DNA of 37,046 nt from Opitutales bacterium (GTDB lineage: Bacteria; Verrucomicrobiota; Verrucomicrobiia; Opitutales; UBA953), in contig JAILGB010000019.1 of NCBI GenBank assembly GCA_024697185.1, positions 1 to 37,046 on the forward strand, written 5' to 3'. Shown here piece by piece: positions 1-37,046 of this stretch (position 1 is the first letter of the stretch; every line of letters begins with the position of its first letter). Below the pieces are notes generated by a model. That model had not been told where the DNA came from, made no database searches, and saw only the letters and a program-made list of their open reading frames with translations. A program made the position numbers and the translations under genes.

Positions 1-133
1 AAAACGCAATGTACTTTCCTGAGAATTTCTCCGAATAAAGCAATTCTGAGTGAGCACCGGCACATCCGAAAAACATTATCGTTCCACTCAAAAGAACGAA
101 GACTCCTACATTTTTGCGTATATACATTTGCAT
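1..133 (-). CDS. Partial lipoprotein N-terminus (alternative frame B)
   Basis: An ATG at 133-131 on the minus strand opens a frame reading MQMYIRKNVGVFVLLSGT and then IMFFGCAGAHSELLYSEK up to the edge. It has a basic n-region, a hydrophobic h-region and a lipobox (FFGC), so it looks like a secreted lipoprotein. AAAGG lies about 12 nt upstream of the start. It overlaps frame A (1-359) on the same strand, so both are unlikely to be fully real. The mature part lies outside the window and function cannot be assigned. Confidence 0.4.
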   Translation of the reverse strand, partial: MQMYIRKNVGVFVLLSGTIMFFGCAGAHSELLYSEKFSGKYIAF

Positions 134-359
134 GATGAAACTTGGGATTACCTTTAATTGTGCCAACGACCGCCGAAAAAACATTCTGAAAATAAGCCGC
201 GTTCCCGTCAAAAGTCCAGGAATATTCGCGAAAATCACAATCCGAATCCGCCGCCGCTCCCGTGTCGTTATGTTCCGGAGCAAAACCCGCGGGAATGTTG
301 CCCGTCGGAACCCATGTCCCCGGGAACGGAGTCCTCGGCTGAAAATCCGGATCAGACAT
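1..359 (-). CDS. Partial unknown gene running off the left edge (frame A)
   Basis: On the minus strand an ATG at 359-357 is preceded by a good Shine-Dalgarno (AGGAG, 5 nt spacing) and opens a frame that stays open to the window edge (about 119 codons). It begins MSDPDFQPRTPFPGTW and is Pro/Gly-rich for about 70 residues. I recognise no family. The first two thirds look coding, with GC-rich codons and the CGTTCCC word twice in frame. The last third (below about 133) is Cys/Arg-rich and unconvincing, and a different frame there encodes a convincing lipoprotein signal. A frameshift, or an accidental open frame on one side, is likely. Confidence 0.4.
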   Translation of the reverse strand, partial: MSDPDFQPRTPFPGTWVPTGNIPAGFAPEHNDTGAAADSDCDFREYSWTFDGNAAYFQNVFSAVVGTIKGNPKFHHANVYTQKCRSLRSFEWNDNVFRMCRCSLRIALFGEILRKVHCV

Positions 360-483
360 AAAATCTCCTGTTTCTATTGTTTTTAACAAATCGCTATTCC
401 GGCGGGGTTGCCGGAAACCTCATTCAGTATCCTTAAAAACACTCCCCAAGTCAAGCACTTTTCCCGTTCCCGTAAAAACACCC

Positions 484-580
484 GCGGGAACGAAATTATC
501 CACAGATTGGAGGATTTAAAGATTGGAAACGGGAACGGCGGGAACGCGCTTTTGTTTTTAACACAGAGACACAAAAGATT
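484..580 (+). repeat. Dispersed intergenic repeat R1, copy 1
   Basis: The segment reads, in order, a GGGAACG word, TTATCCACAGATTGGAGGAT, TTAAAGATTGG, two more GGGAACG words, CTTTTGTTTTTAA and ACACAGAGACACAAAAG. The same modules in the same order occur inverted at 30583-30717, and degenerate forms occur at 3612-3685, 30524-30561 and 36474-36545. I see no coding capacity and no transposase. Confidence 0.75.
496..504 (+). other. DnaA-box-like 9-mer inside repeat R1
   Basis: TTATCCACA is a perfect match to the classical DnaA box. The inverted copy of the repeat carries the same 9-mer at 30695-30703. These are isolated boxes far apart, so they are not evidence of an origin. Confidence 0.5.
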
Positions 581-719
581 TTTTAAGAAATTTCCTCACT
601 CACAAAATTCAGATTTTGCCAATCTCAAACAAAAACCGATGCTTGATTTCTGATTTTTTATGTTGAGTTGTTTTATGAATTCCGGATTTCTTTAACATTC
701 ATAAACGGACATTGATTTC

Positions 720-732
720 GTTCCGTTGTGTT
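720..732 (+). repeat. 13-bp direct repeat, left flank of AT-rich island
   Basis: GTTCCGTTGTGTT is repeated exactly at 3711-3723. The two copies bracket the AT-rich, motif-free segment carrying the DUF4417 operon and the HTH/M78 gene. It could be a recombination or attachment site, or simply a fragment of the dispersed repeat family that exists on both sides. Confidence 0.55.
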
Positions 733-757
733 GGCTGAATAGTTTATTAAAAGATCT

Positions 758-1450
758 TCAATTAAATTCTTCAAAAGGGAGAAATAGCTCGTGTCCAATA
801 TGTAAATCTGTATTTTCCAATATTTTTTCTTCCGAGATGATTTTACGAGTTCTAGAATATTTTACGGTGATTATGTTTCCTGTCATTTCTTTAAATGTTT
901 TTCCTACACAAATAATTGTAGCAGGTTCAAGTGTTTTAATAACACGATCATAACCAACAAGGAAATCGAATTTAGACATTTGGCAACCTATAGTGCTTAT
1001 GGCAATAACACATCCTTTTTCTATTGCGCTGGTGCATATATCGATTGTCGAAAGACCAGCCCAGCTGATTGTTGGAATGATCGTTTTCCCTTTTGACTGC
1101 CAATATGCGCCACAGTAACGTGACTTGCCAATGTTTTCAATGAGCTTCCATTTAGGCATTTCACGATAAAGAGAAGCATCAGGTGTCATAAGAAATTTAT
1201 AATCACAGATTCGTTTAAATGCAATTCCCGGCTTTTCAAAAACTTCTGAGAAATGATAATCGTCTATGAAAAAATGAACTCCGCAATTTTTGTTTTTTTT
1301 ATCATTAGGCTTTGTAAGATGATAAGGAATAAGAGACAGGTTCGTTATGTCAACTTCTTGTCTTCGTAGCAACGGAAAATTATATTCTCCAACAGTCTCA
1401 AAACCTGTTTTTAAGAAATATTGATTATTTCTAAAGGAAAAACTTCGCAC
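758..1450 (-). CDS. DUF4417 family protein
   Basis: The 230-residue protein has the layout I associate with DUF4417: a GVHFFIDDYHFSEVF block, then LMTPDASLYREMPKW, then GAYWQSKGKTIIPTISW, then a CVIAISTIGC core. The family is found mostly on mobile elements and phage-like loci and has no established biochemical role that I know of. The start is GTG at 1450, chosen because GGGAGGGG lies 6 nt upstream; an ATG start would lose conserved sequence. It is the third gene of a minus-strand operon with 1465-1752 and 1749-2138 (14-nt gap to its neighbour). AT-rich composition and absence of the genome's GGGAACG word suggest recent acquisition. Confidence 0.85.
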   Translation of the reverse strand: MRSFSFRNNQYFLKTGFETVGEYNFPLLRRQEVDITNLSLIPYHLTKPNDKKNKNCGVHFFIDDYHFSEVFEKPGIAFKRICDYKFLMTPDASLYREMPKWKLIENIGKSRYCGAYWQSKGKTIIPTISWAGLSTIDICTSAIEKGCVIAISTIGCQMSKFDFLVGYDRVIKTLEPATIICVGKTFKEMTGNIITVKYSRTRKIISEEKILENTDLHIGHELFLPFEEFN

Positions 1451-1464
1451 ACCTATCCCCTCCC

Positions 1465-1752
1465 TTAATCATCAATTTCCGTCATTTCCGATTCGACTTC
1501 CCAAAATGACTTGCCGTCAAAAATCTTTTTGTCGAGAAAATCGGTGGCACAGATTTCCGCGTCTGGATTTTTAATGGAATAAATGATTTCAAAATTCTCA
1601 CCGTTTAAATCATATTTGTAGATTTCAAAACGAGAAATCCCATTCTCATCAGTCCCCACTGCATTAAAAAAGTATTTTTTATTGTTATAAATCACCGTGT
1701 GGTTATCGTAATACAAAGTGTCTAAAAAATAGTTTACATTTGCATCTTTCAT
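1465..1752 (-). CDS. Small acidic hypothetical protein
   Basis: The 95-residue protein is acidic and rich in Tyr/Asn/Asp, and ends in an acidic stretch (EVESEMTEIDD). There is no signal peptide and no membrane segment. Its start overlaps the stop of the upstream gene by an ATGA junction (1749-1752), so the two are translationally coupled; AAAGGA lies about 9 nt before the ATG. I do not recognise the family. Size, acidity and tight coupling to the gene at 1749-2138 would fit an antitoxin or immunity partner, but that is context inference only. Confidence 0.7.
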   Translation of the reverse strand: MKDANVNYFLDTLYYDNHTVIYNNKKYFFNAVGTDENGISRFEIYKYDLNGENFEIIYSIKNPDAEICATDFLDKKIFDGKSFWEVESEMTEIDD

Positions 1753-2138
1753 TGTTTTATTCCTTTGAAATATTTACTAAATTGCTTATAAAGTTTTTCG
1801 GTCAAAATTTCCGCATCGTGTCTAAATACTCCATTCTTGTATTGTGAACCGTATTCATAAGTATGATAATGAAGCACAGGCTTTCTTGTTGTTCCAAGTC
1901 TAGGCTCTATGTGATAGTCTATATCCAACACTGCCAAATGATTATCAGAATACATCCGTAATTCGTGAAAAGTTCCATCAGGTTTTAGCCTAATATACAT
2001 TTTGCTAGAATGAGATTCCATAGGCAAGTTATGTTTCCCAGCCAAGCCCTTCAAAACTTTAATATCACCTATTTTGCCAATAGTGTTGTATGTATAATTA
2101 ACATTGTTGCCAATAGCAAATGTTCCTCGTCCACCCAT
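1749..2138 (-). CDS. Hypothetical protein with MGGRG start and His-rich C-terminal half
   Basis: The 129-residue basic protein begins MGGRGTFAIGNN. An MGGRG N-terminus is often seen in phage-associated proteins, in my recollection. The C-terminal half carries clustered histidines (residues about 87-103, including LHYHTYEYG and FRHDAE) that could form a nuclease-like or metal site, but I cannot assign a family. It is first in the three-gene minus-strand operon and is coupled to the next gene by ATGA. TATAAT directly abuts the ATG, too close to serve this start. A toxin with the acidic downstream gene as partner is one possibility. Confidence 0.65.
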   Translation of the reverse strand: MGGRGTFAIGNNVNYTYNTIGKIGDIKVLKGLAGKHNLPMESHSSKMYIRLKPDGTFHELRMYSDNHLAVLDIDYHIEPRLGTTRKPVLHYHTYEYGSQYKNGVFRHDAEILTEKLYKQFSKYFKGIKQ

Positions 2139-2360
2139 ATTATAACTTTTAATCTATTTTTTAATAAATACAAAATCTATTTGTCATCTAATTAAAAATA
2201 TATAGAAAATTAGTCGTTTTGTCAAGAAGTTTAAAATCGACTACTTTAATAGTCTGTTTAAAATCTAACACAGTTAAGTAGTAATGGTCATTCTGATAAA
2301 TTAGAAGAATTGATTATTATTGACTAATATATTATATTAAAAGACAAATAAGTAACATAT
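2139..2360. promoter_or_regulatory. Divergent AT-rich control region of the island
   Basis: This 222-bp region separates the minus-strand DUF4417 operon from the plus-strand HTH gene. A repeated TTTAAAATC lies near 2230 and 2257, and CTACTTTAA and TTAAGTAGT form an imperfect inverted pair, plausible operator material for the adjacent HTH regulator. No operator can be proven from one sequence. Confidence 0.4.
2310..2338 (+). promoter_or_regulatory. Putative promoter of the HTH/M78 gene
   Basis: TTGATT (2310-2315) and TATATT (2333-2338) are separated by 17 bp. The predicted start near 2345 leaves a leader of about 16 nt before the ATG at 2361. Confidence 0.55.
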
Positions 2361-3488
2361 ATGACTAAAGAAGACTTAGGAAAAAATCTAAGAAGGCTAA
2401 TGAAAAACAAGGGTTTTTCAATTTTAGAATTAGAAGGTCTCTCAAGAGTAAGTAGGGCTACCATATCTAATATTTTGAATGCAAATGCGGATCCATCTTT
2501 TTCAACCTTACAGAAAATCGCGCTTGCGCTTGAAGTGACGCAACAAGAACTTTTTGCTGAACGGCCTGTATTAAAATCACTGCGTTTCAGAACAAATAAA
2601 AATCTTACAGCAAGAGAAAAAGCAGCGAAAGATACATTGCTATTTACAGTTTATGATAAATTAAGTCTATACAAGCAATTTGATAAATATTCAATAAAAA
2701 AAGATTATATTGATTTTTCTTCATTTTCAAAAAATCCAACAGAAGCCGCTCATCAACTTAGAGAAAAACTTAAAGTTTTCCCATTACTTCCTATTTCAAA
2801 TTTTTGTGGTCATCTTTGTGAACTCGGAATAAAGCAGTTTTACTTTAATTTTGGTCTTTCAAAAACTTTTGGCCTCTCTGTAAATAAAGAAGATGGTGGT
2901 CCTGCAATATTTGTAAATGTAGGAACAGCAAATGTTGAGCGCTGGATTTTCACTATGTTCCATGAAGCAGGTCATATAATTTTGCATCCGGAATCATACA
3001 ATGGAGAGATTCAAGAAGAAAATGTAAAATCAAAAGAAGAAACCGATGCTGATGATTTTGCTTCAGAATTTCTTTTACCCAAAAAGGCTGTTTATGAAAG
3101 GGTTATGGGAACAAAAAATTTTTCGTTCATTGAAAAGGTTTTTGAACTTAAAAGAGCTTATAGTGTAAGTTATAAAACTGTTCTAAAGCAATATTGTAAA
3201 GCCTACCAAAGAAAATATAATGATGTCCTTCCTAAATTTCAAGGGATGTACAAAAATTGGAAAAAACATGACTTTAAAGATTATTATGAGCCAGAGGCAA
3301 TAGAAAAAGGCAGTTTTATTTTTGAAGATGTAAACTTCAGAAATTGTGTTTATGAAGCTGTAAAAAATGATGATTTGGAAATTGAAAAGGCTGCTCGTTT
3401 GCTGAATCGTGAAAAAGAAGAATTCCAAAAAGCATATGATGATTTTTATAACAGAGAATCAATCATTTGTGATAATATTCCTTTTTAG
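2361..3488 (+). CDS. XRE-family HTH regulator with ImmA/IrrE-type (M78) metallopeptidase domain
   Basis: Residues about 5-65 form an XRE helix-turn-helix (LGKNLRRLMKNKGFSILELE, then VSRATISNILNANADPSFSTL). A central ImmA/IrrE-like zinc peptidase domain follows, with HEAGH at residues 201-205 and the third ligand glutamate in the ETDADDFA motif (E227). Known members of this architecture cleave or control repressors of mobile elements and stress genes. It is divergent from the DUF4417 operon and probably controls it (inference). At 375 residues it is typical or slightly long because of an extra helical C-terminal region (from about 290). It is AT-rich and free of the GGGAACG word. Confidence 0.88.
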   Translation: MTKEDLGKNLRRLMKNKGFSILELEGLSRVSRATISNILNANADPSFSTLQKIALALEVTQQELFAERPVLKSLRFRTNKNLTAREKAAKDTLLFTVYDKLSLYKQFDKYSIKKDYIDFSSFSKNPTEAAHQLREKLKVFPLLPISNFCGHLCELGIKQFYFNFGLSKTFGLSVNKEDGGPAIFVNVGTANVERWIFTMFHEAGHIILHPESYNGEIQEENVKSKEETDADDFASEFLLPKKAVYERVMGTKNFSFIEKVFELKRAYSVSYKTVLKQYCKAYQRKYNDVLPKFQGMYKNWKKHDFKDYYEPEAIEKGSFIFEDVNFRNCVYEAVKNDDLEIEKAARLLNREKEEFQKAYDDFYNRESIICDNIPF

Positions 3489-3611
3489 AAAAATATTTGA
3501 TAAATCGTTTAGGGTGTATCTCATCTGTATAAAAAAGCTATATTCTTTTTCCTTTTACAAAATTTGATCTAATTTGTTTTCGGGAACAACTGAAAAATCG
3601 AAAGGTATGCA

Positions 3612-3685
3612 AAAGATTTAAAGCGCCGGAACGCTTTTTAATACCGAGATACAGAGACACAAAGAGACAGAAATTTTTTGAGAGT
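3612..3685 (+). repeat. Dispersed intergenic repeat R1, partial copy
   Basis: GATTTAAAG is followed by a degenerate GGAACGC, CTTTTTAATACCGAGA and TACAGAGACACAAAGAGAC. The order matches copy 1 (484-580) and the inverted copy (30583-30717), but the 5' module with the DnaA box is missing. Confidence 0.6.
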
Positions 3686-3710
3686 TCCCGCGGCGCGCCT
3701 CTGTGATTCT

Positions 3711-3723
3711 GTTCCGTTGTGTT
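3711..3723 (+). repeat. 13-bp direct repeat, right flank of AT-rich island
   Basis: An exact second copy of GTTCCGTTGTGTT (first at 720-732), in the same orientation, about 220 bp past the stop of the HTH/M78 gene. Confidence 0.55.
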
Positions 3724-3752
3724 AAAATTTCTGCTCCCGCGCCCGCGTGAAA

Positions 3753-3781
3753 TTGCTTGTTTTGCGGGAACGCGCTAAAAT
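3753..3781 (+). promoter_or_regulatory. Putative promoter of the ClC gene
   Basis: TTGCTT (3753-3758) and TAAAAT (3776-3781) have 17-bp spacing. The predicted start near 3788 leaves only about 8 nt before the ATG at 3796. The promoter overlaps the in-frame TTG at 3757, which argues against that upstream start. Confidence 0.6.
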
Positions 3782-3795
3782 GGAACGCGTTTCAG

Positions 3796-5457
3796 ATGAG
3801 CTTGTTTGAAAAAGGCAGTTGTTTTAATTTTGTCCGCGTCGTTGTTTATGGTGTGGTTGCGGGTCTTTTGGCGGTGGCGTTCCGTTTGTTGTTGGATTTT
3901 TGCTATCGTCACGGGATCGCTTGTTTCGCGTCGTTTTCTGTCGGGGAGTTTTTGCTCTACGGTTTTTTGTGTTTGGCGGGAACGGCGTTGTTGTCGGCGG
4001 CGATTGCCCGTTATGTCTGTGGGGCGGCGTCGGGGAGCGGGAGTCCTCAGTTGAAGTTGTTGTTTTGGAAGGATTTCGGTTTTTCGACGTGGCGGGTTAC
4101 GCTTTCCAAATTTATCGCGAGTGTTTTGGCGGTCGGCGGCGGCGCGTCCTTGGGCAGTGAGGGTCCGATGGTTTTGATCGGCGGGACGGCGGCGTCCAAT
4201 GTTGCGGCCCGTTTGGGCGTTCCCGCGCATTTGCGTCGCGAGGCGGCGTTGGCGGGTGCGGCTTCGGGTTTGGCGGCGATTTTTAATGCGCCGTTGGCGG
4301 CGGTCGCCTTTGTTTTGGAGGAGATTGTCGGTGATTTTAACAGTCGTCTGTTGGGTTCGGTTTTGATTGCGGCGCTTGTCGGGACTTTGATTTCCCAAGC
4401 GATTTTGGGTGGGGCGCCGCTTTTTACGATTCCTGCGGGAACGGGTGCCGGCTGGGAGCTTTATTGTTGTGTTCCTGCGGTTGCGGCGGCTTCGACGCTT
4501 TGCGGGCTGGCGTTCCAGTGGGCGGCGTTGCGGGTCAGGCGTTTTTCGGCTCCGTTGACGCGTTCGCATTTTTGGCTTCCTGCGTTGGCGGGGGCGTTTT
4601 CGGTCTGGGCGATCGGTTCGGCGGTGTTTTTGCTGACGGGGCGTTTGGGTGTTTTCTTTTTGGGCTATGACGATTTGACGGCGGCTCTCAACGGGGATTT
4701 GGTCTGGTGGGTCGCGGGAACACTGTTGGCGGCGAAACTTTTGGCGACGGTTTTGTGTTACGGGAACGGCGCCTGCGGGGGGATTTTTGCGCCGGCTTTG
4801 TTTTTTGGTGGGACTTGCGGTGCGGCGCTGGCGGGAGTGCTGGCTTTGTTTTTGCCGTCGTTGGGTCGGGAGGCGTTGATGACCTTGGCTGTGGTCGGGA
4901 TGTGCGGCGGTTTTGCGACGGTGGTCCGTGCGCCGGTGACGGCGGTTTTGCTGGTTTTTGAGATGACGCATGATTTTTCGATGCTGCCGGCTTTGCTTTT
5001 GGGTGTTCTGATCAGTTTTTCTTTGGCGAAATATTTGGCGCCACGGGATTTTTATGATCTTGTCTTGGATCAGAATGGGGAGTCGGTCGAAAAATTCATA
5101 CCGCCGCGCGACTTGCGGGCCTGGCATCATCTGACGGTCGGTCGCGTGATGCACGAGCCGGTCGCCGTTGTCGCGGGAACGGAGGATTCGTCGGCGTTTG
5201 AAAGATTGTTGGAGGAACATCGTTTTTCATATTTTCCCCGGATTGACACGCAGGGTTTGCCGTTGGGGATTGTTTCGCGGGAACGCCGCTGTCTGCCGGC
5301 GAAGACGGTCGGGCTTGAGGCGACGATCCTCGATGCGGAGCAGGCGCTGCTCGAGCAGGATCACGGCGTCGTGCTCGTTGTTGACGGGAACGGCAAATTG
5401 GCGGGTGTTTTCACCCTTCACGACATTTTGCGTTTGGAGACGCGTTTTGAGAACTGA
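3796..5457 (+). CDS. ClC-family chloride channel/antiporter with CBS domains
   Basis: This is an integral inner-membrane protein of 553 residues. ClC signatures are present: GSGSPQ (residues 80-85, selectivity loop), GSEGP with E122 at the position of the gating glutamate, and GGIFAP in the later pore motif. The hydrophobic pore domain spans about residues 15-410, and two CBS-type segments follow (about 430-545; VGRVMHEPVAVV, then the end FTLHDILRLE). The gating glutamate fits gated chloride flow or Cl-/H+ exchange; which one cannot be decided here. The ATG at 3796 is chosen because the alternative TTG at 3757 lies within the promoter. The stop overlaps the next start by one base (TGATG at 5455-5459), so it is in an operon with the repair gene. 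Codons are unusually G/T-rich (TTG leucine dominates). Confidence 0.92.
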   Translation: MSLFEKGSCFNFVRVVVYGVVAGLLAVAFRLLLDFCYRHGIACFASFSVGEFLLYGFLCLAGTALLSAAIARYVCGAASGSGSPQLKLLFWKDFGFSTWRVTLSKFIASVLAVGGGASLGSEGPMVLIGGTAASNVAARLGVPAHLRREAALAGAASGLAAIFNAPLAAVAFVLEEIVGDFNSRLLGSVLIAALVGTLISQAILGGAPLFTIPAGTGAGWELYCCVPAVAAASTLCGLAFQWAALRVRRFSAPLTRSHFWLPALAGAFSVWAIGSAVFLLTGRLGVFFLGYDDLTAALNGDLVWWVAGTLLAAKLLATVLCYGNGACGGIFAPALFFGGTCGAALAGVLALFLPSLGREALMTLAVVGMCGGFATVVRAPVTAVLLVFEMTHDFSMLPALLLGVLISFSLAKYLAPRDFYDLVLDQNGESVEKFIPPRDLRAWHHLTVGRVMHEPVAVVAGTEDSSAFERLLEEHRFSYFPRIDTQGLPLGIVSRERRCLPAKTVGLEATILDAEQALLEQDHGVVLVVDGNGKLAGVFTLHDILRLETRFEN

Positions 5458-6560
5458 TGATTTTTCCTGTTTCTCAGGCGGACTTGGACTATTTGTGTTC
5501 CCGCGACAAAAAATTGGCGGCGGTCATCGGTCGCTATGGTCTTATCGGGCGGGAATGCGAGCGGGATTTGTTTGAGGCGGTCGTGCACAATATTGTCGCG
5601 CAGCAGATTTCCAACGCGGCGCAGGCGGCTGTTTGGGCGCGTTTGCGGGAACGCGCGGGCAAGATTGATGCGGGAACGCTCGCGCGTCTCGTTCCCGCGG
5701 ATTTTGCAGCCTGCGGGATTTCGGAGCGCAAGGCGGGCTATATTCTTGACTTTGCCCAAAAAATCCGGGCGGGAACGTTTGATCTCGAGGCTTTGAAAAC
5801 GATGGACGACGCGTCGGCGATCGCGGCGCTTTCGTCCTTGAAGGGGATCGGCGTGTGGACGGCGGAGATGCTGCTGCTTTTTTGTCTGCGCCGGCGCGAC
5901 ATTTTGAGTTTTGGCGACTGGGGAATTTTGCAGGGGCTCAAAAAAATTTATGGGCGTGAAAAAATAACGCGGGAATTTTTTGAGCGTTGCCGCCGGCGTT
6001 TTTCGCCGCTGGGCAGTGTCGCGAGTTTTTATATTTGGGCGGCGGCTGCTCCGCAGATCCATTATTGTCATTTTGAATCGCCGGCGGGAACGATGACTTT
6101 GGCGGAACAGGGCGGGGCGATTATTCGTCTGTCCTTTGGCGAAACGGCGGTTCCGACGGGAATTTTGGAGGACGGGAACGCGGTTTTGAAAAATGCCTGC
6201 GAGTGGTTGCGGCTGTATTTTGCGGGAACGGGAAAATTGCCGCCGCAGCCCAAGATAAAGTTGTCGGGAACGCCGTTTGAACTTGCCGTCTGGAGGGAGG
6301 CACGGCGGATAAAATACGGGCGTTCCCGCAGTTACGGCGACTTGGCGAAAAGCCTTGCGGACGGCGGCGGGAACGGCAAGAATCCGGCGCGTGCGGTTGC
6401 GCGGGCTTTGGGCAAAAACCCGGTTTTGATCTTTGTCCCCTGCCATCGCGTGATCGGCGGGAACGGCAGCCTTTGCGGCTATTCCGGAGGATTGGACAAA
6501 AAACGGGCTTTGCTGCGGCTTGAAAAAATCGCTTTTAGGGACGCGGTCAGCCTTGGATGA
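5457..6560 (+). CDS. Fused DNA-3-methyladenine glycosylase (AlkA-like) and O6-alkylguanine methyltransferase (Ogt-like)
   Basis: Two alkylation-repair enzymes are joined in one 367-residue chain. Residues about 1-200 are an HhH-GPD glycosylase: hairpin LKGIGVWTA (from residue 128) and catalytic Asp in SFGDWG (D154), which would excise alkylated purines. Residues about 203-360 are an MGMT/Ogt domain with the acceptor cysteine in PCHRV (C329), which would take the alkyl group from O6-alkylguanine. The junction is short (WAAAAPQ to IHYCHF) with no frameshift. AlkA with Ada and stand-alone Ogt are common; a direct AlkA-Ogt fusion is less so. It is translationally coupled to ClC upstream. Its 3' end overlaps the convergent VOC gene by 14 nt. 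The GGGAACG/CGTTCCC word occurs more than ten times here. Confidence 0.9.
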   Translation: MIFPVSQADLDYLCSRDKKLAAVIGRYGLIGRECERDLFEAVVHNIVAQQISNAAQAAVWARLRERAGKIDAGTLARLVPADFAACGISERKAGYILDFAQKIRAGTFDLEALKTMDDASAIAALSSLKGIGVWTAEMLLLFCLRRRDILSFGDWGILQGLKKIYGREKITREFFERCRRRFSPLGSVASFYIWAAAAPQIHYCHFESPAGTMTLAEQGGAIIRLSFGETAVPTGILEDGNAVLKNACEWLRLYFAGTGKLPPQPKIKLSGTPFELAVWREARRIKYGRSRSYGDLAKSLADGGGNGKNPARAVARALGKNPVLIFVPCHRVIGGNGSLCGYSGGLDKKRALLRLEKIAFRDAVSLG

Positions 6561-6942
6561 TCTCGATGAGGATGCCGTCGGGATCGCGGATGAAAAAATA
6601 GTCGCGTCCCAGGCGTCCCTTTAAAATCTGCGGATTGTCGGCAATGCCGGCTTCGCTGAGTTTTTTTGCCGTCGAGACAATGTCGTCCGTGGCGAGGGCG
6701 AAATGTTTGCAGCCGAGCGTTTGGAGGTCGTCGGGGAGCGTTTTGCGATAGTCGGGCAGAGGCGCCGGATTTTTGTAGCAGAAGAGTTCGAGGATCGCGT
6801 TCCCGTTTTTCATCAGAGCGATGCGGAGGGCAGCGTCGGGACTTTGCCAGATTTTGTCGGGAACGAAGCCGAGCTGTTTGTAAAATTCGAGGCTTTGCTC
6901 GAGGCGGGAGACGCTGACGGCGATGTGGTCAAATTTTAGCAT
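6547..6942 (-). CDS. VOC-family (glyoxalase-like) protein
   Basis: This is a vicinal-oxygen-chelate protein of 131 residues with the paired beta-alpha-beta-beta-beta layout: KFDHIAVSVSRLEQSLEFYK at the start and RDYFFIRDPDGILIEIIQG at the end, where the glutamate is a usual metal ligand. Substrate cannot be told; glyoxalase I and epimerase relatives share this pattern. The start is set at the ATG at 6942, seven residues inside the longest frame, because GGAGG lies 7 nt upstream. The longer start (6960) would overlap the -10 box. Confidence 0.85.
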   Translation of the reverse strand: MLKFDHIAVSVSRLEQSLEFYKQLGFVPDKIWQSPDAALRIALMKNGNAILELFCYKNPAPLPDYRKTLPDDLQTLGCKHFALATDDIVSTAKKLSEAGIADNPQILKGRLGRDYFFIRDPDGILIEIIQG

Positions 6943-6958
6943 AGGGAATCCTCCGTTC

Positions 6959-6987
6959 ATTTTATGTCATCCTGCGGGAGCCGACAA
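6959..6987 (-). promoter_or_regulatory. Putative promoter of the VOC gene
   Basis: On the minus strand TTGTCG (6987-6982) and TAAAAT (6964-6959) have 17-bp spacing. The predicted start near 6952 gives a leader of about 10 nt that retains only part of the GGAGG. Confidence 0.5.
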
Positions 6988-7025
6988 AGAAAAACGCTTG
7001 AAACGCTTTTGTCTTGATGTCATAC

Positions 7026-7057
7026 TTTACTTGACAAATCGCATTAGGGTATATTAT
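7026..7057 (+). promoter_or_regulatory. Possible glgB promoter
   Basis: TTGACA (7031-7036) is a perfect -35, but the AT-rich -10 candidates TATATT (7050) and TATTAT (7052) give spacings of only 13 and 15 bp. TTTACT (7026-7031) with TATATT gives 18. A promoter here is likely, but which boxes are used is unclear. Confidence 0.45.
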
Positions 7058-7090
7058 GCCCTGATTTTATCAACCTCAATTGAAACTACT

Positions 7091-9292
7091 ATGATTATCT
7101 CGCAAGCGGAACTTGAATCGTTCACTTCTGTTGTGCAATCGCACCCACATGATTTTTTGGGAATGCATCCGGCTGTTGTCGAAGGGAAGTCCGGCATAGT
7201 TGTCCGCTGTTATCTCAAGGATGCGAAATCGGTCAAGGTCAAAAATCTCAAGACCGGCAAACTGTTTGAGATGCAGCGTTTGAGCGATGACGGTTTCTTT
7301 GAACTGTGGCTGCCGCGCAACAAGTCGCTTTTCGATTATCGTCTGCAGGTTGAGAGTTATGCGGGCGGGACGCGCGAGATTGCGGACGCCTATTCGTTCT
7401 GGCCGACGATTTCGGAGCAGGATCTTTATCTGATCAACCAGGGCACGGATCATCAGGTTTACAACAAGTTGGGCGCACATCTGCGGGAGATCAACGGCGT
7501 CAAGGGCGTTTCGTTTGCGGTTTGGGCGCCGTCGGCGCGCCGCGTTTCCGTCGTCGGCGATTTTAACGAGTGGGACGGCAGATACCATCCGATGCGGATG
7601 TTGGGCGCGTCGGGCATTTGGGAAGTCTTCGTTCCCGGCGTTCAGGCGGGCGCCAAATACAAATTTGAACTTCTCAACCAATACAATCCCGCGCCGTATT
7701 GCAAGATCGACCCCTGTGCGGTCGCCTTCGAGCCGCCGCCCAACAACGCCTGTATTGTCTGCGACCTTTCGCAGTTCCGTTGGAGCGACAAGGAGTGGAT
7801 CGCCAAGCGCGACGCGACCCGCTGGCTCCAGAAGCCGATTTCTGTCTATGAGATGCATCTCGACTCTTGGCGGCGCGTTCCCGAAGACGGCAACCGTCCG
7901 TTAAACTATCGGGAGTTGGGCGAGCAGCTGTCAAAATACTGCAAGGAGATGGGCTTCACGCATGTGGAGATGTTGCCGCCGACGGAATATCCGTTCCCGC
8001 CGAGCTGGGGTTATCAGGTGACCGGTTTTTATGCGCCGACTAACCGTTACGGCTCGCCGCTTGATTTTATGGCGATGGTCGATAAGCTGCACGAGAACGA
8101 TATCGGTGTGATCATCGACTGGGTGCCGGCGCACTTCCCGCGCGACGATTGGGCTTTGGCGGGTTATGACGGGACGCATCTCTATGACCACGCGGATCCG
8201 CGTCAGGGCGCACAGCCCGACTGGGGAACGCTGCTTTTCAATTTTGGCCGCTGTGAAGTCCGCGGATTTATGCAGGGCAGCGCTTTGTCGTGGATTGAGC
8301 GTTTCCACGTGGACGGTCTCCGCGTCGATGCTGTCGCGGCGATGCTTTATCTCGACTATTCCCGCAAGGACGGCGAATGGATCCCCAACCAATACGGCGG
8401 TCATGAGAATCTTGAGAACATCGAATTTTTGAGAAGCACCAACGATCTGGTGCACCATTATCATCCGGGCGTGATCACGATCGCGGAGGAATCGACATCG
8501 TTCGGCGGTGTCACGCATGCGACGCGCGATTACGGCTTGGGATTCGATTTCAAATGGGCGATGGGCTGGATGCATGACACGCTCGCCTATATGAAGGAGG
8601 ACCCGATCAACCGCAAATACAATCACAACAAGATGACGTTTGCGATGTTGTATCAGTATTCGGAAAACTTTATGTTGGCGCTTTCGCACGACGAAGTCGT
8701 CCACGGCAAGGCGTCGCTGATCAACAAAATGCCGCAGCCTGACATGACGAGCAAGGCTGCCAACCTGCGCGCGCTCTACGGTTATATGTGGACCTGGCCG
8801 GGCAAGAAGACGTTGTTTATGGGCGGGGAGTTCGGACAGAGCCACGAGTGGAAATACGACGCCTCGCTCGACTGGCACCTGCTTGAATATCAGGATCACA
8901 AGGGCGTGCAGTTGGCGGTCAAGGATTTGAACAGCCTTTATCGCGGCGCGCCTGAAATCGCGGCGCTCGATCAGGATTACCGCGGTTTCGAGTGGATCAA
9001 CGCCAACGACGGCGAAAACTCGGTCTATTCCTTTGTCCGCAAGAGCGCCAAGGAAGAGACGGTTTGGGTCGTGGTCAGCAACTTCACACCAGTCGCCCGC
9101 ACTTATCGTTTGGGCGTTCCCGCGACGGGCGAATGGGTCGAGATCTTCAATTCCGACTCCAAACGCTACGGCGGTTCGGATATGCTCAACGGCAAGGTCG
9201 TCGCGGAGACGATCCCGTGGAACGACCGCCCGCAGTCCATCGAAATCCACCTGCCGCCGCTGGCAACCCTTATTTTCCAACAAAAAAAATAA
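7091..9292 (+). CDS. glgB: 1,4-alpha-glucan (glycogen) branching enzyme
   Basis: The enzyme makes alpha-1,6 branches in glycogen. From the ATG at 7091 it has 733 residues, close to E. coli GlgB. It has two N-terminal CBM48-type segments (HDFLGMHP near the start; GVSFAVWAPSARRVSVVGDF near 140) and then a GH13 barrel. Catalytic residues are visible: nucleophile D413 in DGLRVDAV, acid/base E466 in TIAEES and D534 in LSHDEVVHG. All three are offset by +8 from my recollection of the E. coli positions, supporting the chosen start. The frame extends upstream to 6923, but that part covers the promoter. No other glycogen gene is adjacent. The GGGAACG word is sparse (four reverse copies), as expected for a conserved gene. 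Confidence 0.96.
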   Translation: MIISQAELESFTSVVQSHPHDFLGMHPAVVEGKSGIVVRCYLKDAKSVKVKNLKTGKLFEMQRLSDDGFFELWLPRNKSLFDYRLQVESYAGGTREIADAYSFWPTISEQDLYLINQGTDHQVYNKLGAHLREINGVKGVSFAVWAPSARRVSVVGDFNEWDGRYHPMRMLGASGIWEVFVPGVQAGAKYKFELLNQYNPAPYCKIDPCAVAFEPPPNNACIVCDLSQFRWSDKEWIAKRDATRWLQKPISVYEMHLDSWRRVPEDGNRPLNYRELGEQLSKYCKEMGFTHVEMLPPTEYPFPPSWGYQVTGFYAPTNRYGSPLDFMAMVDKLHENDIGVIIDWVPAHFPRDDWALAGYDGTHLYDHADPRQGAQPDWGTLLFNFGRCEVRGFMQGSALSWIERFHVDGLRVDAVAAMLYLDYSRKDGEWIPNQYGGHENLENIEFLRSTNDLVHHYHPGVITIAEESTSFGGVTHATRDYGLGFDFKWAMGWMHDTLAYMKEDPINRKYNHNKMTFAMLYQYSENFMLALSHDEVVHGKASLINKMPQPDMTSKAANLRALYGYMWTWPGKKTLFMGGEFGQSHEWKYDASLDWHLLEYQDHKGVQLAVKDLNSLYRGAPEIAALDQDYRGFEWINANDGENSVYSFVRKSAKEETVWVVVSNFTPVARTYRLGVPATGEWVEIFNSDSKRYGGSDMLNGKVVAETIPWNDRPQSIEIHLPPLATLIFQQKK

Positions 9293-9428
9293 ATCGGGAA
9301 CGCGCGGACGGGAACGCCAAAACGCCCTTTGGACGAAATGGACGGATTTTTGATCTGTCGCTTTTTCGGGGGCTTTAAAAAATTTCCGTTCCCGCGCCAC
9401 CCCGTCGCAACATTATTGCGTCAGACCA
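9293..9428. other. Intergenic spacer glgB-parA
   Basis: This 136-bp spacer has three GGGAACG/CGTTCCC words and no clear hairpin terminator or consensus promoter. A TATTGC at 9414-9419 lies 9 nt before the next ATG but lacks a -35. Confidence 0.4.
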
Positions 9429-10211
9429 ATGACAACCAAAATATTCTCAATCGCAAATCAAAAAGGCGGTGTCGGCAAGACGACGACCGCCGTTAACCTG
9501 GCATGCGGGCTCGCCAAACAAGGCATTCCCACATTGCTGATCGACCTGGACTCCCAGGGCAACGCGTCGAGCGCGCTCGGGATCGAACGCGTAGAGGACG
9601 GCAGCCTCTACAATGTTTTTCTCGGCAACGAAAAAGTCACGGACAAGATCATCGATAGCGGACGAAAAAATCTGGATATGATTCCTTCGGAGCCCGATCT
9701 GGCGACGCTGGAGTCGGTGCTTTTGCAACAGGGCGGCAACTATCTCGCCCGCCTGCGCGAGATTTTGGCTCCGATAAAACGTTCCGGCAAATACGGCGTC
9801 GTGATCATCGACTGCCCGCCGGCTTTGGGACTGCTGACGATGAACAGCCTCGCGGCGGCGGACTATGTTCTGGTGACGCTCCAATGCGAATATCTGGCGC
9901 TCGAAGGTCTCAGCCAATGCCTGGGGCTGATTGAGGAGATTCGCGAGTCCAAGGCGAACGCGGCACTGCAGTTGGGCGGGATCCTGATGACGATGTTCGA
10001 TGTCCGCACCTCTTTGTCGAAGGCGATCGTCGATGACGTGGCAAAGATGTTCCCGAAGGAGATTTTCAAGACAAAAATTCCGCGCACCGTCCGCCTGGGC
10101 GAAGCGCCGAGCTACGGCAAAAGCATTTTTGAATACGATGAACGCTGCATGGGCGCCTATTCCTATGCGGCGTTGGCGAAAGAGGTCATTAAGCGTTTCG
10201 CCTTAAAATAA
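9429..10211 (+). CDS. ParA/Soj-family ATPase
   Basis: The 260-residue protein has the deviant Walker A motif KGGVGKTT (residues 12-19), switch region DLDSQGNASSALG and VIIDCPPALGLLT near residue 125. Family members form ATP-dependent dimers on DNA and segregate chromosomes or position cell structures. The length matches chromosomal Soj/ParA without an extra N-terminal HTH. No parB gene or obvious parS repeats follow; the next gene is an LPS-transport permease 16 nt downstream. It may be an orphan ParA, or ParB may lie elsewhere. It contains no GGGAACG word, consistent with strong conservation. Confidence 0.93.
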   Translation: MTTKIFSIANQKGGVGKTTTAVNLACGLAKQGIPTLLIDLDSQGNASSALGIERVEDGSLYNVFLGNEKVTDKIIDSGRKNLDMIPSEPDLATLESVLLQQGGNYLARLREILAPIKRSGKYGVVIIDCPPALGLLTMNSLAAADYVLVTLQCEYLALEGLSQCLGLIEEIRESKANAALQLGGILMTMFDVRTSLSKAIVDDVAKMFPKEIFKTKIPRTVRLGEAPSYGKSIFEYDERCMGAYSYAALAKEVIKRFALK

Positions 10212-10227
10212 GTTCTTGTCGCCCCTT

Positions 10228-11361
10228 ATGCCGATTCTGGACAGACATATCTTGGGAGAGTGGTTGAAGATCTACCTCATGGTGCTCGGCGCCATGGTCG
10301 GAATGCTCACGATTTCCGCAATCTACAACAATTTTCAAGATCTCCTGGAATGGGAAGTGCCGCTGCTGCCGACTTTGGAATTCTTTTTGATGACGGCAAT
10401 CGGTTTCTTGCCGGTGATCATTCCCGTGTCGATGCTGGTTTCGCTGCTTTTTATCCTGGGGCATTTTCACAAAAATCAGGAGCTCTCCGCCTGGCGCGCC
10501 GCGGGATTGAGCATTTTCCGCATCACGCGCTCGCTCTGGGCTGCGGGCTTGGGCATGTCGGTGCTGATGCTGTTGCTCAATGCGACGCTGGTTCCGTTCG
10601 CGTCGGAGGAGTCAGCGAAGATTTTGGCGCAGTATGAGTTGCGCTATCGTCAGGCGAAGGGTGAAAAAGTGATGATGCGCAGTCAGGGCAGGGAACTTTT
10701 TTATGACGACGCGGCGTCCGATCCCAAGCGCATCTGGAGCATCGCCAGTTTCAACCAATATTCGGGCTACGCCTTAAATGTTAACATTTTTGAATACGCG
10801 CGCGACGGCAGGTCTCTCAAGCGGGAGATTGTCGCGGAGAGCGGCACCTATGACGATTTCACGCGCGTGTGGACGCTGCGCAACGGTCGCGAGATCGTCT
10901 ATCGGGACGGGATCGCCGTTCCCGTGAGCCAGCAGACTTTTGAGGAAAAGAAATTTTATGACTTTGCCGACGAAAATCCCCGCCTGATGGCGCTCGCCAA
11001 CGAGGACGCTGACGATTTGTCGATCCCGGAGATCAACGAACTGGTGAAGGGCATTCGCGGGAACGACGAAAACCGCCGCCAGCTGGCAGCCTATGAAGTG
11101 CGCTACCATTCGATTCTGGCGAGCCCGTTCTGTTGCCTGATCGTCGTCGGGATCGCGATCCCGTTCGCGGTGGCGGGCGTCCGCACCAATCCGATGGTCG
11201 GCGTCTCCAAGTCCATCGCCCTCTTTGCGCTTTATTTTGTCTTGAACAATATTTTTAATATGCTCGGCGCCAAAATGATCCTGTCGCCGCTCGTAGCCGC
11301 CTGGGCACCCAATCTGATTCTTTTGCTCTACGCGGTGTTCCTGTGCAAAAAAATCAATTAG
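10228..11361 (+). CDS. LptF/LptG-family (YjgP/YjgQ) LPS export permease
   Basis: This is an inner-membrane permease of 377 residues of the LptB2FG complex that extracts lipopolysaccharide. It shows the family layout: N-terminal ILDRHILGEWLKIYL, helices around 20-45, 60-85 and 105-130, a large periplasmic beta domain (about 130-290), and three C-terminal helices, including a stretch from SPFCCLIVVGIAIPFAV. F and G cannot be separated with confidence; the N-terminal ILDRHI pattern suits either. The ATG at 10228 is preferred over TTG at 10216, although neither has a Shine-Dalgarno. It is probably cotranscribed with parA and dnaG. Confidence 0.9.
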   Translation: MPILDRHILGEWLKIYLMVLGAMVGMLTISAIYNNFQDLLEWEVPLLPTLEFFLMTAIGFLPVIIPVSMLVSLLFILGHFHKNQELSAWRAAGLSIFRITRSLWAAGLGMSVLMLLLNATLVPFASEESAKILAQYELRYRQAKGEKVMMRSQGRELFYDDAASDPKRIWSIASFNQYSGYALNVNIFEYARDGRSLKREIVAESGTYDDFTRVWTLRNGREIVYRDGIAVPVSQQTFEEKKFYDFADENPRLMALANEDADDLSIPEINELVKGIRGNDENRRQLAAYEVRYHSILASPFCCLIVVGIAIPFAVAGVRTNPMVGVSKSIALFALYFVLNNIFNMLGAKMILSPLVAAWAPNLILLLYAVFLCKKIN

Positions 11362-11397
11362 CCGTCTCCCTTCTTATTTTCTTAACAAGCCGTTCCC

Positions 11398-13308
11398 GTG
11401 CCGCGCATTTCCAAAAAAACCATCGATGAAGTCTTTGCCAATACGAGTATGTTGGCTTTGGCGCAGGATTATACGTCGATGACGCGCGCCGGCAGCCAGT
11501 GGAAGGGCTTGAGTCCGTTTACGGCGGAAAAAACCCCGTCGTTTTTTGTCAACGAGGACAAAAATTGCTATTACTGCTATTCGACGGCGCAGGGCGGCGG
11601 ACCGATCAATTTTGTGATGAAGCTCGAAAATCTCTCGTTCCCGGAAGCGGTGGAGCGGCTGGCGCGCCGCTTTGGCGTCACCGTCGAATACGAGCAGACG
11701 GGCAGCGACGGCAATCCTTCGATCTTCAAATCCCTGCTGGAACTTCACGCGTTCGCCGTCTCCTATTTTTCGGAAGCCTTCAAAGCCCAAAATCCGGAGG
11801 CGCAGGCGGTGCGCGACTATTGGGAGACCCGACGGCGATTCAGCCCGGAGGTCGCCTACGATTTTAGCATCGGCTATCTGCCGCGCGGCGGCTCCCGCGA
11901 CTTTTTGAAGGCTTTGACAAAAAAAGGTTTCAAGGAGGATGTGATTTTAAAGTCCGGTTTTTTTGGCAATATCGCCAACGCCAAGCCGCTCCCGCTCCTC
12001 GAGCGCCACGTGCAGTTTGAGGCGCGGCTGATCATCCCGATCCACGATATGCTCAACCGCGTCATCGCGTTTACCGCCCGGCAAATCCCCGGCATCACGC
12101 CCGATGTCGCTTGGGAAGAGGCAAAATACAAAAATTCCGCCGAGACGGAGATTTTCAAAAAAAGCCGCACGCTTTTTAACCTCAACCGCGCGAAACTCGA
12201 ATATCAGATCGCCCAAAAAAAAGTCGGGGCGGATGATCGCGCCCTGCGGGAACGCGAATTGAAGCGCCAGCCCTTTGTCATCGTCGAAGGCCAGTTGGAC
12301 GCGATTCGCTGCTATGTCAACGGGATGAAGACCGCCGTCGCGGGACAGGGGACGAGCATCACGCAGGAGCACATGGCGCTTTTGGCGCGCTATTCGACCC
12401 GCCTCGACTGTCTGCTCGACGCCGATGCCGCAGGACAAAAGGCCGCCCTGCGCCTGATGCCGCTCGCCTTCAAGGCGGGGCTTGAAATCTGTTTTTTGAG
12501 CGTTCCCGGAGGAAAAGATCCGGATGAGTTTTTGGCAAGTCGCGGTCCCGACGGCGTTAGGGAAATCCTGGAGACGCGCGTTCCCGCGACCAGCCTTTTG
12601 GCGCGCCGTTTCGAAGACGCTTCGCTCTCGGATGTCGAACGCCAACATTTGTTCGAGGACTGTTTTGAAATCATCTCGGCGATGGACTCCGTCGTTTCCC
12701 GCGAAGAGGCGGTCAACGATCTGGCGCGCCGCGTCGGCGTGATGCCGCAGGCGCTTTTGCAGGATTTCAGACGCTTTGTTTCAAAAAAAGCGGCGGAACT
12801 TTCAATGCGCGACGGCGTTCCCGTGAGGGCGGATTCCGAAGAAAAAACGGCAGCGCTCGAAAACCTCCAGGCGATGAGCGCCGAAGCCGACATTCTGCTC
12901 GTCCTGCTAAAACTGCACGAACCTTTGGTGCTCGCCCCCTTTGTTGACGGCACATTCCCGATGGACAGCGTGGACACCTCCCTCTGCGCCGGCTCGATCC
13001 TGAACCGTATAATATTAAGGGCGAGCGACGGCGAAGATATGAGAAACTGCAGTATTGACAGTCTGGCGGAAAATGATGAGGAGTCGTCCTTCCTCTCCCA
13101 ACTTTTCATGCGGGAATTCGAGTCGGACAGCGAAAACGCTTCAGAACTCGCACAAAAGGCCCTGCGCCGTTTCTGCAAGGATTATTGTTTCAAGGAAAAC
13201 AAAAGAATCCGCGGCGCATTTGCAAATCTGGCGCCCGGCGACCGCGAAAAATTCAAACGGCTGAGCGACGCCCTGAGACGCATCCAAGAGCTGGAAAAAC
13301 AATTTTAA
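11398..13308 (+). CDS. dnaG: DNA primase
   Basis: This bacterial primase of 636 residues makes Okazaki primers. The N-terminal domain aligns with the CHC2 zinc-ribbon (GLSPFTAEKTPSFFV, then CYYCYSTAQGG). However, the Cys-x2-His pair is S39/T42 and the last Cys is T63; only C60 of the four usual ligands remains, with an extra C57. The TOPRIM core is intact: FVIVEGQLDA (catalytic Glu) and LDADAAG (Asp pair) around residues 300-345. A divergent helical C-terminal region would contact DnaB. The start is GTG at 11398, whose G lies inside a CGTTCCCG word; no Shine-Dalgarno is seen. It is followed 15 nt later by rpoD, the classical macromolecular-synthesis order. Confidence 0.94.
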   Translation: MPRISKKTIDEVFANTSMLALAQDYTSMTRAGSQWKGLSPFTAEKTPSFFVNEDKNCYYCYSTAQGGGPINFVMKLENLSFPEAVERLARRFGVTVEYEQTGSDGNPSIFKSLLELHAFAVSYFSEAFKAQNPEAQAVRDYWETRRRFSPEVAYDFSIGYLPRGGSRDFLKALTKKGFKEDVILKSGFFGNIANAKPLPLLERHVQFEARLIIPIHDMLNRVIAFTARQIPGITPDVAWEEAKYKNSAETEIFKKSRTLFNLNRAKLEYQIAQKKVGADDRALRERELKRQPFVIVEGQLDAIRCYVNGMKTAVAGQGTSITQEHMALLARYSTRLDCLLDADAAGQKAALRLMPLAFKAGLEICFLSVPGGKDPDEFLASRGPDGVREILETRVPATSLLARRFEDASLSDVERQHLFEDCFEIISAMDSVVSREEAVNDLARRVGVMPQALLQDFRRFVSKKAAELSMRDGVPVRADSEEKTAALENLQAMSAEADILLVLLKLHEPLVLAPFVDGTFPMDSVDTSLCAGSILNRIILRASDGEDMRNCSIDSLAENDEESSFLSQLFMREFESDSENASELAQKALRRFCKDYCFKENKRIRGAFANLAPGDREKFKRLSDALRRIQELEKQF

Positions 13309-13323
13309 ATTCACATTATAATT

Positions 13324-15471
13324 ATGGCATCAAAAAAGACATCCGTAAAAAAATCCGTTCCCGCGAAGAAGACCGTTCCCGCGAAGAAAGCCGCTCCCGC
13401 GAAGAAAGCTGTTCCCGCGAAGAAAGCCGTTCCCGCGAAGAAGGCCGTTCCCGTGAAGAAGGCTGCTCCCGCGAAGAAAGCTGTTCCCGCGAAGAAGGCT
13501 GTTCCCGTGAAGAAAGCCGTTCCCGCGAAGAAGGCTGTTCCCGCGAAGAAAGCCGTTCCCGTGAAGAAGGCCGCTCCCGCGAAGAAAGTTGTCGCTCCCG
13601 TTGAGGAAAAAGCTCCGGAAATCCCGAAGGCGGTGATCGGTGAGGTGCAAAATGTCCGTCGCGTCGAGGTCAAGCTTTCCCCGCTCGACCGCAAGCGTTT
13701 GGCGGAAAAAAACAAACGTGCCGAAGCCGCGCAAAAGCGCATTATGGAGCGTCTCCGTCAAAATCCGTCGGACGCCTTGGCGAACATCGACCAGGAGGAG
13801 ATGAACCACCACATCGAAAATCTCAAAAATATCGGCGACAAAAAAGGCTATGTCACACTGGAAGACATCAACAATGAAATTCCTGCGATCGAGACCGACG
13901 CCGCGCTTTATGAAAATATTTTCGACATCCTCAACCTCTCCAACATCCGCTACCTGGACTCGGACGAGGAGGATGCGCTCCGCCTCAAACTCAGCCTGGA
14001 AGAAGAGGAGGAACTCCGCCAGACCGTCGCGCGCTCGGACGCTCTCGACGATCCCGTGAGAATGTATCTCCACCAGATGGGACAGACAAAACTGCTCGAA
14101 AAAGAGCAGGAAATCGAAATTTCGACCCGCATCGAACAATGCCAGACGCGCGCGCTGAAAGCCATCTGCTCGCTCTGGTTCACATTCCCGGATCAGATCG
14201 CGCTCGCAAAAGACCTCATGGAACGGGCCGAACGCTACGACCGCGTCATTCTCGAAAAACGGATTCATCCGCGCGACGAATACATGAAACAGTTGCCGCG
14301 AATCATCAAAAACGCGGAAAAACTGAATGAAAATATCGTAAAAGCCTGGGAAAAATACACAAAGGCGGTCCACGCTGACGAAAAACGCGAAAAACTCGCA
14401 TACGTCGAAAAACTCGAACAAAGTATTTTGAAAATCTCAAAAGAGTTTTGCTTCAAACCCGATATTTTTGAAGAACTCGAGAAAAAATACAGCAAAGACA
14501 TCGAACTCGTCCGCGACCTTCTCAACAAACGCGATCTTATCTTGAAAAAAGACCGCCGCGCGATCAACATCCCGCTGGACTCCGTCAAAAAAGAATTGCT
14601 GAAAATCGAGCGGAAGATGCATGTCGCCCCCGAAAAGCTCCTCGAGGTGCACCGCGAGTTCGCCGACGCCAACGAGGGCGCGCGAAAAGCAAAGGACGAG
14701 ATGATCAACGCCAATTTGCGATTGGTAATCTCGATCGCAAAAAAATACACCAATCGCGGACTCGCCTTCCTCGACCTGATCCAGGAGGGCAACATGGGAC
14801 TGATGAAGGCTGTCGATAAATTCGAACACAATCGCGGTTTCAAGTTTTCAACCTACGCGACCTGGTGGATCCGCCAGGCGATCACGCGCTCGATCGCCGA
14901 TCAGGCGCGCACGATCCGTATTCCCGTCCACATGATCGAAAACCTGAACAAGGTGATGCAGACCCAAAAAATGCTTTTCCAGGAAAACGGTCACGAGCCG
15001 ACGGTCGAAGAGCTCGCCAAGGCGGTCGGACTCGAAGTCGAAAGGGTGCGGGAGATCTTGAAAATGTCCCAACACCCGATTTCCCTGAGCACTCCGGTCG
15101 GTGACGGCGAAGACACGAGCTTCGGCGACTTTATCGAAGACAAAAGCGCGGAAGACCCCCACGACAAGGCGTCGGCGGCGCTTTTGCGCGACACGATCGA
15201 GGAAGTGCTCGCGACCCTGACCGAACGCGAGAGCGAAGTTTTGCGTTACCGCTACGGTCTCAAGGACGGCATCGAGCATACCCTCGAAGACGTCGGAAAA
15301 ATCTTTGAAGTCACCCGCGAACGCATTCGTCAGATCGAGGCGAAGGCCCTGCGCAAAATGCGCCACCCGACGCGCTTGCGCAAACTCAACGGCATTTTTG
15401 AAACCGGCGACGAGCAAAACGGCCCCGGCTTCAACCAGCTCGCCAACGATGACGACGAGGACGAAAAATAA
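13324..15471 (+). CDS. rpoD: Primary sigma factor (sigma70/RpoD) with Lys-Pro-Ala repeat tail
   Basis: This housekeeping sigma factor of 715 residues has region 1.2 near [11 protein letters not shown] (about residue 242), a non-conserved helical insert, region 2 around 454-520 ([44 protein letters not shown]), region 3, and region 4 ending in [20 protein letters not shown] (about 664-683). The N-terminus is unusual: residues about 11-88 are 13 tandem hexapeptides of the type VPAKKA, basic and disordered like a histone H1 tail, encoded by an 18-bp repeat containing GTTCCCGCGAAGAA. Such a tail could add nonspecific DNA contacts (inference). TATAAT at 13317-13322 is only 1 nt from the ATG. The conserved core has no GGGAACG word. 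A hairpin follows the stop. Confidence 0.96.
13354..13587 (+). repeat. Tandem 18-bp coding repeat (13 units) in rpoD
   Basis: Thirteen head-to-tail 18-bp units, each GTTCCCGC or a one-base variant followed by GAAGAAAGCC or a similar ending, encode [12 protein letters not shown] or VPVKKA. Six units contain an exact CGTTCCC. The array is in frame throughout and variation is mostly synonymous or Ala/Val. Confidence 0.95.
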
Positions 15472-15481
15472 TCGGAAATCC

Positions 15482-15511
15482 GCGCGGGAACGCCCGTTCC
15501 CGCGCTATTTT
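15482..15511 (+). terminator. Hairpin of two inverted motif copies after rpoD
   Basis: GCGCGGGAACG (15482-15492) pairs perfectly with CGTTCCCGCGC (15495-15505) and is followed by TATTTT. The T-tract is short, so it may attenuate rather than end transcription before xseB. Confidence 0.6.
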
Positions 15512-15519
15512 GAAACTTT

Positions 15520-15744
15520 ATGCCCAAAGAACTGACATTTGAACAGGAACTGAAAAAACTGGAAACGGTCGTCGAATCGCTCGAAGGCGGCAACGTTTCC
15601 CTGGAGGATTTGGTCAAACGCTACGAGGAAGGAATGGAACATTTGAAAAAATGCCGCGCCAAACTCGCCGACGCCGAACTCCGCATCCGGCAACTCCGCT
15701 CCGTCGATGCCGACGGGAACGCACAAACGGACAAAATGGAATAA
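15520..15744 (+). CDS. xseB: Exodeoxyribonuclease VII small subunit
   Basis: The 74-residue protein has the XseB pattern: LTFEQELKKLETVVESLEGG, VSLEDLVKRYEEGMEHLKKC and a coiled-coil C-terminus. It combines with XseA to degrade single-stranded DNA; no xseA is in the window. Its stop is one nucleotide from the pyrF start, so the two form a coupled pair. No Shine-Dalgarno is evident upstream. Confidence 0.92.
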   Translation: MPKELTFEQELKKLETVVESLEGGNVSLEDLVKRYEEGMEHLKKCRAKLADAELRIRQLRSVDADGNAQTDKME

Positions 15745-15745
15745 A

Positions 15746-16435
15746 ATGAAAACACAACTTATCTTAGCTGTCGATCTTGAAGACAAAGAGCAGGCGAAGG
15801 CATTGCTCGAAAAACTCCGCGGCAAACTGACCTATATCAAAATCGGTTTGCAGCTTTTCACCAAATACGGTCCCGCCATCGTCGATGAATTTGCGGCGAT
15901 GGGCTTCAAAATCTTTTTGGATCTCAAACTCCATGACATCCCCAACACCGTCGCGAGCGCCATCAAAAGTCTGCGCGGCAAACCGATCGAGCTGCTGACC
16001 ATTCACACGCTCGGCGGGAACGCCATGATGGCGAAGGCTGTCGAGACAGCTAAGGAAGTCCTGCCCGACACACGGCTGCTCGGCGTCACCGTCCTCACCT
16101 CCATGGACACGGCGCAACTCAACGGCATCGGCATCGGACGCGAACCGATGGAACAGGTCGAAGTCCTCGCAAAACTCGCCGTCGCCTCCGGCATGAAGGG
16201 ACTCGTCTGTTCACCGCTCGAACTGCCCGCCCTGCGAAAATTTTTGGGAGAGGAAATCGCCCTGGTGACACCCGGCATCCGCCCCAAGACCGCTTCGCTC
16301 GATGACCAGAGCCGCATCATGACCCCGGCGGACGCCGCCGCGGCAGGCGCGTCTTATATCGTTGTCGGACGCCCGATCCTCAAAGCCGACGATCCCGCCG
16401 CCGCCGCATTGGCAATCCAGGCGGAACTGGCGTAA
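15746..16435 (+). CDS. pyrF: Orotidine-5'-phosphate decarboxylase
   Basis: It converts OMP to UMP, the last step of pyrimidine synthesis. The 229-residue TIM barrel carries the signature DLKLHD (D59, K61, D64), an N-terminal LILAVDLEDKEQA strand and the phosphate-binding PGIRP near residue 175 plus YIVVGRPI near 207. The start at 15746 follows the xseB stop by one base; an in-frame ATG at 15707 would overlap xseB and is rejected. A strong hairpin terminator follows. Confidence 0.95.
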   Translation: MKTQLILAVDLEDKEQAKALLEKLRGKLTYIKIGLQLFTKYGPAIVDEFAAMGFKIFLDLKLHDIPNTVASAIKSLRGKPIELLTIHTLGGNAMMAKAVETAKEVLPDTRLLGVTVLTSMDTAQLNGIGIGREPMEQVEVLAKLAVASGMKGLVCSPLELPALRKFLGEEIALVTPGIRPKTASLDDQSRIMTPADAAAAGASYIVVGRPILKADDPAAAALAIQAELA

Positions 16436-16450
16436 AAAGTTTTTATCGTG

Positions 16451-16489
16451 TCGCGGGAACGGGATTTTCGGCGTTCCCGCGATTTTTTT
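16451..16489 (+). terminator. Terminator after pyrF made of inverted motif copies
   Basis: TCGCGGGAACG (16451-16461) and CGTTCCCGCGA (16472-16482) form an 11-bp perfect stem with a 10-nt loop, followed by seven T. Confidence 0.85.
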
Positions 16490-16509
16490 AGCAGATTTAT
16501 TTTTCCACA

Positions 16510-19008
16510 GTGCTGCCCATTTTTGACATTCGCGAACGCCTGCGCCAAGCCGCCGCGGGAACGGAAAAACGTTTGATTTTGCAGGCGCCGACCGGCAGCG
16601 GCAAATCGACAAAAATCCCGCAGTTTCTGGTCGATGACGGCCTCGTTCCCGAAGACCGGCAGGTCGTCGTTTTGCAACCGCGGCGACTGCCGACGCGTAT
16701 GCTCGCGGCACGCATCGCTCAGGAACGCGGCGAAAATCTCGGCGAGACCGTCGGCTATCAAATCCGTTTTGATCGCGTCGAATCCGCAAAAACCCGCATC
16801 AAATTCGTCACGGAAGGATTGTTGTTGAGACAATTGCTCGGCGATAAAAAAAGTTCCCGCAAAATCGGCGCCGTCGTTTTCGACGAGTTTCACGAACGCC
16901 ATCTCTATTCGGATCTGACTTTGTCGCTGGCGCTGGAAATCCAACGGCGGGAACGGCCGGACCTGCTGATCGTCGTGATGTCGGCGACGCTCGACACGGA
17001 GCAGCTGCAGACCTGCCTGACGCCCTGTGAGGTGCTGACGGCAGAGGGGCGGGCGTTCCCGATCGAGATCGATTATTTTTCCTCCGCACAGCTCCAGGAC
17101 CGCACGGCGCGCTTTGTCCGCCGGATTCCGGTTTGGGAACATGCCGCGGCGGCGTTTCGCCGGGCTTTTGCGCACGAGCCGGAAGGCGATTTTCTGATTT
17201 TTATGCCGGGAGCCTACGAGATCAACCGGACGATCGAGGCGATCGCGGGAACGCCCGAAGGCCGCGACTGTGAGCTCTATCCGCTCTACGGCGATCTCTC
17301 CGCGGCGGCTCAGGACCGGGCGGTGGCACCGTCGGCGGCGGGAACGCGAAAAGTGGTGGTCGCGACCAACGTCGCCGAGACGTCGCTGACGATTCCGGGC
17401 ATTCGCGTGGTCATCGACAGCGGTTTGGCGCGTCAGGCGCACTACGACCCGCATCGCGGCGTCAATATGCTGCTCGTTGAGCCGATCTCCAAAAGCTCCG
17501 CCGAACAGCGCGCCGGCCGCGCGGGACGGACGGCACCGGGGTATTGTCTGCGCCTCTGGTCAAAAACCGAACAGGAACATCGCGCGCCGCGGGACCTTCC
17601 CGAAATCAGGCGCGTGGAGCTTTGCGAAACCCTTTTGCTTTTGAAATCCGGAGGGATCGGAGACCTGACGGCGTTCCCGTGGTTTGAAGCACCGCCGCAG
17701 GACGCAGTCGAACACGCGCTCGAAACGCTCCGTTCCCTTGGCGCGCTCGACTCCGAAGACGCACTGACGCCGGTCGGCGCACGTATGGCGGCGTTCCCGC
17801 TGCACCCGCGCTATGCGCGAATGTTTTTGGCGGCATCCCAGTCCGGCTGCCTTGAGTCTCTCGCGACAATCGCCGCATTGGCGCAGAGCAAGGACATCGT
17901 TCCCGCCGACGCGGGGACGCCGGATCTTGACGATTCGGACTTTTTTTGCCGCCTCAAAATGCTCGCGGGAACGACGCTTTCTTTCCCGATGCGGCAGATT
18001 TTGAGATTGCGGGAACAGTTTTTGAAAATTGCCCGCGCGCAGGGATTGAACTGCACGGACACGGCGGAGGATCTTTCGGAGGCCTTGCGCCGCTGCCTTT
18101 TGCTGGGCTTTGTCTCCAACTTGGCAAAACGGATCGATCGCGGCACGCTGCGCTGTCGTCTGGTGAACGGGCGCGGCGGCGAACTCCGCAAGACGAGCGC
18201 GGTGCGACAGGCGGAATTTTTGGTGGCGGCGCAAATCGACGAGATTCAGGCGCGCGGCGAAACGACCGTCTATCTCTCGCTTGCGACGGCAGTCCGCCGC
18301 GAATGGCTCGACGAATATTACGGGAACGAAATCCAATCGCAGATCAGCGCCGTCTATGATGCGGGACAAAAACGGGTGATCGTCAAAAGCGAAAAAGTTT
18401 TTCGCGGACTCGTGCTCGACAGCAAGGAGACGCCCGATGTCGTTTGCGACGCGGCGGCGGGACTTTTGGCAAAAGAGGTGCTCGCCGGACATTTGAAGCT
18501 CGAAGCCTGGGACGAACGCGTCGAGGCGTGGATCAACAAGGTGAATTTCGCCGCCAAATATCTGCCGGAACTCGGCATCGCCCCCATCGACGGCGAGGCG
18601 CGGCAGATGATGATCGAGGAAATCTGTTTCGGGGCGACCTCCTACAAGGAAATTCGCGAAAAATCCCCCTGGAAAACCCTTCACAGCTGGCTCTCGCGTG
18701 AACAGGCGATGGCGATGGAAAAAATGCTGCCGGACTCCCTGTCGCTCCCGCGAAAAAAACATCCCGCAAAAATCGTCTATACCGAAAACTGCGAAGCCGT
18801 GCTCGCCGCCACTGTCCAGGAACTCTACGACTGTCCGGGAACGCTCCTGCGCATCTGCAACCGCAAAGTCCCGCTCCTCATCGAAGTTCAATCGCCCGCG
18901 CACCGCACTTTCCAGCGAACCCGCGACCTGGACGCGTTCTGGAAAACTTCCTACGAAGGCGTCAAAAAAGAACTCCGCGGCCGCTACCCCAAACACGAAT
19001 GGCGGTAA
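16510..19008 (+). CDS. hrpB: HrpB-type DEAH-box ATP-dependent helicase
   Basis: This superfamily 2 RNA-helicase-like protein has 832 residues. Walker A is GSGKST (residues 29-34) and Walker B is DEFH (125-128), the variant typical of HrpB rather than DEAH. SATLDTEQL is motif III, NVAETSLTIPG is in the second RecA domain and EQRAGRAGRTAPG is motif VI. The HrpB-specific C-terminal domain follows (from about 480). The cellular role of HrpB is poorly known. The start is GTG at 16510. It is flanked by the pyrF terminator and is probably monocistronic. It carries about 15 GGGAACG/CGTTCCC words, among the densest in the window. Confidence 0.93.
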   Translation: MLPIFDIRERLRQAAAGTEKRLILQAPTGSGKSTKIPQFLVDDGLVPEDRQVVVLQPRRLPTRMLAARIAQERGENLGETVGYQIRFDRVESAKTRIKFVTEGLLLRQLLGDKKSSRKIGAVVFDEFHERHLYSDLTLSLALEIQRRERPDLLIVVMSATLDTEQLQTCLTPCEVLTAEGRAFPIEIDYFSSAQLQDRTARFVRRIPVWEHAAAAFRRAFAHEPEGDFLIFMPGAYEINRTIEAIAGTPEGRDCELYPLYGDLSAAAQDRAVAPSAAGTRKVVVATNVAETSLTIPGIRVVIDSGLARQAHYDPHRGVNMLLVEPISKSSAEQRAGRAGRTAPGYCLRLWSKTEQEHRAPRDLPEIRRVELCETLLLLKSGGIGDLTAFPWFEAPPQDAVEHALETLRSLGALDSEDALTPVGARMAAFPLHPRYARMFLAASQSGCLESLATIAALAQSKDIVPADAGTPDLDDSDFFCRLKMLAGTTLSFPMRQILRLREQFLKIARAQGLNCTDTAEDLSEALRRCLLLGFVSNLAKRIDRGTLRCRLVNGRGGELRKTSAVRQAEFLVAAQIDEIQARGETTVYLSLATAVRREWLDEYYGNEIQSQISAVYDAGQKRVIVKSEKVFRGLVLDSKETPDVVCDAAAGLLAKEVLAGHLKLEAWDERVEAWINKVNFAAKYLPELGIAPIDGEARQMMIEEICFGATSYKEIREKSPWKTLHSWLSREQAMAMEKMLPDSLSLPRKKHPAKIVYTENCEAVLAATVQELYDCPGTLLRICNRKVPLLIEVQSPAHRTFQRTRDLDAFWKTSYEGVKKELRGRYPKHEWR

Positions 19009-19132
19009 GGCGGCTGAAATCCCTCCGTTGACTTTTTTAGCTTTTTTTTTTGCGGTTTTTGGGTAAAATATTGTTGCGCAGCGGCACGCAAAATTCAGTT
19101 TTTTTTTTCAACCCCGACCGCTTTGAAAAACT
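19009..19132. other. Intergenic region with possible promoter
   Basis: This T-rich spacer has GGTAAAATA at 19062-19070 as a -10 candidate and no well-spaced -35 (TTGACT at 19028 is 30 bp away). The leader would be about 57 nt. The GTAAAATA octamer also occurs in the putative promoters at 28013 and 36685. Confidence 0.35.
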
Positions 19133-20959
19133 ATGTCCAATAAAATTAAAAAACTTAAAAAAGTTCAATCCTCCCACAAATATTACGGCGATTCGTCGGA
19201 CGGCGATCCCGTTTTAAAAAAAGTTTTGCTGGCGGGAGTCGGCGTTTTAGCCGTCGCGGGTCTCGGCTTGGTGGCGTTTTATTTCTGGAACAAAAAAGAG
19301 CCGGCACCCAAGCCGCTTCCGGTCGCAGAGCAAAAGACCGATCCCGCGGAGGAAGCGCGCTTGCGGGAAGAGATTGAGGCCCTCAACCGGTCGGCGGCTC
19401 AGGCGGACGACAGCGAAAAACGCGCCATGGGCGAACGCTTTTACAACGAGGGACTGGCAAATTATCGTGCGGGAGATTTTGCAGCGGCGGAAAAAAATTT
19501 TGAAAAATCCAATTCATACGGCATTCGCGAGGGCGGCAAGTATCTGATTTTTTGCCAGCTGAAAAACGGGCGCTTCACGCAGGCGTTCCCGAAAGTCGAA
19601 AAACTGGCGCGCGACGGGGATGAGGAGGCGATTCTTTTTTTGGCGGACGAATATCTCTCGGGAGACGAGACCGGAACGGATGTTCCCGCCGCCGTCGGCT
19701 ATTTGACGCTGCTTGCGGAAAAAGGCTCGAAGGAGGCGCAACGGCGTCTGGCAAAAATTTATAGCGCGGGCGCGGACGGCGTTCCCGCAGATGCGTTTTT
19801 GGCGGAAAAATATTTGCGCAGCCTAGCGAGCGACGACGAAGCGGTCGCAATCGATTTGGCGTCGCGTCTTTTGAACGGGGTCGGCGTCGCCAAAAATGAC
19901 GCGGCGGCGGTGGCACTATTGACGGAATGGCAGGAGAAAAGCTCGAGGGCAGCCTATTTGCTCGGCAATTGTTTCTATGACGGCAGAGGAACGGTGAAAT
20001 CCAAGAAAAAAGCCTTGGATTTGTGGCAGGCAGCCGCGGCAAAGGGCAATCGCGACGCGCAGGAAATGCTGGAGCGTTTCGGTGACAAAAAAGTTCAAAA
20101 AGCGAACAGGGACGAGAATGCCGTTGTCAGAAAACAGGGCCTGCTCCCGAAACATTCCGTGATAAAAATCCCCAACCATCCGCGCTATTTGGGCAAATAT
20201 GAAGTGACGCAGGCGCAATATTTGGCGATTATGGGCACAAATCCCTCGGCGTTCAAGCCCTCGGGCAAAAAATCGAACGCGCATCCCGTGGAGAATCTTT
20301 CAAAGGAGGACGCGCTGCTTTTTTGCGTCAAACTGACACGCTATGAAGCGGAGCAGGGCTGGCTCCCCGACGGTTACGAATACAGCCTGCCGACGCAAAA
20401 TGACTGGATTTCCTCGTGGCGCGCGTCCAAGGGGCTTCAGCAGCAATACAGCAATTACAAGCAAGTCGCGTGGTTTTCGGAGACCGCCAAAGGAATGACG
20501 CATCCCGTCGGAAAACTTTCCTCCAATCCGCTGGGCTTCAAAGATATGCTCGGCAACGTCTCGGAACTGACGCTCGACGGACCTTGCCTCGGCGGCAATT
20601 ATGCGCAATGCGGCCACAAGCATCTCCGCTGCGCGGAAGGACAGACGAACGCCAAAAAATCCCGTTCGAAAAAAGTCTGGACTTCCCGCGACAAGGTTTC
20701 TGTCGAACAAGGCGGGGAACACAAGCACCGCGATTCGTGTTATTGCACGCACGGCGCATCCGGAGCCGCCTGCCAATATGCGGAGACCTCCCGTCCGTCG
20801 GACTGGAAGATGCTGTCGCTTGGCGACTTTGAGCTCCCCGCGGGAACGCGCTCGGGCAGAGTCGGTTTCAGAGTGGAGCTGACTGACCGCAGGGAAGATT
20901 TCGCCTCGACGATCCTGGGCATCCCGTATAAGTCCGTCGAACTCCCGCCGGAATTGTAG
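19133..20959 (+). CDS. Membrane-anchored Sel1-repeat protein with FGE/SUMF1-like domain
   Basis: The protein has 608 residues: a basic cytoplasmic start, one transmembrane helix (about 29-52), a linker and coiled coil (65-105), Sel1/TPR-type repeats (about 105-320; YNEGLANYRAGDFAAAEKNF, AKIYSAGADGVPADA, LGNCFYDGRG) and a C-terminal formylglycine-generating-enzyme-like fold (about 330-600; YEVTQAQYLAIMGTNPSAFK, LPTQNDW, GNVSELTLDG, GFRVEL). The FGE fold occurs both in sulfatase activators and in non-catalytic binding proteins. The usual Gly-Gly-Ser-Trp segment is replaced by a Cys/His-rich insert (about 484-547) and I do not see the canonical active Cys pair. A sulfatase lies 8 kb downstream, but no direct link is shown. 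It probably faces the periplasm. Confidence 0.85.
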   Translation: MSNKIKKLKKVQSSHKYYGDSSDGDPVLKKVLLAGVGVLAVAGLGLVAFYFWNKKEPAPKPLPVAEQKTDPAEEARLREEIEALNRSAAQADDSEKRAMGERFYNEGLANYRAGDFAAAEKNFEKSNSYGIREGGKYLIFCQLKNGRFTQAFPKVEKLARDGDEEAILFLADEYLSGDETGTDVPAAVGYLTLLAEKGSKEAQRRLAKIYSAGADGVPADAFLAEKYLRSLASDDEAVAIDLASRLLNGVGVAKNDAAAVALLTEWQEKSSRAAYLLGNCFYDGRGTVKSKKKALDLWQAAAAKGNRDAQEMLERFGDKKVQKANRDENAVVRKQGLLPKHSVIKIPNHPRYLGKYEVTQAQYLAIMGTNPSAFKPSGKKSNAHPVENLSKEDALLFCVKLTRYEAEQGWLPDGYEYSLPTQNDWISSWRASKGLQQQYSNYKQVAWFSETAKGMTHPVGKLSSNPLGFKDMLGNVSELTLDGPCLGGNYAQCGHKHLRCAEGQTNAKKSRSKKVWTSRDKVSVEQGGEHKHRDSCYCTHGASGAACQYAETSRPSDWKMLSLGDFELPAGTRSGRVGFRVELTDRREDFASTILGIPYKSVELPPEL

Positions 20960-20981
20960 GCGCCGCGGGAACGCTTTTCGT

Positions 20982-21010
20982 TTGAAGCGCAATCTTGCGG
21001 GTGTTATGCT
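20982..21010 (+). promoter_or_regulatory. Putative leaderless promoter of the dCMP deaminase gene
   Basis: TTGAAG (20982-20987) and TATGCT (21005-21010) are spaced 17 bp. The -10 box ends 6 nt before the ATG at 21017, so the transcript should begin at or next to the start codon. Confidence 0.6.
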
Positions 21011-21016
21011 TGGGGT

Positions 21017-21505
21017 ATGAAAAGAAAATTGCCGGTGGAATTGGATGCGGTTTTTTCCGAATCGTTTTCGGCGACGGGAACGGAACGTCCGTCGTGGGAC
21101 GAATATTTTATGGCGATGGCGCTTCTGGTCGCTTTGCGCTCCGCCTGCGGCCGTCTGCATGTGGGCTGCGTCTTGGTTTCCTCGGGCAAATATCCCAACC
21201 GCGTGATCGCGGCGGGCTACAACGGTTTTTTGCCGGGTGCGCCGCATTGTTCCCAGGTGCGCGACGGCCACGAGCAGGCTACGGTTCACGCCGAGCAAAA
21301 CGCGATCAGCGATGCGGCAAAACGCGGCGTTTCCGTTCAGGGTGCGATCGCCTATATCACTCACTTCCCGTGCATCAACTGCGCCAAAATCCTGGCGGCG
21401 GCGGGCATTTCGGAAGTGCGCTATTTTCACGACTATCACAACGACGATTTGGTGTTGCCGCTGTTTGAGAGCGTCGGCATCAAGGTGACAAAACTCGATT
21501 TTTAA
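21017..21505 (+). CDS. Deoxycytidylate (dCMP) deaminase family protein
   Basis: The 162-residue zinc deaminase has HAE (H91, E93) and PCINC (C119, C122), the zinc and catalytic set of the cytidine/deoxycytidylate deaminase family. WDEYFMAMALLVALRSAC and GYNGFLPG fit dCMP deaminase, which makes dUMP for thymidylate synthesis. The relative ComEB sits in the Bacillus competence operon, but its enzymatic role is nucleotide metabolism. The next gene starts immediately after its stop. No ribosome-binding site is possible if transcription starts where the promoter predicts. Confidence 0.9.
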   Translation: MKRKLPVELDAVFSESFSATGTERPSWDEYFMAMALLVALRSACGRLHVGCVLVSSGKYPNRVIAAGYNGFLPGAPHCSQVRDGHEQATVHAEQNAISDAAKRGVSVQGAIAYITHFPCINCAKILAAAGISEVRYFHDYHNDDLVLPLFESVGIKVTKLDF

Positions 21506-22135
21506 ATGGCGAAAAACGACAAGGACAAGCTCCTGTGGCAAAATCTCAGCGGCAAATTCTTGCTGTCGATGCCGCACCTTGCGGAAGAGCCGTTTCGCCG
21601 TGCGGTGATCTGGCTGCCGAGATTTGACGCCGACGGCGCGCTCGGTTTTGTCCTTTCGTCGCCGATGGGAAAAACCTTGGGCTCGGCCTCAATCTGTTTT
21701 ACGGGAACGCCGGCGCAACATTTGCCGCTGATGTGCGGCGGCCCCGTCGAGCCGGAACAGCTGGCGATCATCGGGACAGGGGAAGATCCGGTAAATCACC
21801 GCTGGTCGGTTTCGTCCAATATGGAACTGGACGAGGAACTTTTCAAATCCCTGCAATTCCGCCCCGACGCCATCTGCATGGCATTTTCGGGCAGGGCGGA
21901 ATGGGCGCCCGGTCAACTCGAAGACGAGCTGAAAAGGAAGACGTGGATTTCGCTGCCGGCGGATTTTGTGGAAACCCGGCATTTTTTTGCCGAGGTCGAA
22001 CTCGACGCGCGACGGGAAGACCGCCGCGATTTCAAAGGTGTCCTGTGGAGCCGGATTTTGGCGAAACAGTCGCGTCCGGATTTTCGCGCCTTGTCCCGCC
22101 TGCCTTACGAAAAAGACGATCTGAACGACAGTTAG
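21506..22135 (+). CDS. YqgE/AlgH family protein
   Basis: The 209-residue protein has the family's opening (GKFLLSMPHLAEEPFRRAVI), GALGFVLSSPMGKTL, a MCGGPVEPEQL segment and the late FSGRAEWAPGQLEDELKRK, where family members have a G-x-W-x-x-x-QLE motif. The molecular function of YqgE/AlgH is not settled; AlgH was linked to alginate regulation. It starts directly at the stop of the deaminase gene (no gap), so the two are one transcript. Confidence 0.9.
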   Translation: MAKNDKDKLLWQNLSGKFLLSMPHLAEEPFRRAVIWLPRFDADGALGFVLSSPMGKTLGSASICFTGTPAQHLPLMCGGPVEPEQLAIIGTGEDPVNHRWSVSSNMELDEELFKSLQFRPDAICMAFSGRAEWAPGQLEDELKRKTWISLPADFVETRHFFAEVELDARREDRRDFKGVLWSRILAKQSRPDFRALSRLPYEKDDLNDS

Positions 22136-22151
22136 CGTCCGGATTTCATTT

Positions 22152-22180
22152 TTGACTCGCTCCCCGACCTGTGTTAAACT
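22152..22180 (+). promoter_or_regulatory. Putative leaderless promoter of the thioredoxin-fold lipoprotein gene
   Basis: TTGACT (22152-22157) and TAAACT (22175-22180) are spaced 17 bp, with the -10 box ending 7 nt before the ATG at 22188. Confidence 0.62.
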
Positions 22181-22187
22181 TTCGGGT

Positions 22188-23348
22188 ATGAAGCATAATT
22201 CGTTGATTACCCTGGCTCTTGCTTCGATCGTATGCGTTTTGGGCGCATGTTCGGAACAGGAAGAAAATGTCAAAAATAACGTTCCCGCAGAAAATGCCGC
22301 GCCGTCAGAAAATACCGTTCCCGCCGCGGAGGCTGCCGCTCCCGAACAGGCGATGGATACGGTTCAGGATGCCCTGGAATCTGTGAGCAAGATCGAAGCG
22401 GCTCCGGATGTGATGCCGCTCGACTGGCACGACCGCATCGAGCCCGCGATCGAAGAGGCGAAGGCGAACGGCAAGCTGCTCCTGCTCGAATTTACAGGCA
22501 GCGACTGGTGCCCGCCGTGCCGCATTTTGCGCGGACGGATTTTCCCCGCGCAGGAATTTGTGGATTTTGCAAAAGAGAAGTTCGTCTTTGTCGAACTGGA
22601 TTTCCCTCGCAACAAAGCCGTGACGGATGAAACCCGCGAATACAACGAGCGCCAGGAAAAAGCCTTTTTTGTCCAGGCGTTCCCGACCGTTTATATCGTC
22701 GATCCCGCGACGGGCGTTCCCGTGGGAGATGTGAGCGGCGTCAGTGCCAAAGACACGCCGGCGACCTATGTCGCGCGTTTTGCGGAGGAATACGCGGCAG
22801 CCTGCGACAGGATCACTGCCTTGGCGCTGGCTCGCGGGACACAGGATCCCGTCAAACGCGCCGTTTTGCTCCATGAGATTTATCAGGCGGTTCCCGCAAC
22901 GCTCCAGCGTTTTTATCGCTCACAGCTCGAAGAGGAAATCATCGCGGCGGACCCGAGCGACCCCTTCAATCTCGTCGCCGCCCACAACCAGCGCCTGGCG
23001 TTGGAAAAGCAGGTGAACGACTTTAAGGCCTTCATGGAAGGCGTCGCCAAAATTTATGCGGCAGGTCGCGGCGATCCCCAAAAAGTCGCGGCGGCGGACA
23101 AACAGGTTCTCGAAGCCCTTGAGCCGATTTTGGCAAATCCAGAACTCGAACCGCGTATGCGCCAACTTTATCTTTATCATGTTAAATTGCCGATCATCTG
23201 TACCCAACGCAATATGCCGGCGATTTTGGATACCTACAGAGAGATTGTCGCCATCGACCCCAACTCGAAAGAAGGGCGCGACGCGGGGATGCTTTTGAAA
23301 TTTAACGAACAGGCGCAACAGGAAAAAGCAGCCGCCGGACAACAATAG
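22188..23348 (+). CDS. Thioredoxin-fold lipoprotein
   Basis: The 386-residue exported lipoprotein has a signal peptide [20 protein letters not shown] with the lipidated cysteine at C21 (LGAC). An Ala/Glu/Pro-rich linker follows (about 25-60), then a thioredoxin-like domain (about 75-205) with WCPPC (C108-C111) in [15 protein letters not shown], as in periplasmic thiol-disulfide proteins, and a helical C-terminal part (about 210-380) of unknown role. It probably reduces or isomerises disulfides at the envelope. An in-frame TTG at 22152 lies on the -35 box and is rejected as start. Four CGTTCCC words lie in variable parts. A strong terminator follows. Confidence 0.88.
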
Positions 23349-23353
23349 GATTT

Positions 23354-23390
23354 CGCGTTCCCGCTACCGGTGCGGGAACGCTCTTTTTTT
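23354..23390 (+). terminator. Terminator of inverted motif copies after the lipoprotein gene
   Basis: GCGTTCCCGC (23354-23363) and GCGGGAACGC (23371-23380) form a 10-bp perfect stem with a 7-nt loop, then a ten-base run of nine T interrupted by one C. Confidence 0.9.
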
Positions 23391-23416
23391 TACCCATTAA
23401 ACGAACACAAAAAAAT

Positions 23417-25063
23417 ATGTCAAATCCCGTAACATTCAAATATCAGGCCCCGTTCCCGCTGGGCGAAGACAAGACGGAATATTATCTGCTGACGAAAGAT
23501 TATGTCTCCGTTGGCGAATTTGAAGGACACCCGATCCTCAAAGTCCAAAAAGAAGGACTCACGGCAATGGCGAACGCGGCGTTTCGCGACGTCTCGTTCA
23601 TGCTCCGCCGCTCCCACAACGAACAGGTCGCAAAAATCCTCAGCGATCCCGAAGCCAGCGAAAACGACCGCTATGTCGCGCTGACCTTCCTCCGCAACGC
23701 AGAAGTCGCCTCCAAGGGAAAACTCCCTGTCTGCCAGGACACGGGAACGGCGATCATCCACGGCGAAAAAGGCCAGCAGGTCTGGACGGGCTGCAACGAC
23801 GAAGAAGCCCTCTCGCTCGGCGTTTTCAAAACCTACACCGAGGAAAATCTGCGCTATTCCCAAAACGCGCCGCTCAACATGTATGACGAAGTCAACACGC
23901 GCTGCAATCTGCCCGCCCAAATCGATATCGAGGCGACACACGGCATGGAATACAAGTTCCTCTGCGTCACCAAAGGCGGCGGCAGCGCCAACAAGACCTA
24001 CCTCTACCAGGAAACGAAGGCTCTGCTCAATCCGCAAAAACTCGTTCCGTTTTTGGTTGAAAAAATGAAAACGCTCGGCACGGCGGCTTGCCCGCCTTAT
24101 CACGTGGCGTTTTGTATCGGCGGCACCTCGGCGGAAAAAAATCTCCTGACCGTCAAACTCGCCTCGACGCACTACTACGACGAACTCCCGACCAGCGGGA
24201 ACGAAGGCGGGCAGGCGTTCCGTGATGTCGAGCTGGAAAAGCAGGTGCTCGCCGAAGCGCACCGCATCGGACTCGGCGCCCAATTCGGCGGCAAATACTT
24301 CGTTCACGATGTCCGCATCGTCCGCATGCCGCGCCACGGCGCGTCCTGTCCCGTCGGTATGGGCGTTTCCTGCTCCGCCGACCGCAACATCAAGTGCAAG
24401 ATCAACAAGGACGGCATTTGGATCGAAAAACTGGACGACAATCCCGGCGAACTCATTCCCGAAAATCTCCGTCAGGCGGGCGAGGGCGACGCCGTCAAAA
24501 TCAATCTCAACCGCCCGATGCCGGAAATCCTGAAGGAACTTTCAAAATATCCCGTCGCCACGCGTTTGTCCCTCACGGGAACGATTATTGTCGGACGCGA
24601 TATCGCGCACGCGAAACTCAAGGAACGCCTCGACCGCGGAGAAGCACTCCCGCAATACATCAAGGACCACCCGATCTATTACGCCGGTCCCGCCAAAACG
24701 CCGGCGGGAATGGCTTGCGGTTCGATGGGCCCGACAACGGCGGGACGTATGGACTCCTATGTCGATCTCTTCCAGGAAAACGGCGGCTCGATGATCATGC
24801 TCGCCAAAGGAAACCGCTCACAGGCCGTGACGGATGCCTGCAAAAAACACGGCGGTTTTTATCTCGGCTCCATCGGCGGTCCCGCGGCAATCCTGGCACA
24901 AAACAACATCAAATCCATCGAGTGCGTCGAATACCCCGAACTCGGCATGGAGGCGATTTGGAAAATCGAAGTCGAAAACTTCCCTGCGTTCATCCTCGTG
25001 GACGACAAGGGCAACGATTTCTTCAAACAGATCAAGCCGCTTTGCCCCTGCGCCAAAAAATAA
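23417..25063 (+). CDS. Fumarate hydratase class I (iron-sulfur)
   Basis: This oxygen-sensitive [4Fe-4S] fumarase of 548 residues interconverts fumarate and malate. Both halves of the FumA/FumB type are present in one chain: the alpha part with [11 protein letters not shown] (C106, a cluster ligand) and KGGGSANKT, further cysteines in [12 protein letters not shown] (C233) and GASCPVGMG (C311), and the beta part from about residue 370 ([44 protein letters not shown]). The length equals E. coli FumA. Reading as tartrate dehydratase is less likely given the fused chain. It is monocistronic between two motif-built terminators and convergent with hlyD. Codons are strongly C/A-rich. Confidence 0.95.
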
Positions 25064-25076
25064 GCGCGCCGTCTGA

Positions 25077-25120
25077 AAAAAAAGCGTTCCCGGGAGGATT
25101 TCTCTCGGGAACGTTTTTTT
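25077..25120. terminator. Bidirectional terminator between fumarase and hlyD
   Basis: CGTTCCCG (25085-25092) and CGGGAACG (25106-25113) pair; GGAG/CTCT can extend the stem. Seven T follow on the plus strand and a run of A precedes it, so it can serve both convergent genes. Confidence 0.85.
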
Positions 25121-25179
25121 GTCGCGGGAACGCGTCAAAAAGCGCGAGGACTTTTTGAGGTCCGCGGGAACGCGGGTTT

Positions 25180-26331
25180 TTAGTGCGGCGGTCCGAAATT
25201 TGCAGCCTTGTGTTTCGCTTTTTGTCCCGCCGCGATGGCGTTGCCGTCCGCGTCAAAAATCTCGCTGCGCGAAGGGCGCGTGGTCGAGATGACGTCGCCG
25301 GTCTTGGCGCCTTCGAGGATTTGGACATAGTCGAGGGTGCTGATGCCGGCTTTGATTTCGCGGCGTTCAAAATGATGCTCGGCTTTTTTGACAAAAATAT
25401 ACCGTTTGTTGTTTTCGATAAAAATGGCGTTGGTCGGGATAGCGGGAACGCCGCTTTCCGAGCAGACGAGAATGGCGAGGTTGGCGCTGGTGCCGGGACG
25501 GACGAGCTGTTCGCCGCTTGTGAAATTGACGCGGACAGGAAACTTGTAGAGGGTCGCACTGTCCTGGACGCCGAACGAGGAGAGGTAGTTGACCGTTCCC
25601 GTAAAATGCGTTCCCGGGATCGAGTCGAAACTGAGGCGCGCCGTGGCTCCGATTTTGATTTTGTTGCACTCGATCTCGTTGAGGTCGGCTTCGACGCGCA
25701 GGCTGCTCATGTCGTTGATTTTCATAAGCGTCGTGCCGTTGGAGAACGAGCCCGCGCCGGAAATGACGTTCCCGACAAAGACGTTGAGGTCGGAGATCAT
25801 TCCGTCGTGCGGCGCGACGATTTTTGTTTTCGCGAGTTCGATTTTCGCGTTGTCGAGCGCCGCCTGGGCGATTTCGAGTTGGAGCTTGTCGCTTTCAAAA
25901 CTCGTGACGGCGTTGAGATAGTCCTCCTCGGAGGCGAAATCGTTTTCAAAAAGCTGCTTGATGCGCTTCATGTCCCGCTCGGATTTTTCGACGGAAAGCT
26001 GCCGCTGGCGCACCGTCCGGTCATGGGAATCGACCGTCGTCTGGTAGGTTTGCGGGTCGATTTCGCAGAGGAGCTGGCCTTTTTGGACAAACTGCCCGTT
26101 TTCGACGGGAATCCTGATGATGCGGCCGTTGATCTCGGATTTGATTTCCGTGACGGTCTCCGCCTTGACAAATCCGGAGACGTTGACGGTCTCTTCGAGG
26201 TCGCGCTCGGCGACGACGACGGTTTGGACGGCGGGCAGGTCGGCGTTCCCGCCGGAACTGTCCCCACAGCCGCTCCAGACGGCGGGAACGGCGAGGAGGA
26301 TTAAAAATTTGCAGATGGATTTTGTGTTCAT
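25180..26331 (-). CDS. HlyD/MacA-like periplasmic adaptor lipoprotein of an efflux pump
   Basis: The 383-residue membrane-fusion protein begins MNTKSICKFLILLAVP with a lipobox (WSGC, C22). It has the two lipoyl-like half motifs (SEINGRIIRIPVENGQFVQK and KTKIVAPHDGMISDLNVFVG), a coiled-coil hairpin between them (about 95-160) and a beta-barrel domain (SSLRVEADLNEIECNKIKIG). It should bridge an inner-membrane pump and the TolC-like channel encoded 7 nt upstream. The ATG at 26331 is used because the upstream extension overlaps tolC and lacks signal character. No ABC (MacB) or RND pump gene follows; transcription ends at the convergent terminator. Confidence 0.9.
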   Translation of the reverse strand: MNTKSICKFLILLAVPAVWSGCGDSSGGNADLPAVQTVVVAERDLEETVNVSGFVKAETVTEIKSEINGRIIRIPVENGQFVQKGQLLCEIDPQTYQTTVDSHDRTVRQRQLSVEKSERDMKRIKQLFENDFASEEDYLNAVTSFESDKLQLEIAQAALDNAKIELAKTKIVAPHDGMISDLNVFVGNVISGAGSFSNGTTLMKINDMSSLRVEADLNEIECNKIKIGATARLSFDSIPGTHFTGTVNYLSSFGVQDSATLYKFPVRVNFTSGEQLVRPGTSANLAILVCSESGVPAIPTNAIFIENNKRYIFVKKAEHHFERREIKAGISTLDYVQILEGAKTGDVISTTRPSRSEIFDADGNAIAAGQKAKHKAANFGPPH

Positions 26332-26338
26332 AAATTTT

Positions 26339-27913
26339 TTATTCTTGCCAGATAAAACCGTAATCGCTGAGGATGCGGCCGTCGAGGCGGTGGACTTTGG
26401 ATCGGGTGACGGCGACATCGTATGCCGCCTGGATAAGGGCGAGGCGCGCGCTGTCGAGGCTGTCCTGGGCGGAGATGACGTCTGTGAGCGAGCAGGCGCC
26501 GACATTGTATTTCGCGATTTGCGCTTCAAAGGCTTCGTGTTGCATGCTCAGGGATTTTTTTGCCGCATCGAGGCGTTCCCGCGCGGCTTCTTCCGCACGC
26601 CAGGCGGCGCGGGCGTTGAACATGGCGCTTTGTTCCGCCTGTGCGATGGCGAGCGTCGCGCTCTCGCGGGAACGCACCGCCTGGCGGAGGGCAGCCCGGC
26701 TCGCCCTGAAACCGACCGGCATCGAGAGTCTCAGCCCGGCGGAAAGATTGTAGCCGGTGCGGTCCGCGACGCCGCCGACGGCATAACGGGGCGAACTTTC
26801 GCGTCCGCTGGCTTCTGCGCCGAGGATGAGATCGAGATTGGCGCGGTCGTTGTCGCGGGCGACATCGATGTCGATGTCCGCTTTTTCGCGTTCGAGTTCC
26901 CGGATGCGGGATTCGATGTCAAAGGCGCGCACCTGCCGGATCCAGGATTGGAACTCCGGCATCGGCGTCCCGGCGTCGTCGAGCAGGGAGGAGACCTGAT
27001 AGACTTCGAGACTTTCGCTTCCCGTCTGCCCGAGGATTTTGCGCAGGGCGTCGTCCGCGTCCTGGACAGACTGCCTTGCGGAGACGAGGGAGACGCGACG
27101 GCTGGCGACATCGGCTTCGGCGCGGAGGATGTCTTCTTTTGTCGCGGATTTGAGCGTGCGCTTTTTCTTTGTCTGTTCCAAAACCAGCTCGGCGTAGCGC
27201 AGCGAGGAGAGACGGGCGAAAATGAGGGCGTAGTTGGCGGAGAGGTTCCAGTAGGCGACCTCCGTGTTGTAAATGAGATCGAGCGTGTTTTCGCGCAGAT
27301 TGAGCGCGCTTTGGTCAATGTTCTTTTGCGCGCGCGCGACCGCGGCAAGATTGATCTCGCTGCCAAAACCTTTCAACAAGGGCTGGGCGATCTCGATACC
27401 GACCGACGCGCGGGAATCGGGATCGACAAAGGTGCCGGTGTTGTATTGGCGGTTAAAGCCGCTGTAAATCGTGGCGGTCGTTCCCGTCTGAAATTTTTTG
27501 TTGAGCGCGATTTCGTTGTTCCACGAATGCCCGTATGTGCCGCGACTCTGACTGCGCAAATAAGGCGTTCCCGTATTGTTGTAGGTGCTGGAGGCGGTCA
27601 AGGTCGGGTCAAACTGCGCATCCGCGATCTCGAGACTCTCCCGGACACGCTCGTGCTCCGTTTGGGTGACGAGCAGGCCCAGATTCTGTTTGAGCGCCAC
27701 GGGAACGGTGTCGGCGAGGGAAATCTTCTGACCGGCATTGACCAATTTTTTTACCTCGTCCGCCGTAACGGGTTTCACAAGCAGATTTTCCTTTTGGAGA
27801 CTCGTCGCCTGCGCGCTAAAAAGATCGACGGCGGAGGGCGCTTCCTCCGCGGGAACGGCAAGGAGCGCGGGAACGGCGATGTTGAGGGCGGCAAATAAAA
27901 AAAGGGGTCTCAT
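26339..27913 (-). CDS. TolC-family outer-membrane efflux protein
   Basis: The 524-residue protein has a cleavable signal (MRPLFLFAALNIAVPALLAV, then PAEE). It has two repeats of the outer-membrane efflux fold: QNLGLLVTQTEHERVRESLE to EIALNKKF in the first half and LRLSMPVGFRASRAALRQA, then QAEQSAMFNARAAWRAEEAA, in the second, with long helices carrying heptad patterns. It would form the outer-membrane tunnel for the adaptor encoded next. It is preceded by a near-consensus promoter and is probably translated from a leaderless mRNA. Confidence 0.9.
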   Translation of the reverse strand: MRPLFLFAALNIAVPALLAVPAEEAPSAVDLFSAQATSLQKENLLVKPVTADEVKKLVNAGQKISLADTVPVALKQNLGLLVTQTEHERVRESLEIADAQFDPTLTASSTYNNTGTPYLRSQSRGTYGHSWNNEIALNKKFQTGTTATIYSGFNRQYNTGTFVDPDSRASVGIEIAQPLLKGFGSEINLAAVARAQKNIDQSALNLRENTLDLIYNTEVAYWNLSANYALIFARLSSLRYAELVLEQTKKKRTLKSATKEDILRAEADVASRRVSLVSARQSVQDADDALRKILGQTGSESLEVYQVSSLLDDAGTPMPEFQSWIRQVRAFDIESRIRELEREKADIDIDVARDNDRANLDLILGAEASGRESSPRYAVGGVADRTGYNLSAGLRLSMPVGFRASRAALRQAVRSRESATLAIAQAEQSAMFNARAAWRAEEAARERLDAAKKSLSMQHEAFEAQIAKYNVGACSLTDVISAQDSLDSARLALIQAAYDVAVTRSKVHRLDGRILSDYGFIWQE

Positions 27914-27920
27914 CGCTCAC

Positions 27921-27949
27921 ATTATAGTTTTTTTAAAATCGGCTTGCAA
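27921..27949 (-). promoter_or_regulatory. Consensus leaderless promoter of the tolC-hlyD operon
   Basis: On the minus strand TTGCAA (27949-27944) and a perfect TATAAT (27926-27921) are spaced exactly 17 bp. The -10 box ends 7 nt before the ATG at 27913, so the expected first transcribed base is at or near the start codon. Confidence 0.75.
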
Positions 27950-27990
27950 AGGAAATAAAAATAGAATTTGCCCGACGAATAATAAAAAAT

Positions 27991-28019
27991 TTGAATTATC
28001 ATTTTTTTTGTGGTAAAAT
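27991..28019 (+). promoter_or_regulatory. Putative promoter of the H1-tailed protein gene
   Basis: TTGAAT (27991-27996) and TAAAAT (28014-28019) are spaced 17 bp. The predicted start near 28026 leaves a leader of about 43 nt with CGGAAAG upstream of the ATG, in contrast to the leaderless arrangement of neighbours. Confidence 0.6.
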
Positions 28020-28068
28020 AAAAATGAATTGAACTTTATTTATTACCATAACGGAAAGTTAAATTAAA

Positions 28069-28473
28069 ATGAAAAAAACAGTAAAGAAGACAGTAACGAA
28101 GAAATCGACCGGCACTAAGGCTGCGGCGACGAAAACGTCGGCAGTCAAAGCTGTTGCAAAAAAGGTTGTCGCCAAGGAAAGCCCGGCAAAAAAAGCCGAG
28201 ATTAAAGCCAAGGCCTCCAAAATCACTCGTGTTGTCGCTCATATTGACGTGGGATGGGGTCACGCGCTTTACATCCGCGGCGAGGGCGCCGGCTTGAGCT
28301 GGCAGCAGGGCGTGCCGATGATTTGCGAAAAAAACAACGAATGGCACTGGGTCGCCGAGACGGACATCAGCCCGATCGTCTTCAAAGTCCTCGTTGACGA
28401 CAAAATCTGGGCGCAGGGCGAAAACGTCACCATCAACGCCGGCGACGTTCACCTCTCCGAACCCAAGTTCTAA
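28069..28473 (+). CDS. Small protein with Lys/Ala-rich H1-like tail and beta-sandwich domain
   Basis: The 134-residue protein has two parts. Residues 1-52 are a basic Lys/Ala/Thr-rich tail like histone H1 or the bacterial Hc proteins. Residues 53-134 (VVAHIDVGWGHALYIRGEGA, WQQGVPMICEKNNEWHW, FKVLVDDKIWAQGENVTINA) look like an Ig/starch-binding-type beta-sandwich of the kind seen in glycogen- or starch-binding modules, with conserved Trp residues. A role bridging nucleic acid and a glycan or protein is possible but unproven. It stands alone with its own promoter and terminator, suggesting high expression. Confidence 0.8.
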   Translation: MKKTVKKTVTKKSTGTKAAATKTSAVKAVAKKVVAKESPAKKAEIKAKASKITRVVAHIDVGWGHALYIRGEGAGLSWQQGVPMICEKNNEWHWVAETDISPIVFKVLVDDKIWAQGENVTINAGDVHLSEPKF

Positions 28474-28496
28474 TAGCCGTAAAAAATTCCAAGGAT

Positions 28497-28536
28497 TGTT
28501 CCTCGAAATGCCTTTTCGGGGAACATCTTTTGTTTT
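28497..28536 (+). terminator. Terminator after the H1-tailed protein gene
   Basis: TGTTCCTCGAAA and TTTTCGGGGAACA (28497-28525) form a stem with one wobble, followed by TCTTTTGTTTT. Unlike most terminators here it has only a degenerate version of the motif. Confidence 0.7.
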
Positions 28537-28592
28537 GCCAATTTTAAAAAATTGACTTAAGATATATTTAAATTTCAGTTTTTATCCCCCAA

Positions 28593-28598
28593 TATAAA
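28593..28598 (+). promoter_or_regulatory. Possible -10 box of the sulfatase gene
   Basis: TATAAA ends 7 nt before the ATG at 28606, the same geometry as the leaderless genes, but no clear -35 is found at 17 bp. TTGACT at 28552 followed closely by AT-rich DNA offers another possible promoter with a longer leader. Confidence 0.35.
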
Positions 28599-28605
28599 TT
28601 CGACT

Positions 28606-30366
28606 ATGAATTTATCCCCTGTTTTTACCACAATTGCGCTTTCGGCGCTGGGCTGCGGTTTTGCCGTTGCCGCCGACAACCGCCCCAACATCATCTACAT
28701 TATGAGCGATGACCACGCCTATCAGGCGATTTCCGCCTACGGTCATCCGATCGGACAGCTGGCGCCGACGCCCAATATCGACCGCATCGCCAAGGACGGC
28801 GTGCTTTTTATGCGCAACTACTGCGCCAATTCGATTTCGGGTCCCTCCCGCGCCTGCATCGTCACGGGCAAGCATTCTCACGCCAACGGCTACATGAGCA
28901 ACGAATGGGGCGGATTTGACAACCGCCAGAACAACGTCGCCAAGGTTTTCCGCAAGAACGGCTATCAGACGAGTCTCGTCGGCAAATGGCACATCCCGGC
29001 GGACCCGACAGGCTTTGACAGCTGGCAGGTCTTCTTGGGTCAGGGCGTCTATGTCAACCCGGATCTGCATTGCGGCAACATCGCCGGACGCGTTCCCGCG
29101 GGAACGCCGGTCAATTTTGGCGGGCAGATCGTCCGCACCAACAAAAACGGTGTCGCCGTCCCGACAGGCTATTCGACCGAGATCGTGACCTCGCGCGCCA
29201 TCGAATGGCTCGAAAACGAACGCGACAGGGAAAAACCCTTCTTCTTCATGGTGCACTACAAGGCGCCGCACCGCAACTGGATTCCCAAGGCAAAAAATTA
29301 TAACCGCTACGACAACGTCAAGTTCCCGGAGCCCAAAAACTTTTTTGACAACTATCAGGGACGCCAGGCGGCAAAAGAACAGGATATGTCACTCCTCTGG
29401 ACCATGCGCTGGGAAGAGGACCTTAAACTTTTCCCGAGCAAGGACCGCCACGAATTTGTCCGCGGAACCCTGCCGCCGCGCATGAGCAAGGAACAGCGCC
29501 AGGAATTTTACGATGCCTACGCGGCAAAAAATGACGCGTTCTTTGACGCAGGCATCTGCACCCGCGAAGAATGGGAAGAATGGCGCAAACACCGCAGCGA
29601 TCCGAAATGGCTCGCCGCCAACGAAAAAAAACTGAGAGAGTTCCAAAGCTGGGCTTATCAGCGCTACCTCCAAGACTATCTCGGCACCATTTGCGGCGTC
29701 GATGAAGGCGTCGGCGAAATCCTCGACTATCTCAAAAAGAGCGGACTCGACAAAAACACTATCGTCTGTTACGCCTCCGACCAAGGATTTTACCTCGGCG
29801 AACACGGCTGGTTTGACAAACGCTTCGCCTACGAAGAATCCTTCCGTATGCCGATGATGATGGCGGGACCGGGTATCGCACGCGGCAAAAAAATCGAACA
29901 GCTCACCCAAAATATCGACTTCGCGCCGACATTCCTCGATCTCGCAGGCATCGCCGCGCCCGAGGAAATGCAAGGAGAGTCCTTCAAGGAACTCCTCGAC
30001 GGCGAAATCCACCCCGACTGGCGCAACTCGCTCTACTACCAATACTACGAGTTCCCCGCCGAACACTGGGTCAAACGCCATTGCGCCGTCAATTTCCGCT
30101 CCCATGACGGAAAAGAAGACTGGAAACTCGTTCATTTTTACAAGGAAGATCTCTGGGAACTCTACAATCTCAAAAACGATCCTACGGAAATGAAAAACAT
30201 CTACGGCGCCCCGGGAACACAAAAAGTGACCGAAATGCTCAAAGCGGAGATGACCCGCCTGCAAGCAAAATACAAAGTGCCGGCAGAATACGTCAGACCG
30301 GGCGTGGCGCGTCGCAACGACGACGATCTCAGCCTCACCGAAGACCTCCGCAAACCGACGGAATAA
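28606..30366 (+). CDS. Secreted sulfatase (S1-like), Ser-type
   Basis: The 586-residue exported arylsulfatase-family enzyme has a signal peptide (first about 22 residues, ending AVAA), then PNIIYIMSDDHAYQA with the calcium-binding Asp pair. The sulfatase signature is SGPSRACIVTGKHSH with Ser at residue 78 in the position of the modified residue (S-x-P-x-R, 78-82). A later block YASDQGFYLGEHGWFDKR carries metal ligands. Ser-type sulfatases are activated by radical-SAM anSME, not by FGE; no anSME is in the window. Likely substrates are sulfated glycans such as mucins or algal polymers (inference). It is monocistronic with a strong terminator. Confidence 0.93.
   Translation: MNLSPVFTTIALSALGCGFAVAADNRPNIIYIMSDDHAYQAISAYGHPIGQLAPTPNIDRIAKDGVLFMRNYCANSISGPSRACIVTGKHSHANGYMSNEWGGFDNRQNNVAKVFRKNGYQTSLVGKWHIPADPTGFDSWQVFLGQGVYVNPDLHCGNIAGRVPAGTPVNFGGQIVRTNKNGVAVPTGYSTEIVTSRAIEWLENERDREKPFFFMVHYKAPHRNWIPKAKNYNRYDNVKFPEPKNFFDNYQGRQAAKEQDMSLLWTMRWEEDLKLFPSKDRHEFVRGTLPPRMSKEQRQEFYDAYAAKNDAFFDAGICTREEWEEWRKHRSDPKWLAANEKKLREFQSWAYQRYLQDYLGTICGVDEGVGEILDYLKKSGLDKNTIVCYASDQGFYLGEHGWFDKRFAYEESFRMPMMMAGPGIARGKKIEQLTQNIDFAPTFLDLAGIAAPEEMQGESFKELLDGEIHPDWRNSLYYQYYEFPAEHWVKRHCAVNFRSHDGKEDWKLVHFYKEDLWELYNLKNDPTEMKNIYGAPGTQKVTEMLKAEMTRLQAKYKVPAEYVRPGVARRNDDDLSLTEDLRKPTE
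29091..29106. repeat. Full 16-bp palindrome of the motif inside the sulfatase gene
   Basis: CGTTCCCGCGGGAACG, two motif copies fused head to head, encodes VPAGT in frame. Confidence 0.95.
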
Positions 30367-30390
30367 ATCCCTTCCGACAATCCAAAAAAG

Positions 30391-30426
30391 GCGTTCCCGT
30401 GAAACCCGCGGGAACGCTTTTTTTTT
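30391..30426 (+). terminator. Terminator of inverted motif copies after the sulfatase gene
   Basis: GCGTTCCCG (30391-30399) and CGGGAACGC (30409-30417) form a 9-bp perfect stem with a 9-nt loop and nine T. Confidence 0.9.
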
Positions 30427-30435
30427 GCGGGAACG

Positions 30436-30482
30436 GCGGAATTGAGACACAAAGGGAACGAAGGACACAAAGGTTTTTTGTT
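30436..30482 (+). repeat. Inverted repeat R2, left arm
   Basis: GGCGGAATTGAGACAC, AAAGGGAACGAAGGACAC and AAAGGTTTTTTG match the reverse complement of 30746-30797 with only a few differences. The two arms are about 260 bp apart. Confidence 0.8.
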
Positions 30483-30523
30483 TTGGGTTTGAGGGAAGCG
30501 GGGGAGCGGGGTTGCGGGAACGG

Positions 30524-30561
30524 AGTTTTTAGGATTTAAGATTTTGTTTGGGTTTCGCGGG
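30524..30561 (+). repeat. R1-related fragment
   Basis: TTTTTAGGATTTAAGATTTT, GTTTGGGTTTCGCGG and a GGGAACG word resemble 36482-36521 in the same order. Confidence 0.5.
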
Positions 30562-30582
30562 AACGCGGGAAGTCCCAAAAAA

Positions 30583-30717
30583 AATCTCTGAGCCTCTGTG
30601 TCTCTGTATTAAAAACAAAAGCGCGCGTTCCCGCGTTCCCAAATAAAAACTCCCTTTTCGTTCCCGCTAACCCCAATCTTTAAATCCTCCAATCTGTGGA
30701 TAATTTTGTTCCCGCGG
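30583..30717 (-). repeat. Dispersed intergenic repeat R1, inverted copy
   Basis: Read on the minus strand this gives GGGAACAAAATTATCCACAG, ATTGGAGGATTTAAAGATTG, GGGAACG words, CTTTTGTTTTTAA and TACAGAGACACAGAGG, the same module order as 484-580. It includes a perfect DnaA-box 9-mer at 30695-30703. Confidence 0.75.
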
Positions 30718-30745
30718 TATGCGTTCCCGCGTTCCCGCCAAGGTC

Positions 30746-30797
30746 AAACAAAACCTTTGTGTCCTTCGTTCCCTTCGTGTCTCAATTCTGCCGTTCC
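30746..30797 (-). repeat. Inverted repeat R2, right arm
   Basis: AAACCTTTGTGTCCTTCGTT and CCCTTCGTGTCTCAATTCTG are the reverse complement of the left arm at 30436-30482. Confidence 0.8.
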
Positions 30798-30830
30798 CGC
30801 GGCACGCTTCCTTTAATCTTCCTTTATCTC

Positions 30831-30859
30831 TTGCGGGACTTTTTGCGGCTGTTTAGAAT
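30831..30859 (+). promoter_or_regulatory. Putative leaderless promoter of holA
   Basis: TTGCGG (30831-30836) and TAGAAT (30854-30859) are spaced 17 bp, with the -10 box ending 6 nt before the ATG at 30866. Confidence 0.62.
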
Positions 30860-30865
30860 GTTTTT

Positions 30866-32023
30866 ATGGCTCGGGCAAAAAAAGCAAATGAGGTGGAAAT
30901 CCCCTCGGAGATTCCGGAGGGTTACGGCTTTATTGTTTTTTACGGCAACGACGATTTTTTGCTCAATCGTGCGGCGAGTGAGCGTTGGGAGCGCGAGAGT
31001 GCGGAGGCTTTTGACGAGATGTCCAAGGAGATTGTCGAGGGCACGGCTTTGCGTGTTGACGACATTGCCGGGATAACGGCGCGTTTTGCCGATGCCGCGG
31101 GCACGATGCCGATGTTCGGGGGCAAAAAATATGTCTGGTTGCGCAATGTCAACTGGTTTTCGGACGGTCAGCTCGGCTCTTCGGAAAAAGCCGCGGCGGG
31201 CGTCGCCAATCTGCTCCGCTCGGCGCAAACGGCGGATCCCGAGGGCGTCTGCATCATCGTCTCGATCCTTAGCCCGAACGAAAAGCGGACAACGACAAAA
31301 AAGTTTTTTAACCTCGCGCGGGAACTCTGTCCGGTCGGCGGGAACGAAAATGCGGAGCAGCTCGGCGCCGCGCTCGAGGAGGAGGCCAAACGGCTCGGCG
31401 TCACGATTATGCCCGACGCGGCAAAACTGCTCGCGACAAAGGTCAACAACAGCACGCGCATGAGTTATGTCGAGTTGGAAAAACTCGCCTGTTATGTCGG
31501 CGCGGGTGGTGAGATCGATGACAAAATCGTTCTCGAAATGGTCCCCGTTTTTGGCGAGGGCGATTTTTTTGAACCCGTCGAAATTTTTTTTGGCGGCAAT
31601 TTGCAGGAGACGCTCGCCTCGCTCAAGCGTTATTTTTTTAACAACGACTCGGCGCGTCCGCTCTTGACCTCGATGCAGCGTCGCGTCAGTCTGCTGATCC
31701 AGTTGCAGTCCTTGGCGGCGACAAAAAAAATCAGCATCAGCGAGCGTTACGGTGTCAACAAGGCGGGCTTTGAGCGGGCGGCGGAAATCTTTTTGCCGAT
31801 GTATGGCGGGAACGACGAAAAATCCCCCTACAATGTTTTTTCGCAAAATCCCTGGTATCTCGGCAGCAAGGTCGCAGCCCGGACTTTTGCGATTCCCGGG
31901 ATGAATCTCAAGCGGCTGATCGACTGGCAGTTGGCGTTGATGCGGGCGTTTGAGTCTCTGATCGCGCGTCCAAAGGAGGATGAGGCGGTCATGTGCGAGC
32001 TTGTCACGGAATGTCTCGGCTGA
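30866..32023 (+). CDS. holA: DNA polymerase III delta subunit
   Basis: This clamp-loader delta subunit of 385 residues opens the sliding clamp. Features of the HolA family: an opening YGFIVFYGNDDFLLNRAA (degenerate P-loop region), GTMPMFGGKKYVWLRNVNWF, CIIVSILSPNEKRTTTKKFF, a central LEKLACYVGAGGEIDDKIV and the C-terminal collar (NPWYLGSKVAARTF, LKRLIDWQLALMRAFESLIA). Divergence from E. coli HolA is large, as usual. It opens the plus-strand cluster running to murF, but the next gene has its own promoter. Codons here are T/G-rich. Confidence 0.88.
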   Translation: MARAKKANEVEIPSEIPEGYGFIVFYGNDDFLLNRAASERWERESAEAFDEMSKEIVEGTALRVDDIAGITARFADAAGTMPMFGGKKYVWLRNVNWFSDGQLGSSEKAAAGVANLLRSAQTADPEGVCIIVSILSPNEKRTTTKKFFNLARELCPVGGNENAEQLGAALEEEAKRLGVTIMPDAAKLLATKVNNSTRMSYVELEKLACYVGAGGEIDDKIVLEMVPVFGEGDFFEPVEIFFGGNLQETLASLKRYFFNNDSARPLLTSMQRRVSLLIQLQSLAATKKISISERYGVNKAGFERAAEIFLPMYGGNDEKSPYNVFSQNPWYLGSKVAARTFAIPGMNLKRLIDWQLALMRAFESLIARPKEDEAVMCELVTECLG

Positions 32024-32044
32024 GCCGTGCGCGCGTGCGGCGCG

Positions 32045-32073
32045 TTGCGGGAACGTTTTTTTTAAATTAAAAT
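32045..32073 (+). promoter_or_regulatory. Putative leaderless promoter of the YvlD-like gene
   Basis: TTGCGG (32045-32050) and TAAAAT (32068-32073) are spaced 17 bp, with the -10 box ending 6 nt before the ATG at 32080. The -35 overlaps a GCGGGAACG word. Confidence 0.62.
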
Positions 32074-32079
32074 GGGTGT

Positions 32080-32634
32080 ATGAGCAAGACGGTTTCAAAT
32101 TCTTTGGTGGCTTATTTTCGCGATGTCGCGATTATTGCCTGCGGCGTTTGGGCGGCGGCGTTCATGGTGCAGGGGATTCCCCAAAATCTCGGGCTGATCT
32201 TTTTTGCGTCGTGCCTGATCAGTTTTTTGAACGCGTTTTTGCGTCCCTTGCTGATCGCCAAGCTTTTGCCCTTGGTGATCGCCTTTGTCGTCGGCACCGC
32301 CATTACAAATTTCAAGGCGTTGGCGGGTAAAATCGTTTGGGTGGTCGTCTTGTCGGTTTTGGCGCTGTGGCTGATTAACGGTTTTATTTTTTGGGTGGCG
32401 TTTTTCTTGGCGGGAGCCAAGATTCTTTTTGGAGCGGCGCTTTGGGGCTCGGTCTGGACGAGTCTGGCGACTTTGTTTATCTGCGCGTTTTTCGGCATCC
32501 GCCGCGAAAATCTCAGCCAGTTGATTTTTAACCATCTCGCGGGAACGCCCGGACAGTCGCCGGAGCAGCCCGAAGCGTCCGCGGAGCGTCGGGAACGCCG
32601 TCGCGGGAACGACGATGATGTCATCGATATTTGA
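32080..32634 (+). CDS. YvlD/phage-holin-4-like membrane protein
   Basis: The 184-residue inner-membrane protein has about four transmembrane helices in the first 140 residues. The segment FFASCLISFLNAFLRPLLI fits the family once named phage holin family 4 (YvlD-like), which is chromosomal and of unknown function. The C-terminal tail is charged and disordered (RRERRRGNDDDVIDI) and contains three GGGAACG words. It is followed by lpxI after 6 nt, so probably one operon. Confidence 0.8.
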   Translation: MSKTVSNSLVAYFRDVAIIACGVWAAAFMVQGIPQNLGLIFFASCLISFLNAFLRPLLIAKLLPLVIAFVVGTAITNFKALAGKIVWVVVLSVLALWLINGFIFWVAFFLAGAKILFGAALWGSVWTSLATLFICAFFGIRRENLSQLIFNHLAGTPGQSPEQPEASAERRERRRGNDDDVIDI

Positions 32635-32640
32635 TTTTTT

Positions 32641-33486
32641 ATGATTTCGCGTTTTTTGCCACAAGATTTTGATCCCGCGGGAATGCTCACGCTGCTTTCC
32701 GGCCGTGGCGCCTATCCGCGCATCTTGGCGGAGCGTGCGCGCGCGGCGGGGATTCCGCTCTCTTTGGTCGCGATCGAAGGCGATATTGATGAGGATTTTG
32801 TGGCGTCGTTCCCGCGGGAACGCGTCGTGACGATAAAACTCGGTCAGCTGGGACATTTTTTGAAGGCTTTGCAGGAGCTCCGCTCGCGTTATTTTGTTAT
32901 GTGCGGGCAGGTGGCGCCCAAGCGGCTTTTTGGCGGTTTGAGTCTCGATTTGAAGGCGGCGCTGATTTGGGCGAAACTCAAGGAGCGCAACGCGCACACG
33001 ATTTTTGGCGCGGTCTCCGATGAGGCGGCGAAGCTCGGCGTGCAACAGTTGGACGCCCGCGCGTTCATGGATGCGGAGATGCCGACGCCCGGCTGCATGG
33101 TCGGCAAAGCCAAGGACATCGATCCCGAAGAGCTCGCCTACGGCATTCACATCGCCAAGGAATGCGCGCGCCTCGACATCGGGCAGGGCGTCGTCGTCGC
33201 GGGCGGCACCGTCACCGCGGTCGAAGCCTACGAGGGTACCGACAAAATGCTGCGCCGTTGCGCGGAGATTCCCAAAAAAGATCCGCTTTTTGTCAAAACC
33301 GTCAAGCCCGGTCACGATTACCGTTTCGATGTGCCGTGCTTTGGACTCCGCACGCTCGAATCCCTCGAGATCGGCGGGATCCGCAAAGTCGCGCTCCAGG
33401 TCGATAACGCCGTGATGCTCGAAAAAGAAAAAGTGCTCGCCGAGGCAGCCCGCCGCGGGATCACGATCGTCGGCTACGAGGCTTGA
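32641..33486 (+). CDS. lpxI: UDP-2,3-diacylglucosamine diphosphatase LpxI
   Basis: This peripheral enzyme of 281 residues hydrolyses UDP-2,3-diacylglucosamine to lipid X in lipid A synthesis, replacing LpxH. The family pattern is visible: LTLLSGRGAYPRILAERARA, GQLGHFLKALQE, FGAVSDEAAKLG and VVAGGTVTAVEAYEGTDKML with the acidic residues of the catalytic domain. It is cotranscribed with the YvlD-like gene and lgt, a small envelope cluster. Codon bias drifts from T/G-rich in the first half to C/A-rich in the second. A full 16-bp motif palindrome lies at 32807-32822 (FPRER in frame). Confidence 0.92.
   Translation: MISRFLPQDFDPAGMLTLLSGRGAYPRILAERARAAGIPLSLVAIEGDIDEDFVASFPRERVVTIKLGQLGHFLKALQELRSRYFVMCGQVAPKRLFGGLSLDLKAALIWAKLKERNAHTIFGAVSDEAAKLGVQQLDARAFMDAEMPTPGCMVGKAKDIDPEELAYGIHIAKECARLDIGQGVVVAGGTVTAVEAYEGTDKMLRRCAEIPKKDPLFVKTVKPGHDYRFDVPCFGLRTLESLEIGGIRKVALQVDNAVMLEKEKVLAEAARRGITIVGYEA
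32807..32822. repeat. Full 16-bp palindrome of the motif inside lpxI
   Basis: CGTTCCCGCGGGAACG, read in a different frame from the sulfatase and murF copies (FPRER). Confidence 0.95.
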
Positions 33487-33503
33487 GCGCGGACAAGATT
33501 TTT

Positions 33504-34385
33504 ATGACGACTCTTACTCCGTTCCCGACGCCCGGCTATTGGGTGCATCATCTCGACCCGTTCGTTTTTCATTTTCCCGAAGGCTGGTTTCTGGACGGCA
33601 TCCGCTGGTATGGTCTGGCGTATCTGCTCGGCTTGCTGTTCGGGTATTTTATGCTCGGCTTTTATTACAAAAAAGGCCGTTCCCCCTTGGACGACAACGC
33701 CCGCTCCAATTTTCTGATCGCGCTTTTGCTCGGTGTCTTGCTCGGCGGCAGGCTCGGCTACATGCTGCTCTATCATTTTGATGTGCTCTGCGAAAAGCCC
33801 TTGGAGTTTTTTGCGGTCTGGAACGGCGGCATGGCGAGTCACGGCGGGATGATTGGTGTCGCATTGGCGTGCTGGTGGACCGCCCGCCGCTACAAGGCTT
33901 CCTTCCTCCAGCTGACGGACTGCATCGTCTCCTTGGCGGGATTTGGCGTGTTTTTGGGGCGTATTGCAAACTTTATCAACGGCGAACTCTGGGGCAAGGT
34001 GACCGACGTGCCGTGGGCAGTCGTGTTCCCGTGGCGCGAGTTTATCGACGGCAAAGAACAAATCGTCGGCTACCTCCTCCCGCGCCATCCGTCGCAACTC
34101 TACGCGGCGACGCTCGAAGGGCTGGCGATTCTCATCTATACCCAGATCCGCTTTTGGAAAAAACAGTCGCTCCCGCACGGACAGCTCCTCGGCGAGACGG
34201 CGGTCCTCTACGGCGTTTTCCGGGTCTTCAACGAATTTTTTCGCGAGCCCGACATCGGGGTTTCGCTTATCTGCGGACTGTCGCGGGGAACGGTTTATTC
34301 GCTGCTCCTGATCGCCGTCGGCATCGGCGTCATCGTCTTCGTCCGTCGCCGTTCCCGCCGCTCGCGCCAGACACCCGCCGCCTGA
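33504..34385 (+). CDS. lgt: Prolipoprotein diacylglyceryl transferase
   Basis: This integral membrane enzyme of 293 residues transfers diacylglyceryl from phosphatidylglycerol to the lipobox cysteine. Conserved blocks: GIRWYGLAYLLGLLFGYFM, GGRLGYMLLYHFD, WNGGMASHGGMIG (with the family's essential His), GRIANFINGELWG, RHPSQLYAATLEG and FRVFNEFFREPD. The ATG at 33504 is used; a TTG at 33483 overlapping the lpxI stop is possible but less likely. Its substrates include the lipoproteins encoded at 22188 and 26331. The C-terminus is Arg-rich. Confidence 0.95.
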   Translation: MTTLTPFPTPGYWVHHLDPFVFHFPEGWFLDGIRWYGLAYLLGLLFGYFMLGFYYKKGRSPLDDNARSNFLIALLLGVLLGGRLGYMLLYHFDVLCEKPLEFFAVWNGGMASHGGMIGVALACWWTARRYKASFLQLTDCIVSLAGFGVFLGRIANFINGELWGKVTDVPWAVVFPWREFIDGKEQIVGYLLPRHPSQLYAATLEGLAILIYTQIRFWKKQSLPHGQLLGETAVLYGVFRVFNEFFREPDIGVSLICGLSRGTVYSLLLIAVGIGVIVFVRRRSRRSRQTPAA

Positions 34386-34405
34386 TTTTTTCACCATCCG
34401 ATTTT

Positions 34406-35080
34406 ATGCTCATTCCCGCAAATTTTAAAAAATCCGAAATCAAGGCGCTCGTCTTCGATCTTGGCAACGTGATCGCCGATCTCGATGTCCCGCATCTGAT
34501 AGGGCAAATCCGCAGCCTCGGCGTCATCGACGAGGTTTTTGGCGCCAATCCGCAGCGGATTTTGGAGGAACACGACGCTTTTTACCAGGACATCGAGCGC
34601 GGCGTCTATAAGCGCGAATCCTTTTTGAAAGCCCTGCGTTCCCGCACGTCCGACGGCGTTCCCGCCGTGAGCGACGGGGCTCTGATTGACGCCTGGAACT
34701 CCGTCCTGCACAAGCCGCTCGATCCGCGCCGCATCGAGCTGCTCCACAATCTGCGCGCCGACGGCTACCGGCTCTTCCTTTTGAGCAACACCAACGATAT
34801 TCACCGCGAATTTTTCACGCGCAAATTTTTTGACGAACTCGGCATCGAGCTTGAGACGCTTTTTGACAAGACTTTTTACTCCGACGTCCTGCGCTGCCGC
34901 AAGCCCGAACGCGCGATCTACGAACACGTCGCCCGCGAGGCACGCCTCGTTCCCGCGGAGACGCTTTTTATCGACGACAAGGAGGAAAACTGCCGAGCCG
35001 CCCGCCAATTCGCAGGCTGGCACACGCATACGCTCGCCGTCGGGACGGAGACCGTCCGCGATCTTTTTGTGGAGGCTTAG
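34406..35080 (+). CDS. HAD-superfamily hydrolase, YihX-like
   Basis: The 224-residue HAD phosphatase has motif I ALVFDLGNVIADLD (nucleophile D18), helical cap (about 30-90), motif II LFLLSNTND, motif III Lys in CRKPERAIYEHV and motif IV LFIDDKEENCRAA. The DLGNV form is typical of YihX, an alpha-glucose-1-phosphatase, but substrates in this superfamily cannot be read from sequence. The ATG at 34406 follows lgt by 20 nt, and murF starts 2 nt after its stop. A longer open frame upstream lies within lgt and is rejected. Confidence 0.87.
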   Translation: MLIPANFKKSEIKALVFDLGNVIADLDVPHLIGQIRSLGVIDEVFGANPQRILEEHDAFYQDIERGVYKRESFLKALRSRTSDGVPAVSDGALIDAWNSVLHKPLDPRRIELLHNLRADGYRLFLLSNTNDIHREFFTRKFFDELGIELETLFDKTFYSDVLRCRKPERAIYEHVAREARLVPAETLFIDDKEENCRAARQFAGWHTHTLAVGTETVRDLFVEA

Positions 35081-35082
35081 CG

Positions 35083-36402
35083 ATGAAAATTTTATGGGAT
35101 GATCTCCAAAAGCTCGTTCCCGCGGGAACGCGGCTCCTCAACGGCGACGGGCGCGCCCTCGGCGGATTTTGCATCGACACGCGCACGCTCCAGCCCGGTG
35201 AAATCTTTGTCGCGATAAAAACGGCATCCCGCGACGGCCACGACTTTGTTCCCGCCGCCGTCACCGCGGGAGCCGCTGCCGTCCTCGTCGAACACGAAGT
35301 CGCCGGCGTTCCCGCAGATCTGCCGCAGATCGTCGTTCCCGCAGGAAAAGACTCCCAGTGGCTCCTCCGCCAAATCGCCGCCGCCTATCGCCGGACCTTC
35401 TTGAAGCACGTTCCCGTGATCGGCGTCACGGGCAGCGTCGGCAAAACCTCCACCAAGGATATGCTCGCCCATCTGCTCGCGGGAACGCTCAAAGTCTTCG
35501 CCACGCCAAAAAATCTCAACAACACCCTCGGCGTCCCCCTCAACATCTGCCGCATCGAGCCCGGACAGCACGAAATCGCCGTCATCGAAATGGGCACCAA
35601 CGCGCCCGGCGAAATCGCCGCCTGCGCCGCCGTCGCACAGCCGGACTTTGCCGTCGTCACCAACGTCTTGCCCGTCCACCTCCAAGGACTCGGCTCCATG
35701 GACGGCATCGCCGACGAAAAAGCCGCCATCGCCGCCGATCCCGCCTGCCGGGCAGTCTTTTACCGCCGGCTCCTCAAATACCGGGCGTTTCAAAAAATCG
35801 CCGCTCGCGGGAACGCCCTCGTCATCGACGACACCGTTCCCGCCGACCATCCCGCTCGCGCCCTTCAATCCCCGTCGGCAGGGCAAGTCGAAAACGCCGT
35901 CTTGGCGCTCGCCGTCGCAAAAAATTTTGTCAAAGACCCGAAAATCCTGCGGGAACGCCTCGCTACCTGGCAACCCTCCCAAAAGCGCGGAGAACTCCGT
36001 TCCCGCGCCAACGGACACAAAATATTTGTCGATTGCTACAACGCCTCGCCGTTTTCGATGCTCGACTCCGTGGCGGCGTTTCACAAGGCTGTCGGCAATG
36101 ACAGCACCCCGCGCCTCCACATCCTCGGAGGTATGGGCGAACTCGGCAGCGAGTCCCAAGCCCTCCACAGGCTCGTCGGCGAAAAACTCCCTCTCGACCC
36201 AAAACGCGATTTTCTCGCCGTCTTTGGAGGAGACGCTCCCCTCATCGCCGAAGGAGCCGCCAAAAACGCGTTCCCGCGGGAACACATCTCCATTTTTGAC
36301 GATATCAAAGAACTCCGCACCTTTGCCCAAAATTTTGACGGACATATCATGCTCAAAGGATCCCGAGCCTTCGCCCTCGAACGGGCGTGCCCGGAGGATT
36401 GA
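35083..36402 (+). CDS. murF: UDP-N-acetylmuramoyl-tripeptide--D-alanyl-D-alanine ligase
   Basis: This cytoplasmic Mur ligase of 439 residues adds D-Ala-D-Ala to the peptidoglycan precursor. The N-terminal domain reads FCIDTRTLQPGEIFVAIKTA and SRDGHDFV, the ATP-binding P-loop is GVTGSVGKTSTKD (K121), then TPKNLNNTLGVPLNICR and EMGTNAPGEI, and the C-terminal domain has YNASPFSMLDSVAAF and LGGMGELGSES, all MurF-like rather than MurE/C/D. A Shine-Dalgarno GGAGG lies 8 nt before the ATG, inside the preceding gene. It ends the cluster and is followed by a hairpin terminator. It is very dense in CGTTCCC words and strongly C/A-rich in codons. Confidence 0.94.
   Translation: MKILWDDLQKLVPAGTRLLNGDGRALGGFCIDTRTLQPGEIFVAIKTASRDGHDFVPAAVTAGAAAVLVEHEVAGVPADLPQIVVPAGKDSQWLLRQIAAAYRRTFLKHVPVIGVTGSVGKTSTKDMLAHLLAGTLKVFATPKNLNNTLGVPLNICRIEPGQHEIAVIEMGTNAPGEIAACAAVAQPDFAVVTNVLPVHLQGLGSMDGIADEKAAIAADPACRAVFYRRLLKYRAFQKIAARGNALVIDDTVPADHPARALQSPSAGQVENAVLALAVAKNFVKDPKILRERLATWQPSQKRGELRSRANGHKIFVDCYNASPFSMLDSVAAFHKAVGNDSTPRLHILGGMGELGSESQALHRLVGEKLPLDPKRDFLAVFGGDAPLIAEGAAKNAFPREHISIFDDIKELRTFAQNFDGHIMLKGSRAFALERACPED
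35115..35130. repeat. Full 16-bp palindrome of the motif inside murF
   Basis: CGTTCCCGCGGGAACG encodes VPAGT in frame. A near-complete second palindrome (15 of 16) lies at 36269-36284 in the same gene, encoding FPREH. Confidence 0.95.
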
Positions 36403-36436
36403 TTAAAGCTTAATGCTTAAAGCTTAAAGCTTAAAG
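36403..36436 (+). repeat. Tandem heptamer repeat after murF
   Basis: CTTAAAG or the variant CTTAATG is repeated head to tail about 4.9 times directly after the murF stop codon. The unit is close to palindromic. Confidence 0.85.
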
Positions 36437-36473
36437 AAGGCGCGCTTGCGGGAATGCAGGCGCGCTTTTTTTT
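36437..36473 (+). terminator. Terminator of the murF cluster
   Basis: AAGGCGCGC (36437-36445) pairs with GCGCGCTTT (36460-36468) with one G-T wobble; the loop contains a degenerate motif (GCGGGAATG). Eight T follow the stem base. Confidence 0.8.
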
Positions 36474-36545
36474 GATCCACAGATTTTAGGATTTAAGGTT
36501 TTTGTTGGGTTCGCGGCACGCTTTCTTTAAACTTTAACTTTTAAT
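36474..36545 (+). repeat. Degenerate R1 copy
   Basis: GATCCACAGATTTTAGGATT, TAAGG, GTTGGGTTCGCGGCACGCTT and CTTTAAACTTTAAC resemble R1 and the end of R2 (30798 onward: GCGGCACGCTTCCTTTAA). The DnaA-box 9-mer has one mismatch here. The rest of the gap to 36772 is AT-rich with no gene. Confidence 0.5.
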
Positions 36546-36663
36546 CTTTTTCAAGAAATATTGGATACGGGAAAAATAATGATTTTTTGCTGAAATAAAT
36601 CCTTAATCGCCGGCAATAGATATTTCTTTTTATAAGAAATACAAATTAAAAAAAATAAAAAGA

Positions 36664-36691
36664 TTGCGTTTTTTTTTTTATCCTGTAAAAT
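36664..36691 (+). promoter_or_regulatory. Putative promoter of the secreted protein gene
   Basis: TTGCGT (36664-36669) and TAAAAT (36686-36691) are spaced 16 bp; the leader would be about 75 nt. The GTAAAATA octamer is shared with the promoter at 28013. Confidence 0.45.
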
Positions 36692-36772
36692 AAATAACAA
36701 ATAGAACTTTATTCCGAAATTTTTCAGTTTTTGCAAAAACATTTTTTTAGAGCTCTCAAGCAATAAAACGAT

Positions 36773-37046
36773 ATGAAAAAATTAATTGCGTTTTCGACTC
36801 TCATCGCCGCCGCGGTGGCGGCTCCTTATGCGCTTGGCACAGGCAACGGCACAGAAAGCAATCCGTTGTCGGGGGTGATGGCAAATATTAATTTTAACAG
36901 TTATGCCGGGACTGACGGCACGGTTTATGTGAACGGCATCAACGGGAACAGTTATTTTGCAAATGGAACGCTGACGATGAGCAAGAATTTGAACATCTCC
37001 GGCGACGGTCTTCGGATCGGAAACGGTTTTTCGGGTTCGGCTTACA
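36773..37046 (+). CDS. Secreted low-complexity protein, partial (autotransporter-like)
   Basis: The frame opens at the ATG at 36773 and runs off the window (91 codons). It starts MKKLIAFSTLIAAAVAAPYA, a clear signal peptide, and continues with Gly/Asn/Ser/Thr-rich sequence (GNGTESNPLSG, NGTLTMSKNLNISGDGLRIG) typical of beta-helical surface proteins such as autotransporter passengers or PEP-CTERM-type exported proteins. Only the N-terminus is visible, so the anchoring type cannot be told. It has a long AT-rich leader. Confidence 0.75.
   Translation, partial: MKKLIAFSTLIAAAVAAPYALGTGNGTESNPLSGVMANINFNSYAGTDGTVYVNGINGNSYFANGTLTMSKNLNISGDGLRIGNGFSGSAY

Follow-up and report, generated by a model that had tools for sequence, protein, structure and literature searches.

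Glycogen in bacteria is usually regarded as a matter of enzymes alone, and H1-like DNA binders are characteristically rich in lysine and poor in arginine. For two other storage polymers, granule-associated proteins bearing a histone-like tail have been described in Pseudomonas: PhaF attaches PHA granules to nucleoid DNA via its histone-like AAKP-repeat part, as reported in PMC5658603, and the KPAA tail of P. aeruginosa AlgP is needed for even polyphosphate spacing (PMC9239181). On the glucan side, Trp543, Lys578 and Trp590 (A. niger glucoamylase numbering) constitute the well conserved starch-binding site one of CBM20 modules (PMC9920598), W293 of human STBD1 (genethonin-1) is required for amylose binding (PMC4076837), and mutations of the corresponding residues of AMPK beta, W100, K126 and W133 among others, markedly reduce glycogen binding (PMC2642990). 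Glycogen itself is reported to form condensates in E. coli and to push the nucleoid to one side (PMC12706056); since it displaces the nucleoid there, a tether between the two would have a visible effect.

The window analyzed here, that is, the whole stretch of 37,046 nucleotides from contig JAILGB010000019.1 of an Opitutales bacterium, contains a gene that resembles each of these systems in part (Table 1). The initial annotation had described its product as a small protein joining a Lys/Ala-rich tail to a compact Trp-containing domain, behind its own promoter and terminator. The ORF coordinates proved exact and the composition was confirmed. Pairwise comparison of the window sequence with six close loci (21 pairs, 7 sequences; 71-76% identity in the domain) reports dN values of 0.03-0.22 against dS values of 0.45-2.1, and the coding sequence is under clear purifying selection. 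Because dN is well below dS and homologues occur across the order, this is a real gene, and an artefactual ORF could be ruled out. Regarding the flanking signals, the terminator stood as a clear hairpin with a T run, whereas the promoter is weak, with 9 of the 12 consensus positions in AT-rich DNA. The gene appears monocistronic in view of this terminator, and a T-run-flanked hairpin follows the stop codon in all eight relatives' loci checked (seven distinct ones, L003 repeating L033). As judged from their translations only, the upstream gene is divergent and of an outer-membrane efflux type, and the downstream gene is of a sulfatase type.

Table 1. Position and supporting evidence of the features discussed in the text (window coordinates; residue numbers are those of the domain).
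Feature	Position	Strand	Evidence
GlgB (glycogen branching enzyme), upstream of the gene, non-adjacent	6923..9292	+	TIGR01515, 853 bits at 7421-9277; Pfam CBM_48, GlgB_N
Promoter-like TTGAAT-17-TAAAAT, TG before the second hexamer	27991..28019	+	Consensus scan 9/12; weak, AT-rich DNA
Coding sequence, 134 aa, tail and CBM20-like domain	28069..28473	+	ATG start, order-wide homologues, purifying selection
Lys/Ala-rich, Arg-free histone-H1-like tail, 52 aa, net +15	28069..28224	+	Composition; low pLDDT
CBM20-like beta-sandwich domain, 82 aa (predicted)	28225..28470	+	AF2 pLDDT 93.6, structural matches
Trp26, aligned with Trp543 of A. niger glucoamylase (site 1)	28300..28302	+	hhalign; 69/69 tail-type
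Lys54, aligned with Lys578 (site 1)	28384..28386	+	hhalign; 69/69 tail-type
Trp62, aligned with Trp590 (site 1)	28408..28410	+	hhalign; 69/69 tail-type
Asn67, aligned with Asn of the CBM20 DPN motif	28423..28425	+	hhalign; Asn 47, Asp 22 of 69
Intrinsic terminator, 12 pairs (5 G-C) then T run	28497..28525	+	Clear; strong

The C-terminal domain (residues 53-134) is acidic, with a net charge of -5, and contains five Trp residues. Its AlphaFold model, built from an alignment with 29 homologues, was submitted to Foldseek, which reports the CBM20 of STBD1 as the top PDB match (E 1.1e-3), followed by glucoamylase CBM20, pullulanase CBM41 and AMPK-beta CBM48, none of the PDB matches reaching E 0.001. 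Via structural alignment, the model superimposes on the CGTase CBM20 with a Z score of 11.1 (rmsd 1.9 over 81 residues), on STBD1 with 11.0, on glucoamylase with 10.8, and on beta-amylase with 9.5-9.6. As modelled, the domain has the CBM20 fold. At the sequence level, Pfam CBM_20 matches seven of the 29 family members (best E 6e-5) and AMPK1_CBM five (best E 0.0038), both with an E limit of 10, and the window's own domain matches no Pfam family at E 10. Searching PDB sequences with the domain or its profile returned weak matches only, including three profile matches (E 0.6-2.2) to proteins with glucan- or amylase-type names that are too weak to count. An NCBIfam match to a beta-galactosidase subunit (E 0.04) was taken as chance. 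Alignment by hhalign with four solved glucoamylase CBM20s gives an E-value of 0.0048, yet a probability of only 7%; in its register, Trp26, Lys54, Trp62 and Asn67 fall on Trp543, Lys578, Trp590 and the Asn of the DPN motif.

Seven residues (Arg18, Gly19, Trp26, Trp40, Lys54, Asp59 and Trp62) are invariant among 69 distinct tail-type domains, a set chosen by E-value against the family profile and hence favouring conserved residues; an open frame of 340 aa served as the dividing line between tail-type and membrane-type proteins, and seven Chlamydiae domains were counted apart. The family has a loop of its own, RGEGxGLSW, and to our knowledge Arg18 is not a CBM20 ligand residue. The proposal of a starch/glycogen-binding-like module would have fallen with an unrelated fold that lacks a binding surface. 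On the count of the fold it stands, the predicted fold being that of CBM20, with a site-1 Trp-Lys-Trp that aligns and is invariant in the tail-type homologues. Taken from sequence and model, glucan binding by this domain is likely.

A second type of protein with a domain of the same family was read by eye in 12 loci, namely L060-L064, L066, L069-L071 and L073-L075. This membrane-type paralogue comprises hydrophobic N-terminal stretches, a coiled-coil-like region, a long acidic linker and the C-terminal domain; the one example scanned (L064) returned nothing above the Pfam cut-offs. Its 12 domains all retain Arg18, Gly19 and Asp59, whereas Trp26 is found in 8/12 and Lys54 and Trp62 in 3/12 each. 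Site 1, kept in every tail-type domain and mostly lost here, is therefore relaxed in the paralogue. The window's genome yields a single match to the domain profile, so that no membrane-type paralogue is seen in it. The initial annotation had also envisaged a tether to membranes; inspection by eye finds no hydrophobic segment that could anchor the window protein, and this role was set aside; it is the separate paralogue of relatives that has hydrophobic N-terminal stretches.

The N-terminal tail (residues 1-52) contains 17 Lys, 11 Ala and no Arg. In the full-length model, the mean pLDDT is 42-68 in blocks of residues 1-50 as compared with 94-97 in the domain blocks, and owing to this low confidence the tail is probably disordered. 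Its composition bears out the histone-H1-like character first suggested for it. The profile matches are sub-threshold: Pfam HC2 gives E 0.029 and 14.9 bits (cut-off 40), NCBIfam Rv3852 gives E 0.008 and 16.7 bits (cut-off 100), and the NCBIfam histone-like families as a whole score 10.4-16.7 bits against cut-offs of 80-135, none being passed. Membership of the HC2 family was rejected since the cut-offs were missed in both Pfam and NCBIfam, as was membership of the phasin family, with no phasin match in Pfam or NCBIfam at E 10 and a domain that is CBM20-like.

Among relatives, the tails of 46 distinct verrucomicrobial proteins (the window's order and other records) average 62 aa, with 29% Lys, 1% Arg and a net charge of +17, and those of 20 proteins from the Competibacteraceae order average 124 aa, with 15% Lys, 29% Ala, 18% Pro, about 1% Arg and a net charge of +12. 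In these means, tail starts were picked by a simple rule and six entries without Met were included (L017, the masked L031, L090, L094, L097 and L102), with L097 spanning 7 residues and L102 apparently out of frame. AAKP/KPAA-type words, of the kind present in PhaF (AAKP) and AlgP (KPAA), occur in 16/46 verrucomicrobial and 18/20 Competibacteraceae-order proteins. In the stretches of up to 120 residues before the domain, which may include codons upstream of the start, the 46 proteins total 858 Lys versus 74 Arg. Tail length ranges from 22 to 184 aa among the proteins with a Met, Chlamydiae left out, and several tails are short or weakly charged: L044 (Ser/Gln/Cys-rich, +5), L020 (22 aa, +2), L052 (27 aa, +2), L011 (+3) and L050 (-4). 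With such non-basic tails in the family, DNA binding would be no fixed property, and of all the arguments that it is not obligatory these exceptions carry the most weight. In the window itself, an RpoD-type sigma factor (13324-15471, + strand) has a histone-H1-like tail of the same style, covering roughly its 90 N-terminal residues; such tails may thus be a habit of the lineage.

The phyletic distribution, a check suggested from the outset, was established by profile search. The domain is present in 143/177 genomes of the window's order (141/177 with a single sequence as query), and tail-type proteins are present in 117/177 by a hand count of 118 places that score at least 77 bits within an open frame below 340 aa, one genome (G142) having two. 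In a sample of the phylum, 62/387 genomes match, all 62 of them within the window's own order. Outside it, 29/40 genomes match in the order of a Competibacteraceae record (L057), a set that includes the genomes of records titled Synechococcaceae (L053) and Proteobacteria UBA2383 (L054). The title of L053, Synechococcaceae cyanobacterium SM1_2_3, looks wrong, this genome belonging to the same order as L057. As the protein is common to two distant lineages, gene transfer between the verrucomicrobial order and the Competibacteraceae order would be the simple reading. A Chlamydiae MAG (L059, genome G528) has 13 domain matches in several proteins, some of ~590-650 aa with two or more C-terminal copies. 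Phages gave no match, nor did one peptide pattern, scanned against viral contigs, lead to any confirmed relative.

The plasmid search returned one match, an esterase (PF00756) on a Kitasatospora indigofera plasmid (L103:2393-3529). There, the domain is N-terminal, behind a signal-peptide-like stretch, and shares 42% identity over 72 aa with Trp26, Trp40, Lys54, Trp62 and Asn67 kept. Within the window's order, Pfam CBM_20 passes its cut-off in only 1/177 genomes and in a different protein, again an esterase (G112), where it lies N-terminal to the esterase domain. A module placed before an exported esterase would be in the position typical of carbohydrate-binding modules.

Turning to glycogen metabolism, the initial annotation had pointed to GlgB in the genome, and its TIGR01515 match lies inside the window itself. 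The same genome also has GlgA (C5:23235) and GlgP (C30:41409). Over their cut-offs, GlgA is found in 160/177 and GlgP in 167/177 genomes of the order, and being near universal they make co-occurrence with the domain poorly discriminating. One genome, G081, a single contig estimated at 95% complete, has none of GlgA, GlgP and GlgB in our searches and is absent from the 143 domain-bearing genomes, the domain being scored as absent, for both protein classes, by this absence from the list; among ten genomes sampled from its genus, the domain, GlgP and GlgB are each present in 10/10 and GlgA in 9/10. This joint absence counts as one event. On the other side stand 33 genomes, out of the 34 without the domain, that keep GlgA and/or GlgP; glycogen thus does not require the protein. 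GlgM-type synthase was searched in 22 genomes, namely the 21 domain-bearing ones with a weak or no GT5 GlgA match and the window's own, and passes the cut-off in 11/22, ten f21 genomes with weak GT5 matches only and G065. In ten further domain-bearing drafts (G006, G057, G063, G099, G120, G133, G152, G167, G169 and G173), neither a strong GT5 match nor a GlgM synthase was found; GlgP is present in all ten.

Neighbouring ORFs were clustered for 28 named loci (L032-L059) and 25 loci from the Competibacteraceae order and Chlamydiae (L078-L102, of which L078-L082 repeat named ones). By eye, no glycogen gene was recognised adjoining the gene in these loci, nor was a neighbour shared across lineages; among the clusters listed, the sole one with both verrucomicrobial and Competibacteraceae-order members looks like a shadow or low-complexity ORF. 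The largest cluster, an FAD-oxidase-like ORF in 24 Competibacteraceae-order loci (19 distinct genomes), is probably plain synteny. The gene and GlgP were seen on one contig in eight genomes (G026, G034, G050, G053, G059, G093, G127 and G144); in single-contig genomes, the distances between them look random by eye, with no evident linkage.

Taken together, the protein may be a cytoplasmic alpha-glucan-associated protein, the glucan being glycogen. Its CBM20-like domain would bind the outer glycogen chains via site 1 (Trp26, Lys54, Trp62 and Asn67) and its disordered, arginine-free tail would bind DNA nonspecifically, so that glycogen particles would be attached to, and spread over, the nucleoid, allowing even spacing and inheritance, in the way proposed for PHA granules with PhaF and for polyphosphate granules with AlgP. 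The parts of this tether differ in strength: DNA binding by the tail is plausible, and positioning of granules by the protein is speculative. The tether as a whole, in which an alpha-glucan-binding protein would connect glycogen with the nucleoid by means of its histone-like tail, is a good candidate that falls a little short of probable. The DNA step in particular is put forward conditionally, given the homologues with short or neutral tails and the 33 genomes that keep glycogen genes without the protein.

The same fold and site-1 evidence would also serve a protein that coats glycogen without touching DNA, its domain holding the glucan and its charged, disordered tail acting as a solubilising or spacing brush, or as a flexible spacer. 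The spread in tail length and the neutral, Ser/Gln-rich or short examples are more readily explained by a brush than by specific DNA binding, and the resemblance to the RpoD tail hints that a tail of this kind is no distinctive mark of the tailed CBM20-like protein. However, most tails are Lys-rich and Arg-poor like those of H1-like DNA binders, a bias that a neutral brush would not need, and we regard a mere coat as rather unlikely. In a different scheme, the domain would mark glycogen and the tail would recruit an acidic partner, such as an enzyme, RNA, the ribosome or the acidic linker of the paralogue, and thereby control turnover. The coexistence of the same domain type with an acidic linker in the membrane-type loci is in keeping with it, as is the report that human STBD1 interacts with glycogen synthase and debranching enzyme while a Trp mutant of its CBM20 does not (PMC4076837). 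But the lone profile match in the window's genome leaves no paralogue to recruit there, and the clustered loci offer no recognised cross-lineage neighbour as a partner; such a recruiter or regulator is improbable.

A further alternative would be that a CBM20 fold has taken on a role unrelated to carbohydrates, the tail making the protein an ordinary nucleoid-associated one. The family's own RGEGxGLSW loop and the invariant Arg18 (69/69) fit this idea, as does a paralogue that largely keeps the loop though most of its site-1 residues are lost, and so do the 33 genomes with glycogen genes and no domain. In contrast, the invariance of the site-1 Trp-Lys-Trp in the tail-type domains, the occurrence of the domain in an apparently secreted esterase and the absence of both domain and glycogen pathway from G081 speak against it; we give this reading a small chance. 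Returning to the glycogen-to-nucleoid tether, a fuller version of it, in which a dedicated tether spread through one verrucomicrobial order, was acquired by or from Competibacteraceae, and works in many relatives with the membrane-type paralogue as the other half of a positioning system, is possible but doubtful.

The architecture of the window protein both resembles and departs from those of the described systems. With the CBM20 modules of glucoamylase, CGTase and STBD1 it shares, in the model, the beta-sandwich over the whole domain and the site-1 Trp-Lys-Trp(-Asn) in register, but its domain is shorter (82 aa), is missed by Pfam CBM_20, has its own loop and is fused to a basic tail instead of an enzyme. 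Like STBD1, its top Foldseek match, it is non-enzymatic with a C-terminal CBM20-like domain, whereas STBD1 is eukaryotic and has an N-terminal hydrophobic anchor in place of the basic tail; the membrane-type paralogue is nearer to STBD1 in layout, but without most of the site-1 residues. PhaF likewise combines a polymer-binding part with a Lys/Ala(/Pro) histone-like disordered tail, but its polymer is PHA, bound by an N-terminal amphipathic helix, and the histone-like part is C-terminal. AlgP, too, has an H1-like KPAA tail on a granule-associated protein, yet with a helical N-terminal domain, polyphosphate instead of glucan, and a tail that is C-terminal and longer. Chlamydial HC2 and Rv3852 resemble the window protein in their Lys/Ala-rich low-complexity tail only, their cut-offs lying far above its scores, and we know of no CBM20-like domain in these histone-like proteins. 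The family is thus a CBM20-like one, with its own loop and joined to a histone-like tail, that is not filed as CBM20, the window's domain escaping the Pfam CBM_20 model, nor as HC2 or phasin. None of the papers listed from the open-licence literature describes it.

Competibacteraceae are known glycogen accumulators in wastewater. Pfam CBM_20 did not pick up the domain in the genomes sampled across the whole order of the window, so that annotation may be overlooking an alpha-glucan-binding family; the domain is also present in 29 of 40 Competibacteraceae-order genomes. Spatial control of the sort known for PHA and polyphosphate would be extended to glycogen by a protein that binds it without being an enzyme and carries a chromatin-like tail. 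If the tether is true, H1-like tails would position three storage polymers on the chromosome, glycogen joining PHA (PhaF) and polyphosphate (AlgP).
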